Below, piece by piece: positions 1 through 64,000 of a stretch of 64,000 bases of DNA (the first letter of the stretch is position 1; every line of letters begins with the position of its first letter). A program made the translations under genes and the position numbers. The notes under the pieces are model-generated. The model had not been told where the DNA came from, searched no databases, and was given only the letters and a program-made list of their open reading frames with translations. The DNA comes from Methylomonas fluvii (GTDB lineage: Bacteria; Pseudomonadota; Gammaproteobacteria; Methylococcales; Methylomonadaceae), in the NCBI RefSeq assembly GCF_014850975.1, contig NZ_JACXST010000002.1:1240001-1304000 (forward strand), in the 5' to 3' direction.

Positions 1-714
1 CAAACGCCGGCACGACATGGCCTGACCAAGATCATCGTTGCGCTGGTCCTGTTGAATTTGGCGATTCTGGTCTATTTTCTGGGCATCGCCCCGCAGACAC
101 CTGCAGACAAAGCCCAGCCCCTCACCAATATCGCAGAACCCGCGCCACTGCCGGCGAAAACCAACCCGCCGATTCCGGCCAGCAACCCGCCGACACCGGC
201 TAGGATGTCTCCCGCGCCCAAAATTGAGCCGCCGCGCAACCAAGCGCCGGCAGCTGAAAAACTTGCATCCAATACCAAACAAGCAATAGAACGGGTTAAA
301 CCGACGGTTGCGCCGCAGCCGCAACCGGTCAAGCCTATGCCAGCGGCAATCGCCGAAACAGCGCCAGCCAGCAAGCCGATTACTGAGCCTGAACCACGCT
401 CCAGCATCGCTCTACAATCACACGCGGAAGCCGGCGAAGCTGCGGCCAAAAAACCGGAACTCGTCAAAACCCAGCCAGCGCAGAACAACTTGCCCACATT
501 ACAAGACTTGCCGCCGGAGGTGCGAATATCGTTGCCGAGTCTGCCGATTAATGTGTTTAGCTATTCATCAACACCGGCGGAGCGTTTCGTGATGATAGAC
601 ATGATCAAATACGTACCCGGCCAAACCATCAAAGACCAGTTGGAACTGAAGGAAATAGCGGAGGACGGGATCATCGTCCGCTATCAGGGCCGGGTGTTCA
701 AAATCAAACGCTAA
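1..714 (+). CDS. gspB: GspB-like type II secretion assembly protein, 5' end cut by window edge
   Basis: The frame is open from base 1, so the gene starts upstream and only its C-terminal part is present. A hydrophobic segment (about codons 9-25 from the window edge) is followed by a long Pro/Ala-rich linker of roughly 130 residues. The last 70 residues carry the conserved end domain, with LPSLPINVFSYS and a final GxxFKIKR-type strand. This single-pass inner-membrane plan with a Pro-rich periplasmic linker and small C-terminal domain is that of GspB/ExeB, which works with GspA/ExeA to place the GspD secretin through the peptidoglycan. The partner gene would lie just outside the window. The family call rests on the C-terminal pattern; the rest of the protein is low complexity. 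Confidence 0.7.
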   Translation, partial: QTPARHGLTKIIVALVLLNLAILVYFLGIAPQTPADKAQPLTNIAEPAPLPAKTNPPIPASNPPTPARMSPAPKIEPPRNQAPAAEKLASNTKQAIERVKPTVAPQPQPVKPMPAAIAETAPASKPITEPEPRSSIALQSHAEAGEAAAKKPELVKTQPAQNNLPTLQDLPPEVRISLPSLPINVFSYSSTPAERFVMIDMIKYVPGQTIKDQLELKEIAEDGIIVRYQGRVFKIKR

Positions 715-722
715 TAGCAGTT

Positions 723-747
723 GGCGGAACGCCTATCGGCTTCCGCC
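723..747. terminator. hairpin between convergent genes
   Basis: GGCGGAA and TTCCGCC form a perfect 7-bp stem with a further GCC/GGC pairing inside it. It lies between the ends of the GspB-like gene and the DcaP porin gene, which converge here. There is no strong T-run on either side, so it is a weak or bidirectional terminator candidate only. Confidence 0.4.
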
Positions 748-776
748 CAGCCCATTGGAATTTGTTGCCGCCAAGC

Positions 777-2264
777 TCAAAAACTATATTTGGCTGAAAA
801 CTGCACCCGCTGTAACACACCATCCCGGCCATCTATCAATTCGCGCGTCGCATAAGTATATTCCACACCAAACATGGCCTGGCTGACCGGGCTCCAGAGC
901 AAATTGGCATGCACGGACTGCACTTGGCGGCTCAGCACCGTATTCGCGTAACTGGGGTAATCCGCCTGCGCAAAACCATAGGTGACATTCGACCGCCATT
1001 GCTTATCCCACCAATGCTGATAAGACAACATGCCGCCGTAGGCATTGACCAGCTCGATAGCGCCGTGTTGATCGAGCGCCGCGTCGGCGAAGGTGTTATT
1101 GGTAGACACGTAGCGCCCGTCACCTTTGCCGTAATGCGCCATAAAGCGCATATTATCCAAACCGAAGGTACTTATCCGTCCGGCCAAATTAACCCCGCCA
1201 CCCCACTCCGCTTGTCGATAACCGGTCGTGCCATTGGTATAGCGCAACTGTCTGCCGACTGCCGCCAAAGACACATTGCCCCAATCCGGATTTAGGTTAA
1301 GCCTAGCTATCATGTCTGGATAGCGATCGGCGTTGGGCGTCGTGTAATAAGCCGCATCCAGATTGGGATTAGCGCTTTTACTGGAAGAAGTCTCCAGCGC
1401 GGAATCGACCCATAAACGACTGCGCGGCGCCTCCAATGCCACTTGCCACTCCATCGGCGTATCCAGCCAATTAAACGGCTCGCTCCAGCGCACCAAAGGA
1501 TCGCGCAGACTGCTGACAGCGCCAGCAGAGCCACCCACATCCAAAGTATCCGGCAATGCGGATACATTGAGAAAGGTGGTCCAGGTTTGTCCGGCCAGAA
1601 AATGACCAATCGAGCCATAGGCGTGGCGCAAACGCGGCGTGTAAGTGTAGGTTGCCGGATCACCGTAAAAGTCAAACTCGATATAGGTGTTGATGTCGCC
1701 CCAGTCACTAGTCGGCGTAAACGATTTGAACCACAAGCGGCTTTCTTTGCCGTGAAAGGTAATTTGCCCACGTTCACCGGCCGCACCCACCGGGATTTGC
1801 GCCATCGCCAACTGCTGATCGCCCAGCCTGTCCCGCCCGGCGCTGACGCTGTTAAACAAGGTATCCATTTTCACAAATCCGCCCAAACCCACCGACGTGT
1901 CGGTGCCGGGAATTTTAAACGTGCCTTTCACATCGCCAACCGTCACCACCGGTTTCTCTTTGGCTTTATCGCTCACCGAAGCGGAGCCGGTGCCCCCCGT
2001 CGCTACCGTTGTCGGTGACGCCGCCGCTTGCACCGTATTGCTGACCGGAGCCTTGCCGGCGGCAACTTGCTCGGCGCGGACATGCTGTAACTCCTGCTCA
2101 AGCTGTTCAATCCTGGAATTGGAACGCTCAACCTGACTCTGCAATTGAGTGACTTGCTGACTCAAGGCTTTCAGCAAAGCCTTGATGTCTTCGTCGGCAG
2201 CTTGCGCGGGATTGACTATCCAACAGCACGGCAACATGAGACATAGTTGTAGAAATTTGCTCAT
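777..2264 (-). CDS. DcaP-like trimeric outer membrane porin
   Basis: A 495-residue precursor with a signal peptide (about 1-22, ending AQA), a coiled coil from about 24 to 68 rich in Leu/Gln heptads, an Ala/Thr/Ser linker to about 105, then a beta-barrel that ends in Phe (SAKYSF), as outer-membrane barrels do. The motif GLGGFVKMDTLFN followed by GKESRLWFKS matches the DcaP porin family, whose members form trimers and take up dicarboxylates and other small anions. The coiled coil probably trimerises in the periplasm. The gene starts 3 bp after the stop of the cytochrome c'-like lipoprotein gene, with a GGAG site 8 bp before the ATG, so the two are co-transcribed. The substrate cannot be told from sequence. 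Confidence 0.8.
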   Translation of the reverse strand: MSKFLQLCLMLPCCWIVNPAQAADEDIKALLKALSQQVTQLQSQVERSNSRIEQLEQELQHVRAEQVAAGKAPVSNTVQAAASPTTVATGGTGSASVSDKAKEKPVVTVGDVKGTFKIPGTDTSVGLGGFVKMDTLFNSVSAGRDRLGDQQLAMAQIPVGAAGERGQITFHGKESRLWFKSFTPTSDWGDINTYIEFDFYGDPATYTYTPRLRHAYGSIGHFLAGQTWTTFLNVSALPDTLDVGGSAGAVSSLRDPLVRWSEPFNWLDTPMEWQVALEAPRSRLWVDSALETSSSKSANPNLDAAYYTTPNADRYPDMIARLNLNPDWGNVSLAAVGRQLRYTNGTTGYRQAEWGGGVNLAGRISTFGLDNMRFMAHYGKGDGRYVSTNNTFADAALDQHGAIELVNAYGGMLSYQHWWDKQWRSNVTYGFAQADYPSYANTVLSRQVQSVHANLLWSPVSQAMFGVEYTYATRELIDGRDGVLQRVQFSAKYSF

Positions 2265-2267
2265 CCT

Positions 2268-2741
2268 CTAGCTCCCCAGTTTTCTGAATAAGGCATGACA
2301 AGAGGTACAGGTGGTGTTGATTTCATGCAAGCTATCCGGAATGGCGTCTATATGATTTTGCTCGGCAAGCTGCTGCAATTGGCGCATCTCTTCGCGCAGC
2401 TTGCCGGCCAAGGCCAGAAACGTGGTTTGTTCGGCCGCGTTTAACTGCAAACCGGGCATACGGGCAATCATGATCTCGACAGTAGCCGCCAAATCCCGCG
2501 CTGCTTCGCCGATTTGCCGTGAATATTTACGGCGCTCCACGTCTAGTTGCTGTTCGGTCATAAACCGCTCCTGCATCAGGCTATTCATCCGGTCCATCAA
2601 TTCATGCAAGCGCTTGTCCCGCACCGCATGCAAGGCCGGCTGGCCGGTTTGGCGGCGCCCACCCTCCAAATTCGCATACTGATTATTTTGGCTACAAGCG
2701 CTCAACATCAATAGTATTGCGGCTAGATACAGGGTTTTCAT
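2268..2741 (-). CDS. monohaem cytochrome c'-like lipoprotein
   Basis: The start at 2741 is chosen because GGAG lies 8 bp upstream and the product then begins with a lipoprotein signal (LLMLSAC, lipobox Cys near residue 16); the frame is open further upstream but those residues look non-coding. The mature protein of about 140 residues is helical, with heptad-like stretches, and has one haem c motif, CTSCH, at residues 145-149, almost at the C-terminus. A C-terminal CxxCH on a small four-helix protein is the plan of cytochrome c' and c-556, which bind NO or act as small electron carriers. A membrane-anchored form is less usual. It is first in an operon with the DcaP porin. Confidence 0.65.
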   Translation of the reverse strand: MKTLYLAAILLMLSACSQNNQYANLEGGRRQTGQPALHAVRDKRLHELMDRMNSLMQERFMTEQQLDVERRKYSRQIGEAARDLAATVEIMIARMPGLQLNAAEQTTFLALAGKLREEMRQLQQLAEQNHIDAIPDSLHEINTTCTSCHALFRKLGS

Positions 2742-2908
2742 GCGTTGCGCTCCGATTCGATCAATCTGAAAGATGCAGCGCTCAGCCGCATCATGGCCTA
2801 GCTTAAGTTTACCCGATTCCTGTAAGGATATTTTTTCAGCCGCCATCTAGGGTAGCGTTCGCAGTTTAGGTATCATGCTGCTTCCGTTCTTCCGACAGGA
2901 TCCCGCCT

Positions 2909-5782
2909 ATGTCACTTTTCGATTCGCTGTCCCAGCACACGGTATTGTTGCCGGATGAACTGCGGACCTTGGCCTCCGACTTTTGCACGCAGCTCGACGA
3001 AAAGCTTAGCCCGGAGCAACGCCACGTTTTCGACAACGCCGTATTTTCCGCCTCGGTGCTAAAAGTCTGTGTTTGCAGCCAATTTATCAGCGAAAGCTGG
3101 CTGCGCCATCCCGATCTGATTCCGGATCTGGTGACATCCACCGATCTATTCGCCCCTCTGCGCCGCGCCGATTATGCCGCCGCATTGCAACAGAGCGGCA
3201 ATGCCGACGGCGAACCTGCCCTGGCCAGGCAATTACGCATATTCCGCCGCCGGGAGATGATCAGAATCGCCTGGCGCGACCTGGCCGGCTGGTCCGATCT
3301 GGACGAAACGCTGTCGGATTTAACCGCCTTGGCCGAGACCTGCATCCAAACCGCGCTGGATTTTTTATACCGGCAGGCGTGCATGCGCTGGGGCACACCG
3401 ACGCTGGCCGACGGCACACCCTTTAATATCGTGGTGCTGGGCATGGGCAAACTCGGCGCCTGGGAGCTGAATTATTCCTCCGACATCGACTTGATTTTTG
3501 CTTACGCCGAGGATGGCGTCCTCACCGAGAAAAAAGAAATCAGTTACGGCGAGTTCTTCACCCGCATCTGCCGTTCCTTGGTGAAAATGCTGGACGAAAT
3601 CACGGTGGACGGTTTTGTGTTCCGCACCGACGTGCGCTTGCGGCCATTTGGCGACAGCGGCCCGTTGATCATGAATTTCGACGGCATGGAGCATTACTAC
3701 CTGACCCAAGCCAGGGAATGGGAACGCTATGCCATGATCAAGGCCCGGCAAGTAGCCGGCGACTTCAATACCGGCAAACACCTGGCCGCGTTAATCAAAC
3801 CGTTTGTGTATCGCCGCTATCTGGATTACGGCGCGTTTGAGGAACTGCGCTCGTTAAAATTCCAAATTGCCCAGGAACTGAAACGCCGCGACCGCGCCGA
3901 CAATGTCAAACTCGGCCCCGGCGGCATCCGTGAGGTAGAGTTCATCGGCCAAGCCTTTCAATTAATCCGCGGCGGCCAGGACATCGCCTTGCAGCAACGT
4001 GAAATCCAAACCATCCTCAGCGTGCTAGAGGAGTTGGGGTTGATGATGGTCGAGGATGTGGCGAGCTTAGAATTTGCCTACCGGTTTTTGCGGCGCGTGG
4101 AAAACCACATCCAGCAATACCAGGACAAACAAACCCACGACCTCCCCGCTAATCCGCTGGTGCAACAAATTCTGGCCTATTCGCTGGACTTTGAGGATTG
4201 GAGCGCGTTCAAAGCCGAACTGGACCAGGTGCGCGAATCGGTGCAGGACATTTTCGAGCAGGTGTTTTCGCTCAGCGAACAGGACAACAAACAACAAAGC
4301 GCGCGCTTGATCTGGACCAGCCCCGCCGATAACGAACTAGCGCTGGAAGCCCTAGCCGACTATGGCTTTGCCGATCCGCTGAACACCCAAAAAGCCCTCG
4401 TCGATTTTAAAGAATCCCATGCAATTAAACGCATGACCAGCAAGGGCGCCGGGGTGTTGGACCGGTTAATCCCGCAACTGATAGAACAAGTGGCAAACAG
4501 CGAAAAAAGCGATGCGACCTTGCTGCGCATTCTGGATTTATTCGAAGCCGTGGCCGGCCGCAACGTGTATCTGGCCTTGCTGGCCGAAAATCCGGACGCG
4601 CTGAATCAGCTGATCAAACTGGCCGCAGCCAGTCCGTGGATTTGCGAATATCTGTCGCTGTATCCGATTTTGTTCGACGAATTGCTGGATACCCGTTCGC
4701 TGTACGACCCGCTGCAAAAGCAGGCCTTGCGCGAGGACTTGCAGCGCGAACTGGCCCGCGTCGATACCCAGGACAGCGAACAACTGATGATTGCGCTGCG
4801 CCAGTTCAAGCATCTGAACGTGTTGCGGGTGGCCGCCGCCGACATCATGGGCGTGATACCGGTGATGATCGTCAGCGATTACCTGACCTGGACGGCCGAA
4901 GCCATTCTGGAGCAGGTGTTGCAATGCGCCTGGCATATGCTGGACAGCAAGCATGGCCACCCGCCCGGCACCGGCCCCGATCCGCAAAACTTTGCGATCA
5001 TTGCCTTCGGTAAATTCGGCGGCATCGAACTGGGCTATGGCTCCGATCTGGATTTGGTATTTTTATACGCCTGCGCCGACGGCGATGCGCAAACCAACGG
5101 CGAAAAACCGATCAATTCCGGCCAGTTTTATTTACGCCTGGGCCAAAAAATCCGCCACATTCTGGATACCAAAATGCTGTCCGGCATCCTCTACGAAGCG
5201 GACTTACGCTTGCGGCCCAACGGCGATTCCGGTTTGCTGGTCACTCACATAGACCATTACGAAGCCTATTTAAAAAACGAAGCCTGGACCTGGGAACACC
5301 AAGCCTTGGTACGCGGCCGTTTCGTGGCCGGCGACGAAAACTTAAAACACAGCTACGAAGCGATTCGCGGCCGGATTTTAGCCTTACCGCGAGACCGCGA
5401 AGAACTGAAAACCCAAGTGCGGGAGATGCGCGAAAAAATGCGCGACAACCTGGCCCCCAAAGACCGGTCGGTATTCGATCTGAAACAAAGCCAGGGCGGC
5501 ATCGCCGACATCGAGTTTATCGTCCAGTTCGGCGTACTCGCCGAAACCGCGCAGCAGCCCAGTCTGGCGACTTACACCGACAACGTCCGCCTGCTGGAAG
5601 GTCTGCAGCAGCACGGTTTTATCTCGCCAGCCGATGCCGCCTTGCTAAAACAAGCCTATTGCGCCTACCGCGATTACGGCCATCATCAAGTGTTGCAAGG
5701 CCTGAGCGCCACCGCGCACGGCGACGAGTTTCAAGAACTGCGCAAGGAAGTGGAGCGGATTTGGCAGCAGTTTATGCTCTGA
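2909..5782 (+). CDS. glnE: bifunctional glutamine synthetase adenylyltransferase/deadenylase
   Basis: At 957 residues this is full length for GlnE. It has two nucleotidyltransferase domains, each followed by a helical domain. The first NT motif, GMGKLGAWELNYSSDIDL, is near residue 178; the second, FGKFGGIELGYGSDLDL, is near residue 698. Both keep the paired acidic residues for metal binding. By family knowledge the N-terminal domain removes AMP from glutamine synthetase and the C-terminal domain adds it, under control of PII (GlnB) and glutamine. It stands alone on the plus strand, divergent from the porin operon, with an AGGA site before the ATG. This links the window to control of ammonia assimilation. 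Confidence 0.97.
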   Translation: MSLFDSLSQHTVLLPDELRTLASDFCTQLDEKLSPEQRHVFDNAVFSASVLKVCVCSQFISESWLRHPDLIPDLVTSTDLFAPLRRADYAAALQQSGNADGEPALARQLRIFRRREMIRIAWRDLAGWSDLDETLSDLTALAETCIQTALDFLYRQACMRWGTPTLADGTPFNIVVLGMGKLGAWELNYSSDIDLIFAYAEDGVLTEKKEISYGEFFTRICRSLVKMLDEITVDGFVFRTDVRLRPFGDSGPLIMNFDGMEHYYLTQAREWERYAMIKARQVAGDFNTGKHLAALIKPFVYRRYLDYGAFEELRSLKFQIAQELKRRDRADNVKLGPGGIREVEFIGQAFQLIRGGQDIALQQREIQTILSVLEELGLMMVEDVASLEFAYRFLRRVENHIQQYQDKQTHDLPANPLVQQILAYSLDFEDWSAFKAELDQVRESVQDIFEQVFSLSEQDNKQQSARLIWTSPADNELALEALADYGFADPLNTQKALVDFKESHAIKRMTSKGAGVLDRLIPQLIEQVANSEKSDATLLRILDLFEAVAGRNVYLALLAENPDALNQLIKLAAASPWICEYLSLYPILFDELLDTRSLYDPLQKQALREDLQRELARVDTQDSEQLMIALRQFKHLNVLRVAAADIMGVIPVMIVSDYLTWTAEAILEQVLQCAWHMLDSKHGHPPGTGPDPQNFAIIAFGKFGGIELGYGSDLDLVFLYACADGDAQTNGEKPINSGQFYLRLGQKIRHILDTKMLSGILYEADLRLRPNGDSGLLVTHIDHYEAYLKNEAWTWEHQALVRGRFVAGDENLKHSYEAIRGRILALPRDREELKTQVREMREKMRDNLAPKDRSVFDLKQSQGGIADIEFIVQFGVLAETAQQPSLATYTDNVRLLEGLQQHGFISPADAALLKQAYCAYRDYGHHQVLQGLSATAHGDEFQELRKEVERIWQQFML

Positions 5783-5846
5783 ATTTTGACCTAAAAAATG
5801 TAGACAGCGAATTTATCGCCCTAAACTCTAACATCTGGAGCAATTT

Positions 5847-6479
5847 ATGAAAATTTGCTTACTGCTGTGTTTGGCAGCGTTCTCGACCGGCCTGGCCGCC
5901 AACGGCAAACCCGGCAAGTTTGACGCTTATGTACTGGCCTTATCCTGGTCGCCCACCTATTGCGAGGAACAGCCCAAAGACCGCGAACAGTGCGGCAAGA
6001 AACTGGGTTTGGTGCTGCATGGTCTATGGCCGCAATACAGCGTCGGCTATCCAAGCTTTTGCACCAAGGAAGCCTACGCGCCTAGCCAAGCCCAAGCGTT
6101 TCCGGAGCTTTATCCGTCCGAATTTCTATTCGAACACGAATGGGAAAAACACGGCACCTGCTCCGGCCTGACCCAAGCCGGCTATTTTCAATTATCGCAA
6201 GCACTGAAAAGCAAAGTCGCCATCCCGGAGGCCTATCAGCGGCCGCAAAAACCTTTCCGAACCACAGCGGACGGTTTGAAAAGCGACTTTACCGAGGCCA
6301 ACCCCTGGCTGAAAGAGCAAGCCATCGCCCCCTTTTGTAGCGGCGGCGGACGGTTTTTCAAGGAAATATTCGTGTGTCTGGATAAGAACGGCGCGACCGC
6401 TAGTTGCAGCGCCGACGTGGTGAAAAGTGCGGCGAAATCTTGCGGGCAAAAGGATTTTTTGGTGCGGAATATTAAATAG
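5847..6479 (+). CDS. secreted ribonuclease T2 family (RNase I-like)
   Basis: A 210-residue precursor with a signal peptide (about 1-18). Both catalytic blocks of the T2 family are present: HGLWPQ near residues 58-63 (CAS1) and EHEWEKHGTCS near 96-106 (CAS2), which supply the His, Glu and His residues for transfer to a 2',3'-cyclic phosphate. Several paired cysteines suggest disulfides and a periplasmic or extracellular site. Such enzymes are unspecific endoribonucleases that scavenge RNA. A GGAG site lies 8 bp before the ATG. It is followed after about 100 bp by a PLD-family gene on the same strand, which may be a chance pairing or a nuclease pair. Confidence 0.9.
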   Translation: MKICLLLCLAAFSTGLAANGKPGKFDAYVLALSWSPTYCEEQPKDREQCGKKLGLVLHGLWPQYSVGYPSFCTKEAYAPSQAQAFPELYPSEFLFEHEWEKHGTCSGLTQAGYFQLSQALKSKVAIPEAYQRPQKPFRTTADGLKSDFTEANPWLKEQAIAPFCSGGGRFFKEIFVCLDKNGATASCSADVVKSAAKSCGQKDFLVRNIK

Positions 6480-6578
6480 CTGCGCTGGCTTACAGCGACT
6501 TCTTGACGCTTGCCAGCCTCGCAACCGAGGGTTAACAGACCTAAACTTGTCATCCACTCTATCTAAACGGAGACGGCC

Positions 6579-8228
6579 ATGCGTAGCGAGATCAATATCA
6601 GCCCCAAGGGTTTGCAAGTCAGAGCGATTGCCGGCACCTACGTGGTGCTGTTGGCATTTACCTGCCCAAAAGCCTATTGCAGCGGCTTAAGCGGCTTTGG
6701 TATCCGCCGTGAAGATCATGAAAGCGGCGAAGTGACTTGGCTGCGCGGCTTAAAGCGCTTCGATCTACCCGGCGACGACGGTTACAGCGTCAGCAGCCGT
6801 CATCACCCGATCCAAAAATTCCATTGGGGTGACTACACCGCCAAGCCGGGGCGCAGTTACACCTACACCGTTCATGCCCTGACCGGCAAACCGGGCGCAT
6901 TAGAGACTTTCGATTCGGTTGCCGTGCAAGTCAATAGCGAACAACCCGCCGCCATCGGCAGCCACGGTCATGCTGTGCATTTTAATCGTAGCGCGGCCGC
7001 CAGCCAGGCGTTTGCATCGCGCTTTCCACATTTACCGGCCGGCGAGATTGTCGATGAAAACGCCCGCCGCTGGCTGTCGCGCGGGCTGGAAGAAGCGCTG
7101 ATCGCCTATATCGACGCAGCCAAAGCCAAACAGGGCTTACATTTATTTTTGTACGAATTTGCCAAAGACGCGTTTTTCGAGGCTTTAAAACGCGCCAAGC
7201 TACGCAAGGTTAAATTGGAAATTCTTTACGACGGCTTGCTGGACGCCAAAGGCGACGGCCCCTCGCTGGAGGCGCTACCGCAGATCAAAAAATACGGTTT
7301 AAAAAGCGTCTGCAAAGCCCGCACCGGTGCCGGCTTGAATATCTCGCATAACAAATTCATCGTACTGAGCAACGGTAAAGGCAAGCCGCTGTCGGTATGG
7401 ACCGGCTCGACCAATTTCACCGATGGCGCGATTTACGGGCAATCCAACGTCGGCCACGTCATCAGCGATGCCGCAGTCGCCAAACAATATTTCGATTGGC
7501 ATCAAGCCGTCTGGAAAAATCCGAGTTTGCCCGGCGCCGACTCACGGAAACTGGTGATGAGCTTAACCCAACCGCCGACCACGACCGCGGCCGGTTCGCA
7601 TTTGGTGCTAAGCCCGCGCAAATCCACCGAAGCCGTCAGCGCATGCGCGGAATGGGTAACGGCAAGCAAACGCCTGATCTGTTTTACCGCGCCGTTTGCC
7701 ATGCACGACGACCTGGAAGCGGCCCTGGCCGCAGCGCCGGCTCACGTCTTGGGCTTATTGAACACTCGCAACGTCGTCGGTAAAGCCTTGCACGACGCGC
7801 CCAACACCCAATTGGCAGCCAGTGCCGCCATAGATGAAAAATCCATTTTGGAACAATGGCAAGGCCGACTGCTGGCCGAATCCAAACATCATTCCGGTGT
7901 GCATGTGCATACCAAAATCCTGCTGGTAGATCCGCTCTCCGACAAGCCCTTGGTCGTCACCGGCTCGGCCAACTTCAGCACCAATTCCTGCCGTTACAAC
8001 GACGAAAACCAGCTATTCATCATCGGCGATACTGCTGTCGCCGATGTCTATTTGGGCGAGTTCATGCGTATGTTCGATCATTACTATTTTCGCGACTATG
8101 TCAGCTGGACTGCCAAGCAAAAGAAAACCGATCCCAAGGCCGGCTTTCTGGACGCTACCGATCAATGGGCTTTGCGTTTTTTCGACGGCGGCGAGCGCGA
8201 GGCGGCGAGGTTGGCGTTTTTTGGTTGA
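6579..8228 (+). CDS. phospholipase D-like (PLDc) domain protein
   Basis: 549 residues with two PLD half-sites. The second, near residue 442, is a full HxKxxxxD motif (HTKILLVD) followed by GSANFS. The first, near residue 256, is HNKFIVLS, where the usual Asp is Ser, followed by GSTNFT. PLD enzymes need one His from each half, and both His are present. The N-terminal 120 residues form a beta-rich domain starting with SPKGLQVRAIAG, often found ahead of PLDc domains in bacterial proteins of unknown role. No signal peptide is seen, so a cytoplasmic place is likely. A GGAG site sits 6 bp before the ATG. Substrate unknown: nuclease or phospholipase are both possible. Confidence 0.75.
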   Translation: MRSEINISPKGLQVRAIAGTYVVLLAFTCPKAYCSGLSGFGIRREDHESGEVTWLRGLKRFDLPGDDGYSVSSRHHPIQKFHWGDYTAKPGRSYTYTVHALTGKPGALETFDSVAVQVNSEQPAAIGSHGHAVHFNRSAAASQAFASRFPHLPAGEIVDENARRWLSRGLEEALIAYIDAAKAKQGLHLFLYEFAKDAFFEALKRAKLRKVKLEILYDGLLDAKGDGPSLEALPQIKKYGLKSVCKARTGAGLNISHNKFIVLSNGKGKPLSVWTGSTNFTDGAIYGQSNVGHVISDAAVAKQYFDWHQAVWKNPSLPGADSRKLVMSLTQPPTTTAAGSHLVLSPRKSTEAVSACAEWVTASKRLICFTAPFAMHDDLEAALAAAPAHVLGLLNTRNVVGKALHDAPNTQLAASAAIDEKSILEQWQGRLLAESKHHSGVHVHTKILLVDPLSDKPLVVTGSANFSTNSCRYNDENQLFIIGDTAVADVYLGEFMRMFDHYYFRDYVSWTAKQKKTDPKAGFLDATDQWALRFFDGGEREAARLAFFG

Positions 8229-8331
8229 GTTGGAAACGTACGTAGCGAACCAATGGGTTGGAAGTGTTGGTTTCAGTTCGGCCAATACCGGTCGGACGAG
8301 ATTTATTTCTGAATGCCTGGTAAGTGCATGA

Positions 8332-9210
8332 TTAGCTCTCCTTGCGGAGTAGTCGTATACGTTCCAATACAAATTGGGAACTTTGCTCAGCGGGAAATCT
8401 TGCCATGTCGACGTACCCATCATGCGCAAAGACTCCAGGGATAGAAGCATCATCCGCTCTAAAAAACATGACGGTTTCATCGCTACGGCTATTGATAAAA
8501 CTTCGCACAGCTCGCCATTCTATGCCGCACCACATCTTCGTCTCGTAGTCCTTTGAAAGAAACACAACAATAAGGTCCGAATTTTTCAGATAGACGGTCT
8601 GAAGCAAGGTATCGAGGTTGGGACGTGCAAGCTGAGCTACAAAATCGTTATCGTAAAATACCGACCCTGGAGGAAGAGTCGCCTTAATAGCATTTGAAAC
8701 TTGCTCAACGTATTCGCGCAGTTCACCTGGAAACGAAAATGCAACCTTGAACTTCATTTCCTCCAGCCGACCGACAGGCGCACCCTCGTTAGCCAGAGCT
8801 GGTGACACCAATCCATTAGTGCTGAGTAATCCAAGTAGATCAACCCTTTTTAATGCCCAATGAGTCCTGTACTGCTCACCCCGAAACTCATCAATTTGCA
8901 GCTGACTCGCAAGCTCCTTTATTCTTTCTCCTGGAACAGGATCGATATCTTGATCAAATTCATACTCGATATATATAGAATTCCCGCGTTCTTTTATGTC
9001 TCTTATATATCCAACAAGCGCAGTCTTCTCATATTGCTCGTAAAGAAATAATGCGGGATATGATTTGAGATCAGCAACCACTTTTGTTGATAGGTCGCCA
9101 TGAGCATCGCGCATGCTCTCAACCGTATACTCAAGAAACCTGCTTCTAGGGAACTCGTAGGCGGGCAAATCCCAGGCGGTGTCATTCCCACTAACTAAAA
9201 GGTTGTACAT
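8332..9210 (-). CDS. TIR-domain protein, probable anti-phage effector
   Basis: 292 residues in two parts. Residues 1-150 form a mixed alpha/beta region I do not recognise. Residues from about 152 form a TIR domain: KVAFSFPGELREYV (strand A), FYDNDF, LIVVFLSKDY and the MWCGIEWR block with Glu231, at the position of the catalytic Glu of TIR NADases. The last strand reads VMFFRADD. Bacterial TIR proteins with this Glu cleave NAD+ or make cyclic ADP-ribose signals in defence systems such as Thoeris and TIR-STING. No ThsA, cyclase or Argonaute gene is next to it, so it stands alone between the PLD gene and macA. The upstream end is more AT-rich than its neighbours, which fits acquisition by transfer. 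Confidence 0.75.
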   Translation of the reverse strand: MYNLLVSGNDTAWDLPAYEFPRSRFLEYTVESMRDAHGDLSTKVVADLKSYPALFLYEQYEKTALVGYIRDIKERGNSIYIEYEFDQDIDPVPGERIKELASQLQIDEFRGEQYRTHWALKRVDLLGLLSTNGLVSPALANEGAPVGRLEEMKFKVAFSFPGELREYVEQVSNAIKATLPPGSVFYDNDFVAQLARPNLDTLLQTVYLKNSDLIVVFLSKDYETKMWCGIEWRAVRSFINSRSDETVMFFRADDASIPGVFAHDGYVDMARFPAEQSSQFVLERIRLLRKES

Positions 9211-9597
9211 AGTTCTCCATCAGAGCTAACAATGAATTAGATGATTACATCATATCTTTCGAAAAAATGATCTTCACGAAGTAACTGGGACCGTTATAGT
9301 TCCTAATTGCAGTCATTCAATCAGATGTAGTGAAAGTCCGTAACCGTTCGACTGCGTCTACTTCCCTACTCCCTCGACACCAACCAAAATCCGATACCCC
9401 ATCTTTACCAAGCTTTACCTTCCCAGTATTGCCAAGCCCGATACCAAAGCATAAACTCCCCGCAGACTTGGCGGGCGGCTGGAGCTAGCGTTCCGGCATC
9501 CCACCAAGCCATATCCTGCTATCCGCTGTCGAAGCCATCGCCACTACTGCCGGTCGGGAAACTATCCGTCATCCTCAAGTAGACATACATTATTGCC
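9211..9597. other. intergenic stretch with no gene seen
   Basis: 387 bases between the start of the TIR gene and the start of macA, so it should hold two divergent promoters. The part next to the TIR gene (to about 9300) is AT-rich, the rest is not. I see no open frame with a ribosome site, no tRNA-like fold and no clear repeat. A short CCCGC/GCGGG hairpin lies near 9461-9475. Confidence 0.5.
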
Positions 9598-10806
9598 ATG
9601 CCGCAATCGCTCGATTCCTCCCCAAACCGCCGGCGTCTGCGCTGGCTTGCCCTATTTTTAATTGCTATCGCGGTCGCCGTCGGCGGCTGGTATTTTGCCA
9701 AGCAACCGAAACGCGCCGATCAAGCCAAAGCCGATACGGTAGAAGTGACGCTGGGCGATCTGGAAGAAAACGTCACCGCCCAAGGCAAGCTGGAGCCCAA
9801 GGAATACGTGGATGTCGGCGCCCAGGTCACCGGCCAGTTGCAAAAGATTTACGTCAAGATCGGCGATAACGTCCAGGCCGGCGAATTGCTGGCGCAGATC
9901 GACCCACGCATTTACGCGGCCCGCGTTGCTGCCGACGAGGCCAATATCAAAAACTTGCAGGCGCAACAGGCCGGCCAGCAAGCGCAAGTGGTGTTTGCCC
10001 AGCAACAATACGACCGCAACCGCGAGTTGCTGCAAAGTAAAGGTATCAGCGTTCAGGACTTTCAAAACAGCGAGTTCACCTTAAAAAACGCCAAAGCCAC
10101 CGCCGAGTCGCTGCAAGCGCAGATCGAGCAAGTGCAATCGACTTTAAACGGTGACAAAACCAATCTGGGTTTCACCAAAATCTTCGCCTCGATGGACGGC
10201 ACCATGGTCGATCAAAAGGCCCGCGAAGGCCAGACTTTGAACGCCAACCAAACCACCCCAACCATTCTGCAACTGGCCAAACTGGATACGATGACAGTGC
10301 GCGCTCAAGTCGCGGAGGCCGACGTGATGCGCTTGCGTTCCGACATGCCGGTGTATTTCACCACGCTGGGCTCCGGCGAGCGGCGTTGGCAAGGCACGGT
10401 GCGGCAGATTTTGCCGACGCCGGAAGTGATCAGTAACGTGGTGCTGTACAACGTGCTGGTCGATGTCGATAACCGCGACCGGCAACTGATGACCGGCATG
10501 AGCACCCAGATGTTTTTTGTGCTGGGCAAGGCCGAGCAAGTGCCGCTGATTCCTGTGAACACATTGGGCCCACGTCAGCGTAAGGAAGATCAAGGAAACG
10601 GCCATGCTTATCAAGTGAAAGTCGTTACAGAACGAGGCGTGCAAGACAAAGTTGTGCAAATTGGTTTAAGAACCCGCCGTTTTGCCCAAGTGCTGGATGG
10701 CCTGGCCGTCGGCGACAAACTACAAATCAACGCCGGCATGGACGATAAGGCCAAAAGCCGCAAAAACAATCAAGGCTACCCCGGCGCCGGAGTACCCAGA
10801 CTATGA
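9598..10806 (+). CDS. macA: MacA-type periplasmic adaptor of a tripartite efflux pump
   Basis: 402 residues with an N-terminal membrane anchor (about 18-35), a lipoyl-like half motif (VGAQVTGQLQKIYVKIGDNVQAG), a long coiled-coil hairpin between about 105 and 185 rich in Gln and Ala, the second lipoyl half, and beta-barrel and membrane-proximal domains. This is the usual plan of MacA, which joins the MacB ABC transporter to a TolC-type channel and stimulates its ATPase. The last four bases overlap the start of macB, so translation is coupled. No strong ribosome site is visible before the ATG, so a slightly different start is possible. Confidence 0.9.
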   Translation: MPQSLDSSPNRRRLRWLALFLIAIAVAVGGWYFAKQPKRADQAKADTVEVTLGDLEENVTAQGKLEPKEYVDVGAQVTGQLQKIYVKIGDNVQAGELLAQIDPRIYAARVAADEANIKNLQAQQAGQQAQVVFAQQQYDRNRELLQSKGISVQDFQNSEFTLKNAKATAESLQAQIEQVQSTLNGDKTNLGFTKIFASMDGTMVDQKAREGQTLNANQTTPTILQLAKLDTMTVRAQVAEADVMRLRSDMPVYFTTLGSGERRWQGTVRQILPTPEVISNVVLYNVLVDVDNRDRQLMTGMSTQMFFVLGKAEQVPLIPVNTLGPRQRKEDQGNGHAYQVKVVTERGVQDKVVQIGLRTRRFAQVLDGLAVGDKLQINAGMDDKAKSRKNNQGYPGAGVPRL

Positions 10807-12737
10807 GCGTCCTACCCCTGCTGCAACTTGAGCATATTCAACGCTTTTACCCCAACGGCGACGCCATCGTCCGCGCGCTGGACGACGTCTCGCTGAGCAT
10901 TTGGCCAGGCGAATTTGTGGCCATCATCGGCCAGTCCGGTTCCGGCAAATCGACATTAATGAACCTGATCGGCTGCCTGGACAAAGCCGATGTCGGCAGC
11001 TACCAAGTGCTGGGGCAAAATGTCGCAGATTTAGACCCGGACCAACTGGCTGAGCTGCGCCGGGAAAGCTTTGGCTTTGTTTTCCAACGCTACAACCTGT
11101 TGAATACCGCGACCGCCGCCGAAAATGTGGAGATTCCGGCCTTGTACGCCGGTCTGCCCAAAGCCGAGCGCCAGCAACGCGCCTTGCAATTACTAGGCAA
11201 GTTGGGCTTGGCTGAGCGTAGCGGCCATAAACCCATGCAACTGTCCGGCGGCCAACAGCAACGGGTTGCCATTGCCCGCGCCTTGATGAACGATCCACCG
11301 GTCATCCTGGCCGACGAACCCACCGGCGCTCTGGACAGCCAAAGCGGCACAGAAGTGATGGCCTTATTGAAAGCCTTGCATCAGGAAGGCCGCACCATTT
11401 TATTGATCACCCACGACGACAAAGTCGCCGCCCACGCCCAGCGTGTCATTCACATCGCCGATGGCAAAATCGTCAGCGACGGCATCGCCAATCAAAGCGG
11501 ACAGCGATTGCCCCCGCCCCAGCACCGTGGCATCGGCGCGGCTGGGTTGCTCGCCGAACTGGGCGAAGCCGCCAAAACCGCGCTGCGTTCATTACGCGCC
11601 AATTTATTTCGTACCGCCCTCACCTTGCTGGGCATTGTGATCGGCGTCGCCGCGGTGGTGACGATGCTGGCGGTCGGCCAGGGCAGCCAGGAAAAAGTGC
11701 TGGATCAGATGCGGGCGATGGGCACCAACACCTTGTCCATTCGCCCCGGCCTGACCGGCTTTCGCGGCGGCGACGTGGCGACGCTAACGCTGGCCGACGC
11801 CGACGCCATTGCCGAGCTGGACAATGTCGAATCGGCCTCGCCGGAACGCAACAGCCGTTTGACGGTGCGTTATGGTTCGATTGATTATTCAACCAGTGTG
11901 CAAGGCGTTGCGCCCAGCATGCCCTCGGTGCGCGACTGGCCGGTCGGCAGCGGCGACTTCTTCGACGAACGCGACCAACGCCGCTATGCGCCGGTGATGG
12001 TGCTGGGCGAAACGGTGCGCAAACTGCTGTTTGTGGAAGGCGAAGACCCTATCGGCCGCTTTGTGATGATAGGCAATATTCCGTTTGAAGTGATCGGCGT
12101 GATGTCACCCAAAGGCGCCGATGCGACGGGAAGCGACCGCGACGATGGTGTGTTCGTGCCGATCAGCACCGGTTTGATTCGGCTGTTTGGGCAGAAATAT
12201 CTGGGCGGCATCGCCGTCAAGGTCCGCGATTTAAGCCAAATCGACGCTACTCAACAAGCCATCAGCGACTTGTTGATCGCCCGCCACCAGACCGAGGATT
12301 TTCGCATCCGCAACATGGCCTCCATCATCGAATCGGCCACCGAAACCCAAAATACCTTTACCCTGATGCTGGGCATCGTCGCCGCCATTTCCTTGCTGGT
12401 CGGCGGCATTGGCGTGATGAACATCATGCTGGTCAGCGTCACTGAGCGTACCCGGGAGATTGGTATCCGCATCGCCACCGGCGCCCGCCGCCGCGACATT
12501 TTGCTGCAATTTAATACAGAGGCCGCCGTGGTCTGCACCCTGGGCGGGCTGATGGGCGTATTGCTGGGCTTTGCCGCCGGCTATGTGCTGAAGTATTTTG
12601 ACATGGCGGTATTGTTCTCGCCGCTACCGGCGATATTGGCCTTCTCCTGCGCCTTCGGCACCGGCTTGCTGTTTGGTTATTTACCGGCCCGCAAAGCTGC
12701 TCATCTGGACCCGGTCGTGGCCTTGGCGGCGGAATGA
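10803..12737 (+). CDS. macB: MacB-type ABC transporter, fused ATPase and permease
   Basis: 644 residues. The N-terminal ATPase has Walker [10 protein letters not shown] (about 43-51), signature [15 protein letters not shown] (about 145-159) and Walker [13 protein letters not shown] (about 168-179). The first membrane helix is near 270-292, followed by a periplasmic domain of about 230 residues, then three helices near 520-545, 573-596 and 604-626. This four-helix plan with a large periplasmic domain is that of MacB, which drives export of macrolides, lipopeptides or haem precursors through a TolC channel by a mechanotransmission cycle. It overlaps macA before it and the outer-membrane factor after it by four bases each (ATGA). 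Confidence 0.95.
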
Positions 12738-14128
12738 GGATGCATCATCCCGCTCGCTTGTTAATAGCCAGTTTGCTGAGCGTCTCGGCCGGCTGCAATT
12801 TACTGACCGAATACCAACGCCCCGTCGTGGAAACCCCTGCGCAATGGAGGGAGGCCGAACAAGCCAACACCACCAACATCAATCCGCAATGGTGGCAGGC
12901 GTTTGCCAGCGAACAGTTAAACCGGCTGATGGCCGACGCGCTAGCCTATAACAACGACTTGAACGCCGCCCGCCAGCGGATCGAACAAGCCCGCGCCCAG
13001 GCCCGCATCGCCGGTGCCGGACTGTGGCCAGCCGCGACCCTGAACGGCGATTTTACCGACACCCGCAACAACGCCAGCGACACCCAAAAAACCAGCGGTC
13101 AGTTGGACATTGCTTACGAAGTGGATTTGTGGGGCGCCAACCGAGCCCGGCGCGATGCCGGCAGCGCGCGGCTGCTCAGCCAGGTGTTCGCCCGCGATGC
13201 CTTACAATTGGTGGTGATGGCCGATGTCGGCCAGGCCTACTTCAATTTGCTGGCCATTATGGAGCGGCGGCAAATCGCCAGCGACTTTTTGGATACGGTT
13301 ACTGCGATTTTGACCATCGTCGAAGCCCGGCAGCGGGCCGGCGCCGCTTACGAGCTGGAAGTGGCGCAGCAACGCACCGCCCAAGCCAACGCCCGCGCCA
13401 ACCTTGATTTACTGACGCAACAGCAAAACCTGGCGGCAAACACCCTGGCTATTTTGCTGGGCCATCCGCCGCAACATCTAGTGCTGGCGCCAGCGCAATT
13501 CGCCACACTAAGCGTACCGGCAATCGCCGCAGAGCAACCGGCCTCGCTGTTGCAACGTCGGCCCGACATCGGCCAGTTAGAGATGGAGTTGATCGCCGCC
13601 AATGCCGACATCGCCGTGGCCCGTGCGGCGTTTTATCCCAAACTGCAACTCAGCCTGAGCAGCGTGCTATCCAATCCGCAACCGGCCGGCGTCGCGGCCA
13701 GTCTGGCGGCCGGCCTGACCCAACCTTTGTTCCAGGGCGGCCGCCTGGAAGGCGCCCTGGGCAACGCCCTGGCAACGAATGCCGAATTGGTGGAAAACTA
13801 CCGGAAAACCGTATTGACCGCCTTCAAGGAAGTCGAAGACGCGGCCACCATCTACGCCAATTCCAGCCGCCGCCTGCAAGCCCTGCAACACGCCGCCGCC
13901 CAAGCCAAACTGGCCTACGACATCTCGCAAAACCGCTACCGGCTCGGCGCAGTCGATTACCAGGCCCTACTTAACACGCAAAGCAGCTACCTGACCACCG
14001 AAAACAGCCGGGTACAAGCCAGATTGGACGTGCTGGTCGCCCAAGTGCAGATGTATAAGGCGCTGGGGGGTGGTTGGGCGTTGAGTGAGCAGAATACGGA
14101 TTTGTCGGCTGTGGGGCCGGGGCCATAA
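12734..14128 (+). CDS. NodT/TolC-family outer membrane efflux lipoprotein
   Basis: 464 residues with a lipoprotein signal ending LSVSAGC. Two internally similar halves each hold long helices with Asn/Ala-rich heptads (ADALAYNNDLNAARQRIEQARAQARIA and the later matching stretch around AFKEVEDAATIYANSSRRLQAL), the mark of the OEP fold that trimerises into a trans-periplasmic tunnel. It supplies the outer-membrane exit for MacA-MacB. Its ATG overlaps the macB stop. A strong hairpin follows the gene and closes the operon. Confidence 0.92.
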   Translation: MRMHHPARLLIASLLSVSAGCNLLTEYQRPVVETPAQWREAEQANTTNINPQWWQAFASEQLNRLMADALAYNNDLNAARQRIEQARAQARIAGAGLWPAATLNGDFTDTRNNASDTQKTSGQLDIAYEVDLWGANRARRDAGSARLLSQVFARDALQLVVMADVGQAYFNLLAIMERRQIASDFLDTVTAILTIVEARQRAGAAYELEVAQQRTAQANARANLDLLTQQQNLAANTLAILLGHPPQHLVLAPAQFATLSVPAIAAEQPASLLQRRPDIGQLEMELIAANADIAVARAAFYPKLQLSLSSVLSNPQPAGVAASLAAGLTQPLFQGGRLEGALGNALATNAELVENYRKTVLTAFKEVEDAATIYANSSRRLQALQHAAAQAKLAYDISQNRYRLGAVDYQALLNTQSSYLTTENSRVQARLDVLVAQVQMYKALGGGWALSEQNTDLSAVGPGP

Positions 14129-14166
14129 CCAGATGGGAATGCGGCGCGATGCCCTCTGGTTATTTT
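14125..14166 (+). terminator. probable terminator of the macAB-outer membrane factor operon
   Basis: ATAACCAGA-T-GGG pairs with CCCTCTGGTTAT: a 12-bp stem with one bulged base, overlapping the stop codon region, followed by TTTT. The stem is stable; the T-run is short. Confidence 0.65.
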
Positions 14167-14416
14167 GCCCTAAGGGGGTTACGGTTTAAAAGTCTTGAGG
14201 GAATGACTTTGCCGTTAGGCCACTGCATAATACGGTTGTCGAAAAGACTGGCATCCCGTGTTTGACGGATTTATCCAGGGAATTAGGATCGGCTAAATTT
14301 TGATAACAGATTGAAAAAACCATGATTTTTTTAAAAAAGGATTAGACCGCTGTTTGATGCAATGTTTTGCGTCATTTATGATGGCTAATTCTAGTTATGT
14401 TGCTTGAGGTTAAGTC

Positions 14417-15475
14417 ATGACGTACTGTCTAGGATGGAAATATGGCGGTTCCGTCTATCTGATCGCAGATAGCGCTGCCACGGGATTTGCGCATCCGCAT
14501 GCGGCACGTTCCAGCTTCGATGAATTACACGACAGCGTAAGAGGCGAATTCGTCCAAGAATCTTTGTTGAAGCTGGTTAGGCTTAGCGATAAGCGTGCTG
14601 CCACGTACTCTGGCGATGTGGCAATAGCCACCGATTTGCTTTCAATCCTGAAGCAGCGCTGCGAATACGGAGACAGTATTCAGATTGCCTTAACCTCGGC
14701 TGCAGCCAGCGTTGGTCCGTTCACTTCGGAAAGACCGGTTTCTCTTCTCATCGCTGAACATGGGGAGCAAGGGCCTAGCCTGAAGCTTTGGCACTCAGTT
14801 CAACCTGGCGACATTAGCGAAGTTGCTATCGGCGAAATTGGCAGTCTACAAACCTACCATTCGGATTTCGCAAAGACTGCTTTGTCGTTGCTGTGCAGAG
14901 GTAATATTGAAGAGAGGCGCCTGCTTCCAATCGTGAGCGCTGTCGTCCAGACATACGGGGTCCACGACAACCTCATTCAACAAAACATCGGTGGATTGAT
15001 ATTCGGCCTTCAGGTGTGTTCCGAGGGTGTTGTGTGGCAGGAAGACACCAATTACTTTCTGTATCCGGACACCATATCACCGCTGACATATGTATCGGCA
15101 TTCGCCCGTGATGATGTCGTAGTTGTAAATTCGTCAGTAACCAATGCAACCAGTTGCTTTTCAAATTCAGTCAACACCGTAGAGATCTCCGAATGGTTTG
15201 GCAAATGGGATGGGTACATTCAATCTCATATCAACTCGAACAACTACAGATACTGGGTATTCATAAGTTCTGCAAGGAAGGTCATAACGATTGTTCGACT
15301 TGAGGATTTAACAGCGGACAATCAATATTTTTCACTCACATTCCAAGGAAATGGCAAGTTTGATTTGGGGATTAGCCCCACTCTTAGGGATGCGCTTCTC
15401 GCGCCTATTGACCCGCAGGGCCATGACGCCATTCCTTTTAGGTTGAAATTCCTTAATGGCAAACCAACTCGATAA
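14417..15475 (+). CDS. Ntn-hydrolase (proteasome beta/HslV/Anbu-like) fold protein of unknown role
   Basis: 352 residues. The N-terminus reads MTYCLGWKYGG...LIADSA, which parallels proteasome beta, HslV and Anbu subunits: Met removal would expose Thr2 as the nucleophile, Asp18 falls exactly where Asp17 lies in mature beta subunits, and Lys52 in LLKLVRLSDK matches the catalytic Lys33 segment, followed by a TYSGDVAIATDLL helix start like the AGxxxDA block of that family. The second half (about 190-352) is not recognised. There is no partner unfoldase nearby. A GAGG site sits 8 bp before the ATG. The gene lies in a mobile-element island and its codon use is less GC-rich than its neighbours. The fold call is inference from motif order; activity is unknown. 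Confidence 0.5.
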   Translation: MTYCLGWKYGGSVYLIADSAATGFAHPHAARSSFDELHDSVRGEFVQESLLKLVRLSDKRAATYSGDVAIATDLLSILKQRCEYGDSIQIALTSAAASVGPFTSERPVSLLIAEHGEQGPSLKLWHSVQPGDISEVAIGEIGSLQTYHSDFAKTALSLLCRGNIEERRLLPIVSAVVQTYGVHDNLIQQNIGGLIFGLQVCSEGVVWQEDTNYFLYPDTISPLTYVSAFARDDVVVVNSSVTNATSCFSNSVNTVEISEWFGKWDGYIQSHINSNNYRYWVFISSARKVITIVRLEDLTADNQYFSLTFQGNGKFDLGISPTLRDALLAPIDPQGHDAIPFRLKFLNGKPTR

Positions 15476-15501
15476 CGTGCGCGAAATCCTGGCGAAAATA
15501 G
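15470..15501 (+). repeat. REP-leader repeat, left copy beside the IS110 element
   Basis: A 32-base sequence starting CGATAACGTGCGC is matched, with two substitutions, at 16971-17002. The right copy runs on into a REP hairpin; this left copy stops at ATAG, where the IS110-side sequence begins. A shorter relative lies at 17104-17124. Confidence 0.6.
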
Positions 15502-15524
15502 CCATGTAGATACCGTCTTAAAAG

Positions 15525-16511
15525 TCAACTGTGGAGAGCGTAATCGACCCGGTAAGGCTCACGAGTTTTCAAGACGCCAAAGCACAAATGCACGAGTTTG
15601 CGCATGGCGCCACCGAGAGCCGACATTTTTGATTTACCGCGTGCTTGCAAGCGCAAATAGAGTGCTTTGAGGTGCGGATTGTATTGAACGCCGACTACGG
15701 CAGCCATATAGAGGATGGCCCGCATACGGGCCGGCCCGGCTTTGGATAGTCTGGGTCGCCCTTGAATCGACGAACCGGACTGTCGCTCCACGGGCACCAA
15801 CCCCAGGTAAGCGGCCAGTTGTTCGGCGGATTGAAAGCGATGATTGTGCATGACCGCTAACAAGTGATTGCTAACCTGGGGACCGACGCCGGGAATACTG
15901 ATTAACAGCATCCGGTCCGCTTTCAGTTCAGGGTACTGATCGATATGGTCGTCGATGTCGATCTGGAGTTTAGCGAGTTGTGCTTCCAGGAAGGTAATAG
16001 AGTCGAGCAAGGACTGGTGAATCAGTGCCGGGGTATCGGTGGCCTGGGCTTTTTCGAGGCGGTTGCGCTCACGTTGCAAATCCTGGGCAATCGCTTCGCG
16101 GCGGGATAGCAGGGCTTGCAACGTGCGAGCTTCTGGGGTTGGAGGTGTCCAAGGCTTGGGATTCAACAACGCGCCGTAACGGGCCAACACCAGGCTATCA
16201 ACGCCGTCGGTTTTGGTGCGCACACCCAGGCTGCGGCCAAAATCCTTGACCTGTGCCGGGTTCACGATAGACACCGTTACCCCTGCATCCGCTAAGGCTA
16301 AGGCGGCCTGCTCGTGGTAAACGCCCGTGCCTTCGAGAATGGCATGCAATTCTTGTGGACACACGCGTTGTTTGGCGCACCAAGTCAGCAGATCGTCGAA
16401 GCCCGTTTTGGAATTGGCAACGGATTTGGCGCGACGTTTATTGATGCAGGTGTCCAGCAACAGACTACAGTCGAGCTTGGCTTTAGAGACATCGATACCG
16501 ATAAAAAACAT
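15525..16511 (-). CDS. IS110-family DEDD transposase/recombinase
   Basis: 328 residues from the chosen start, MFFIGIDVSK, which is the conserved family N-terminus; the frame is open 15 codons further but those residues are not typical. The RuvC-like acidic set is complete: Asp7, Glu60 in ILEGTGVY, and Asp102/Asp105 in TKTDGVDSLVLA. The C-terminal domain begins at MLLISIPGVGP (about 201) and has RQSGSS (Ser245-248), where the family's catalytic Ser lies. IS110 recombinases use an RNA-guided (bridge RNA) mechanism to join donor and target. The gene looks intact, so the element may be active. Confidence 0.93.
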   Translation of the reverse strand: MFFIGIDVSKAKLDCSLLLDTCINKRRAKSVANSKTGFDDLLTWCAKQRVCPQELHAILEGTGVYHEQAALALADAGVTVSIVNPAQVKDFGRSLGVRTKTDGVDSLVLARYGALLNPKPWTPPTPEARTLQALLSRREAIAQDLQRERNRLEKAQATDTPALIHQSLLDSITFLEAQLAKLQIDIDDHIDQYPELKADRMLLISIPGVGPQVSNHLLAVMHNHRFQSAEQLAAYLGLVPVERQSGSSIQGRPRLSKAGPARMRAILYMAAVVGVQYNPHLKALYLRLQARGKSKMSALGGAMRKLVHLCFGVLKTREPYRVDYALHS

Positions 16512-16572
16512 AAGGCAACTCAGTGTGAAGAAACAAAATAAACCAACTGAGCCCACTTGCCTTGTGCATGCA

Positions 16573-16728
16573 GGGTCATTGCCCTTGGCTACCGTTCAGT
16601 GTCTTCGTTGGCGTCAGAAGTGAGACAGAAGGCTTAATCTACATGCCAAGGTCGAACCTTAAGGGTACGCACAAGCTCTTTCTGTCTCAGTGCCAAGGTA
16701 GCTAACCATGGCGAGAAGTAAGATACAA
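16573..16728 (-). ncRNA. candidate IS110 bridge-RNA unit, copy 1 of a 156-bp tandem duplication
   Basis: This lies 61 bases upstream of the transposase start. It holds nested inverted repeats: an outer pair 16585-16593/16697-16705 and an inner perfect 10-bp pair, TGAGACAGAA at 16621-16630 with TTCTGTCTCA at 16680-16689, leaving a 49-base loop. Size, place and folding suit the bridge RNA of IS110 elements. The unit is repeated exactly in the next 156 bases. The RNA itself is not proven. Confidence 0.5.
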
Positions 16729-16884
16729 GGGTCATTGCCCTTGGCTACCGTTCAGTGTCTTCGTTGGCGTCAGAAGTGAGACAGAAGGCTTAATCTACAT
16801 GCCAAGGTCGAACCTTAAGGGTACGCACAAGCTCTTTCTGTCTCAGTGCCAAGGTAGCTAACCATGGCGAGAAGTAAGATACAA
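16729..16884 (-). ncRNA. candidate IS110 bridge-RNA unit, copy 2 of the tandem duplication
   Basis: Identical base for base, as far as I can read it, to 16573-16728, including both inverted repeat pairs. It is the outer copy, abutting the flanking DNA. Its loop contains AAGGGTACGCAC (16817-16828), also found right after the unit at 16883-16894. Confidence 0.5.
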
Positions 16885-16885
16885 G

Positions 16886-16902
16886 GGTACGCACCGCGTA
16901 CC
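16886..16902. repeat. short palindrome GGTACGC-ACC-GCGTACC, copy 1
   Basis: A perfect 7-bp stem with a 3-base loop. The same stem with loop GAT recurs at 16937-16953. It sits exactly at the outer edge of the IS110 non-coding end. Confidence 0.6.
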
Positions 16903-16936
16903 TTATTTGAACTTGAGTTATATCCAAAAACTGAAA

Positions 16937-16953
16937 GGTACGCGATGCGTACC
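16937..16953. repeat. short palindrome GGTACGC-GAT-GCGTACC, copy 2
   Basis: It has the same 7-bp arms as the palindrome 51 bases to its left, with a different 3-base loop. Both are flanked by purine-rich AAGG on the left, suggesting a small repeat family separate from the REPs. Confidence 0.6.
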
Positions 16954-16970
16954 CTACCTCTCAATTAACA

Positions 16971-17061
16971 CGATAACGTGCGCTAAATCCCGGCGAAAAT
17001 AGGATGCTGCCGTTAGGCGCATCGATCGCGACCGTTGCGCCTCGCATGGCTCGGCACAACC
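16971..17061. repeat. BIME-like pair of inverted REP hairpins with leader repeat
   Basis: It begins with the 32-base leader (CGATAACGTGCGC...), then a REP hairpin at 17003-17023 (GATGC...GCATC arms), then a second REP in opposite orientation at 17034-17060 with GTTGTGCC/GGCGCAAC-type arms. Read in reverse, the second unit again starts AAAATAGG, as the first does. Two REPs head to head make a BIME. Confidence 0.6.
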
Positions 17062-17124
17062 TATTTTGGACTGTTGCGAATAATGACAACGCGGGGGTTC
17101 AATGCGATAACCTTCGCTAAATAG

Positions 17125-17150
17125 GATGTGCCGACGCCAGGAGGCGCATC
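17125..17150 (+). repeat. REP hairpin just downstream of the RAYT gene
   Basis: The arms GATGTGCC and GGCGCATC (one G-T pair) enclose a 10-base loop. It ends 7 bases beyond the RAYT stop codon. The inverted copy at 17709-17734 matches it at 24 of 26 bases, both differences being in the loop. Confidence 0.75.
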
Positions 17151-17157
17151 TGTCGAG

Positions 17158-17688
17158 TTACTCGATGCCTTTAATATCAAGCGCTTCGCTCTTCCCCCAA
17201 TTTTCTTCATAAACACCCTGTTTCACAAAACGGTGGAAGCTTGAATATTGCCAATCGATTACGTTTTTTACATGGCCGTGCTTTACCGGATTCCAATGAA
17301 TATAATCGACATGGCGATTGTAATCATCCTGGTCTTCGATCAAATGCGCCCACAACCGGCGTTGCCAAATACCTCGTTCGCGGCGTTTTTGACGGCTTTT
17401 TGAAATTCGTTCTCCATGGTCAATTGACCTGGAAAACCGTCCTTTCAACATATTCCATCTGACAGAGAAATCACCGTCATCGGGCGGCAATGTCCAAATA
17501 CAATGCAAATGATCAGGCATGATGACGATGGCATCAATATGAAAAGGTTTGCGTTGTTTTACATAGCGAAAGACATTTCGCAATTCATCAATCTTATCAA
17601 TCAGCAGTTGATTGTTTTTCCGCTCCTCAAGATTGACGGTGAAAAACCACATGGCGTTGGGTATGTAAAATCGGCGGTATTCTGTCAT
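17158..17688 (-). CDS. REP-associated tyrosine transposase (RAYT)
   Basis: 176 residues of the Y1_Tnp/HUH single-strand nuclease type. The HUH motif is MPDHLHCIW (His60 and His62) and the catalytic tyrosine is Tyr129 in DYIHWNPVKHG, the family signature. RAYTs act on REP hairpins and probably spread them round the genome. Here REP units lie within 10 bases of the stop and about 20 bases of the start, in opposite orientation, as expected for a REPtron. No clear Shine-Dalgarno site is seen before the ATG. The gene seems intact. Confidence 0.92.
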   Translation of the reverse strand: MTEYRRFYIPNAMWFFTVNLEERKNNQLLIDKIDELRNVFRYVKQRKPFHIDAIVIMPDHLHCIWTLPPDDGDFSVRWNMLKGRFSRSIDHGERISKSRQKRRERGIWQRRLWAHLIEDQDDYNRHVDYIHWNPVKHGHVKNVIDWQYSSFHRFVKQGVYEENWGKSEALDIKGIE

Positions 17689-17708
17689 GGCGTAATTGTT
17701 ACACTATC

Positions 17709-17734
17709 GATGCGCCTCCTATCGTCGGCACATC
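17709..17734 (-). repeat. REP hairpin just upstream of the RAYT gene, inverted copy
   Basis: This is the reverse complement of the REP at 17125-17150 apart from two loop bases. Together they bracket the transposase gene. Confidence 0.75.
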
Positions 17735-17746
17735 CTATAGGCTAAG

Positions 17747-17929
17747 TTAGTCGATTACACATACATCCAGAAATTCACCGTCAGCCGCATAAAGCGCATA
17801 TTCACCATCGCCCACCACGATAACGACTTTTCCGGGATTATCGAACAGCGCAGCGTGATTTCGAAGGGCATCCGGTAGACACGGATCATCAATATCTACC
17901 AATTCTTCGCCTTCCCAATCTTCATTCAT
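17747..17929 (-). CDS. small acidic hypothetical protein
   Basis: 60 residues, very acidic at the N-terminus (MNEDWEGEELVDIDD), then a beta-like stretch KVVIVVGDGEYALYAADGEFLDVCVID. A good GAGAGGG site lies about 5-8 bases before the ATG, which supports real translation. I do not recognise a family. It lies between the RAYT REP and the glycosylase gene on the same strand as both. It could be an accessory or regulatory protein; no function is assigned. Confidence 0.45.
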   Translation of the reverse strand: MNEDWEGEELVDIDDPCLPDALRNHAALFDNPGKVVIVVGDGEYALYAADGEFLDVCVID

Positions 17930-17988
17930 CTTTTCCCTCTCAGCTACTACGCACTAACAACAGCGTAATGCAGGTATTGCGCCCCACC

Positions 17989-18609
17989 TCAACCAAGCAA
18001 AATCTGCCGCCAAGCGGGATGCTCCTGAATCTCCGCCAATGCCGCTTGCAGCAAACCGACACCCGGCTCGGTCCGATGCCAGGTGGAGGCACCGGAGGGA
18101 TGCGGCAGCGGGATGACATCTGTGTCGTGGCCGTGAAAATTCAAACGATGCAAGCCACCGATAACATCGCTGAGTTTATCCACCGCCAGCATTTGCTGTA
18201 TCGCCAATTTGCCGACCGGGATGATCAACTTGGGCTGCAACAGTTCGACTTCCGCTTGCAGCCACCCCGCACATTGTTGGATTTCCTGCGGATTGGGTAC
18301 GCGGTCGCCGCCTTTGGGATTTTTACCGGGAAAGCAGCGACACACCGCCGCCATGTACACCCGCTCCCGAAAACTGGCTTCATCTAGCCCGATCTGGGCA
18401 AACCACTTAAACAGCGTCTTACCCGCCGTCCAGGCAAACGGCCCGCCCAGCACCCCTTCTTTATCGCCGGGCGCTTGGCCGATCAGCAACACCGGCGACA
18501 ATACCGACTTACCGCTGACCACCGGGCGGATCATGGCCGGACAGGAGCTACAGGCCAGCAAGGCCTGACGATGTTGCTCCAACTGGTGCTGGCGGTCGCT
18601 AACGCTCAA
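17989..18609 (-). CDS. iron-sulfur uracil-DNA glycosylase family protein
   Basis: 206 residues from a TTG start at 18609 that overlaps the xth stop as TTGA; the frame is open further, but that extension lies inside xth and reads as non-coding. Motif 1 is LIGQAPGDKEG and motif 2 is LPHPSGAS, as in family 4/5-type glycosylases. CSSC near the N-terminus, a Cys in CRCFPGKN and one in QQCAGW can make the four-Cys cluster site. The enzyme should cut uracil from deaminated DNA. Overlap with exonuclease III gives one base-excision operon: the glycosylase makes abasic sites and Xth opens them. Confidence 0.8.
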   Translation of the reverse strand: MSVSDRQHQLEQHRQALLACSSCPAMIRPVVSGKSVLSPVLLIGQAPGDKEGVLGGPFAWTAGKTLFKWFAQIGLDEASFRERVYMAAVCRCFPGKNPKGGDRVPNPQEIQQCAGWLQAEVELLQPKLIIPVGKLAIQQMLAVDKLSDVIGGLHRLNFHGHDTDVIPLPHPSGASTWHRTEPGVGLLQAALAEIQEHPAWRQILLG

Positions 18610-19370
18610 AGCGCCAGCTCGATGCCGACCGGGCAATGATCCGAGCCGAACACGTCCGGCAGAATGAAGGCATCGCTGATTTGCCCGAGCAGCGTCTGGC
18701 TGGTCAACACGTAATCGATCCGCCAACCGATGTTTTTTTCGCGGGCATTGGCCCGGTAGCTCCACCAACTGTAGGCCACGGTATTGGGATGCAGATGGCG
18801 GAAGCTGTCGATCAGGCCGGCAGCAACGAAATTACTGAAACCGTCGATCTCGACCTGGGTATAGCCAGCCGACTTGTTGTAGTTGGCTTTGGGGCGGGCG
18901 ATGTCGATGGCTTGATGGGCGACGTTAAAATCACCGCAGGCAATCAGCGGCTTTTGGCTTTGCAGTTTTTGCATGTAGGCCAGAAATTCTTTATCCCAGG
19001 TCTGCCGGTAATCCAGCCGCGCCAGGCCGTCGCCGGAGTTGGGCACGTAGACATTTAACAAATAAAACGTTTCGAATTCGGCGACGATGACCCGGCCTTC
19101 CTGGTCGTGTTCGGCGATGCCCATGTCGTGCACTAACTGAATTGGCTCCTGCCGGCTTAATATCGCCACGCCGGAATAACCCTTGCGTTCCGCCGAGTTG
19201 GAGTACAGGTGATAGCCGTGTATATTTTCCAAAGCTTTGCTGACTTGCTCGTCTTGGGCTTTGGTTTCTTGCAGCAACACGCAGTCGGCATCGAGTTGGC
19301 TGAGCGTATCGGCAAAACCTTTATCTTGCACGGCGCGGATGCCGTTGACGTTCCAGGAGATGATTTTCAT
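18606..19370 (-). CDS. xth: exonuclease III family AP endonuclease
   Basis: 254 residues from MKIISWNVNGIRAV; the ATG at 19370 is taken rather than one four codons earlier because GGA then lies 8 bases ahead. The family motifs are present: LQETK with the metal-binding Glu, GDFNVAH with the catalytic Asp and Asn, and GSDHCPV with the final Asp-His pair. It cuts 5' to abasic sites and acts as a 3' repair exonuclease. It is co-transcribed with, and overlaps, the uracil-DNA glycosylase gene downstream. Confidence 0.93.
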   Translation of the reverse strand: MKIISWNVNGIRAVQDKGFADTLSQLDADCVLLQETKAQDEQVSKALENIHGYHLYSNSAERKGYSGVAILSRQEPIQLVHDMGIAEHDQEGRVIVAEFETFYLLNVYVPNSGDGLARLDYRQTWDKEFLAYMQKLQSQKPLIACGDFNVAHQAIDIARPKANYNKSAGYTQVEIDGFSNFVAAGLIDSFRHLHPNTVAYSWWSYRANAREKNIGWRIDYVLTSQTLLGQISDAFILPDVFGSDHCPVGIELAL

Positions 19371-19442
19371 GTGGAGTTCCATTGGGATAGACCGAATTGA
19401 CTGGGTATTTTACCGGCTTGCGCGCCGCAATGGGGACACGAC

Positions 19443-20846
19443 ATGAACAATTGGCGCCAGCGTAAACCCTGGTCAGCCGCTAACAACCTGCCGGCAGAAC
19501 AAAGACTGCAGGCTAATTTAAGCTGGCTGCACTTGATGGCACTGGGGGTGGGCGCGATTGTCGGCACCGGCATTTTGACTTTGATCGGGGTTGGCGCGGC
19601 CAAGGCCGGGCCGGGGGTGATCATGGCGTTTGTGATTGCCGGGGCGATATGTGCCTGCGCGGCCTTGGCTTATGCGGAGATGGCTACGCTGATGCCGGCC
19701 GCCGGCGGCGCTTACACCTATGCCTACATCGTGATCGGCGAATGGGCGGCCTGGTTGGTGGGTTGGAGTTTGATTTTGGAGTATTCGCTGGTGGTCAGTG
19801 CGGTGGCGGTCGGCTGGTCCGGTTATGCGGCGCCGCTGTTGCACGACGGATTGGACGTACCCATGCAATGGATGCAAGGCCCGGAATTGGGCGGGTTGAT
19901 CAACCTGCCGGCGATTTTCATCATCCTGGTTGTCACCATGCTTTTGCTGGTCGGCACAAAGGAAAGCGCCAGCGTCAATGCCTTGTTAGTGGTGGTCAAG
20001 CTCACCGCATTACTGGTGTTTATCGCGGTGGTGTTGCCGCTGTTCCAAGCCGAGCATTTCCAACCTTTTATGCCGTTTGGCTTCATTAAAACCCAAGGCG
20101 CGGAAGGCGTCGAACGCGGGGTGATGGCTGCGGCGGCGATCATCTTTTTTGCCTTCTATGGCTTCGATGCAATTGCCACCGCGGCAGAAGAAACCCGCAA
20201 CCCCGACCGCGATTTGGCGCTGGGTATCGTCGGCTCGATGCTGATCTGCGTGGCAATTTACGTGGCCGTGGCGGTGGCGGCACTGGGCGCTTTGGACTAT
20301 CAGCGCTTCGCCGACAGCCCGGAGCCCCTGGCGCTGATTTTGCGCGAGTTGGGCAAACCTAACGCTGCACGCTGGCTGGCGGCATCAGCGGTGATCGCCT
20401 TGCCGACGGTAGTGCTGGCGTTTTTTTACGGACAAAGCCGGATTTTCTTTGCGATGGCCCGCGACGGCTTGCTGCCGCGCGGCTTGGCCAAAGTGTCGCC
20501 ACGCGGTACGCCGGTTCGCACCAGTGTGTTTACCGCCGTGATCGTCAGTATCATCGCCGGCGTATTTCCGCTGGCGGACATTGCCGCACTGGCCAATGCA
20601 GGCACCTTGTTGGCCTTTATCACGGTGTCGGCGTGCATGCTGCTAACACGGCACAGGCAGCCGGCAATGGTTCGGAAGTTTTCTGCACCGTTTGCCTGGG
20701 TCACCGGCCCCATGGCAATAGCCGGCTGCTTGTACCTGTTTATCAGCCTGCCGAGCACTACGCAGCGGTATTTTCTGATCTGGAACATGCTGGGGATTGC
20801 GGTTTATTACCTGTATGGTTCCCGGCAAACCACAAAGACGAGCTAA
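19443..20846 (+). CDS. APC-superfamily amino-acid permease
   Basis: 467 residues, about 12 membrane helices. The first helix has GVGAIVGTGILTLIG, the conserved unwound substrate site of APC transporters, and the next LAYAEMATLMPAAGGAYTYAY block is typical of the cationic amino-acid transporter/YhdG-like branch. The middle FYGFDAIATAAEETRNPDRDLALGI is also a family signature. It probably takes up amino acids by proton symport. The substrate is not determined by sequence. It starts about 70 bp from xth, in the opposite direction. Confidence 0.87.
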   Translation: MNNWRQRKPWSAANNLPAEQRLQANLSWLHLMALGVGAIVGTGILTLIGVGAAKAGPGVIMAFVIAGAICACAALAYAEMATLMPAAGGAYTYAYIVIGEWAAWLVGWSLILEYSLVVSAVAVGWSGYAAPLLHDGLDVPMQWMQGPELGGLINLPAIFIILVVTMLLLVGTKESASVNALLVVVKLTALLVFIAVVLPLFQAEHFQPFMPFGFIKTQGAEGVERGVMAAAAIIFFAFYGFDAIATAAEETRNPDRDLALGIVGSMLICVAIYVAVAVAALGALDYQRFADSPEPLALILRELGKPNAARWLAASAVIALPTVVLAFFYGQSRIFFAMARDGLLPRGLAKVSPRGTPVRTSVFTAVIVSIIAGVFPLADIAALANAGTLLAFITVSACMLLTRHRQPAMVRKFSAPFAWVTGPMAIAGCLYLFISLPSTTQRYFLIWNMLGIAVYYLYGSRQTTKTS

Positions 20847-20894
20847 TACCTGCCTTTGCGTTGATGTGGTTACAGTGACATTTTGAGGTGCCGA

Positions 20895-21383
20895 TTACAT
20901 CTTCAACTTGCTGAATTGCGCCTCGAATTCTTCCAGCGACATCGCCCCGCTCTTACCCACCCGCTGGTGGCCGGCATCGAAGAAATAGGTTCTGGGCAAT
21001 TCGCCATACCAGGCCGGGTCAATCTCGTAACGCAGTTTTTCCGGGTTATCGGAGGCGAAAGCCCAATTCTCCAGTCCGCCGAGTTTGTGGCTGTCGATAA
21101 TCCGTTTGATCTCCGGCAAGGCTTCCGCATCGTCGGTGGCTAACATGACGATTTTCAAAGCCGGATGTTTTTCGTGCAGTTTACCCAGTGTGTCCATGTC
21201 CTTCAGGCAAGATGGGCAATCCACTGACCAGATCGCCAGCATTAACGACTTGTTGGCATTTGCCGCCAAAATCTGTTGGTAGCTGCCGGGAGTGAAGGGT
21301 TTTATTTCGGCCTGTTCCGCCAAAACCACGCTACCGCTAATGAGGTTTAAAGCTAGACCAACCAGAATGGTTCTTTTGTTCAT
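20895..21383 (-). CDS. periplasmic TlpA-like thioredoxin-fold protein
   Basis: 162 residues with a signal peptide (about 1-22). The thioredoxin fold is marked by LAIWSVDCPSCLKDM with a CPSC active site, and by the cis-Pro loop ELPRTYFF. TlpA/ResA-type proteins reduce periplasmic disulfides, for example in cytochrome c or copper-centre assembly. It sits upstream of, and divergent from, a TonB-dependent receptor. An AAGGA site lies before the ATG. The partner protein is unknown. Confidence 0.82.
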   Translation of the reverse strand: MNKRTILVGLALNLISGSVVLAEQAEIKPFTPGSYQQILAANANKSLMLAIWSVDCPSCLKDMDTLGKLHEKHPALKIVMLATDDAEALPEIKRIIDSHKLGGLENWAFASDNPEKLRYEIDPAWYGELPRTYFFDAGHQRVGKSGAMSLEEFEAQFSKLKM

Positions 21384-21979
21384 AGTATCCTTATTAAATT
21401 AGCTGCCGGGGCTCGAATTTGGCATCAAAAAACTAAGCACCTTATCGCCAGTCAAGACGACATTCAAGCCCAAACGGCAGAGGTAACGATAAAGTTGCTG
21501 TGGTCCAGGTTCAATCTAGGAAAAGTAGTTATTTAACATAGTTTATTACTTTGCTTTTACCTGCCGGCTTCTTTAACGAATGGCTTAATCTTTTAAGCCG
21601 CTCAATCTTGTGCAAACCAATACGCCTATCAAATTATTGAACTATCGGGCATTTTTTAAAACACCTCGCTTGTTTAAAAGTTTATGTCTCAGACATAGCA
21701 CCTTGGAATAACGAGGCGTATCGCCCAAAAAAACCTAAAAAATCAGGCAAATAACACAGTTTATTAAATATAAGCCACAACTATTAGTTATTTATCAATA
21801 AAATCAAAGCCATTTAATCTTGGCACCAATCTTGCCGGAAATTCGGAATATTTTTTATCCGGAAAACCTGTTAGCTATCAGCATGATCCAGCTCGGAAAA
21901 TCGCTCACATCGAGTAGATCAGAAGGCTAAAACAAACTTAGCAATAATCCAGAAATAATAATTACAACCGAGATTAAAC
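21384..21979. other. long AT-rich intergenic control region
   Basis: 596 bases between the TlpA-like gene and the TonB receptor gene. It is clearly richer in A and T than the neighbouring genes and holds no convincing small gene. It contains the sigma-54 promoter at 21821-21835, and space upstream of that promoter for enhancer sites of an activator protein. Confidence 0.6.
21821..21835 (+). promoter_or_regulatory. sigma-54 (RpoN) promoter
   Basis: TGGCACCAATCTTGC has GG at 21822-21823 and GC at 21834-21835, exactly 10 bases between, and agrees with the TGGCAC-N5-TTGC consensus at every defined base. It would start RNA near 21847 and give a 5' leader of about 130 bases before the TonB receptor gene. 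Confidence 0.7.
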
Positions 21980-24502
21980 GTGAAAAATCAATCCGAAACA
22001 TTTGATAAATCAGCGCCTTATAGATTGCCGATGCGTTCTTTATTGTCTACTGCTGTTCTGTTGGCCATCACCAGCAATTTCGCCGTCGCTGAAACACAGA
22101 AGAAAAACACTAGCGACGCCACGAAACATGCGGCAAAAAATGCGGAAGCTTCCAAGCCAACCGACCAAGCTATTGCTAGCGATAGCCAAACAGCATCAAA
22201 ACAAGTGTCGTCGGAAACGCCTACCGCGGGCGGAAGCACCAAAGACGAGGTGATGGAAGAAATGGTTATAACCGGTGAAGTGGCGAAAGACTCGCACTTC
22301 ACTTCGCCAACAACCCGCTTATCGCGCGCAGAAATTGAACGGCAAAACGCCCAAACCACAGAAGAAGCCGTCAAATACCAACCCAGCTTACAAATTCGCC
22401 AACGCTACATCGGCGATCCTAACGGTGTATTGGGCATTCGCGGTGCCGATATGTTTTCGACGGCCAGAAACATGGTCTATGCCGATGGCTTACCGCTGCA
22501 CAATCAATTGCAGGCTTCTTTTAACGGTGCGCCGCGCTGGTCGATGGTGGGCCCAAACGAAATCGACGCGGTTGACGTGGTTTACGGTCCTTTTTCCGCG
22601 GAATACAGCGGTAACTCCATCGGCGGGGTAGTGAACCTTAAAACCCACATGCCAATGAAAGAAGAATACTACGCGGAAACCAGCTACTTTGTGCAGCCTT
22701 GGGAGAATATTGGCGCGGATGGCGGCACCTTTGACGGCAATCGGCAATATTTCTCGTACGGCAACCGTCTGGATAAATGGTCGGCGCTGCTTTCCTATAA
22801 TCGCTTGGAAGCGGAAAGCCAACCTATGAGTTACTTCATCGATAATACCGGTTTGCGTAATCCTACCGGCGTAACGACCGCAGTAAATGGCGCGGTGCCG
22901 ATGCTGGACACCCGCGGCACGCCCAGTTACATCTACGGCGACACAGGCCCCGAATTAGTCAATACCGATCTGGTTAAACTTAAAGTAGGCTACGACATCA
23001 CCCCGGATTTGCAGGCGATATTTACTGGTTCGTTCGAGGAACGTACCCGCAAATCCGAAAAACCGCGCAATTATCTGACCACTGCAAACGGCAGCGCTTA
23101 TTACGGAGATAACAATACCAACTCCCGTGACGCCGTTTATGCAGGAAGAGCGTTTAACGTGTTAAACAGCGGCTTCGGGCCGTCCGATGACGAACGACAA
23201 ACCATGCAAATCGGTATGCAGCTTAAAGGGGCCATTACCGATACCTGGGATATAGACACCACCTTCAGCTACTTGGATGTCATCAAAGACGAGCGCAGAA
23301 CCGCTTTTTTTAATCCTGACGATCCGCGCAACCAAAACACCGGCCAACTGCAAGTATTTGACGATTTCAATTGGAAAAACTACGATTTGAAACTGAGCAC
23401 CCGAGAGTTTTTAGGCTGGAAACCCTTAGAATTTTTAGGCGGTTACCACTTTGATAACTACAACATGAACTTCAAACAGTTCTCCTATAACAGCTATTCC
23501 GCGGATCAGATAGGCTCAGAAACCATAGGACGGCGTAACCAAGGTGAAGTCACTACCAATGCGATGTTCGGTCAGTTCGCCTATCACTTTGCGCCAGACT
23601 GGGATTTGACATTGGGCGCACGTTACGAGTGGTGGCTGGCGTCCAGTGGCGTGGGTTCTAACCGTGCATTGTCAGATCGTAGCGACGATGCTATTTCCCC
23701 GAAAGCATCTTTGGGATTTGAGCCGTCCAATTGGAAATTCCGTTATTCGTTTGGTCGCGCCTACCGCTTTCCGGTCATCGCAGAGCTGTATCAAAACCTC
23801 CAGTCGCCGACGAGCATAACCACTGCGAACGAGAATTTAAAGGCCGAGGACGGCTGGCATCATAACTTCATGATCGAATACGGGCTGGATAACGGTTACG
23901 TGCGGGTCAATGTGTTCCGCGACGACATCCGCAACACTATCCAGCAGGTTAGACGGGCCACCGGCATCTTGACAGAAAATGCCTTCCAAAACATTCCCGC
24001 TACCAGCACTACCGGAGTGGAACTGGTATACGACCAAGCGCGGGTGCTCGACTCTGACTTCGATCTTAATTTCAACGCTACCTGGATGAACGCTATTGTA
24101 GAAGACGGCGGGCCGGACATTAACTTTCAAGAAGCGGATGGATCACTTACCCGCTTTAATCTCACCGGCAAAGAACGGATTCGCCTACCCGAATGGCGCT
24201 TTAATGCCTTGGCAACCTACCACATCAACGAGGCGTGGGATACATCAATGGCCGGCCGCTACACCAGCGACTCTTACAACGATATTGATAACAAAGACCA
24301 TGTGAACAATGTGTTCGGCTCTCAGGACGGCTTTTTCTTCCTGGACTTTAAAACCAGCTACCGCTTCAAATACGATTTGCTGGGTAAACCTGCGAAAAGC
24401 CGCATCTCATTCGGTATCAACAACCTGACGGACAAAACAGCTTATGTGTTCCATCCTTATCCACAAAGAACGTTCTTCCTTGAGGGCGCAATTAGTTTCT
24501 AA
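21980..24502 (+). CDS. TonB-dependent outer membrane receptor
   Basis: 840 residues from a GTG start. A signal peptide with an extended n-region (hydrophobic core about 19-35, ending AVA) is followed by a Lys/Ser/Thr-rich linker to about 90, then the TonB box region EEMVITGEV. The plug domain follows (LGIRGADMFSTARNMVYADGLPL, then VDVVYGPFSAEYSGNSIGGVVNL), then a 22-strand barrel ending in Phe. It imports a metal chelate, cofactor or similar ligand using TonB energy. The ligand is unknown. A sigma-54 promoter lies 145 bases upstream, so expression probably depends on an enhancer-binding activator. An ATG at 22031 is an alternative start, but would shorten the signal. Confidence 0.9.
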   Translation: MKNQSETFDKSAPYRLPMRSLLSTAVLLAITSNFAVAETQKKNTSDATKHAAKNAEASKPTDQAIASDSQTASKQVSSETPTAGGSTKDEVMEEMVITGEVAKDSHFTSPTTRLSRAEIERQNAQTTEEAVKYQPSLQIRQRYIGDPNGVLGIRGADMFSTARNMVYADGLPLHNQLQASFNGAPRWSMVGPNEIDAVDVVYGPFSAEYSGNSIGGVVNLKTHMPMKEEYYAETSYFVQPWENIGADGGTFDGNRQYFSYGNRLDKWSALLSYNRLEAESQPMSYFIDNTGLRNPTGVTTAVNGAVPMLDTRGTPSYIYGDTGPELVNTDLVKLKVGYDITPDLQAIFTGSFEERTRKSEKPRNYLTTANGSAYYGDNNTNSRDAVYAGRAFNVLNSGFGPSDDERQTMQIGMQLKGAITDTWDIDTTFSYLDVIKDERRTAFFNPDDPRNQNTGQLQVFDDFNWKNYDLKLSTREFLGWKPLEFLGGYHFDNYNMNFKQFSYNSYSADQIGSETIGRRNQGEVTTNAMFGQFAYHFAPDWDLTLGARYEWWLASSGVGSNRALSDRSDDAISPKASLGFEPSNWKFRYSFGRAYRFPVIAELYQNLQSPTSITTANENLKAEDGWHHNFMIEYGLDNGYVRVNVFRDDIRNTIQQVRRATGILTENAFQNIPATSTTGVELVYDQARVLDSDFDLNFNATWMNAIVEDGGPDINFQEADGSLTRFNLTGKERIRLPEWRFNALATYHINEAWDTSMAGRYTSDSYNDIDNKDHVNNVFGSQDGFFFLDFKTSYRFKYDLLGKPAKSRISFGINNLTDKTAYVFHPYPQRTFFLEGAISF

Positions 24503-24540
24503 ATTCTAAGAAATTTTTTCACCCTGCTTTACACATCGTC

Positions 24541-24560
24541 GCTCCCGCAAAGGCGGGAGC
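24541..24560. repeat. perfect palindromic repeat GCTCCCGC-AAAG-GCGGGAGC
   Basis: An 8-bp perfect stem with a 4-base loop, 38 bases after the TonB receptor gene. There is no T-run after it, so it looks more like a dispersed intergenic repeat than a normal terminator. Only one copy is seen in this window. Confidence 0.55.
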
Positions 24561-24755
24561 CCTGCGGCGATGCAGAATTCCTAAGCCGTCTAACGACTCC
24601 CACCTTCCAGGAAACTTAAGAGCCGGGTTAATAATCACCCAATCTGCTAAGCCATCGCGCTAACACCAACCCAATCGAAATCCGCCCTTGCCTCTTTACA
24701 AGCAATTTAATTTTGCGGATCCTATCCCCACAGTATCCGACCTAGAAAACACCCC

Positions 24756-25997
24756 ATGACAGCAAACCATCGCGTGCCTGCTACAAGTCGCGCCCGCCGC
24801 CGCTTTTTAAAACTGGCCGCAACCGGTCTGGCCACCGCCAGCATGCCGGCGTCTGCACTGTTTCGCTTAACTAACCCCTGTCTCGATCAGGCTGGGACGC
24901 CGGCATCAGCCCTAGAAACCGCCGCTTGGCAAGACATCGATCCGGCCGATTGGTGGGATTGTCACACGCATATCATCGGTTCCGGCGACGGCGGTAGCGG
25001 CATTACGCAAACGCCGGATATGCACGCCCCGCTCAAGCACCCGGTGCAAACCCTGCAACATTGGGCTTACGCCAATGCGGCGTGCATCCCTGACACGGAC
25101 CAAGACACCGCCTTCGTCAAACGTTTACATGCCCTGATGGACACCATGCCCAAGGGAGCGAAGGCCATGTTGTATGCGTTTGACCGTGCTCATGGCGCCA
25201 GCGGCGACCCGGATCATGCGAATACCGCATTTTTTGTCCCCAATGAGTATGCTCAGCGTTTGGCACAAGCCTATCCGCAGCGCTTTGAATGGGTAGCCAG
25301 CATTCATCCTTATCGCCCCGATTGCGTATCTGTACTGGAACAAGCCGCCGCCAACGGTGCCCGCGCCGTGAAATGGCTGCCGCCGGCAATGGGCATAGAC
25401 CCGGCTTCGCCGCAATGCGACCGGTTTTATAAAGCGGCTGCGCAATTGAACATACCGATCATTACCCACGGCGGCGAAGAGAACGCATTGCATGGCGCCG
25501 ACCAACCTTTATTCGGCAATCCGCTGCGTTTGCGGCGGGCTCTCGATGCCGGCGTCCGGGTGGTGATTGCCCATTGCGCGACATTGGGCAAGGATGTAGA
25601 CGAAGACGGTCGGGAAGTGCGAAGTTTTGATTTGTTCAGCAAACTGATGGCCGATAAACAGTGGCAGGACCGGCTATACGGTGACATTTCGGCGATTGTG
25701 TTGCGCAACCGCGATATGGGCGTGATCAAAACCCTGCTGACGGAAACCAGCTGGCATAGCCGCCTACTGTATGGCTCAGATTACCCGTTGACCGGCATTT
25801 TGCCGTTGATCTCGCCGTCGGCTTTTGCCGAGGCCGGCTTGCTAGCGGACGATGCCGTCGAACCGTTGCTGGCTCTACAGGAATATCATCCGTTTCGCTT
25901 CGATTTTGTGTTGAAACGCAGTTTGTCGTGGCAGGGTAAGCGTTTTGCCGACAGTGTATTTGCGACTCGACCGTTTTTTACGGGCCAACAACGTTAG
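24756..25997 (+). CDS. Tat-exported amidohydrolase family protein
   Basis: 413 residues. The N-terminus has a twin-arginine signal (RARRRFLKLAATGLATASMPASA), so the folded, metal-bearing protein is sent to the periplasm. The catalytic TIM barrel begins at WWDCHTHIIG, the HxH metal motif of the amidohydrolase_2 family, with later KWLPPAMG, ITHGGEE, VVIAHCATLG and LLYGSDYPL blocks carrying the remaining His and Asp ligands. The reaction could be hydrolysis or decarboxylation of a small carboxylate; substrate unknown. It lies 250 bp after the TonB receptor on the same strand and may process something brought in by it (inference). Confidence 0.82.
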   Translation: MTANHRVPATSRARRRFLKLAATGLATASMPASALFRLTNPCLDQAGTPASALETAAWQDIDPADWWDCHTHIIGSGDGGSGITQTPDMHAPLKHPVQTLQHWAYANAACIPDTDQDTAFVKRLHALMDTMPKGAKAMLYAFDRAHGASGDPDHANTAFFVPNEYAQRLAQAYPQRFEWVASIHPYRPDCVSVLEQAAANGARAVKWLPPAMGIDPASPQCDRFYKAAAQLNIPIITHGGEENALHGADQPLFGNPLRLRRALDAGVRVVIAHCATLGKDVDEDGREVRSFDLFSKLMADKQWQDRLYGDISAIVLRNRDMGVIKTLLTETSWHSRLLYGSDYPLTGILPLISPSAFAEAGLLADDAVEPLLALQEYHPFRFDFVLKRSLSWQGKRFADSVFATRPFFTGQQR

Positions 25998-26027
25998 AGT
26001 TAAAAGACTACCGCTACGCCAAAGCGC

Positions 26028-26046
26028 GTGCTAGCATTGATAGCAC
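26028..26046. promoter_or_regulatory. possible FitA operator
   Basis: GTGCTA and TAGCAC, separated by 7 bases, form a perfect inverted repeat 19 bases before the antitoxin start. RHH antitoxins such as FitA bind inverted repeats of this kind in their own promoter. Confidence 0.4.
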
Positions 26047-26064
26047 CACCCCTTGGAGTTAGCT

Positions 26065-26301
26065 ATGCCCAGCCTTGTTGTTAGAAATCTTGATGAAACA
26101 CTGGTTAAGGCTTTGAAAGCCAGAGCTGCCGCCCACCATCGTTCCACAGAAGCAGAACATCGCGCCATCCTGGCGGAGGTTTTGACCGGGCCGCAACGGA
26201 AATCTTTTACGGAAGCGCTAGCCGACATGCCCAATGTCGGCTCGGATACTGACTTTCTGCGTGTTGATACCGAGAGCGATTTGGCTGATGTATTTGATTG
26301 A
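26065..26301 (+). CDS. fitA: FitA-type ribbon-helix-helix antitoxin
   Basis: 78 residues from MPSLVVRNLDETLVKALKARAAAHHRSTEAEHRAIL, the RHH DNA-binding fold of FitA/VapB antitoxins. The start is fixed by GGAG six bases ahead of the ATG at 26065. The C-terminal acidic part (SDTDFLRVDTESDLADVFD) should wrap round the toxin. The toxin gene starts 14 bases before this gene ends, so translation is coupled. FitA with FitB represses its own operon. Confidence 0.87.
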   Translation: MPSLVVRNLDETLVKALKARAAAHHRSTEAEHRAILAEVLTGPQRKSFTEALADMPNVGSDTDFLRVDTESDLADVFD

Positions 26302-26707
26302 CACGAATGTGATTAGCGAAATCCGCAAAGGCAACAAGACAAATCCGGGCGTTAACCAGTTCTTTGCCGGCGTCGCCCAAAATGACCACAAGCTGTATAT
26401 TTCTATCGTCACCGTCGGTGAATTGCGGCGCGGCGTGGATCTGATTTATCACCGCGGCGATTTTAGCCAAGGCAAGTTACTCGAGAACTGGCTAAACCAG
26501 CTTATGCAGGAATATCGCCATCATGTCTTGCCTATCGACACCGAGATTGCGCTGGTTTGGGGGAAAATGCGCGTACCAAATCCTCAACACCCCTTGGATA
26601 AATTGATCGCTGCTACGGCGTTAATTTATGATCTTACCGTTGTCACCCGGAATGTTGGTGACTTTGCCGGCACAGGAATTCGGGTCCTCAATCCATTCAC
26701 GGATTAA
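26288..26707 (+). CDS. fitB: FitB/VapC-type PIN-domain toxin RNase
   Basis: 139 residues from MYLIDTNVISEI, the usual PIN start. The acidic Mg-binding set is present: Asp5, Glu45 in VGELRRG, Asp104 in HPLDKLIAATA and Asp125 in TRNVGDF. PIN toxins cut tRNA or other RNA when the antitoxin is lost. The start at 26288 lies inside the antitoxin gene. The last four bases overlap the convergent methyltransferase gene. The pair appears intact, a mobile or selfish module. Confidence 0.88.
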   Translation: MYLIDTNVISEIRKGNKTNPGVNQFFAGVAQNDHKLYISIVTVGELRRGVDLIYHRGDFSQGKLLENWLNQLMQEYRHHVLPIDTEIALVWGKMRVPNPQHPLDKLIAATALIYDLTVVTRNVGDFAGTGIRVLNPFTD

Positions 26708-27606
26708 GCTGTCGCCCGCAGCAAATTGCCGTAAAACAAGGCCTTGCCGGTTTTGCTCTGCATCCAGAGCTGTTTTATTTCGATTTGGTTTTTAGCAAAG
26801 CATGGGGCGGCGGTATTGGCTAAATCCTCCAATTCCACTTTCGGCGAGTAAGTATTCAGGATTAGAAACCCGCCGGGATTCATCAAGCCGCGCGCGGTTT
26901 CGATCAAGTCGGCCAGCTGATTTTCCAGTTTCCATTTTTCGCCCTTGGCACCCAAGCCCCAGGCCGGCGGGTCCATGATGATGCCGTGGTAGCGGTTGCC
27001 GCGCTTTAGTTCGCGCTTGGCAAATTTCAAGGCATCTTCCAGTATCCATTGGACGTCGGTTAAGCCGCTACGCGTCATGTTGTCGTTAGTCCAATCCAGC
27101 ATTTGCTTGACTGAATCCACATGCACGACTTGCGCGCCATTCGCCCTCGCCACCAGGGAGGCCGCGCCGGTGTAGGCAAACAGATTTAGTATTTTGTCGC
27201 CCGGTTTCACCCGTTCGGCGATGAAGCGCCAGTTGGCTTGTTGTTCCGGAAACAAGCCCAGGTGTTTGAATTTGGTGAGCTTCAAACCGAACTTCAACTG
27301 TTGATAAGCAATTTGCCAGTGCTCGCTAGCCTGCGGCTTTAACTTTTGCCAGGTACCTTGAGTGGACGACAGCTCTGCAAATTCCCAATCTGCCCGCGCC
27401 TGCCAATCCGACCACGACCAACCCGGCTGGAAATGCGCTTGAATCTCCGGGCGTATCGTCACCACCTCCCCCCAGCGCTCCAGCTTCTTACCGTCACCGG
27501 CATCCAGCAATTCATAATCTGGCCAGCCAACAGCGTATTCGCGCTGTGAATTTCCAGGTACGGCAAAGTTTTCAGATGACTTACGGCGAATTTGATCGTT
27601 AGGCAT
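26704..27606 (-). CDS. class I SAM-dependent RNA methyltransferase (RlmI-like)
   Basis: 300 residues. The SAM-binding motif I is ILNLFAYTGAASLVARANGA, then VVHVDSVKQML, and the catalytic-type motif MDPPAWGLGAKGEKW. These belong to the Methyltrans_SAM group near RlmI/RlmK, 23S rRNA methyltransferases, but the N-terminal PUA domain of RlmI is not evident; the first 120 residues are different. It probably methylates rRNA or another nucleic acid. Its 3' end overlaps fitB by four bases. Confidence 0.75.
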   Translation of the reverse strand: MPNDQIRRKSSENFAVPGNSQREYAVGWPDYELLDAGDGKKLERWGEVVTIRPEIQAHFQPGWSWSDWQARADWEFAELSSTQGTWQKLKPQASEHWQIAYQQLKFGLKLTKFKHLGLFPEQQANWRFIAERVKPGDKILNLFAYTGAASLVARANGAQVVHVDSVKQMLDWTNDNMTRSGLTDVQWILEDALKFAKRELKRGNRYHGIIMDPPAWGLGAKGEKWKLENQLADLIETARGLMNPGGFLILNTYSPKVELEDLANTAAPCFAKNQIEIKQLWMQSKTGKALFYGNLLRATA

Positions 27607-27732
27607 ATTTCAGGCGGTGCACAGAATGGTTAATCAGCGGATTTTATGCCCGAATGCGGAAACAGACCACCACAAACGAATATGCAACGATCAGCGGGAA
27701 GTAAGCCAAACACAAAGTCTATATAAGGGCTG

Positions 27733-28521
27733 CTAGCCTATTTGGACCGACAACATGGCAATCGCGCCCAGCGTGGTTTTGTCCGTGATAAAACCGACCT
27801 GTTCGCCGTCTTCTTGCAAACCCAGGATGTACAGCAGCGGCAGAAAATGTTCGTCTGTCGGGATGGCCAAAGCCGCATCGCTTAACTCGCGGTATTTGAC
27901 GACGGCGCTGTGATCGCCTGCGGCAATCAAGCGTTTAACAAGTTCGGCAAACGCGACGGCCCAGTCATGAGCAGTATCCCGCCAAATCGCCGCTTGCAAG
28001 TTGTGCACGATATTGCCGCTGCCGACGATCAACACTCCCTCGTCTCGCAAGCAGCGTAAGGCTTTACCCAGTTGGTAATGCTGCTCAGGCGACTTTTTTG
28101 TATCCAGACTGAGTTGTAAAACTGGGATGTCTGCATTGCGAAACAGATGGCACAAAATCGACCAACTGCCATGATCCAAACCCCAGTCCTGATCCAACTC
28201 AATCCCAGCCATCTGCACCTTGATCCTCGTCGCCAACGCCGGGCTGCCCGGCGCAGGATAGACAAAATCGAATAAGGCTTGTGGAAAGCCGTAAAAATCG
28301 TGGATGGTCTTTGGCTGCGGCATCGCAGTAACCCGTGTGCCATCGGTTTGCCAATGGGCCGAGATACACAAAATGGCCTTGGGCCTGGGCAGATTTTGCC
28401 CCAGTGCCGCCCAGGCCTGGCTATATTCGCTATCTTCAAGCGCATTCAACGGGCTGCCGTGGCCGATGAATAAGGCCGGCATCCTCGGCAAGTTTTGGTC
28501 GTCGGGCTTGGCCGCATTCAT
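27733..28521 (-). CDS. ygiD: DODA/LigB-type extradiol dioxygenase (YgiD-like)
   Basis: 262 residues; the start at 28521 is preferred because GGAG lies 8 bases before it, although an ATG five codons earlier is also possible. Family motifs include ALFIGHGSPLNAL with a metal His, ISAHWQT, GLDHGSW and the GSGNIVHNLQ block. YgiD of E. coli is a 4,5-DOPA extradiol dioxygenase needing Fe or Zn; the natural substrate is uncertain. It is the third gene of an apparent operon with azoreductase and pirin genes, all acting on quinones or phenols. Confidence 0.85.
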   Translation of the reverse strand: MNAAKPDDQNLPRMPALFIGHGSPLNALEDSEYSQAWAALGQNLPRPKAILCISAHWQTDGTRVTAMPQPKTIHDFYGFPQALFDFVYPAPGSPALATRIKVQMAGIELDQDWGLDHGSWSILCHLFRNADIPVLQLSLDTKKSPEQHYQLGKALRCLRDEGVLIVGSGNIVHNLQAAIWRDTAHDWAVAFAELVKRLIAAGDHSAVVKYRELSDAALAIPTDEHFLPLLYILGLQEDGEQVGFITDKTTLGAIAMLSVQIG

Positions 28522-28547
28522 CGTCTCTACTCCCATATACTTATCTT

Positions 28548-29429
28548 CTAAGCCGCGACGTTAAAACGACCGGCTTGGTAATCGTCTATGGCTTGTTCGA
28601 TTTGCTCGTGAGTGTTCATCACAAACGGCCCATGCTGCGCTATCGGTTCTCGCAAGGGCTTGCCGGCCACCAGGATCAAACGACTGCCTTGCTTGGCCTG
28701 CAAAATCACCCCATCCGCCGCCGCGCCGTTGCTCAGCACCGCCATGCGTTGCTCGGCAACGGATCGATCTGCCACTGCCACCTCGCCGCGATACACATAG
28801 AAAAAGGCGTTATGGCCAGCAGCTAGAGACTGGCTGAAACTGGCGCCAGCCGGCAACTGCACATCCAGAAACAACGGTTCGGTATCGGGCCGTTGAATCG
28901 CACCGCTCACTCCATGGCTGCTGCCGACAATCACCCGCACCTTGACGCCATTGGCTGTGAGCAATTCCGGAATCTGCTCGCTTTGCACATCTTGATAACC
29001 GGCCGGCTGCATTTTCTCGGTAGCGGGCAGATTGATCCACAATTGAAAACCTTCCAGCATGCCGTCTTTTTGCTCCGGCATTTCCGAATGAATAATCCCG
29101 CGCCCCGCCGTCATCCATTGAATGCCGCCGGTTTCCAGTAAACCTTGATGGCCGGCGTTATCGCTATGCCGCATCCGCCCGGTAATCAGATAAGTCAGGG
29201 TTTCGAAGCCACGATGCGGATGATTGGGAAAGCCGGCGATGTAATCGTTGGGCTTATCGCTGCCGAAGGCATCCAGCATCAAGAACGGATCGAGGCGTTG
29301 CTGCAAGGCTTGACCCAGCATGCGAGTCAACTTCACGCCGGCGCCATCCGACGTGGCATGACCCTCTACCAACTGCTCGATAACGCGGGACCGCGTTACT
29401 TCATCGTTTTTTACTGTGTCTGTGTTCAT
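28548..29429 (-). CDS. pirin family protein
   Basis: 293 residues with the two-cupin pirin fold. The metal site is in FPNHPHRGFETLTYL with a following IHSEMPEQ segment that gives the His and Glu ligands. Bacterial pirins such as YhhW act as quercetin dioxygenases or redox-linked regulators. AGGAG lies 7 bases before the ATG. It sits between the azoreductase and DOPA-dioxygenase genes on the minus strand, with gaps of under 30 bases, so one transcript is likely. Confidence 0.9.
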   Translation of the reverse strand: MNTDTVKNDEVTRSRVIEQLVEGHATSDGAGVKLTRMLGQALQQRLDPFLMLDAFGSDKPNDYIAGFPNHPHRGFETLTYLITGRMRHSDNAGHQGLLETGGIQWMTAGRGIIHSEMPEQKDGMLEGFQLWINLPATEKMQPAGYQDVQSEQIPELLTANGVKVRVIVGSSHGVSGAIQRPDTEPLFLDVQLPAGASFSQSLAAGHNAFFYVYRGEVAVADRSVAEQRMAVLSNGAAADGVILQAKQGSRLILVAGKPLREPIAQHGPFVMNTHEQIEQAIDDYQAGRFNVAA

Positions 29430-29456
29430 CGCTGTTCTCCTATTTAAGGTAAACGG

Positions 29457-30056
29457 TCAGGCCGCCAACGCGGCGATTTGCGTAGCGGCGGCTTGCAGGG
29501 CCAATTGCTCGGCGTCGCCGCCCATCGCCAAACCTTCCGCATAAATAAAAGTGACATCAGTCATACCTAAAAATCCCAAGACGGTGCGCAAATACGTGCT
29601 TTGGCTGTCGGTCTCGGTACCGCTGTGTTTACCGCCGGCGGTTTGAATCACATACACCTGTTTGTTTTTCAGCAAGCCTTCCAGGCCGTTTTCGGTGTAT
29701 TGAAACGTCACTTTGGCGCGAGCGATAGCGTCTATCCAGGCTTTCAGTTGCGCCGGAATCCCAAAGTTATACATCGGCGCAGTCAACACCACGATGTCGG
29801 CGTGCTGGATCTCGGCAATCAAGGCATCGTCCAGTGCCACCCGTTGCGCCTGCTCCGGAGTGCGTTGCTCGGCGGGTGTACTCAATGCAATCAGGGCTGT
29901 TTCATCCAAAAATGGGTGTGGAGTTTTGGCCAAATCGCGCACTACCAATTGCGCAGCTGGCGTTTGCCGACGTAAACCGGCGACCAAATTATCGGCCAGA
30001 CGGCTGGAATAAGCGTTTTCGGCGCGGATACTGGAATTGATTTGCAGAATGTTCAT
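29457..30056 (-). CDS. azoR: FMN-dependent NADH azoreductase/quinone reductase
   Basis: 199 residues of the flavodoxin-like AzoR family: N-terminal ILQINSSIRAENAYSSRLAD binds FMN phosphate, APMYNFGIPAQLKAWID and QTAGGKHSG form the flavin and substrate pocket. It reduces quinones and azo dyes by two electrons. It is the first gene of the operon azoR-pirin-ygiD, with GGGAG before the ATG, and faces a divergent LysR gene only 102 bases away, which probably controls it. Confidence 0.92.
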   Translation of the reverse strand: MNILQINSSIRAENAYSSRLADNLVAGLRRQTPAAQLVVRDLAKTPHPFLDETALIALSTPAEQRTPEQAQRVALDDALIAEIQHADIVVLTAPMYNFGIPAQLKAWIDAIARAKVTFQYTENGLEGLLKNKQVYVIQTAGGKHSGTETDSQSTYLRTVLGFLGMTDVTFIYAEGLAMGGDAEQLALQAAATQIAALAA

Positions 30057-30098
30057 GTCGATCTCCCAAAGGTGTTGAAGTTGGGTTGACTATACGCC

Positions 30099-30157
30099 GG
30101 AACAATATTGGGCATAAGACCGGAAAATGGATAACATTGTTCCACTGGAGGAACAAT
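30099..30157. promoter_or_regulatory. three GGAACAAT sites, probable LysR operator
   Basis: GGAACAAT lies at 30099-30106 and 30150-30157, and its inverse ATTGTTCC at 30136-30143. The last two form an 8-bp perfect inverted repeat with a 6-base gap that covers the ribosome-binding site of the lysR gene. The site fits a T-N11-A-like LysR box. Confidence 0.6.
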
Positions 30158-30158
30158 C

Positions 30159-31058
30159 ATGCAGATAGAACCTAACGACCTGTGGCTATTCGCCAAAATC
30201 GCCGATGCCGGCAGTTTTTCCAAAGCCGGCGAATTGCTGGGTTTGCCTAAGTCAACCTTGTCGCGGCGCATCAGCAATTTGGAAAAACAACTGGGCGAGC
30301 GCTTGCTGCAACGCACCACCCGGCAACTGAATTTGACCGAATTTGGACTGCGCTTGTTACAACACGGCCGGCAGGTCAGCGAGGAAATCGAAGCGGCGAT
30401 GGCCTTGGCGCAGCATCGGCAAATTCAGCCCAGCGGCGTACTGCGCATCTCGATGCCCAACGACTTTGCCAATCTGTTTTTGGCGCCACTGCTGGCTCAA
30501 TTCAGCGACAGCTACCCGGCCATTGTCTTGGAAATCGACTTATCAGCGCGACGGGTGGATTTAGTCGGCGAGAGTTTCGATCTGGCGATTCGGATGGGCG
30601 ACTTGCCCGATGACGCGACGTTGACGGCCAAGCGTCTGAATCTGCAAACCTGGGGTCTGTATGCGTCTGAAGCTTATTTGCATAAACGCGGCACACCGGC
30701 GCACCCCGAGGAATTATTAGAACACGATGCCCTCAGCCTGCTGGCCGGCAATCGGGAAGCGCCGGCCTGGCGCTTGACAAGGGGCGAACAACAATGGCTG
30801 GGCATGCCGCCGATACGCATCAAAGCCAATTCGCCGGAATTATTGGTCAAACTGGCAATGCAGGACCAAGGCATCGTCGCCGCGCCTGATTCTTACGCCA
30901 GCACTTACCTGCATAATCAGGAATTGGTGCGCGTACTACCGGAATGGTGTTTACCGCAAACCACGGCTTGGTTGGTGTTCCCCGGCCGGCGTTTGATGCC
31001 GACCAAGACCCGGGTGTTTATCGATTTCTTGGAAACGCACTTAAAAGACTTTACATGA
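30159..31058 (+). CDS. LysR-family transcription regulator
   Basis: 299 residues. The N-terminal winged helix-turn-helix is LWLFAKIADAGSFSKAGELLGLPKSTLSRRISNLEKQLGERLLQRTTRQL; the remainder is the periplasmic-binding-like effector domain. GGAGG precedes the ATG and is part of a GGAACAAT operator half. By position it should regulate the divergent azoR-pirin-ygiD operon in response to a quinone, phenol or electrophile, and repress itself. Confidence 0.9.
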   Translation: MQIEPNDLWLFAKIADAGSFSKAGELLGLPKSTLSRRISNLEKQLGERLLQRTTRQLNLTEFGLRLLQHGRQVSEEIEAAMALAQHRQIQPSGVLRISMPNDFANLFLAPLLAQFSDSYPAIVLEIDLSARRVDLVGESFDLAIRMGDLPDDATLTAKRLNLQTWGLYASEAYLHKRGTPAHPEELLEHDALSLLAGNREAPAWRLTRGEQQWLGMPPIRIKANSPELLVKLAMQDQGIVAAPDSYASTYLHNQELVRVLPEWCLPQTTAWLVFPGRRLMPTKTRVFIDFLETHLKDFT

Positions 31059-31202
31059 CACGTAATCGGCAACTAAGGAAATGGCAAAACCGCCTAGCCG
31101 CATAGCTTATTTGTTTGACTGAAATTACCTGTTGCCTATAGAATCGGCGCCGCCTAACGCATGGTTAGGAAGCCTGTCATTTCAACAATTTAAGGAAAAC
31201 TC

Positions 31203-31880
31203 ATGTTTAGATCCTTGGCTATTTCACGCGGTATCGTTCTGTTAGGCGGCATGCTGGCGATCAGTTCGGCACAAGCAACCGTGGTTGCCGGCTCCGATTT
31301 CATCAAGACTGCAACGACTCATTACGTTATTAACTCAGCGGGAAGCTTTGCTACCTACATCCCCTCTTTTATCGTAATCGGCGCAGACGGTTCGGAGCCA
31401 AGTGAGAATTTAGGACCGTTCAGCATATCGGGGTCGTTTGACGTCGAACGCTATCAAAGCACGGCAAGTCCTTCTACAACGTCGGCAAGCGGTGAAATTA
31501 CCGACAAGCTATTATTTACCAACGCCAACGTCACGCTGAACGGCGCAATCCATAGCTTCTATTTCCCGAGTTTTCTTAGTCTTATGACCAGCGACACAGC
31601 GTTTCAGTCGGAGTCGGCATCTCTCAGTTGTCCTGTCCCACTGGGCCTTATCGCTTCCTGTGTGGCAATGCCCAATCCAAACCCAACTTCTTGGTTCGGA
31701 ACCCTAAGCAATGAGTCCATAAGCATGGACGGCTTCGCGGCAGTCGATAACATAAAAGCGGGTTACAGTTATCACATACGGGCGTCCGTGGTCCCGTTGC
31801 CAGCAAGCGTCTGGCTATTTGCTTCAGCCCTGGGACTTGCCGGCATCACGCAAAGAAAACAGCGTGTCATTAAAAAGTAG
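31203..31880 (+). CDS. secreted protein with PEP-CTERM-like sorting tail
   Basis: 225 residues with a signal peptide (about 1-25, ending AQA). The C-terminus has VPLPASVWLFASALGLAGI followed by basic QRKQRVIKK: a short motif, a membrane helix and a positive tail, the VPLPA variant of the PEP-CTERM sorting signal seen often in methanotrophs. The middle part is beta-rich, Ser/Thr-rich and of no known family. It should be handled by an exosortase and end up at the surface or in the exopolysaccharide matrix. AAGGA lies before the ATG. Confidence 0.8.
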   Translation: MFRSLAISRGIVLLGGMLAISSAQATVVAGSDFIKTATTHYVINSAGSFATYIPSFIVIGADGSEPSENLGPFSISGSFDVERYQSTASPSTTSASGEITDKLLFTNANVTLNGAIHSFYFPSFLSLMTSDTAFQSESASLSCPVPLGLIASCVAMPNPNPTSWFGTLSNESISMDGFAAVDNIKAGYSYHIRASVVPLPASVWLFASALGLAGITQRKQRVIKK

Positions 31881-31910
31881 TTCGTAAGGCATCGGATCCG
31901 CTGAGCGCAA

Positions 31911-31942
31911 GGCTTTGCATCTTGCTGGATTGATGCAAAGCC
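31911..31942. terminator. 11-bp hairpin between convergent genes
   Basis: GGCTTTGCATC (31911-31921) and GATGCAAAGCC (31932-31942) form a perfect stem with a 10-base loop. It lies between the ends of the sorting-tail protein gene and the SulP gene. No long T-run follows, but the place fits a shared terminator. Confidence 0.55.
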
Positions 31943-31973
31943 CGCATATCACAGATCCTATGAACGTGTCCCG

Positions 31974-33566
31974 CTAATGCCCCGCCGCAGCCAAGCGGGG
32001 CATGAAAACGGCTTCCTGCTCAAGCAATCGAGACTCCAAGGCCAAACCTTGTAATTCCACTTGGATATTACGATCCGGTGCCGCCTGCAGGAAATCACTT
32101 AGCGTTTCCAGAATATCGTGATCGATAAACAGGGCTTTGCCGCCGTCGATGATCAATTCGCTATCGTCGGCGATACTGCTTAGATAATTACGAAGCAAGG
32201 CTTTATTTAAAAAAGACACGTCCTTGTGCAGCCTCAGCAAATAGTTGGGCCCATGCTGGGTTAAGGTAATAGCCGCATGGAAGTTGGCCCGCAATACGAA
32301 AAAAATACCGCATACCATGCCGATCGCGATACCTTCCAACAAGTCGGTAAATAAAATCGCGAACACGGTAATCGCAAACGGCACAAATTGATTCAAACCT
32401 TTTTTGTAAAACTCCACAAACATGGCCGGCTTCGCCAGCTTATAACCGGTTTGCAGCAAGATTGCCGCCAGACAGGCTAATGGGATCATGTTCAGAAAAT
32501 GGGCAAAAAACAATACGCTGATCAATAAAAGTACCCCGTGGAAAAAACTGGATACCCGAGTTTGGCCGCCGGCATTGATGTTAGCGGAGCTGCGCACAAT
32601 CACGGCCGTGATCGGCAAGCCGCCCATCAAACCGCTGAGCAGGTTGCCCAAGCCCTGTGCTTTCAATTCGCGATTGGTCGGTGAAACCCGTTTATGCGGA
32701 TCGAGCTTGTCTACCGCCTCAACGCTTAGCAGGGTCTCCAGGCTGGCGATGATGGCCAGGGTGAGCGCGATGCTATATATCTTGGGATTGCCGAGATAGC
32801 TGAAATCCGGCAAGCGCAACTGGTTTACAAAATTGCTGGTAGAGCCAAGTTCCGGCAAAGACACCAGATACTTGACACCGATAGACCATTCAGGTGCCGC
32901 AGCCAAGGCCCAGGCATTGAAGGACACTCCCCAAATCACCGCCAACAGCGGGCCAGGAATCATCCGTAAGGCGTTAAATTGTTTGATGAACGCGCTTTCC
33001 CAAAAAATCAGGATCAATAAGGCCACGCCAGCCACCAGGGTCGCTCCGGGCGAAATGCCGTGCAGTGAGTGGGTAAACTCAATGAAGCTGGAGCCCGCGG
33101 TATCCGGCATATAACTCTCGTCAGCGGCGTAGCCCTCATCGTAACCAGTCGCATGCGGCGTTTGCTTGATGATCAGGATCATGCCGATAGCCGCCAACAT
33201 ACCTTTGATCACCGCGGTAGGGAAAAACGCGGCAATTGCCCCGGCGCGAACGAAACCAAACAGCATTTGGAAAATCCCGGCAAACATCAGGCTCAACAAA
33301 AAAGCCTTGTAATTGCCCAAGGTTTCGATGGCGTTGAAGACGATAACCGTCAGGCCAGCCGCGGGGCCGGAGACACTGAGCTGCGAACCGCTGCACAAGG
33401 ACACCACGATACCGCCGATCATGCCGGCGATAACCCCGGCGAATAAGGGCGCGCCGGACGCCAGCGCCACCCCCAGACACAAGGGCAAGGCCACCAGAAA
33501 TACCACGATACTGGCCGAGAAATCCTGACGAAAATATTTCAGGTAATCATTAAATTGCATTTTCAT
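31974..33566 (-). CDS. SulP-family anion (probably bicarbonate) transporter
   Basis: 530 residues with about 12-14 membrane helices and the SulP start LPLCLGVALASGAPLFAGVIAGMIGG, then SVSGPAAGLTVI. The C-terminal 100 residues form a STAS domain (SELIIDGGKALFIDHDILETLSDFL). The gene is in one operon with a beta-carbonic anhydrase, 30 bases downstream of it. SulP-carbonic anhydrase pairs are known or proposed bicarbonate uptake units, so sodium- or proton-linked bicarbonate import is the likely role; sulfate is the alternative. Confidence 0.88.
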   Translation of the reverse strand: MKMQFNDYLKYFRQDFSASIVVFLVALPLCLGVALASGAPLFAGVIAGMIGGIVVSLCSGSQLSVSGPAAGLTVIVFNAIETLGNYKAFLLSLMFAGIFQMLFGFVRAGAIAAFFPTAVIKGMLAAIGMILIIKQTPHATGYDEGYAADESYMPDTAGSSFIEFTHSLHGISPGATLVAGVALLILIFWESAFIKQFNALRMIPGPLLAVIWGVSFNAWALAAAPEWSIGVKYLVSLPELGSTSNFVNQLRLPDFSYLGNPKIYSIALTLAIIASLETLLSVEAVDKLDPHKRVSPTNRELKAQGLGNLLSGLMGGLPITAVIVRSSANINAGGQTRVSSFFHGVLLLISVLFFAHFLNMIPLACLAAILLQTGYKLAKPAMFVEFYKKGLNQFVPFAITVFAILFTDLLEGIAIGMVCGIFFVLRANFHAAITLTQHGPNYLLRLHKDVSFLNKALLRNYLSSIADDSELIIDGGKALFIDHDILETLSDFLQAAPDRNIQVELQGLALESRLLEQEAVFMPRLAAAGH

Positions 33567-33596
33567 AGACGGTCTCCGTGCGGATAACTGGGAGCC

Positions 33597-34229
33597 TTAA
33601 TGGGCGTATTGGTAGATGTTGTGAATCGGCGAGGTGGCGTCGATGTGTATCAATTCATTCAGCAAACCGTCGTGTAAACCGTATACCCAGCCGCGCAAAC
33701 TGACTTTTTGGCCCGACTTCCAGGCCGATTGCACGATAGAGGTGTGGGCCAAGCGTTGCACTTGTTCGATGACATTCCATTCGATCAATTTGTTGAGTTT
33801 GCGTTCGGGCTGCAAATTGTCCAGTTCGTCTTGGTGCAAACGATACACTTCCTTAATGTGCGTCAACCACTTGTTGGCAATGGCCAGATCACCGCGTTGC
33901 TGGCGCAAGGCGGCTTCCACACCACCGCAGCCGTAATGGCCGCAGACAATCACATGCTTTACTTTCAATGCGTTAATCGCGTACTGCAGCACGCTTAAAC
34001 CGTTGAAATCGGTGGTGATGACTTGATTGGCGATATTGCGATGCACGAATATTTCGCCGGGTTGAGCATGGACTATGGTATCGACCGGCACGCGGCTATC
34101 GGAACAGCCTATCCATAAAAATTCCGGATGTTGCTCCTTGGCTATATTGATGAAGTAATCGGGCTGTTTACCGGTCATGGCTTCTGACCAGGCTTTGTTT
34201 TCCAGCAGCAATTTGTTGGGAGTCTGCAT
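33597..34229 (-). CDS. can: beta-carbonic anhydrase
   Basis: 210 residues, close to E. coli Can. Zinc ligands are in CSDSRVP (Cys and the Asp-Arg dyad) and HYGCGGV (His and Cys). It interconverts CO2 and bicarbonate. AGGAGG lies before the ATG. It precedes the SulP gene in the same operon, so it can keep imported or respired inorganic carbon available for carboxylases, useful in a methane or methanol oxidiser that makes CO2 inside the cell. Confidence 0.96.
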   Translation of the reverse strand: MQTPNKLLLENKAWSEAMTGKQPDYFINIAKEQHPEFLWIGCSDSRVPVDTIVHAQPGEIFVHRNIANQVITTDFNGLSVLQYAINALKVKHVIVCGHYGCGGVEAALRQQRGDLAIANKWLTHIKEVYRLHQDELDNLQPERKLNKLIEWNVIEQVQRLAHTSIVQSAWKSGQKVSLRGWVYGLHDGLLNELIHIDATSPIHNIYQYAH

Positions 34230-34330
34230 AAACCCCTCCTCTTGTGTCGTTGCAATGTAAACGATGCGATTCTTAGGTGTCGCACTTGAGCCACCGATGT
34301 ATTAGAAGATCGTATCGGCACCGAACAAAT

Positions 34331-34380
34331 AATATCGAATCGAAATATTTATGCAAGCAATAAAGTTTCGATTCGATATT
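34331..34380. promoter_or_regulatory. perfect 15-bp inverted repeat upstream of carbonic anhydrase
   Basis: AATATCGAATCGAAA (34331-34345) and TTTCGATTCGATATT (34366-34380) are exact inverse copies with a 20-base loop. It lies about 100 bases upstream of the carbonic anhydrase start. Plus-strand reading gives a T-run after it, but no plus-strand gene ends here, so an operator for the can-sulP operon is more likely than a terminator, though it could end the SDR transcript. Confidence 0.55.
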
Positions 34381-34494
34381 TTTTATCGCTAATGAGGCCT
34401 TAGCTTGAGGGGATGTACGCACCGCTTATGCAGACTTAAGCAGCGGTTCTCATACTGAATTATTTAAGACGTGAAAACTTAGAAGGCAAAACGC

Positions 34495-35190
34495 TTACCA
34501 AGGTAAGGCCGAGCCATCATATTTAACAAAGCTGCCGCTATCGGCCAAACTGAAATTGGCAATCACCTTACGCATGCCCGATACACTTTCTTCAACGTCG
34601 ATCAGGCCGTTCGGTCCGCCCATATCGGTTCTGACCCAACCCGGATGCAGAATCAATACGCCAACGGACGAAGACCGCAAATCGATGGACAGGCTTTTCA
34701 ATGCCGCATTCAAACCGGCCTTACTAGAGCGGTACAGGATGCTGCCGCCACTGGTATTGTCAGTCATACTGCCCATCAAGCTGCTCAAGGCCACAATCAA
34801 GCGTTTGTCACCGCGCTGCACTTGCGGCAGGAAGGCTTCGGCCAATTTCAGCGGCGCCATTACATTGACTGCCAGCACGTTCGCCCAGGTTTGGTAATCC
34901 AGTTGCCCGAAACCGCGACCGGCTTGATCGCCGTAAACACCGGCATTATTCAGCAATACATCGATTTTGCGGTCGGCTAGTTTGCTTGCCAACGCATCGA
35001 TTTGACTGAAATCCGCCACATCCAGCGTCTCGATTTGAATATGCGGATATTGTTTGGCAAGCGCCGCCAATTGCTCGGCCTGGTCCGGATTACGGCAGGC
35101 CGCGATGACCTGGTAATCGGCGGCGGCATATTGCCGGCAAAACTCCAAACCCAAGCCGCGATTGGCACCGGTGATTAAAACAGTTTGCAT
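34495..35190 (-). CDS. short-chain dehydrogenase/reductase
   Basis: 231 residues from MQTVLITGANRGLGLEF; the ATG at 35190 has GGAG 8 bases ahead and begins right at the cofactor site, while an upstream extension is atypical. The NAD(P)-binding motif is TGANRGLG, the NNAGVYG motif follows near 80, and the catalytic set is Ser in ALSSLMGS and YRSSKAG (Tyr-x-x-x-Lys). It resembles CsgA/C-factor-like SDRs. Substrate unknown. Confidence 0.87.
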   Translation of the reverse strand: MQTVLITGANRGLGLEFCRQYAAADYQVIAACRNPDQAEQLAALAKQYPHIQIETLDVADFSQIDALASKLADRKIDVLLNNAGVYGDQAGRGFGQLDYQTWANVLAVNVMAPLKLAEAFLPQVQRGDKRLIVALSSLMGSMTDNTSGGSILYRSSKAGLNAALKSLSIDLRSSSVGVLILHPGWVRTDMGGPNGLIDVEESVSGMRKVIANFSLADSGSFVKYDGSALPW

Positions 35191-35343
35191 CGTTACGTCT
35201 CCAAACGAGTGATTGAAAAATAAGGGGCGCGCTACCGCTTGCTGCAATCCTAGCAGGTCCGCCAGTAAAATTACCGATTGAACTATTCGTAGTTAGCCAT
35301 GCCTCATCGACACCGTTTTAGCATGCAATACCGGGAGGCTACT

Positions 35344-35544
35344 ATGCAAATGCAATCCGTAAAATCCAGCACTATAGACGTGATCGGCTACGACGAACAA
35401 ACCCATAAACTGCGGGTGTCGTTCAAAGACCAACAAGCACAGGATTTTTGCCACGTTCCTGAGCAGCTATTCGCCGAGTTTCTAAATGCGCGCTCTAAAA
35501 ATCGGTTTTACAAGCGTCACTTACAGAACTTCTTTCCCTGCTGA
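35344..35544 (+). CDS. KTSC-domain small protein
   Basis: 66 residues from the ATG at 35344, chosen because GGGAGG lies 7 bases ahead. The sequence VKSSTIDVIGYDEQTHKLRVSF...YKRHLQNFFPC fits the KTSC domain, a short beta-rich unit found alone or at the end of some lysyl-tRNA synthetases, thought to bind RNA. Function unknown. It stands alone. Confidence 0.75.
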   Translation: MQMQSVKSSTIDVIGYDEQTHKLRVSFKDQQAQDFCHVPEQLFAEFLNARSKNRFYKRHLQNFFPC

Positions 35545-35568
35545 AAACCAAACTAGAAGCGGCGGCGA

Positions 35569-36453
35569 TTACTCCGGACGCAATTGCCGATAAAGCCCAA
35601 TCATCCGGTCAACGACCGCCTGATCGGAACCATACAACACGCCGCAATGATTCATAAAGGTCGAGCCTTCCGGATTTAATACCAACGCTTTGCCGTGTAT
35701 ATCGCTGACCGGCGCGCCGGCTTCTTGGAACAAACAGGTGGTGGCGGCGTAATCCCACACGCTGCCGCCGCCCTTATCCGGCTTAGGAAATTTGAAATAA
35801 CACGCCGGCGCCTCGGTCAGCGCTTGGCAGGCGTTTAAGGCCGCGCCGCCTTGCAAACGCAGCTTGGCGTTGGCATAGCCCAACTCAACGGCTATGTTCT
35901 GCAATGCGGCCTGCGTAGCATGATACAAAGGATCTTGAGCAAAACTTTTATCGGTGATGAAGGTCAACGTTTGCGCAGGCGTTGACGGCTTAAAAGCGTG
36001 TTGGTTTTGCAAGGCACCTTGATTTTTAATCGCGTGATAAAGCGTCTGAGTTAAGGGATCGTAAACGACGCCAATCAGCGCTTGTCCGGCTCGCGACACC
36101 AAAGCGATCGACACCGAATAACCCGGCACGCCTTCGATAAACGGCAAGGTACCGTCCAAAGGATCGATACACCAGAAATAATCCTGTTGCAGACGTGCGC
36201 CATCGTCGGGACTTTCCTCGGACAATAAGGCCAAATCATATCTGGCGCAGGTCGGCCGCAAGGCTTGCAAAATGCTGTCCTGGCTCCAATGATCGATTTC
36301 CGTCACGACCTGAGCCGCCAAGCTGCTGCCGCCGTCCTTGGTATCAACCGCAACGGCATCTTGCGAATGCCTGACAATCAATTGGCCGGCCTGCATCGCC
36401 GCAGAGATGGCACATTGGCCAAGTAAGTACAGATCGTCCGTCGACAAACGCAT
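35569..36453 (-). CDS. inositol monophosphatase family (CysQ-like 3'(2'),5'-bisphosphate nucleotidase)
   Basis: 294 residues. Metal motifs are LLSEESPDDGA and WCIDPLDGTLPFIEG (the DPxDGT core) with a later GGSVWDYAAT. These belong to the Li-sensitive phosphatase superfamily. CysQ removes phosphate from PAP formed in sulfate assimilation; inositol or histidinol phosphate are other possible substrates. AGGAG lies before the ATG, and a 17-base gap separates it from the upstream kinase-like gene on the same strand, suggesting one transcript. Confidence 0.8.
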   Translation of the reverse strand: MRLSTDDLYLLGQCAISAAMQAGQLIVRHSQDAVAVDTKDGGSSLAAQVVTEIDHWSQDSILQALRPTCARYDLALLSEESPDDGARLQQDYFWCIDPLDGTLPFIEGVPGYSVSIALVSRAGQALIGVVYDPLTQTLYHAIKNQGALQNQHAFKPSTPAQTLTFITDKSFAQDPLYHATQAALQNIAVELGYANAKLRLQGGAALNACQALTEAPACYFKFPKPDKGGGSVWDYAATTCLFQEAGAPVSDIHGKALVLNPEGSTFMNHCGVLYGSDQAVVDRMIGLYRQLRPE

Positions 36454-36470
36454 CGGTTCTCCTGGTAATT

Positions 36471-37442
36471 TTATAACTGCGCGATGACTTGTCGCGCCAG
36501 CCGTTCGCTATAGCTGTTGGGCGACCAATAGCCTGGGCTCCAACCCTTCAAAAAACGGTGAAAATCGGTCCAAGCTACTGGATAAAGAGCCCGCCAATCG
36601 CGTTCGACGGCATCGGCATCGACGGTTTTTTGCTGACGCCGCAACGCTTGTTGCAAAGCCTGAAAATAAATATCCAGCAATTCGCTCTCCCGGCGCTGAC
36701 ACTCTTCCTGGCCCAAACAGCTATCGATAAAATACGCGACATCCTTGATTCCGCAGCCGCCACCGACGTATTGAAAATCCACCGCCGCGACCCGGCTGCC
36801 GTCCGCCGAAAAACAAAAATTAGCCAATTTGGCATCGCCATGCACAAAGGTTTGATAAGGCGTGTCGCGCAGTTTTTGATCTATCGCCGGCGCGGCATTT
36901 TTCAAGGCAATATCCTGCAAGGCCTCCCATTCGTTGGGCCGGGTTTGCAGATGCCAATAGGTGCCGGTGGGCCACAAGCCCTTAGGTTTTTCGCCAAGAA
37001 ACGTGGCATGGAAATTGGCCAGCCAATTAAGACAAGTGCGTATCTCCCGTTCCCCGGCTCGAGAGCGGCGTTGCGGAAACCCCACCGGATGCAGGTCTTC
37101 CAAGACCATGACTATATCTTCGCCGAACATTTCAAAAGCCAAACACGCCGGTACTCGGCAATCAGCATCGCAATGCTTTGCCCAGCTTTGGTACCAGGCC
37201 GCTTCAATCTGATAAGAGCGGACTTTGCGCCGATGCGATAAATCTTCATTGGAACCGGGCGTCTGTAGGCTTTGCGCCGATAATTTTACGTGTTTGACGA
37301 TCACGCTGGCCCTGTCGCAGCCGCTTAAGCCGTAGCGCAGAATATAGCCGTAGCCGCTCCACAAACTTTGAATAGTCTCGATTTGCAACGCGTCTTCGGC
37401 ACCGGTCGCCTGAAGCACGAGGTCGCGAATGGTATTTTGCAT
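36471..37442 (-). CDS. small-molecule kinase of the APH/ecdysteroid-kinase-like family
   Basis: 323 residues with a protein-kinase-like phosphotransferase fold. The catalytic loop is [13 protein letters not shown] (HGDxxxxN), the metal motif is [19 protein letters not shown]. These match the EcKL/CHK-like group of aminoglycoside phosphotransferase relatives. The target may be an alcohol or amino-alcohol. The start has no strong ribosome site. It is probably co-transcribed with the CysQ-like phosphatase gene just after it, an interesting kinase-phosphatase pair. Confidence 0.75.
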
Positions 37443-37573
37443 GTGTATAGAGTGCCTAAAAGATTGCTATTTTCCGGGAATACGCCGAACGAAAGCCAGG
37501 CTCGCGTGTCGGAGTGCGGTATCGTTGTTATAGTTCATACTGTCGTCTAGCCCATACATTAAACATCACCATC

Positions 37574-38635
37574 ATGATACGAAACATGAATTTTGCATCC
37601 GATAATTGGGCCGGCGCTCATCCGGCCATTTCCCAACGTTTGTTGGCTGCCTCCGCAGGCTTTTCGGCACCCTATGGCGCCAGCGCTCTGGATCGCAAAA
37701 TCGAACAACAGTTTAACGAGCTATTCGAACGGGAAGTCGCGGTCTATTTCGTCAGCACCGGCACGGCGGCCAATTCGCTGGCGCTGGCGGCAGTCAATCG
37801 TCCCGGCGGTGTTTCATTTTGTCACCGCGAAGCACACATGCTGGAAGACGAATGCGGCGCACCGGAGTTTTTTACCCATGGCGCACGCTTAGCACCGGTG
37901 GACGGCGACAACGGCAAAATCGACCTCAACAATCTAAAAGCGGAAATCGAACGTTTCCCTCCCAATTTTGTGCATGCCGGGCAACCGATGGCCATTTCCA
38001 TCACTCAGGCAACCGAGATCGGCACGCTTTATCAACCCGAGGAGATTGCCGCGATTGCCGAAATTGCCCAAACTTATGGTTTACCGCTGCATATGGACGG
38101 CGCGCGTTTTGCCAATGCGCTGGTCTCGCTAGGGTTAACGCCTGCGGAAATGAGCTGGAAACTAGGGGTAGATATTATGTCTTTCGGCGCGACCAAAAAC
38201 GGCTGCTGGTGCGCGGAAGCCCTGATATTTATGAATCCGGCGCAGGCCAAAGATTTACCGTTTATCCGCAAGCGCGCCGCGCAGTTGGTATCCAAAAGCC
38301 GGTTTATCGCCTGCCAGTTTGAGGCTTATTTAGACGACGGACTTTGGCTAAATCTGGCCCGCCACGCCAACGCGATGGCAGCGCGTTTGCAAAACGGCAT
38401 TGCCCACTCAAAACACGCCCGACTGGCCTGGCATGCCGAAGCCAATGAGGTGTTTGCTGTGTTAGACCAAGCGCATGCTGATCGCTTGCAACAACAAGGC
38501 GCGGTGTTTTACCCCTGGAATCCGCCGCGCGCGAAACCGAGCCTGGTGGCTGACCAAGAAGTATTGGTGCGTTTGGTCACCAGTTTTGCGACGGAAGCGG
38601 AGCAAGTCGATGCCTTTATCGAACTATTGGACTGA
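37574..38635 (+). CDS. low-specificity threonine aldolase / beta-eliminating lyase
   Basis: 353 residues, fold type I PLP enzyme. The phosphate site is STGTAANSLAL, the PLP-stacking His is in SFCHREAHMLEDE, the Asp is in LHMDGARFANAL, and Lys208 in SFGATKNG binds PLP. The start MIRNMNFASDN is taken at 37574, although no Shine-Dalgarno site is clear and the ATG at 37586 is also possible. It splits threonine or allo-threonine to glycine and acetaldehyde, linked to glycine and serine supply in methylotrophs. Confidence 0.88.
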   Translation: MIRNMNFASDNWAGAHPAISQRLLAASAGFSAPYGASALDRKIEQQFNELFEREVAVYFVSTGTAANSLALAAVNRPGGVSFCHREAHMLEDECGAPEFFTHGARLAPVDGDNGKIDLNNLKAEIERFPPNFVHAGQPMAISITQATEIGTLYQPEEIAAIAEIAQTYGLPLHMDGARFANALVSLGLTPAEMSWKLGVDIMSFGATKNGCWCAEALIFMNPAQAKDLPFIRKRAAQLVSKSRFIACQFEAYLDDGLWLNLARHANAMAARLQNGIAHSKHARLAWHAEANEVFAVLDQAHADRLQQQGAVFYPWNPPRAKPSLVADQEVLVRLVTSFATEAEQVDAFIELLD

Positions 38636-38714
38636 GGGTTATCGATTTGCGCCGCTATCATCCTGAGCTCAACATTATCGTCTGCCTGTTGACACTGCTG
38701 CCGATAGGTAAGTC

Positions 38715-40586
38715 GTGACCTTGCAGCCCACCTTAAATGCGTTAAAACAGCGCGGTTCATGGCTTGGACGAGTCGCCGTCAAGCTCCTGGCAATGACATT
38801 GTTTTGCCTGGCTGTATGGTGGCAACGGGCGGTTTTACTTGAGCTGATACTGCAACAGGCACTAAAAAACAGCGCACTCCGTTCACCCTCGCTGACCGGA
38901 CTGTCATTTGATTATAAACAAGCCAAACTGGCAGAATTCAGCTTCGACATTGCCACGCCCGCGGGCGACTTAAAGGTTGCGATGCAGGAAGTCGCCACCG
39001 ATTACGATATTGAAAAACGAATAATCCACAACGTCAGCATCGGCCACGCCGCGCTCAAATTTAACTACCGCCCTACCGACCAGGCCGCAACACAGACATC
39101 GGCAAACACTCTCATCAGTTTACCGCTGAACCGACTGAGCATCGCGAAACTGGAAGTTGACATCGATACGCCTTGGGGATTGAGCGGTTTCTCCGGCCAA
39201 GCTGACATTCAGCGTGGTCCGACAGATGCCATAGACGCAACATTTCAGGATGCCCGGCAAGCGCTTCATCTGAATATCGACCCCGGCTTCAGCGCAGCCA
39301 AACTCCGCGTCGAACGGCTACCGAGTGGCAATATATTCGAACTGGCAGTCCAACAATTGGATCGACCTGCCAAGCAAATTAGTCTGCATGCCGGCGCACT
39401 CGGGCTTATCGAGTGGTTTAACAGCAGCTTGCTGATACCGCAAACTTTGCGGGCAAAAACCCAGGCATACGATGTATCGAAATTAAGCCCCTTGCTAAGT
39501 GCTACGCAGTTAAGCATAAACACCAAAACGGCCGACAACTTTGCCACGCTGCACGCTGAAGCCGCGCTGACACGGCATAAGCAGGCTTTAATTGCTGTGG
39601 ATCTGTCGATGTCGGACAAGCACGCTATCGATGCGACCGGCCGTCTGGACATAGCCGCCGCCGAGGGGTTCGATTTAATCAAACCCTGGCTACCAGCCAT
39701 CACCGCTAGCTGGACGGTTGCCGGCGGTGCCATGCAAGGGAACCTACAACTGCACAAGCCAAGTAAGCAAGATGCATCCGGAACGGCACAATTGACCGTT
39801 ACCGATTTGGCCTTGACGGCCGGTGCGGCAAAAGTTGAGAACGCTAAGATCGAACTGAACATACCGGAGTTGGCGAATCGTAGTGTGGACTTGTCTGCCG
39901 AAGCGCCGACACTGGGATTGGGTAAAGATTTAATAGCCCACAATCTTAGTATCAAGGCTAACTATCTCGATCAGGAACTGACACTAAGCCAAGCCAAGCT
40001 GGCACTATTCGGCGGCACGATGGAATTGAAACCAGACAAAATCAGGTTGGCGCAAACGCCGATACTGTTGACCTTAGGACTGCACGATGTCGATCTGGCG
40101 CAACTCTTAATGAGCCTGCATTACCCAAATATATCCGGGACCGGCAAGATAGCCGGCGAACTGCCGTTGCAGCTAGCGGCGGGAGCCATAGACGTGCAAG
40201 ACGGCAGCATCAGTGGCACTCAGCCGGGTGTGTTACGCTATGTCGGACCGGCCGATAATCAGAATATCGCCTTTAAGGCTCTCAAAAACCTAGTTTACCG
40301 GAATCTGCAAGCCAAGGTAAATTATCGCCCAAACGGCGACTATCACCTGGGCTTACGCCTGGAAGGCAATAACCCGGAAGTATTGTCCGGCCATCCGCTG
40401 GCGTTTAACCTGAATATCAGCGGTCAACTACCTGAATTATTGCAAAAAGGTATTTTAGCCGGCGATTTGGAACGAACCATTTTGGAACAGGCCATCGCCA
40501 AACCGACAAATGCCGAAAATTCGCCGAAGCCCCCAAGCGGGGATCAATTACCCAAACCGCCGCCGGCGGACCGGAGGACTCAATGA
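38715..40586 (+). CDS. ydbH: YdbH-like AsmA-clan intermembrane lipid transport protein
   Basis: 623 residues from a GTG start with AGG close ahead. An N-terminal membrane helix (about 22-38) anchors a long periplasmic beta-rich repeat region typical of the bridge-like lipid transfer group. The C-terminal block ISGTGKIAGELPLQL...DGSISGTQPGVLRYVG is the conserved YdbH signature. It ends in a Pro-rich tail. E. coli YdbH (about 880 residues) works with TamB and YhdP in moving phospholipids to the outer membrane; this one is clearly shorter. The stop overlaps the ynbE start (ATGA), giving the conserved order ydbH-ynbE-ydbL. Confidence 0.85.
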   Translation: MTLQPTLNALKQRGSWLGRVAVKLLAMTLFCLAVWWQRAVLLELILQQALKNSALRSPSLTGLSFDYKQAKLAEFSFDIATPAGDLKVAMQEVATDYDIEKRIIHNVSIGHAALKFNYRPTDQAATQTSANTLISLPLNRLSIAKLEVDIDTPWGLSGFSGQADIQRGPTDAIDATFQDARQALHLNIDPGFSAAKLRVERLPSGNIFELAVQQLDRPAKQISLHAGALGLIEWFNSSLLIPQTLRAKTQAYDVSKLSPLLSATQLSINTKTADNFATLHAEAALTRHKQALIAVDLSMSDKHAIDATGRLDIAAAEGFDLIKPWLPAITASWTVAGGAMQGNLQLHKPSKQDASGTAQLTVTDLALTAGAAKVENAKIELNIPELANRSVDLSAEAPTLGLGKDLIAHNLSIKANYLDQELTLSQAKLALFGGTMELKPDKIRLAQTPILLTLGLHDVDLAQLLMSLHYPNISGTGKIAGELPLQLAAGAIDVQDGSISGTQPGVLRYVGPADNQNIAFKALKNLVYRNLQAKVNYRPNGDYHLGLRLEGNNPEVLSGHPLAFNLNISGQLPELLQKGILAGDLERTILEQAIAKPTNAENSPKPPSGDQLPKPPPADRRTQ

Positions 40587-40780
40587 ACTGGAAAGCTGTA
40601 ACTAGCGCCGCCATATGCTGCGGCAGCATCTACCTGACGGGGTGTTCGCCCTCCGTCAGGCTGGAAGCACCGGACAAACCGATCGAAATCAACATGAACG
40701 TCAAGATCGAGCATGAAATCCGTTTGAAAGTGGAAAAAGACGTAGACGAATTGCTTTCCAGCCAGAAGGGCTTGTTTTAA
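40583..40780 (+). CDS. ynbE: YnbE-family lipoprotein
   Basis: 65 residues with a lipoprotein signal (SIYLTGC, Cys near 21) and the conserved short tail PIEINMNVKIEHEIRLKVEKDVDELL. In E. coli YnbE sits in the outer membrane and pairs with the end of YdbH to complete the periplasmic bridge. It overlaps ydbH by four bases and is 11 bases from ydbL. Confidence 0.9.
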   Translation: MNWKAVTSAAICCGSIYLTGCSPSVRLEAPDKPIEINMNVKIEHEIRLKVEKDVDELLSSQKGLF

Positions 40781-40791
40781 AGGAGCGCGTA

Positions 40792-41133
40792 ATGAAAAAC
40801 AAAAATTTGCTATCAATTTTACCGTCACTGTTTTTAGGCTTATGCCTGGTCGCCCTGCCGGTTAGTGCCGTCGATCTGGCTCAGGCAAAATCGGCTGGCT
40901 TGGTCGGTGAACAACTGAATGGTTTCTTAGGTATGGTCAAGCCCGATGCATCCGCAGAGATAAAAGCACTGGTTGACAGCATTAATGCCCAACGCCTGGC
41001 GGAATATCAACGCATAGGCACTAAAAACGGCGTGCCAGCTGAGGAAGTGGGCCGACTGACTGCGCAGAAAGTCATAGGCCAAGCGGCACCGGGACAATTT
41101 GTAGAAACGGCTTCGGGCTGGACCCAGCGCTGA
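40792..41133 (+). CDS. ydbL: YdbL-family (DUF1318) periplasmic protein
   Basis: 113 residues with a signal peptide (about 1-24, ending VSA). The body AQAKSAGLVGEQLNGFLG...QRLAEYQRIGTKNGVPAEEVGRLTAQKVIGQAAPGQFV is the DUF1318 signature. In E. coli YdbL acts as a chaperone for the YdbH-YnbE bridge. GGAG lies 6 bases before the ATG. It is the last gene of the operon. Confidence 0.92.
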   Translation: MKNKNLLSILPSLFLGLCLVALPVSAVDLAQAKSAGLVGEQLNGFLGMVKPDASAEIKALVDSINAQRLAEYQRIGTKNGVPAEEVGRLTAQKVIGQAAPGQFVETASGWTQR

Positions 41134-41425
41134 CGGGCAAGAGCCTATCAGGCAATACTGGACGGTATTCAAACGGCTCGAGGTTTAGCCGGCAGCAAAG
41201 TAAAAATACCGTCATTTGTTCGCAGTGGCACTAATAAGTCAAATTTAGCTATCTCCCGACCTAAACGTGAACATCACCAGCACCACTCGGGAGAAGTTAC
41301 CTTGCGATCCCACTTAGTCAAGGCGGGCACAACTCGTTAAAACCGCTGTCTGGACAAGTAGTTAGCTCTTTAAAGCGTCAATAATCAGACGATTCGGACA
41401 TTCGCTCACGCCAAAGAGAAACCAG

Positions 41426-41484
41426 ACAGAATGTCCACAAATCCAGTGTGCGACAAATTGTCACACTTTTTTGTGGACAGCTGT
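41426..41484. repeat. nested perfect inverted repeats
   Basis: TGTCCACAAA (41432-41441) pairs with TTTGTGGACA (41470-41479). Inside, GTGTG-C-GACAA and TTGTC-ACAC make a second stem, and outside, ACAG pairs with CTGT. The whole can fold into one long hairpin about 59 bases across. The right arm also contains the -35 of the promoter at 41474-41502, so it may be an operator or an upstream terminator. Confidence 0.6.
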
Positions 41485-41502
41485 ATTTTAATCCAATAGA
41501 AT
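41474..41502 (+). promoter_or_regulatory. sigma-70-type promoter
   Basis: TGGACA (41474-41479) and TAGAAT (41497-41502) with a 17-base spacer, each one base off consensus. RNA would start near 41509. There is no protein gene downstream on this strand, which points to a non-coding RNA. Confidence 0.5.
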
Positions 41503-41508
41503 GCGCCC

Positions 41509-41692
41509 ACTTTCAGCGAAACGCAGATGATTCGAAAGGATCATGACCGTTAAATGAGGGGGGGGATAGGCGACCGTTAATCCGGTATAAGAACAACAAT
41601 AAACGCAAGAAATTAACCTGCCGTACAACGGTAGGCGTCCAATCAATATAAAAAATAATACCGGACGAAGCCCACTTTACGTGGGCTTTTTT
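41509..41692 (+). ncRNA. candidate novel small RNA, about 184 bases
   Basis: A promoter lies just upstream and a strong terminator ends it, with no open frame between. It holds a 7-bp stem with a GAAA loop (41527-41544), ACCG/CGGT (41573-41586), an 8-bp stem CCTGCCGT/ACGGTAGG with an ACA loop (41617-41635), and an eight-G run at 41558-41565. GCCCACTTT occurs at 41505-41513 and again as the 5' arm of the terminator (41670-41678), so the two could compete for GTGGGC. It does not look like 6S, tmRNA or SRP RNA. Confidence 0.45.
41670..41692 (+). terminator. Rho-independent terminator of the candidate small RNA
   Basis: GCCCAC-TTTAC-GTGGGC followed by six T. The T-run is on the plus strand only, while the neighbouring protein gene is on the minus strand, so this serves a plus-strand transcript. 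Confidence 0.8.
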
Positions 41693-41708
41693 ATGCCTGC
41701 CGTCTAGC

Positions 41709-42482
41709 TCACAAGCCCGCCACTTTTTTATCGTCTTCTTCCTGAAAATTCCTGTAGTTGATGGATATTTTCAAACCGGCAAAGCGGCCAGACATCTTGA
41801 TCAATTCAGAGGTAGTTTTATCGAACATCAACCTGACTTCGCTCAAAGCCCTGTCCTCGTAGCCTTCTTCTATATCCTTGGCATCCAGCCGAAAATGGTA
41901 AAGATACACTTCCTGTTTTTCTTCATCGGTGATTTCCAGAGGCTCGCCCAATTGCTTAATCACCGTGGCTTTTTTGGGCAGCAGCGCGGCTATTTTTTCC
42001 ATTTGATCAGCCTTCGCTCTTAACTGTTTTTTCTCTTCGTTGATTTCCGCACCGCCCAGCGAACGAAATGAAGCCTCCAAAAACTCCGGCGGAGCGATTT
42101 GTAAGAATAGGTTGGAGAAAGTCCAGTCAGTGATTTTATCTTCCTTGTTAAAGGCCAGATCCAGATAAAAACTGATTTCCGGCGCAATCAGCTTGCTGTC
42201 TTTGTCGATCTTACGAAACCAATAGCGCCAGCGTTTGCCGTCGCCGGTATGCTCTTCACTGCTGGCGTGCAGCTTGGCCAGCGACACGAAATCTTCACTA
42301 AGCAGTTTGGGTTGCTTGAAATGCACGGTGAAATCTTCTTTAGATGTCACCGCAAAATAACGATCAAACTCATCCATTTGCAAATAAGTCTGGTAAGCGT
42401 GCAACCAGTGCAAACAACCTGTCATGCTGCTGAGTAATACAAAAGCCAGAGACAGGCGAAAAAAGCGGTTAATTTTAGTCAT
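41709..42482 (-). CDS. lipoprotein of unknown function
   Basis: 257 residues with a lipoprotein signal (FVLLSSMTGC, Cys near 23). The body is rich in Lys, Asp and Glu, with aromatic residues at regular points (WRYWFRKID, ISFYLDLAFN, YLYHFRLD), suggesting a beta-sheet domain. No family is recognised. GAGGG lies before the ATG. It starts 7 bases after hslO ends, so the two share a transcript. Confidence 0.75.
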   Translation of the reverse strand: MTKINRFFRLSLAFVLLSSMTGCLHWLHAYQTYLQMDEFDRYFAVTSKEDFTVHFKQPKLLSEDFVSLAKLHASSEEHTGDGKRWRYWFRKIDKDSKLIAPEISFYLDLAFNKEDKITDWTFSNLFLQIAPPEFLEASFRSLGGAEINEEKKQLRAKADQMEKIAALLPKKATVIKQLGEPLEITDEEKQEVYLYHFRLDAKDIEEGYEDRALSEVRLMFDKTTSELIKMSGRFAGLKISINYRNFQEEDDKKVAGL

Positions 42483-42489
42483 AGCACCC

Positions 42490-43371
42490 TCAGTGCCGGG
42501 TAGGCGAGTGATTATCGGTTTCGGCTGACGGATTGGTCAGCAGGTTCTCCACATCAACCTTGTCAAAGTGGTATTGCGCTCCGCAAAATTGGCAATCGAC
42601 TTCGATGTCGTCGCGTTCCCGCAAAATTGCTTCCAACTCAGACCGCCCCAATGCCGCTAAAGTGCCGCCGATTTTTTGCCGTGAGCAATTGCATTTAAAT
42701 TCCACCGGCTCCAGATCGTAAATTCTGACCTTTTCTTGATGAAATAAACGGTGCAATAAGTCCTCGCAATCCAGACTCAACAGTTCGTCGGAGGTAACGG
42801 TATTCGCCAATATTTCGATGCGTTCCCAGTCAGCTTTATTCTGATTGCTGCTCGGTAACTCCTGGATGAACAGGCCGGCCGCATGGGTTTTATTGGCAAA
42901 CAGCCAAAAACGGGTATCGAGCTGCTCGGACTGAGTGAAATAGGTTCTCAGCACATCCGCCAGCGTTTCCGCCTCCACACCGACTATGCCTTGATACGGT
43001 TCGGCATTCTCCGATTCCACGGTCAATACCAGCCGGCCGCCCTCACCTATCATGTCCTGCAAATTTGCACCGGCCACAGTGGCTTCACTGCGTACCAAGC
43101 CTCTGATTTGCCGTTCGTTGCTGGATTGCGCCACCAGGGCTTTCAAATCGCCGCCGCCCTGAATCTGCATGATCATCGCGCCTTTAAACTTGATGGTTGC
43201 CGACAATAACACCACCGCCGCCAAGGCCTGTCCCATTTGTGCATCGACGGCATCGTTGACTAAATGTTGATATTGTTTGGCTTGCTGCCAACTTTGTTCC
43301 AGCCGCACCCATTCGCCACGAACTCCGTGTTCCTCAAAAATAAAGCGGCGTAAGCAATCTTGTTGTTTCAT
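42490..43371 (-). CDS. hslO: Hsp33 redox-activated chaperone
   Basis: 293 residues. The C-terminal zinc switch has the family cysteines FKCNCSRQ (CxC) and VDCQFCGAQY (CxxC). The N-terminal domain carries GGGDLKALVAQ and GEGGRLVLTVE. Oxidation by peroxide or bleach releases zinc and turns on holdase activity. It is divergent from msrA, another oxidative repair gene, only 75 bases away. Confidence 0.96.
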   Translation of the reverse strand: MKQQDCLRRFIFEEHGVRGEWVRLEQSWQQAKQYQHLVNDAVDAQMGQALAAVVLLSATIKFKGAMIMQIQGGGDLKALVAQSSNERQIRGLVRSEATVAGANLQDMIGEGGRLVLTVESENAEPYQGIVGVEAETLADVLRTYFTQSEQLDTRFWLFANKTHAAGLFIQELPSSNQNKADWERIEILANTVTSDELLSLDCEDLLHRLFHQEKVRIYDLEPVEFKCNCSRQKIGGTLAALGRSELEAILRERDDIEVDCQFCGAQYHFDKVDVENLLTNPSAETDNHSPTRH

Positions 43372-43446
43372 GATTTAGTGGAATCCTCTTGAATGAGCGG
43401 GGATTATAATCCGCACACCCCCATCATTCGACCTCGGGATGCACTT

Positions 43447-44079
43447 ATGTCTTTTCTATTCAAAAAAACCGTCATGCCCAGCGCCGACCAAGCCTTACCC
43501 GGACGCCAGCAAGCCATAGACAGCGGCCAATTTCACGCCGTCAACGGACACCCCATCCATCCGCCATTTCCCGCGCATCTGCGACAGGCCGTGTTCGGCA
43601 TGGGTTGTTTCTGGGGAGCCGAGCGTAAATTCTGGCAACAAGCTGGCGTATTCAGCACCGCCGTGGGCTATGCCGGCGGTTTTACGCCCAACCCGACTTA
43701 TCAGGAAATTTGCACCGGCATGACCGGCCACGCCGAAGTGGTGTTGGTGGTGTTCGATCCGAGCGTAGTGTCTTATAAAGATTTACTGGCAGTATTTTGG
43801 GAATCTCATAATCCCACTCAAGGCATGCGGCAAGGCAACGATGTCGGCACCCAATACCGGTCAGTTATCTATTGCCAGGACGACCAATATCAAGCAGCCG
43901 TGACAAGCCAACAACAATACCAAGCAAAATTAACAGCCGCCGGCTTTCCAGCAATAACCACCGAAATTCGCAATGCCCCGACTTTTTATTATGCCGAGGA
44001 AGATCATCAACAGTATCTGGCTAAAAACCCGTCCGGTTACTGCGGCTTGGGCGGCTTGGGTGTCTGTTTTTCCAGATAG
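43447..44079 (+). CDS. msrA: peptide methionine sulfoxide reductase A
   Basis: 210 residues from [12 protein letters not shown]; this start gives the usual E. coli-type N-terminal extension. The active site is GMGCFWGAE with the catalytic Cys. Later Tyr and Glu residues ([20 protein letters not shown]) are as in the family. It reduces methionine-S-sulfoxide. Its place beside hslO makes an oxidative damage pair. Confidence 0.96.
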
Positions 44080-44335
44080 CCCAATCGCCGAGAAATCCTA
44101 AGGCATTATAAGACTTGAGATTATTGTTTCCCCGCCATCCCGAGAGAGTTTTTCCGGTTGACTTTTAGGAAAAAATCCTTCAATTTACGCGCTTGGTGTG
44201 GCTCTCCCTCTGCGCTCGGTTATAGCCGAACAAGCCCTAAAGGGCAGTCATCCAAACAGAGCTTTAAAACTAATATTAGTCTTAACAACACAAAACCGTA
44301 CTCTGTCTCATCAACAGATTACCAGGAGGAAACAT

Positions 44336-46189
44336 ATGAAGAAGCCTGTAAAAAACTGGCTGCTTGCTTCGACTGTAGCTACTTTACTTGCTGCACCAAC
44401 TGTCTCTACCGCTAACAGCGATGTTGAAAAACTGACACAAGACCCAGCCAACTGGGCTACATGGGGCGGCGACTACGCCGGCACACGTTACAGCAAACTG
44501 TCGCAAATCAACGCTCAAAACGTTAAAAACCTGCAACCAGCTTGGTCTTTTTCTACAGGTGTTTTGCGTGGTCATGAAGGCGGCCCTTTGGTTGTTAACG
44601 GCGTTATGTTCATCCACACTCCGTTCCCAAACACCGTTTACGCGATCGACCAAAAAACTAAAGCTGTCATCTGGGAATTCACCCCTACCATGGACGCTGA
44701 CGTAACCATCCCAGTGATGTGCTGCGATACCGTTAACCGTGGTCTGGCTTACGGCGACGGCAAAATCTTCCTGCAACAATCAGACACCGTACTGACTGCA
44801 CTGGATGCCAAAACCGGTAAACGCGTATGGAGCGTACAAAACGGCGACCCTAAATTGGGTATGACCAACACCAACGCACCTATCGTTGTTAAAGATAAAG
44901 TCATTACCGGTATTTCCGGCGGTGAGTTTGGTGTTCGCGGCTTCTTGGCTGCTTACAACATCCGTACCGGCCAATTGGATTGGAAAGGCTACAGCATGGG
45001 TCCGGATAAAGACACCTTGTTGAAACCCGGTAAATCTACCACCTGGCAAGATGGCAAAGTCACGCCTGTTGGCGCTGATTCAGGTACTAGCACCTGGAAA
45101 GGCGACCAATGGAAAATCGGCGGCGGCACCACCTGGGGTTGGTACTCTTACGATCCTAAACTGAACCTGGTTTACTACGGCTCAGGCAACCCATCTACTT
45201 GGAACCCTGTACAACGTCCAGGCGACAACAAATGGTCTATGTCATTGTGGGCGCGTGACGCCGACACCGGCGAAGTCAAATGGGTTTACCAAATGACTCC
45301 ACACGACGAATGGGACTATGACGGTATCAACGAAACCGTTCTGGTTGACCAAGAAGTCAAAGGCAAAATGCACAAAACCATCGTGCATTTCGACCGTAAC
45401 GGCTTCGGTTATACCCTGGACCGCGAAACCGGCGAACTGTTGGTTGCTGAGAAATTCGACAAATCGGTTAACTGGGCTTCTCACGTCGACCTGAAATCAG
45501 GCCGTCCTGAAGTTGTGCCTGAGTTTTCTACAGAGCATAACGGTGAAGACGTTAACACTGTAGGCACCTGCCCTGCGGCGTTGGGTTCTAAAAACCAACA
45601 ACCTGTTTCTTACTCTCCACAAACCGGCCTGTTCTATATTTCAGGCAACCACTTGTGCATGGAGTACGAACCGTTTGAAGTTTCATACACCGCTGGTCAA
45701 CCTTATGTAGGTGCAACCCTGTCTATGATGCCTGCCGGCGCTGACGTGCTGACTGGTAAAAAAGACGGCACCACCAACTTGGGTCAGTTCACCGCTTATG
45801 ACGCTAAAACCGGCAAAATCGCTTGGTCTAACAAAGAGCAGTTCTCTGTATGGTCAGGTTCGGTTGCTACTGCAGGCGGCGTCGTATTCTACGGCACCCT
45901 GGAAGGCTACCTGAAAGCAGTTGATGCTAAAACCGGTAAAGAATTGTACAAATTCAAAACCCCATCTGGCATCATCGGTAACGTCAATACCTGGGAATTC
46001 GAAGGCAAACAATACGTTGGCGTTCTGTCAGGTATCGGCGGTTGGGCTGGTATCGGTATCGCTGCCGGTATCGACGACGGTACTTCCGCATCCAGCTCAG
46101 AAGGCTTGGGCGCGGTAGGTGCTTACAGAAGCTTAAGCTCTTACACCAAGTTGGGTGGTACACTGACTGTGTTCGCTCTGCCTAACTAA
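44336..46189 (+). CDS. xoxF: lanthanide-dependent methanol dehydrogenase, PQQ quinoprotein
   Basis: 617 residues with a signal peptide (about 1-26) and an eight-blade propeller with repeated tryptophan-docking blocks. The start is fixed by AGGAGGA just before the ATG. The adjacent Cys pair in VMCCDT (about 128-129) forms the disulfide over PQQ. The metal site reads DEWDYDG: Asp327 is the catalytic base and Asp329, two residues on, is the extra Asp that marks XoxF and binds a lanthanide; MxaF has Ala there. It oxidises methanol (possibly on to formate) in the periplasm. Codon use is smooth, as for a highly expressed gene. No xoxG cytochrome gene is in the window. Confidence 0.97.
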
Positions 46190-46217
46190 GATCTAACCCG
46201 TTAGATTTCAGTAAAGC

Positions 46218-46251
46218 AAGCCTTGGCCGAGTAATCGGCCAAGGCTTTTTT
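46218..46251 (+). terminator. strong terminator after xoxF
   Basis: AAGCCTTGGCCGA-GTAA-TCGGCCAAGGCTT: a perfect 13-bp stem with a 4-base loop, running into T. It lies between xoxF and xoxJ, so most transcripts should end before xoxJ. Confidence 0.92.
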
Positions 46252-46282
46252 ACGTATAGACCCCAGCTAAAAGGAAACTGCG

Positions 46283-47140
46283 ATGAAAATGTTCTCAAAC
46301 GCCTCAAGACTGTTAATAACTGCGGCCTTGGCGGTAGCCACTATTTCCGTGAATGCCCAAGATAAATTCCGGGTTTGCGCCGACCCGTTAAACCCGCCCT
46401 ATTCGACCAAAGAACAGACCGGCTACGAAAACAAAATCGCCGCCCTATTTGCCGAACAGTTAGGACAGGAATTGGAATATACTTGGCTACCGGAAAGAAT
46501 CGGCTTTATCCGCAACACATTGAAAGCCGAGAACGATAACGGCGAAGGCTTTAAATGCGATGTAGTAATGGGCGTGCCAGCCGGCTACGATCTTACCGAT
46601 ACCAGCAAACCTTACTTCCATTCGACCTATGTACTACTAATTGCCAAAGGCCGCGGCTGGGACGATATTAAAGACAGCGCACAACTAGCCAATCTCCCAC
46701 TGGACAGGCAGGAAAAGCTGAAAATAGCAATGTTCGACCGCGGTCCAGGTACCGAATGGCTGCAAAAAAACGGCTTGCTGGAGCAAGGGATTCCCTACCA
46801 AAGCATGACCGGAGACAGCGAACACAACACCGCCATGCAAATCGAAAAAGACTTACGCGCCAAAAAAATAGACATGGTGATACTTTGGGGACCTATGGCG
46901 GGATATGTGCAATCGCAAGCCCCAAAAGGCAGTTATATTGCTATACCTATGCAATCTTCACCGGGCTTAAAGTTTGATTTTTCAATAGCCATGGGCCTGC
47001 GCCAAGGCGACAACAAACGCAAGCAACAACTGAATGATTTGATCGACAAAAACCTGGATAAAATCCAAGCCATCATCGCAAGTTACGACATCGCTGTATT
47101 GCCGCCCCCCGCAGACACCGGCAAAAAAGACGACGATTGA
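46283..47140 (+). CDS. xoxJ: XoxJ periplasmic binding protein
   Basis: 285 residues with a signal peptide (about 1-25, ending VNA). The domain FRVCADPLNPPYSTKEQTGYENKIAALFAEQLGQELEYTW is the quinoprotein dehydrogenase-associated solute-binding fold. XoxJ (like MxaJ) is thought to help activate or hold the apo-dehydrogenase or pass it PQQ, metal or cytochrome. The C-terminus is short and charged (GKKDDD). It is separated from xoxF by a strong terminator, so its level is probably set lower than that of xoxF. Confidence 0.92.
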   Translation: MKMFSNASRLLITAALAVATISVNAQDKFRVCADPLNPPYSTKEQTGYENKIAALFAEQLGQELEYTWLPERIGFIRNTLKAENDNGEGFKCDVVMGVPAGYDLTDTSKPYFHSTYVLLIAKGRGWDDIKDSAQLANLPLDRQEKLKIAMFDRGPGTEWLQKNGLLEQGIPYQSMTGDSEHNTAMQIEKDLRAKKIDMVILWGPMAGYVQSQAPKGSYIAIPMQSSPGLKFDFSIAMGLRQGDNKRKQQLNDLIDKNLDKIQAIIASYDIAVLPPPADTGKKDDD

Positions 47141-47155
47141 AATGCCCTTTAAGGT

Positions 47156-48628
47156 CTAACGTCCAAACAATCTAACCAGATGCGCAAAATGTCCGGCTTT
47201 ATCATCGGTTAATTGCGACCAATCGAACCGCCAGCGCCAATTTCCTTCGGTTGTGCCTGGCGTGTTCATCCGGTCAGGTGACCCGAGCTTGAGAATATCC
47301 TGCATCGGAATCACCGCCAGATTGGCGACAGACCCGAACGCAGCATGAATCAAAGCACTGGGCATAGGTAGGCTAGACCAACCAAGATAATCGTATATAC
47401 GCTGTTTCTCGCCATCATTAAGCCCTTCGAACCAACCCAGCGTGGTATCGTTATCGTGGGTACCGGTGTAGACCACGCTATTTTTTTGGTAATTGCAGGG
47501 CAAATAAGGATTGCGACTATCGTCGCCGAAAGCAAACTGCAAAATTTTCATCCCCGGCAAATCGAAATCGTCGCGCAAAGCTTCTACTTCTTCGGTAATA
47601 ATCCCAAGATCCTCTGCTACCAAGGACAGGGAGGCAAATTGCTCCTGAATAGCCGCCAGCAACTCAGCACCCGGCGCTTTAACCCAACACCCGTTGATGG
47701 CGGTATGCTCACTGGCCGGAATCTCCCATGCCGCCTCTAAGCCGCGAAAATGATCGATTCGCAAAATATCGAACATTTCGTACTGGGATTTGATTCTATC
47801 CAACCACCATTTAAAACCGGTTTTCTGCAAATATTTCCAGTCATAGTGCGGGTTCCCCCAACGCTGACCGTTCTCGGAGAAATAATCGGGCGGCACGCCG
47901 GCCACGGCATCCATTTCACCCAAATCGTTAAGTTTGAAGACCGCCCGGTTCGCCCAAACGTCGGCACTGTCGTACGACACAAAGATCGGAATGTCGCCAA
48001 ACATCAGTACGCCATGCTTGGCGGCGTAATCTTTCAACTCGTGCCATTGCCGGAAAAACACATACTGTTCGAATTTGATCGTTTCGATCACAGCCTTTAA
48101 TAACTGCTTCGATTCGTTCAGTGCGCCCGGCTCGCGTTGCTTCAGCGCATCCGGCCATTGATTCCAGCTTTTATGTCCAAACACATTACGCAAAGCGATG
48201 AACAAGGCAAAGTCGTCCAGCCAATCGGCCTTTTCCACGCAAAACTGTTTAAAATCGTGTTGCTGCTCGGCATCAGCCAAACTTTGAAAACCGTAAAAGG
48301 CTTTGGTGACCAGACAACTTTTGGTGTATTCGGCGTTGGTATGGCAATCGCCGCAACGGTCGGTAGTTTGCAGCCAACCCTTATCGGCTAGCCATTGAAT
48401 GTTAATCAAGGCAGGATTGCCGGCATGTGCCGACAAGCACTGATAAGGTGAACCGTCGCCATGGGTCATGCCCAGCGGCAAGGTCTGCCAGACAGTGGCA
48501 CCTATATCGTGCAGAAAATTGACAAAATTGAAGGCTTCCTTACCCAAATCACCACACTCTCCACGGCCCGGGAGCGATGTTATATGTAACAAAACACCTG
48601 CGCGGCGTTTATCCAAGAGAGCACCCAT
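47156..48628 (-). CDS. malQ: 4-alpha-glucanotransferase (amylomaltase)
   Basis: 490 residues, GH77. Motifs include GALLDKRRAGVLLHITSLPG at the start, GDIPIFVSYDSADVWANRAVF, the LRIDHFRGLEAAWEIP block with the nucleophile Asp, VAEDLG with the acid Glu and YTGTHDNDTTLGW. It rearranges linear maltodextrins during glycogen turnover. It lies 18 bases after a GH57 gene in the minus-strand arm of the glycogen cluster. Confidence 0.96.
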   Translation of the reverse strand: MGALLDKRRAGVLLHITSLPGRGECGDLGKEAFNFVNFLHDIGATVWQTLPLGMTHGDGSPYQCLSAHAGNPALINIQWLADKGWLQTTDRCGDCHTNAEYTKSCLVTKAFYGFQSLADAEQQHDFKQFCVEKADWLDDFALFIALRNVFGHKSWNQWPDALKQREPGALNESKQLLKAVIETIKFEQYVFFRQWHELKDYAAKHGVLMFGDIPIFVSYDSADVWANRAVFKLNDLGEMDAVAGVPPDYFSENGQRWGNPHYDWKYLQKTGFKWWLDRIKSQYEMFDILRIDHFRGLEAAWEIPASEHTAINGCWVKAPGAELLAAIQEQFASLSLVAEDLGIITEEVEALRDDFDLPGMKILQFAFGDDSRNPYLPCNYQKNSVVYTGTHDNDTTLGWFEGLNDGEKQRIYDYLGWSSLPMPSALIHAAFGSVANLAVIPMQDILKLGSPDRMNTPGTTEGNWRWRFDWSQLTDDKAGHFAHLVRLFGR

Positions 48629-48646
48629 GTTGTTTATTCCGTTTTA

Positions 48647-50338
48647 TTATATTTGAATTCCGCGCCGCATTGCGCCACCCATCACCGGGCTGCCGCTGCC
48701 TTGCGTAAACGACAAGGCCAGATAGGGCGGCGGCTCTTCGCCCAGCAAACGATAGAGATTGCTCAAATTAAGCCGATACTGTTTTTCAAAATCGCTGACC
48801 GCTTCCCCGGGATTATAATCACCGAACCACCAAAACCAATCCGACCCCTCGCAGACGCCCAATTGCACCTGGGCAGCAGCCAGTTGTTGCTCGGAGAGTT
48901 TGCCGTTGGCGACCGCTTTGTCGAAAGCGTTTTTGACATCAGCCAACATCTCCCAGCCGCAGTTCTTATCGGCATCGCCGATCCAGGTCGAAAACGTACC
49001 ATACACCCAACTACCGGCCACCAATTTCGGCAAGGCCCCGGATTGGGGAGCGGCGCTATCCAGATAGTCAGAAAAAGTGGTTAATTCGATACGCGGATGT
49101 TCGCTAAGCCGCTTATACAGCGCACTAAGAAAATGATACCCGTTATCCGGAAAATATTCCCAGGCATTTTCGCCATCCATGATTATCGAAACCAGGGGCG
49201 TCTGTGGCTCATAATCGGCGATATTTTCCAAGTGCTGAATCAGATCGGCCACCGCATCATCGGCATGCCATTTTGAATATTCAAATCCGATTAAATCCGA
49301 CAAGCCGTCGTCGCGGAAAAAACAGGCGATCTCCGCGGCACCCAACTTAAAGGGGCGATGCACAGCAACCGCTTCGCCAACCGCACTGGCGCGTATGCTG
49401 TTATGCAAGACATTACCGCCACTGGCCGCCCATTTGAAACCAAAATCAGCTAACACTTCCAGGGTACGCTGACTGATACTGCCCTCGGACGGCCAGCAAC
49501 CTTGCGGTTCAAAACCGAAAAAATGCCGAAAAGTCGCCAAGCCTTTTTGCAAATGCCAACGCACGCGCTCTTCTCCGCCGGGGTAATGACTAATACCCGG
49601 CAAGGTTACGCCAGGCATTGCCTCGCGAGCACTGCCTATCTCAAGCATCAACGGCATGATCGGATGCGCATAAGGCGTCACCGACAATTCGATGCGGCCT
49701 TTTCTGGCCAAAGCTTTGTAGCGGTAGATAACTTTCGACAACAGATCGCGGATAATTTCAACAATCTCGATCCGATCATGCAGACTAAAGCCGTTGCCTT
49801 TTTCGATTAAGCGTTTGACACGGTTATCGTTGAGTTTGACCGTCTCGCCCATCCAGACCAAGTGATACCAGACCAAAATGTCGGAAATAAATTGCGCATT
49901 CAGGTAATTGACTGAGTCCTGGTGAGCTTCAAACCAGTTGGCCATATCGATTAGCTTACGAAAAGCCGGGTAGCGTTCTATCTGCCGCTCCCGGTTGGCT
50001 TTCCGGCAATCCCGCAACAACTTTAAGCGTTTCTCCGGATCGGCGGAAACCGACGGTTCGACCAAAGCCGCCAGCAAGGGGTCCTTGATGGCAATTCTGT
50101 CGTGCAAATAGCCGCTGACCTGATTGGAATAATCTTCGATCTGCTCCAGTAGGATAGGCGCAAAATTCACTACCGCTTTGGCCCCCGGCACGGCTTCCAG
50201 GTGCGCGACCATATCCACATAATCCTTGATCACATGCAAATAGGTCCACGGCAGCTTGAATTCGCCGCTCTGCATGTCGCGGTACTCCGGCTGGTGCATG
50301 TGCCAGCACAGCACCAGCTTAAGCTTTTTATCGGACAT
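48647..50338 (-). CDS. glycoside hydrolase family 57 protein
   Basis: 563 residues. The N-terminus [14 protein letters not shown] is the GH57 HxHQPxY motif. Later [14 protein letters not shown] and [13 protein letters not shown] fit catalytic and acid-base regions. GH57 enzymes include alpha-amylases, amylopullulanases and some branching enzymes. Its 5' end overlaps glgC by 11 bases, so the two are translated together. In this cluster it probably trims or reshapes glycogen. Confidence 0.92.
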
Positions 50339-51608
50339 AGTTCCGTCTTTGTCCGAGCATATCGGATGTCACCAACACCACGCCGCCCTCGCTGACGTGA
50401 AAGCGCTTTTCGTCTTCCGCCCTGTCCTCGCCGATAACGGTACCTTCCGGTATCTGACAACCTTTTTCGATGATGGCTTTGGTAATCCGACAGTGTCGGC
50501 CGATATTCACCTCGGGCAATACCACCGAATCCTGCACGGAGCTGTATGAATTGACCCGCACCATAGAAAACAGCAGGGAGTGGCGCACCGTGGCGCCGGA
50601 AATTACGCAACCGCCGGAGACCATGGAGTCAATCGCCTGACCGCGTCTATCGTCGTCGTCGAACACGAATTTAGCCGGCGGGGTTTGCGCTTGATAAGTC
50701 CAGATCGGCCAAGTATTGTCGTATAGATTCATATCGGGTTTAACGCCGACCAATTCCATATTGGCCGCCCAATAGGCATCAATGGTCCCCACATCGCGCC
50801 AGTAACTTTGCTGGCCGCTTTGTAAATCCAGGAACGGATAGGCGTTGACCCGGTATTTTTCGATCACTGATGGAATGATGTCCTTACCAAAATCACGGCT
50901 GGAGCCTTTGGTATCGGCATCTTTGATCAGTTGTTCGAACAAGAAGCCAGCATTGAAAATATAAATACCCATGGAAGCCAGCGCGGTGTTTTCCCGGCCA
51001 GGCATCACAGGCGGATTTTCAGGCTTTTCCACAAACGCCTTCACCCGGCGATTTTCATCCACGTGCATCACACCAAACGCTTTGGCGTCTTCCAGCGACA
51101 CTTCGATGCAGCCTATCGTCAGATCGGCCTTGTTGGCAACATGATCGGCCAGCATCACCGAATAGTCCATCTTGTAAATATGATCGCCGGCCAGTACCAA
51201 TACAAACTCAGGATTGCGGGCCCGCAGGATGTCGATGTTTTGGTAAATCGCGTCAGCAGTACCTTGGTACCAGGAATGTTCGTCATGCCGTTGTTGCGCC
51301 GGCATCAAATCGACATATTCACCAAACTCGCCGCGCAAAAAGCCCCAGCCTTGTTGAATGTGGCGAATTAGCGAATCCGCCTTATACTGGGTAAGGATAC
51401 CAATCTTGCGGATGTCGGAGTTGATACAGTTGGATAGAGGAAAGTCGATGATACGGAATTTACCGCCAAACGGCACCGCCGGCTTGGCCCGCCAGTCGGT
51501 CATATCCTTCAGCCGCGATCCGCGTCCGCCAGCCAGAATTAACGCAATGGTGTTGCGGGTTAAATCATTGACCCGTCTCTCCGTTTGATGTGTATCGACG
51601 ACTGACAT
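50328..51608 (-). CDS. glgC: glucose-1-phosphate adenylyltransferase
   Basis: 426 residues. The nucleotide motif is [39 protein letters not shown]. The substrate site FVEKPENPP and the left-handed beta-helix domain ([31 protein letters not shown]) follow. It makes ADP-glucose, the controlled step of glycogen synthesis. AGAGGA precedes the ATG. It is divergent from glgB across a 215-base promoter region. Confidence 0.97.
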
Positions 51609-51823
51609 GTGTATCCTCTTTCAATTAAATAAACTGTACCGCCCCAAACCGGCTGCAACCGACATTTCACAGATTTCTCTACCTGCCACTTGCCGCGTAG
51701 AGCCATTATCGTTACTCTTCACGGAAAAGTAAAAACTCAAGCGATTTGATGCTGAAAAGTCGGTCATTACCAAAATTGCTATTCCTGCCAACCGATAACT
51801 AACTATAACTGAGGCATTGCAAA

Positions 51824-54004
51824 ATGAACAAGCCAAGCAAAACCAACACGCTTGATTCAGAACTAATAAAACTCACCGAAGCAAAGCATCACGATCCTTT
51901 CGCCCTGCTAGGCCGTCATGGACAAGGCCGCGATAATGTCATCAGAGTGTATTTGCCCTATGCGGAAACCGTAAGAATCAACAGCCCAAAAGGCCCTGAA
52001 TTCTCTCGTACTCCCGACACCGATTTTTTCGAATACCATCCGGGCAACGAAGCCATCCCTGAGCATTACCCATTATTTTGGACGGATAAGGACGGCTATG
52101 ACCATCAACACTACGATCCGTACTGCTTCGGCCCGGTGCTGCCGGAATTCGACCAGCATCTGTTTGCCGAAGGCCGGCATTGGCATATCTATCAAAAGCT
52201 GGGCTCGCATCTACACAGCGTAGCCGATATTCCCGGCGTGCATTTTGCGGTCTGGGCACCGAACGCACAGCGGGTCAGCGTGATCGGCGACTTCAATCGC
52301 TGGGACGGCCGCTGCCATCCGATGCGCAGCCTGGGCAGTAGCGGCATCTGGGAAATTTTCATTCCAGGCTTGACCGTCGGCTGCCTGTACAAGTTTGAAA
52401 TTCTGAATCGCCACACCGGCCAACTGCTAGTCAAAACCGACCCTTACGGCCAGCAATTTGAATTCCGTCCGCAAACCGCCGCGATTGTCACAGCAGAAGA
52501 CAGTTATACCTGGCAAGACGGCAGCTGGATGGATCACCGTCCGCAGCACGATTGGCTGCATCAGCCGATGTCGATTTACGAGGTACACCTAGGCTCCTGG
52601 CGGCGCGACCATCGCGGCAATTTCCTGAATTACCGGGAACTGGCCGAGCAATTGGTGGATTACGTCAAGGAATTGGGCTTTACTCATATCGAGCTGTTGC
52701 CGGTCACCGAGCATCCGCTGGACATTTCCTGGGGTTATCAAACCACTGGTTATTTTGCGCCGACCAGTCGTCACGGCACCCCTGACGATTTCCGCTATTT
52801 CGTCGATCATTGCCATCAAAACGGCATCGGCGTGATTTTGGATTGGGTGCCCGCCCACTTTCCAAAAGACAGCTTCGCGTTGGGCCGCTTCGACGGCACG
52901 CCGCTGTACGAACACGAAGACCCGCGCAAGGGCGAGCACCGCGATTGGGGCACCTTGATTTACAACTACAGCCGCAACGAAGTGAAAAACTTCCTGCTGT
53001 CCAGCGCTTTCTTCTGGTTGGAGGAATTCCATCTGGACGGCCTGCGGGTTGATGCGGTGGCCTCGATGTTGTATCTGGATTATTCCCGCGACGCCAACGA
53101 CTGGATTCCCAACATGTACGGCGGCAACGAAAACCTGGAAGCCATCGACTTCCTGCGTCAGATGAATACCGTCACCCACGAGCAGCATCCCGGCACGGTG
53201 ATCATGGCGGAGGAATCGACTTCTTGGCCGCAAGTCACTCGCCCGACCTGGACCGGAGGCTTGGGTTTCTCGATGAAGTGGAACATGGGCTGGATGCACG
53301 ACATTCTGCATTACATGCAGGAGCAACCGATTCATCGCTCATACCACCATGATTCTCTGACTTTCGGCCTGCTTTACGCATTTACCGAAAATTTTGTACT
53401 GCCGTTTTCGCACGACGAAGTGGTGCACGGCAAAGGCTCGATGTTGAATAAGATGCCAGGCGATGAATGGCAGCGCTTTGCCAATTTGCGCCTGCTGTAT
53501 ACGATGATGTTTACCTATCCAGGCAAAAAATTGTTGTTCATGGGCTGCGAATTCGGTCAAGGCACCGAGTGGAGTTGCAACCGCACCCTGGATTGGTACG
53601 TATTGGATTATGCGCATCACAAAGGCCTGCAAACCCTGGTGAAAGACTTGAATAAGCTCTATGCCAACCATGCCGCCCTGCACCGTTACGACTTCGACCA
53701 TCACGGATTTGAATGGATAGATTGCCACGACTATCAACAATCTATCATTAGTTATCGCCGCAAATCGGCGCATGAAGATTTGATCGTGATCCTGAACTTC
53801 ACCCCGGTACCACGCGAAAGTTACCGGATCGGCGTACCCAATCCAGGCACTTACTACGAAATCTTCAACTCGGATTCGCAGTATTACGACGGCAGCAACA
53901 CCGGCAATGGCGCGGTGCTCTCCGAACCGCAACCATGGATGAACCAAGACCACTCCATTTCCGTCACCTTGCCGCCCCTGGCCGGCATCATTTTGAAAAT
54001 GTAG
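51824..54004 (+). CDS. glgB: 1,4-alpha-glucan branching enzyme
   Basis: 726 residues, GH13. It has a CBM48 N-terminal module ([26 protein letters not shown], about 135-160) after another N-terminal beta domain, then the barrel motifs [24 protein letters not shown] (nucleophile Asp), MAEEST (acid Glu) and [12 protein letters not shown]. It forms alpha-1,6 branches. glgA follows 10 bases on. GAGG lies before the ATG. Confidence 0.98.
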
Positions 54005-54014
54005 TTTTATCGCC

Positions 54015-55448
54015 ATGAAAAAAATTCTGTTCGCGAGCAGCGAAACCCATCCGTTGATCAAGACCGGCGGCCTGGCGGATGTCGCCGGCAGCCTGCCTCT
54101 GGCCCTGGCCGAATTGGGCCAGGACGTGCGTATCATCATGCCCAATTACCAGGGCATCAAGAACTGTGAGCCCGGCCGCTACCTATGCACGGTGCGGGTC
54201 AACAATTGCGACGTCAATCTTTTGGAAACGCGCTTGCCGGACAGCGATGTCATCGTCTGGCTGGTTGACTACCCACCGTTCTTCAATTTTCCCGGTAATC
54301 CGTATCTCGATGAAGCCGGGCGACCCTGGCCGAACATCGGTGAGCGCTTTGCACTGTTCTGCCGCATCATCGTGGAAGTGGCCACCAACCGGGCTTATTT
54401 AGACTGGCACGCCGACATCGTGCATTGCAACGATTGGCAAACCGGCTTGGTGCCGGCACTGCTGTCATTGGAACCCAACCCGCCGGCGACGATTTTTACC
54501 ATTCACAATATGGCCTACCAAGGGCTGTTTCCCGGCAGCACCTACGCCCAGTTAAATCTACCAGGACAATTACTACACCCGGATGGCCTGGAATTCCACG
54601 GCATGCTGTCCTTTATCAAGGGCGGGTTGAGCTATTCCGACCGTATTACCACGGTGAGTCCCACTTATGCCCAGGAGATCCAAACTCCTGAATTCGGTTA
54701 CGGCTTGGAAGGTCTGTTGGCGCATAAACAAAGCCAGTTACGCGGCATTTTGAACGGCATTGATGTGTCGGTCTGGAATCCGGCGAACGACGCCTATATT
54801 GCAAAGCCTTTCAGCGTCGATACGCTAAAAGACAAGCAAATCAATAAAGCGGCGCTCCAACAACAACTGGGCTTGCCGGTGGAATCGGAAACTCCTTTGT
54901 TTGGCTTGATTGGCCGCCTGGTCGAGCAAAAAGGTATCGATCTAGTACTAAGCTGTTTACAGGAGATGACCACCCTACCCTTGCAATTTGCCTTACTGGG
55001 CAGCGGCGATAAAAGCATCGAATACCGCCTGCAGGAATTTGCCCGCCTATATCCGGAAAAAGTATCCATCACCATTGGCTACGACGAACGCTTGGCGCAT
55101 CAAATCGAAGCCGGCGCAGACATCTTCCTGATGCCTTCGCGCTTCGAACCTTGCGGCTTAAATCAAATGTACAGCCAATGCTATGGCACGATACCTATCG
55201 TCAGAAAAACCGGCGGTTTGGCGGACACTGTAGTCGACGCACTGCCGGAAAGTATTGCCAACGGCAGCGCCAGCGGCATCTCGTTTAACGATGCGTCGGC
55301 GGCCGCACTGATAGAAGCCATCAAACGCAGCCTGGTGTTATTCCACAACCGACCGGTCTGGAAGAAAATTCAACGTAATGCCATGCTTAAGGATTTCTCC
55401 TGGCAAAACAGTGCGAATCAATATCTAGCACTTTACAATGAAATCTAG
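54015..55448 (+). CDS. glgA: glycogen synthase, ADP-glucose type
   Basis: 477 residues, GT5. N-terminal KTGGLADVAGSLP binds ADP-glucose, the HNMAYQG block and the second Rossmann domain (IGRLVEQKGIDL, PSRFEPCGLNQMYSQCYGTIPIVRKTGGLADTV) are as in the family. It extends glycogen chains. It is downstream of glgB, and its last 11 bases overlap the next gene, which is thus translationally joined to the glycogen cluster. Confidence 0.98.
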   Translation: MKKILFASSETHPLIKTGGLADVAGSLPLALAELGQDVRIIMPNYQGIKNCEPGRYLCTVRVNNCDVNLLETRLPDSDVIVWLVDYPPFFNFPGNPYLDEAGRPWPNIGERFALFCRIIVEVATNRAYLDWHADIVHCNDWQTGLVPALLSLEPNPPATIFTIHNMAYQGLFPGSTYAQLNLPGQLLHPDGLEFHGMLSFIKGGLSYSDRITTVSPTYAQEIQTPEFGYGLEGLLAHKQSQLRGILNGIDVSVWNPANDAYIAKPFSVDTLKDKQINKAALQQQLGLPVESETPLFGLIGRLVEQKGIDLVLSCLQEMTTLPLQFALLGSGDKSIEYRLQEFARLYPEKVSITIGYDERLAHQIEAGADIFLMPSRFEPCGLNQMYSQCYGTIPIVRKTGGLADTVVDALPESIANGSASGISFNDASAAALIEAIKRSLVLFHNRPVWKKIQRNAMLKDFSWQNSANQYLALYNEI

Positions 55449-56229
55449 ACTCTGCTGGGCCGGCCTGATGTTGATAGCCGGCCTCGCGGTTGCCGACGAA
55501 TCGGTGATAGAAGTCATCCCCCTGATGAACCGTCCGGCCTCCGACGTACACGCTTTACTGGCACCGCTGCTGGATGCAGATGATCGCGTCATCGAGAACG
55601 GTGCCAGTCTGATCGTGAAAACCAATCCCGCCAAACTCGGCGAAATCAGGGCCGTCATTCAAAAACTCGATGCTCGGCTCAGCAATTTAGTCATCAGCGT
55701 CTTACAAACCAGTAGCAAAACCGCAGCCGAATTGAACGCGGAAGCGGCCATTGCCGCCACGCCGAATAGGATTCGGATACGGGGCATGATGGGCAACACC
55801 GAAGACTTGCGAAACCGGCAACAACATCAACAAATACGCACCCTGGAAGGTCAGGCAGCCCATATCAAAACCGGACAGGTCCGGCCGGTGCAAAATTACA
55901 GCGTATATGACTCGGGCTATGGTTACGGCTCCGCGGTAAGCAGCAATACCCAGATGATTGAAGCCAGTACCGGCTTCGTTGTTACGCCGCGCTTGGCCGG
56001 CAACCAGGTCACTCTCGATATCGAACCCTGGTCGGATAGCTTTCAGCGCAACGGCCATATCGAAACCCAATCCGCACACACCACTTTACGCACCAATCTC
56101 GGCGAATGGGTGGAACTTGCCGGCAACGCCGACACTGAACAATCCGACAATCACGGCTTCAACAGTTTCAACCACAGTACCCGGCAAAATGCTTTACGCA
56201 TTCTGATTAAAGTCGATCAAGCCGACTAA
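55438..56229 (+). CDS. small secretin-like periplasmic protein
   Basis: 263 residues with a signal peptide (about 1-19). The first 90 residues look like a secretin N-domain (VIPLMNRPASDVHALLAPLLDADDRVIENGASLIVKTNPAKLGEI), as found in GspD and PilQ. The last part (GFVVTPRLAGNQVTLDIEPWSD) resembles the start of a secretin core but stops before the membrane segments, so it cannot form a full channel. A Gln/Gly/Tyr-rich centre (QNYSVYDSGYGYGSAV) lies between. It overlaps glgA by 11 bases. Function unknown. Confidence 0.65.
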   Translation: MKSRLCWAGLMLIAGLAVADESVIEVIPLMNRPASDVHALLAPLLDADDRVIENGASLIVKTNPAKLGEIRAVIQKLDARLSNLVISVLQTSSKTAAELNAEAAIAATPNRIRIRGMMGNTEDLRNRQQHQQIRTLEGQAAHIKTGQVRPVQNYSVYDSGYGYGSAVSSNTQMIEASTGFVVTPRLAGNQVTLDIEPWSDSFQRNGHIETQSAHTTLRTNLGEWVELAGNADTEQSDNHGFNSFNHSTRQNALRILIKVDQAD

Positions 56230-56347
56230 TCCGGACCAGTCTTAAACGACAATCCAACCAGACAGCCTCACGGCATTATTTTCGAAATCTGTGCGCGGCG
56301 ACATAATATCAATATCGACATTGGCGGAAAGCGCATACTAATTAGTT

Positions 56348-57427
56348 ATGATGGCCCGACAAATTTATGCCGACAGCCTTATGAGCATTACTGCCACATG
56401 TTCCGCCACCGTTCTGACATATTTTCTAACGATCATATGCCTGACAACATCCGGAGGGGTATCCGCCCAGGAAACGCTGCGCTTGCTCAGTTGGGACGGT
56501 TACGCCGATAATGAAGTGGTTATGGCATTCCAGCGGCGGTTCGACGTTGCGATAGAGTTGACCCTGGTAACGTCCGACGACGACCTTTGGCAGAAAATCA
56601 CTAGCGGCAACTATGACGTGTTTGCTGTCAATACGGCGGAATTGCAGCGTTATATCGATCAAGGCCTGAGCAGGCCGATCAGCATGGCGAATATCCCCAA
56701 TCATGCCCGGCAATTGCCGCGTTTCCAAAATTTGCAAGCTATCCCCGGCCTGGTTCGTGGGAACGACACGTATGCTGTCCCTTATACCTACTCGGAAATG
56801 GGGCTGATCTATAACCGCAAACTCATTAGCACGGCCCCACAATCCATGTCGGCGATGTGGGACCCTGCCTATCGGGGCCGAGTGCTGGCTTTTAACGCCA
56901 GTAATCACAATTTCTCCATGGTCGGCTTATTAAAAGGTTTCTCCAATCCGTTCCGAATGACAGATCCCGAGCTAAAACAGGCTGCTCGCGAACTGGCCCA
57001 GTTACGCCGTAATGTTTTGACCTTTTACGCGACCGCAGAGGAAGCGACCAGGCTTTTTGTCAAATACGACATAGCCTTGATTTTCGGTAATTACGGCACC
57101 CAACAACTGAAAGCCCTGCGCGAAGCCGGTGCCGACATTGGCTATGTGATTCCCCGCGAAGGCGCGCTGGCCTGGCTGGATTGCTGGGCCATCACCCAAA
57201 ATAGCCGGAACCCCGAATTGGCAGAAAAATGGATTAATTACACCTTGGAAAAATCGGTCAGCGAACGGCTAACCCAGCAATACGGCTTGGCAAACACCAT
57301 TACAGCGCCGGAGAACGACAGCACCCAAAACCAACCTATTATTTGGCTGGAACCGATACTCAATCCGCTGGCGCGCAAAACGCTATGGGATAGAATCATT
57401 TCCGGCGAAGCGCCTGAGGCATTTTAA
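56348..57427 (+). CDS. periplasmic polyamine-type (PotD/PotF-like) binding protein
   Basis: 359 residues with a signal peptide (ending GVSAQ, about 41). The core starts LRLLSWDGYADNEVVMAFQRRFDVAIEL, the usual PotD/PotF opening, with later YAVPYTYSEMGLIYNR, DPAYRGRVLAF and LAWLDCWAITQNSRNPELAEKWINY. No ABC transporter genes are near. Its stop is directly followed by the GTG start of a GGDEF-EAL protein, so it probably acts as a sensor ligand-binder rather than for uptake, like NspS. Confidence 0.85.
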   Translation: MMARQIYADSLMSITATCSATVLTYFLTIICLTTSGGVSAQETLRLLSWDGYADNEVVMAFQRRFDVAIELTLVTSDDDLWQKITSGNYDVFAVNTAELQRYIDQGLSRPISMANIPNHARQLPRFQNLQAIPGLVRGNDTYAVPYTYSEMGLIYNRKLISTAPQSMSAMWDPAYRGRVLAFNASNHNFSMVGLLKGFSNPFRMTDPELKQAARELAQLRRNVLTFYATAEEATRLFVKYDIALIFGNYGTQQLKALREAGADIGYVIPREGALAWLDCWAITQNSRNPELAEKWINYTLEKSVSERLTQQYGLANTITAPENDSTQNQPIIWLEPILNPLARKTLWDRIISGEAPEAF

Positions 57428-60400
57428 GTGCGCTCCAGCATAGGCATAAAACTGGGTTTCTGGCTGGCACTGCTGGGCACGCTATCCACAGGCCTGACCG
57501 GTTATTATGTCTATGACCGCAGCCGAGTCATGCTGCTGGGAACAGCCAAGGATAAGCTGCTCAACGACACCCAAGCTTTGGGAAACCGATTTGCCGATGC
57601 GTTGGCAGCTACCGCCAGCAGCGTCAAGTTTCTAAGCAATTTGCCGGTCAGCGCCGACATTGTCTCGGCAGCACCTAACGCAAAGTTGAGCATACGTAAA
57701 AATCAATTGGCGGAGATTTTTGTCAGCCTGCTGAATGCCCACCCCGAATACAGTCAAATCCGTTTGATCGACACACAACATTACGGCAAGGAATTGGTAA
57801 GAGTCGATAGAGACCAAGACAACCTCAAAGTGATTGCCGACGCGCAGTTGCAAGAGAAAAACCATTTCCCTTACGTATTCGAAACTGTGCCGCTAGCGGC
57901 GGAGCAATATTACGTTTCCGAAATCAATTTAAATCAGGAATTAGGCACTCACCTGGGATTCGGTAAACCCACACTGCGGATAGCGATGCCCATCAAGTCG
58001 GCCAACGCCACCATCGCAGTGATCGTCATCAATGTCGATTTACAAGGGCTGTTCGAGCAAGTACGCGGCAATATTCCCGACGATATTGAATTGCTGCTCA
58101 GCAACGACAGAGGGGACTACTTAATTCACCCCGACGTGGCAAAAACCTTTGGATTTGAGAGCGGCCGCAGTTTCCTGATTCAGGAAGACATCCCGAACGT
58201 AAAAGCGATTCTGGCTGGCAAACAAGCGCATTCGGTATTCGCGACCAGCGATACGCAAAGCTTGGCCGCTTCTTCACTAGCCGCTTTCGTCAAACTGCCG
58301 TTGGGCTCGGAAAGCCGTGGACGCTTCGCGATGCTGGGTTTATATACGCCACTGAAAAACGTTTTACAGGAAAGTAAAGCGCTGGGGGTGAGCGTTATCG
58401 AAATAACCTTGTTGTTCAGCCTGCTGGCAAGTGCAATTTCGCTAATGTTGGCACGCGTTCTGGCAAAACCGCTCAATTCGATGACCACCGCCATCGGTCA
58501 ATTCAAGCTAGGCACACCGCTGATCGGGCTACCAACGCATCGTAACGACGAAATCGGCTACCTGGCCAATAGCTTCATGTCGATGACCGAGCAATTAAAC
58601 TCGCAAATTGCCGAGTTACATGCCTCCGAAGCTAAGTTGCATGCCATTCTCGACAACGCCCCTGTCGGCATTTGGTTGGCCGACCTTGATAAGCGCTTTT
58701 TGTTTGTAAATCATACCTTTTGTGACGCTCTTGGCCTGCCGGAAGCCCGTTTCATTGCCAACGAACCATTGGCCGAGCTGTTCGACGCGGAGATCGCGGC
58801 CCGTTTTTTGAGTGCCGATCAAGCCTGTTTAGCGCAAGTAAATCAAGCACATCAATCCATCGAGCAAATAAAGTTTGCCGATGGCAAACGGCACACCATA
58901 CAAATAACCCGCACGCCATTGCAGGACATCAACAAAGAAACGGTCGGCATCATCGGCATTGCCATGGATATTACTGACCGCCAACAAGCGGCCAATCGTG
59001 AGCGCGCCCATAACCATGTGCTGGAATTAGTATCCAAAGGCGCGGCGCTGCCGGAGATCCTGGAAGCGGTGGTATTGGGTGTGGAAACCCAAAATCCGGA
59101 CTTAATTTGTTCGATATTGCTATTAAATAGCGAAGGTAATCGCTTGTTCATAGGCTCTGCACCGCATCTGCCCGACTTCTACAATTCTGCTGTAGACGGC
59201 CTTTACGTAGGCCCCGGTGTCGGCTCATGCGGTACTGCGGCGTATTTCGGCCAGCGAGTGATTGTCGAAGATATTCAAAACCATGCTTATTGGGCGCCGT
59301 TTACCGAACTGGCGACTGAGGCCGGTTTAGGGTCCTGCTGGTCTGAACCAATACGTGGCGCGTCCGGCCAATTGTTGGGTACTTTTGGCATTTACCAGCA
59401 ACATCCCGCGGCGCCCGGAACCGACGATATTCAGATGATTGAACAGGCCTCGCATTTGGCAGGCATTGCAATTGACCGTAGCCGCAGTAATGAAGAACTG
59501 CAATTGGCTTCGTTAGTCTATCAAAACAGCAGCGAAGCGATGGCCGTGACCGACGCACAAGGTATGATTATCAACGTCAATCCGGCTTTCACCGCGTTGA
59601 CGGGTTACACCTTGGATGAAGTCATCGGCAAAAACCATAACATCCTGAACTCCGAGCGGCAGGGCGAACAGTTTTATCAAGCCATGTGGCAAGCCATCAA
59701 CACTAGCGGTCACTGGAAAGGTGAAATTTGGAATCGCCGGAAGAACGGCGAGATATTTGCTGAGCAACTGACCATCAATACCATATTTAGCCCGGATGGT
59801 ATGCCGCAGCGACGGGTTGCTTTATTTTCCGACATCACCCAAAAGAAGCAGTCCGAAGAACTGATCTGGACCCAAGCCAATTTCGATCCGCTCACCGGCC
59901 TGCCCAACCGCCGCATGTTTCACGACAGACTGGATCAAGAAATCAAAAAGGCCCATCGCAGCGGCTTACAGGTCGCTTTGATATTGCTTGATCTGGACCG
60001 TTTCAAGGAAGTTAACGATACGCTGGGTCACGATATGGGCGATTTATTATTAAAAGACGCCTCGCAACGGCTGCTGCATTGCGTACGCGATTCTGACACT
60101 GTCGCCCGATTGGGTGGCGACGAATTCACCGTCATCCTCGGCGAACTTGATGATGCTGAGGATGCCGAACGCGTCGTCAAAAACATCCTGCAAAGATTGG
60201 CCGAACCTTTCCAGCTGAAAAGCAAAGTGGCCTATATCTCCGCCAGTATCGGCATCACCCTGTACCCGAAGGACGCGGAGAGAATCGATACCTTAATAAA
60301 AAATGCCGATCAGGCAATGTACGCCGCGAAACACCAGGGCCGTAATCGCTATTGTTATTTCACGCCGTCAATGCAGGAAGCCGCTCTAGCGCGCATGCTG

Positions 60401-61189
60401 ATTGCCGACGATTTGCGCCATGCGTTGGAGGCCAACCAGTTTGAAGTGTATTACCAGCCGGTCGTGGAACTGGGCTCCGGCGCCATCCATAAAGCCGAAG
60501 CACTGATCCGCTGGCAACACCCGACACGCGGCATGGTCAGCCCCAGCGAATTTGTACATATTGCGGAAGATATAGGCCTGATTGCCGAAATCGGCGCTTG
60601 GGTATTTAAACAGGCGGCGAACCAGGTTAAACAATGGCGCTCCCGTTATCATCCGGACTTTCAGATCAGCGTCAACAAATCGCCGGTGCAGTTTTACGAC
60701 GACCAGTCCCACGGTACTTGGCTGGAATACTTGCAAACACTTGAGCTGCCGGGACAAAGCATCGTGGCGGAAATTACCGAGGGATTGCTGCTGGACGCCA
60801 GCAATGTGGTGAAAGATCAATTACTGGCTTTTCGAGACGCCGGCATTCAAGTATCGCTGGACGATTTCGGCACCGGCTATTCGTCGCTGGCTTATCTGAA
60901 GAAATTCGATATCGATTATCTGAAAATAGATCAGTCTTTCGTTGGCAATTTGTCGCCGAACTCCAGCGACAAAATTCTCTGCGAAGCGATTATCGTTATG
61001 GCGCACAAGTTGGGGATGAAAGTCATCGCGGAAGGCATAGAAACCGAACAACAACGCCAACTACTGCTGGAAGCGGAGTGCGACTACGGGCAGGGCTATT
61101 TATTCTCCAGAGCCCTGCCGGCCGATGCGTTCGAGGAACTGCTAATGCTTAATGTCTCAGACACCAGCGCACAGAACACACTTATTTGA
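57428..61189 (+). CDS. multi-domain c-di-GMP enzyme (dCache-HAMP-PAS-GAF-PAS-GGDEF-EAL)
   Basis: 1253 residues from a GTG start with GAGG ahead, immediately after the binding-protein gene. Membrane helices lie at about 7-28 and 323-345, with a dCache-like periplasmic domain between. Then come HAMP (about 345-395), PAS (400-520), GAF (540-690), PAS (692-810) and GGDEF (815-985, LGGDEF near 896 intact). The EAL domain (1005-1245) has EALIRW near 1023, EITEG, DDFGTGYSS, LKIDQSF and AEGIE. Both enzyme sites look complete, so it could make or break c-di-GMP. The ligand-bound partner probably docks on the periplasmic domain. Confidence 0.93.
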   Translation: MRSSIGIKLGFWLALLGTLSTGLTGYYVYDRSRVMLLGTAKDKLLNDTQALGNRFADALAATASSVKFLSNLPVSADIVSAAPNAKLSIRKNQLAEIFVSLLNAHPEYSQIRLIDTQHYGKELVRVDRDQDNLKVIADAQLQEKNHFPYVFETVPLAAEQYYVSEINLNQELGTHLGFGKPTLRIAMPIKSANATIAVIVINVDLQGLFEQVRGNIPDDIELLLSNDRGDYLIHPDVAKTFGFESGRSFLIQEDIPNVKAILAGKQAHSVFATSDTQSLAASSLAAFVKLPLGSESRGRFAMLGLYTPLKNVLQESKALGVSVIEITLLFSLLASAISLMLARVLAKPLNSMTTAIGQFKLGTPLIGLPTHRNDEIGYLANSFMSMTEQLNSQIAELHASEAKLHAILDNAPVGIWLADLDKRFLFVNHTFCDALGLPEARFIANEPLAELFDAEIAARFLSADQACLAQVNQAHQSIEQIKFADGKRHTIQITRTPLQDINKETVGIIGIAMDITDRQQAANRERAHNHVLELVSKGAALPEILEAVVLGVETQNPDLICSILLLNSEGNRLFIGSAPHLPDFYNSAVDGLYVGPGVGSCGTAAYFGQRVIVEDIQNHAYWAPFTELATEAGLGSCWSEPIRGASGQLLGTFGIYQQHPAAPGTDDIQMIEQASHLAGIAIDRSRSNEELQLASLVYQNSSEAMAVTDAQGMIINVNPAFTALTGYTLDEVIGKNHNILNSERQGEQFYQAMWQAINTSGHWKGEIWNRRKNGEIFAEQLTINTIFSPDGMPQRRVALFSDITQKKQSEELIWTQANFDPLTGLPNRRMFHDRLDQEIKKAHRSGLQVALILLDLDRFKEVNDTLGHDMGDLLLKDASQRLLHCVRDSDTVARLGGDEFTVILGELDDAEDAERVVKNILQRLAEPFQLKSKVAYISASIGITLYPKDAERIDTLIKNADQAMYAAKHQGRNRYCYFTPSMQEAALARMLIADDLRHALEANQFEVYYQPVVELGSGAIHKAEALIRWQHPTRGMVSPSEFVHIAEDIGLIAEIGAWVFKQAANQVKQWRSRYHPDFQISVNKSPVQFYDDQSHGTWLEYLQTLELPGQSIVAEITEGLLLDASNVVKDQLLAFRDAGIQVSLDDFGTGYSSLAYLKKFDIDYLKIDQSFVGNLSPNSSDKILCEAIIVMAHKLGMKVIAEGIETEQQRQLLLEAECDYGQGYLFSRALPADAFEELLMLNVSDTSAQNTLI

Positions 61190-62018
61190 TCTTCAATTTC
61201 AGTAAATGCACCCGCCGATTGTCGGCCCGCAATACCTCGAAACAGAAATCGTCCAGCTCCACTTTCTCGCCTTTCTTCGGAAAATGTTCAAGGCGCTGCA
61301 CAATCAAACCGCCTAGCGTATCGTATTCGTCGTCTTCCAGCGCAGCGGAAAAATAATCGTTAAACTCTTCGATGGGTGTCAGCGCGCTGACGATAAATTC
61401 TTTTTCGCTACGCTGAGAAATAAATTCTTGTACTTCGTCGTCATCGTGTTCGTCTTCGATCTTGCCGACGATTTGCTCCAGGACATCTTCAATCGTCACC
61501 AAGCCGGCGGCGTTGCCGTATTCGTCGACCACGATGGCCATGTGGTTACGCTCGGTGCGAAATTCCTTTAGTAACACGTTTAAGCGCTTGCTTTCCGGCA
61601 CCACGTTCACCGGCCGCATCACATCTTCGACTTTCAGGGTTTTATCCCGTAAAGCATGAGCCAGCAAGTCTTTGGCAAGCAAAACGCCGACCACCTTACT
61701 ACGATCTTCTTCGATGACCGGAAAACGGGAATGGGCAAATTCGACCACTAAAGGAAAGATGGTTTCCAGTTCCGCATCCCTGGGCACGACCACCATTTGT
61801 GAACGCGGAATCATGATGTCTCTGACCCGCATCTCCGCCACATGCATCACGCCTTCCATCATGGCCAACGCGTCGGAGTCTAAAAGATGTTTTTCTTGCG
61901 ATTCTCTCAATATCTCCAGCAAGTCTTCCTGATCTTGCGGTTCCCCACTCAGAAAATGACCGATGCGTTCGATCAAGCTCTTATGGGGTTGACTACTCGG
62001 GGGGTTACCATCGCTCAT
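61182..62018 (-). CDS. corC: CorC/YbeX-type CBS-pair protein
   Basis: 278 residues. Two CBS domains ([37 protein letters not shown], then [37 protein letters not shown]) are followed by the CorC_HlyC domain. It is linked to Mg/Co efflux and ribosome-related stress. Its start overlaps the ybeY stop as ATGA. Its 3' end overlaps the convergent GGDEF-EAL gene by 8 bases. Confidence 0.95.
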
Positions 62019-62479
62019 TGCTTTCCATCCTCCATATAAGGGTTTGCTATACCTAATTTGCTCAAAATCTCAATCTCTAATGCTTCCATTTGTTCGGCAT
62101 CCTGATCCTCTATATGGTCATACCCTAGCAAATGCAATACGCCGTGTATAGTGATATGCGCCCAATGATGTTCCGCCAATTTGTTTTGCTGTGATGCTTC
62201 CTGTGCGATCAGTGGTGCACAAATCACCAAATCGCCCAGCAAGTCCATGTCCATCCCCGCCGGGGCTTCAAAGGGAAAACTGAGGATATTGGTAGGTCCG
62301 CTCTTGTGACGGTACTGCTGATTCAGCTCTGAGATTTCCTCAGCATCGACCAAACGAATCACCAGTTCGCTGTCCGCGCCATCTTCAAAAATTGCCAGGG
62401 CGGCATCCGCCCATTGCTGAAACTGCCCCAATTCGGGGTGAGGCGCCGACGTAGCAATTTGCATGTCGATATAATTCAT
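62015..62479 (-). CDS. ybeY: endoribonuclease YbeY, rRNA maturation
   Basis: 154 residues. The zinc motif [14 protein letters not shown] (HGxLHLxGYDH) is intact. YbeY works in 16S rRNA 3' end maturation and ribosome quality control. It is 3 bases from phoH and overlaps corC by four bases. Confidence 0.97.
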
Positions 62480-62482
62480 ACA

Positions 62483-63472
62483 CTAAGCCGAGGGCGTGTG
62501 CTCTTTTTCATAGTGCTCGTAAGCGGCGACTATCCGCTGCACCAAAGGATGCCGGACCACGTCCCGCACGCCGAAAAAGGTAAAACTGATACCCTCCACA
62601 TCCTTCAGCACTTTCAACACATGTTTCAAACCGGACATTTTTTCGTTCGGTAAATCGATTTGCGTGACATCGCCGGTAATGACGGCGGTGGAGCCAAAAC
62701 CGATCCGGGTCAGAAACATCTTGATCTGTTCCACCGTCGTGTTTTGCGCCTCGTCCAGAATAATAAACGAGTCGTTCAAGGTTCTACCACGCATGAAGGC
62801 TAAGGGTGCCACTTCGATGACATTTTTTTCCAGTAGTTTTTCGACGCGTTCGAAGCCCAACATATCGTAAAGCGCATCGTACAAGGGCCGCAAATAAGGA
62901 TCCACTTTTTGCGCCATGTCGCCCGGCAGGAAACCCAATTTCTCGCCGGCTTCCACTGCTGGCCGCACCAGGATAATCCGCCGCACGGTCTCGTTTTGCA
63001 ACGCATCAACCGCACACGCCACCGCCAGATAGGTTTTACCGGTACCGGCCGGGCCGACACCAAAATTAATGTCGTGCGAAATGATCTTGCGCAAATAGTC
63101 CTGCTGATTAAAACCGCGTCCCTTGATCACACCGCGCTTGGTTTTAATCGCCACCGGCTCCAATTTCACGTTCGGCGTAGCCTGTAGTAACTGGTCGATA
63201 CTGGCATCCTGCAAACTCAAATGCACTTGCTCCGGGGTAATTTCTTCCCGCTCGGTCAATTCGAACAATTTCTGAATCACCGCGCAAGCTGCCGTGACCG
63301 CTGCATCAACGCCCGTCACCTTAAAATGATTGCTGCGATTGGCGATCTCCACCTGCAAGCGTTGCTCTATCTGGCGAATATGCGCATCCAACTGCCCACA
63401 AAAATTGGACAATCGCTGCGCATCGGCGGGTAACAGGGTGATTTCTTGCGAAAAATGGCTGGCGTTCAACAC
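62483..63472 (-). CDS. ybeZ: PhoH-like ATPase (YbeZ)
   Basis: 329 residues from a GTG start that overlaps the miaB stop as TAGTG. Walker A is FGVGPAGTGKTYLAVA and Walker B FIILDEAQNTT. An N-terminal KH-like part precedes it. PhoH/YbeZ works with YbeY in RNA processing. Confidence 0.95.
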   Translation of the reverse strand: MLNASHFSQEITLLPADAQRLSNFCGQLDAHIRQIEQRLQVEIANRSNHFKVTGVDAAVTAACAVIQKLFELTEREEITPEQVHLSLQDASIDQLLQATPNVKLEPVAIKTKRGVIKGRGFNQQDYLRKIISHDINFGVGPAGTGKTYLAVACAVDALQNETVRRIILVRPAVEAGEKLGFLPGDMAQKVDPYLRPLYDALYDMLGFERVEKLLEKNVIEVAPLAFMRGRTLNDSFIILDEAQNTTVEQIKMFLTRIGFGSTAVITGDVTQIDLPNEKMSGLKHVLKVLKDVEGISFTFFGVRDVVRHPLVQRIVAAYEHYEKEHTPSA

Positions 63473-64000
63473 TAGAGGGTCTGCGTAATTTTTTCGATGG
63501 ACGATTCTACAAGACGGCCGCGTAACGAATTCGGCAAGGCTTCGGCAATGTAGACATCGACGAACTGCCCGATTAAACGCGGGTGCCCGGCAAAATTGAC
63601 GGCGCGGTTATTCTCGGTCCGGCCAGTGAGATGCAAAGGGTTTTTCTTGGAGATGCCTTCCACCAACACACTCTGCACGCTACCGATCATCGATTCCGAA
63701 ATAGCCATGAACATTTCGTTCAGACGGTCTTTCAAGCGTTTCAGGCGTTGTTCCTTAACTGCCATACTGACATCGTCGGCAAAGTTGGCTGCCGGCGTAC
63801 CCGGTCTGGCACTGAAGATGAAACTGTAAGACAGGTCGTAACCGACTTCCTCGATCAAGGCCATAGTATCTTCAAAATCTTCTTCGGTTTCGCCGGGAAA
63901 GCCAACGATAAAATCCGACGACAAACTAATGCCTGGCCGCACCGCTTTCATCTTGCGCATGATTTCCAGATAATCTTCGCGCCTATGGCCACGCTTCATT
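63472..64000 (-). CDS. miaB: MiaB tRNA methylthiotransferase, C-terminal part, cut by window edge
   Basis: The last 175 residues and the stop are present; the gene continues beyond base 64000. The segment [45 protein letters not shown] is the end of the radical-SAM barrel, followed by the TRAM domain ([26 protein letters not shown]). MiaB adds the 2-methylthio group to i6A37 of tRNA. It heads the conserved operon miaB-phoH-ybeY-corC. Confidence 0.96.

What the first reader, a model, noticed from the sequence alone, without database searches (positions are those of the whole stretch)
16573..16884. IS110 element with a perfect tandem duplication of its probable bridge-RNA region
Two exact 156-bp copies lie just upstream of an intact IS110 transposase. 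Each has nested inverted repeats (outer 16585-16593/16697-16705; inner 10 bp 16621-16630/16680-16689), the size and place expected of the bridge RNA in IS110 elements. Doubling could raise RNA dose or allow one copy to change its guide loops.
Basis: partly seen in the sequence, partly recalled or inferred. Interest (0 to 1): 0.72.

Follow-up and report, generated by a model that had tools for sequence, protein, structure and literature searches.

The report
Half-duplicated guide RNA in insertion sequence
A jumping gene of a known RNA-guided kind carries an exact side-by-side copy of the front part of its guide RNA gene; the extra copy keeps the part that finds the landing site but lacks half of the part that grips the element, and its edges suggest that the element recombined with itself.

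Summary
The repeat is real: two identical 156-bp units, 16572-16727 and 16728-16883, in the leader of an intact IS110-group transposase gene. The leader does encode a bridge RNA: 24 aligned leaders share a 5' stem-loop, target-binding loop (TBL) and donor-binding loop (DBL), and in 22 elements the predicted target guides match the element's own flanks (left 126/154, right 83/110 bases; shuffled means 67.7 and 45.7).

But the unit is not a whole bridge RNA. It stops inside the DBL; the right donor guide and DBL 3' arm exist once, in the downstream copy only. So there is one complete bridge RNA plus an upstream copy with an intact TBL and half a DBL. The promoter rebuilt in the circle lies before the upstream copy.

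A second IS copy in the same genome is otherwise identical and has one unit. Among 68 TBL matches in 237 genomes of the family, this is the only adjacent pair.

Both edges fall on ACC-CT, CT being the recombination core, and one edge is the exact IS end. Best explanation: bridge-RNA-guided self-targeting of the leader; microhomology slippage remains a rival. Function of the extra TBL is untested.

The parts
15508..16885 (-). IS110-group insertion sequence with its CT cores at both ends; 1376 bp counting one core (1220 bp in the single-unit copy)
   Evidence: ends fixed by comparison with the second copy on C1 and by relatives; element from the inner left end to the right end identical in the two copies, 1222 bp with both cores
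15525..16511 (-). DEDD transposase/recombinase, 328 aa
   Evidence: PF01548, PF02371, NF033542; ISCro4 9t56 E=2e-62, IS621 8wt6 E=5.9e-59
16728..16883 (-). upstream 156-bp unit: LE start, -10, 5' stem-loop, complete TBL, left donor guide, DBL apex; no right donor guide and no DBL 3' arm
16572..16727 (-). downstream 156-bp unit, identical to the upstream one, first part of the complete bridge RNA
16540..16713 (-). complete bridge RNA (approximate ends; transcript start inferred from the -10 box)
   Evidence: consensus structure of 24 leaders; single-sequence fold
16777..16845 (-). upstream TBL
   Evidence: model R1 match 16775-16869, 100.7 bits
16621..16689 (-). downstream TBL (contains left target guide GTGCGTACC-CT at 16662-16672 and right target guide GGCATGT-AG at 16639-16647)
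   Evidence: model R1 match 16619-16713, 100.7 bits; guide/flank match
16588..16595 (-). left donor guide ACGGTAGC (second copy at 16744-16751)
   Evidence: by eye against the RE end ACGGTATC
16561..16569 (-). right donor guide ATGCACAAG, one copy only; pairs discontiguously with CT-TGTAT, as described for IS621
   Evidence: scheme from PMC11208158 passages; pairing by eye
16543..16547 (-). 3' arm (GTTGG) of the DBL closing helix, one copy only
16728..16732 (-). duplication junction ACC-CT: end of upstream unit fused to an inner copy of the IS left end (GACC-CT-TGTATC)
16572..16576 (-). original internal site ACC-CT followed by GCATGC, the inferred self-target
   Evidence: joint third of 137 CT sites in the element by guide match
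16884..16904 (-). left flank: half of a GGTACGC palindromic repeat, the IS target (core CT at 16884-16885)
15523..15528 (-). -35 box TTGACT at the right end; with the left end it makes TTGACT-17-TATCTT in the circle
   Evidence: the same layout in 22 of 22 elements

Best explanation
This is an IS110-group element (IS621-like) whose leader encodes one complete bridge RNA, preceded by a recent exact copy of the 5' part of that RNA gene: left end, 5' stem-loop, complete target-binding loop and the left half of the donor-binding loop. The extra copy most likely arose through the element's own RNA-guided recombination. A circular copy used the CT inside the DBL apex of its own (or a sister copy's) leader as an off-target. 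Either the two direct repeats of about 1.06 kb in that nested insertion then recombined, leaving LE-unit-CT-LE-unit-transposase-RE, or the CT sites were exchanged directly. Shown: anatomy, bridge RNA identity, truncation of the extra copy, recency, rarity among the relatives examined. Inferred: the route. Expected working: in the circle one promoter drives a longer transcript, in which the downstream copy supplies target and donor loops and the upstream copy a spare target loop of the same specificity. The inner left end is complete, so the IS may also excise from it as a one-unit circle and leave the spare unit behind. The net effect on transposition is probably small or mildly negative.
For: Exact tandem. 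The second copy in the same genome is identical from left end to right end and has one unit, so the doubling is recent. Guides match own flanks: 126/154 and 83/110 over 22 elements, shuffled means 67.7 and 45.7, no shuffle of 10,000 reaching either. Structure: 17 of 40 pairs with compensatory changes, 0/500 shuffles reach this. One edge of the unit is exactly the CT core plus LE of the IS, the other an internal ACC-CT. Only 5 of 319 microhomology pairs of 5 bp or more (30-400 bp apart) cover the left core and none the right one, and among the 5 a 10-bp pair at distance 66 would be the better slippage site. The internal site scores 7 of 12 with the target guides, joint third of 137 CT sites in the element, behind two places where a guide meets its own gene; 69 of 6115 CT sites in the window score 7 or more. 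Its right side fits the right target guide at 4 of 5, 5 of 5 with one G-U. Right donor guide and DBL 3' arm occur once. Promoter with -35 at 4-5 of 6 and spacer 17 rebuilt in 22 of 22 circles; at its place in the chromosome the inner LE has 2/6 at -35.
Against: The left target guide fits the internal site at only 3 of 7, and those three are the bases of the microhomology. No nested intermediate was found: the RE-into-leader junction has one match in 237 genomes, with two mismatches (G051), and it lies in sequence without an IS leader. The LE-into-leader junction is in this genome only. The 5-bp microhomology also suits slippage. The DBL rests on conservation: 1 of its 17 pairs has a change on both sides, against 16 of 23 in the 5' stem-loop and TBL, so the claim that the RNA continues past the unit leans on conserved sequence, the fold and the IS621 scheme; the minimum-energy fold of the two-unit RNA is a cross-copy one. 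No RNA or activity data.
Confidence: 0.62

Rival explanations
1. Ordinary slipped-strand or illegitimate duplication at the 5-bp microhomology ACCCT, unrelated to the recombinase; the coincidence with the IS end is luck.
For: The edges share exactly 5 bp. Tandem duplications at short repeats are common in bacteria (general knowledge). 319 such pairs lie 30-400 bp apart in the element with 7-bp flanks (312 without flanks), so a chance duplication has many places to start.
Against: 5 of the 319 cover the left core. A 10-bp repeat, GCGTACCCTT at distance 66, also covers that core and was not the one used. The other edge is a CT whose right side also fits the right target guide.
Confidence: 0.3
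2. Assembly error; there is one unit in the cell.
For: The IS has two otherwise identical copies in the genome, and reads were not available.
Against: The genome has 4 contigs for 5.59 Mb and 99.99% completeness. Short-read assembly tends to collapse exact tandems rather than create them (general knowledge). The junction occurs once in this genome, allowing two mismatches, and is not the circle junction GGTAT-CT-TGTATC, so neither a circle nor a mix of the two copies would produce it.
Confidence: 0.06
3. The doubling is a selected adaptation: two target loops per transcript raise activity or let one loop drift to a new target while the other keeps the old one.
For: The upstream TBL is complete and scores as high as the downstream one (100.7 bits each). 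In IS621 the TBL and DBL of one synaptic complex are thought to come from two bridge RNA molecules, and separate TBL and DBL RNAs work in vitro (PMC11208158, passages), so a TBL without a DBL could be used.
Against: The copies are identical, the state is found once among 68 TBL matches, and the long RNA is predicted to mispair between copies: TBL stem probability falls from 0.90 to 0.61, and the 5' stem-loop from 0.99 to 0.32 with 0.67 for the cross-copy pairing.
Confidence: 0.1

Closest known systems
IS621 and the IS110 group with bridge RNA (Durrant et al. 2024, PMC11208160: abstract, section 12 and passages; Hiraizumi et al. 2024, PMC11208158: passages)
   Same: DEDD transposase of similar length; CT core; bridge RNA in the left end before the gene; 5' stem-loop, TBL, DBL; left and right guides reading both target strands; discontiguous right donor guide; promoter rebuilt across the RE-LE junction; insertion in REP-like palindromes (IS621 in REP: PMC1525189 passages)
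   Different: Leader carries a second, truncated copy of the RNA gene (TBL complete, DBL half). The word 'tandem' does not occur in PMC11208160, nor 'tandem', 'duplicat' or 'truncated' in PMC11208158.
ISCro4 recombinase (PDB 9t56)
   Same: best sequence match among solved structures, E=2e-62
   Different: its RNA was not compared here
IS110-family elements that insert in REP sequences: ISPpu9, ISPpu10, ISPa11 (PMC1525189, abstract lines and passages)
   Same: insertion into a fixed point of a genomic palindromic repeat
   Different: other palindromes and other hosts; their leaders were not examined
seekRNA of IS110/IS1111 (Siddiquee et al. 2024, PMC11187229, passages)
   Same: non-coding region mainly upstream of the gene in the IS110 type, guides to both target strands
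   Different: no duplicated guide RNA region in the 12 passages shown; 'tandem' and 'two copies' 0 hits

Membership tests
IS110 group with bridge RNA | DEDD N-terminal domain plus Transposase_20 C-terminal domain | tested here: met
   PF01548 81.5 bits, PF02371 87.2 bits, NF033542 213 bits, all above cut-off
IS110 group with bridge RNA | Long non-coding region upstream of the gene (IS110) and not downstream (IS1111) | tested here: met
   about 216 bp before the ATG in the single-unit copy, 15 bp between stop and core at the other end
[quoted passage not shown]
   24 sequences, 40 pairs, 17 with compensatory change, 96.9% of cells paired, 0/500 shuffles; the DBL has 1 such pair of 17
IS110 group with bridge RNA | Target guides match the flanks of each element | tested here: met
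   126/154 left, 83/110 right over 22 of 28 elements (6 had no right end in the locus); p about 1e-4 by 10,000 shuffles, optimistic because elements are related
IS110 group with bridge RNA | Donor guides match the element ends | tested here: inconclusive
   by eye: left guide ACGGTAGC to ACGGTATC (7 of 8), right guide ATGCACAAG to CTTGTAT with two unpaired bases; the donor hardly varies, so no covariation test was possible
IS110 group with bridge RNA | Sigma-70 promoter formed across the RE-LE junction of the circle | tested here: met
   22 of 22 elements, -35 4-5 of 6, spacer 17; in place in the chromosome 0-4 of 6; consensus match only
IS110 group with bridge RNA | RNA binds the recombinase and directs recombination | not testable with these tools
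   needs the bench
Full tandem bridge RNA (two complete RNAs) | Both copies carry both loops with all four guides | tested here: not met
   right donor guide and DBL 3' arm occur once
Rfam RNA family | Match at the gathering score | tested here: not met
   0 matches in the window; it was not checked whether Rfam 15 holds an IS110 bridge RNA family

The most novel reading that the evidence does not exclude
A natural TBL-TBL-DBL transcript: a bridge RNA that carries two target-binding loops for one donor-binding loop, made by the element's own recombination at its CT core. Because target and donor loops can act from separate molecules, such a step would be a route by which bridge RNAs gain a second, freely drifting target specificity without losing the first, an early form of a guide array.
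Probability: 0.14. Interest if true: 0.72.

Novelty: new variant of a known kind. Interest (0 to 1): 0.4.

Why it matters
How IS110 bridge RNAs change target is, as far as I know, open. A spare target loop beside an intact RNA is the kind of intermediate from which a new specificity could come, and this case gives its exact sequence and a single-unit sister copy in the same genome as control. It also suggests that bridge recombinases can attack their own RNA genes, which bears on the off-target behaviour of a genome-engineering tool. If the upstream loop is inert, it is a one-off rearrangement of small interest.

Tried and rejected
Rejected: 'two full bridge RNAs' (right donor guide and DBL 3' arm are single). 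'Gain of a second promoter' (inner -35 has 2/6). 'General feature of this IS lineage': a scan for exact direct repeats of 25 nt or more within 600 bp, in the gene with 700 bp before and 500 bp after it, found 1 of 60 distinct IS110 loci, this one. That would miss diverged repeats, so a covariance model of 5' stem-loop plus TBL was run: 68 matches in 33 of 237 genomes, one adjacent pair (at most 17 candidates per genome were scored, so some matches may be lost).

Led nowhere: Rfam; IMG/VR for relatives of the protein (11 pattern matches, none a relative); E. coli genomes by DNA similarity (no match), so IS621 itself was not compared at RNA level; plasmid records with a related protein (3384 of 72,556) were listed but not fetched; nested-insertion junction (one two-mismatch match in G051, in sequence without an IS leader). 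Two other matches to the LE-into-leader junction, in G075 and G030, have two mismatches and the same letters; the one read (L072) lies in sequence without an IS leader, the other was not read.

Rows dropped: the structure alignment used 24 of the 27 non-identical leaders (L034, L061, L066 left out). From the guide test, 6 of 28 leaders had no right end in the locus (L015, L017, L034, L063, L066, L067). Before both, I left out loci that looked like the same place fetched twice, N-masked flanks (L049, L050), a cut leader (L045), and loci with a partial leader or no gene. Three rows read one base out of register (L034, L048, L058) were kept uncorrected; two of them (L048, L058) are among the 22.

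Full report
Observation. The window holds two identical 156-bp copies side by side, 16572-16727 and 16728-16883. They lie upstream of an intact 328-aa transposase on the minus strand, 15525-16511, which matches both IS110 Pfam domains and NCBIfam 'IS110 family RNA-guided transposase' above cut-off. Its two matches among solved structures are ISCro4 (9t56, E=2e-62) and IS621 (8wt6, E=5.9e-59).

Ends and sister copy. The same genome has a second copy on contig C1 with one unit, identical from left to right end. Comparing the two, and the relatives, fixes the ends: left flank ..GCGTACC-CT-TGTATCTT.. and right end ..GACGGTAT-CT-AC.., with CT as core. The single-unit element is 1220 bp counting one core (1222 with both). 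Both copies sit in the palindrome AAGGTACGC-N3-GCGTACC-CT-AC. The pattern GGTACGCNNNGCGTACCCTAC occurs 30 times in this genome with at most one mismatch, and 0 times when read backwards. Insertion into palindromic repeats is known for IS110-family elements (PMC1525189, abstract lines and passages).

Bridge RNA. A set of 24 distinct leaders, of 27 at hand, was aligned. The consensus has a 5' stem-loop, a TBL and a DBL. 17 of 40 pairs show compensatory change, and no shuffle of 500 reached any of the five measures. 16 of the 17 are in the first two stems (23 pairs); the DBL (17 pairs) is held by conservation, with 1 such pair. That is what one expects when the donor does not vary, but it is weaker evidence. 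In 22 of 28 elements, those with both flanks, the seven bases before CT in the first loop match the element's left flank at 126 of 154 positions, and the five after it, read from the right guide, match the right flank at 83 of 110. Shuffled partners give means of 67.7 and 45.7 and do not reach the observed values in 10,000 trials. Relatedness among elements makes the p-value optimistic. For the window copy the matches are 7/7 and 5/5; for the C1 copy 7/7 and 3/5. The donor guides follow the IS621 scheme (PMC11208158, passages), by eye: left guide ACGGTAGC against ACGGTATC, right guide ATGCACAAG against CTTGTAT with two unpaired bases. In the relatives whose right guide differs (L025, L027, L057) the changes fall at the two bases expected to be unpaired and at the one next to them. 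A sigma-70-like promoter, TTGACT-17-TATCTT here, is rebuilt at the RE-LE junction in 22 of 22 elements, with 4 or 5 of 6 at -35. The 5' stem-loop plus TBL model also matches IS110 loci with 38-57% protein identity (for example L076, L078, L079, L086).

What is doubled. The unit runs from the left end to the CT in the apex of the DBL. It holds the -10 box, 5' stem-loop, TBL with both target guides, and left donor guide. The right donor guide (16561-16569) and the 3' arm of the DBL (16543-16547) are outside and single. The upstream copy therefore cannot make a DBL of its own: the only available 3' arm pairs with the upstream 5' arm at 0.01 and with the downstream one at 0.97. The predicted long RNA also lets the two copies mispair, and its minimum-energy fold is a cross-copy one: the proper TBL stems fall from 0.90 to 0.61, with 0.29 for a cross-copy stem, and the 5' stem-loops from 0.99 to 0.32, with 0.67 cross-copy. 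At its place the inner left end has no good -35 (2/6), so the complete RNA would be made as part of a longer transcript, unless processed.

How common. Of 60 distinct IS110 loci in hand, one has such a repeat. The model gives 68 matches in 33 of 237 genomes of the family, and the only pair within a few hundred bases is the one in the window. The fused junction is found in this genome only; matches with two mismatches in G075 and G030 share the same letters, and the one read has no IS leader.

Origin. The junction reads GACC-CT-TGTATC, where the normal left flank reads TACC-CT-TGTATC and the internal site GACC-CT-GCATGC. So one edge is the exact end of the IS and the other a CT. Scored with the element's own target guides, the internal site has 7 of 12, joint third of 137 CT sites in the element, behind only two places where a guide meets its own gene; 69 of 6115 CT sites in the window do as well or better. 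The left half of that score (3 of 7) is the same as the microhomology and so cannot separate the models; the right half (4 of 5, or 5 of 5 with a G-U pair) is independent but modest. Of 319 pairs of identical stretches of 5 bp or more, 30-400 bp apart, 5 cover the left core and 0 the right core, and a 10-bp pair at distance 66 would have been the better slippage site there. I judge self-targeting followed by recombination of the direct repeats, or direct exchange, at about two to one over slippage. The nested intermediate's other junction was not found.

Working. Published work on IS621 suggests that TBL and DBL of one complex come from two RNA molecules, and found that separate TBL and DBL RNAs work in vitro (PMC11208158, passages). 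So the spare TBL might act with a DBL from another molecule. Identity of the copies says this has not happened yet. I expect little or slightly reduced activity.

Known or new. The searches 'IS110 + tandem + bridge RNA' from 2024 on (6 papers, listing only), 'target-binding loop + donor-binding loop' (9 papers, listing only), 'bridge RNA + IS110 + IS621' (4 papers) and the passages showed no report of a duplicated bridge RNA region. A wider search listed 30 of 273 papers; in all I opened four papers (PMC11208160, PMC11208158, PMC11187229, PMC1525189), none read whole. This covers open-access PMC papers only.

Host. Three genomes that the search places in its family (G029, G065, G052) hold leaders and left flanks letter for letter like named records of Methylobacter sp. 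BlB1, Candidatus Methylobacter oryzae and Methylomicrobium sp. RS1, so the host is probably a methanotroph relative; this is inference.

Noticed in passing
17158-17688 (-), with 17121-17161 and 17698-17738: A REP-associated tyrosine transposase (NF047646, 194.8 bits) flanked by its own inverted repeats, of a different type from the GGTACGC palindromes that the IS110 element targets.
   Followed up: partly
16884-16957: The IS sits in one half of an inverted pair of GGTACGC palindromes; such pairs, 32-55 bp from start to start, recur in the genome.
   Followed up: partly
L023, L024, L036 (leader at about 1500 in each): Leaders with 5' stem-loop and TBL but no transposase match and no DBL motif found, on contigs that continue into other DNA; L024 and L036 are two similar copies in one genome. 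They may be relics or TBL-only pieces.
   Followed up: partly
L061, right of the IS end: The right flank reads like the 3' part of another IS110 transposase gene, so insertion into or next to a relative may occur (read by eye).
   Followed up: no
window 16756-16847 (+), also L015, L016, L044, L034: Weak antisense matches to the TBL model (E 0.009-0.037), as expected of a near-palindromic stem-loop.
   Followed up: no
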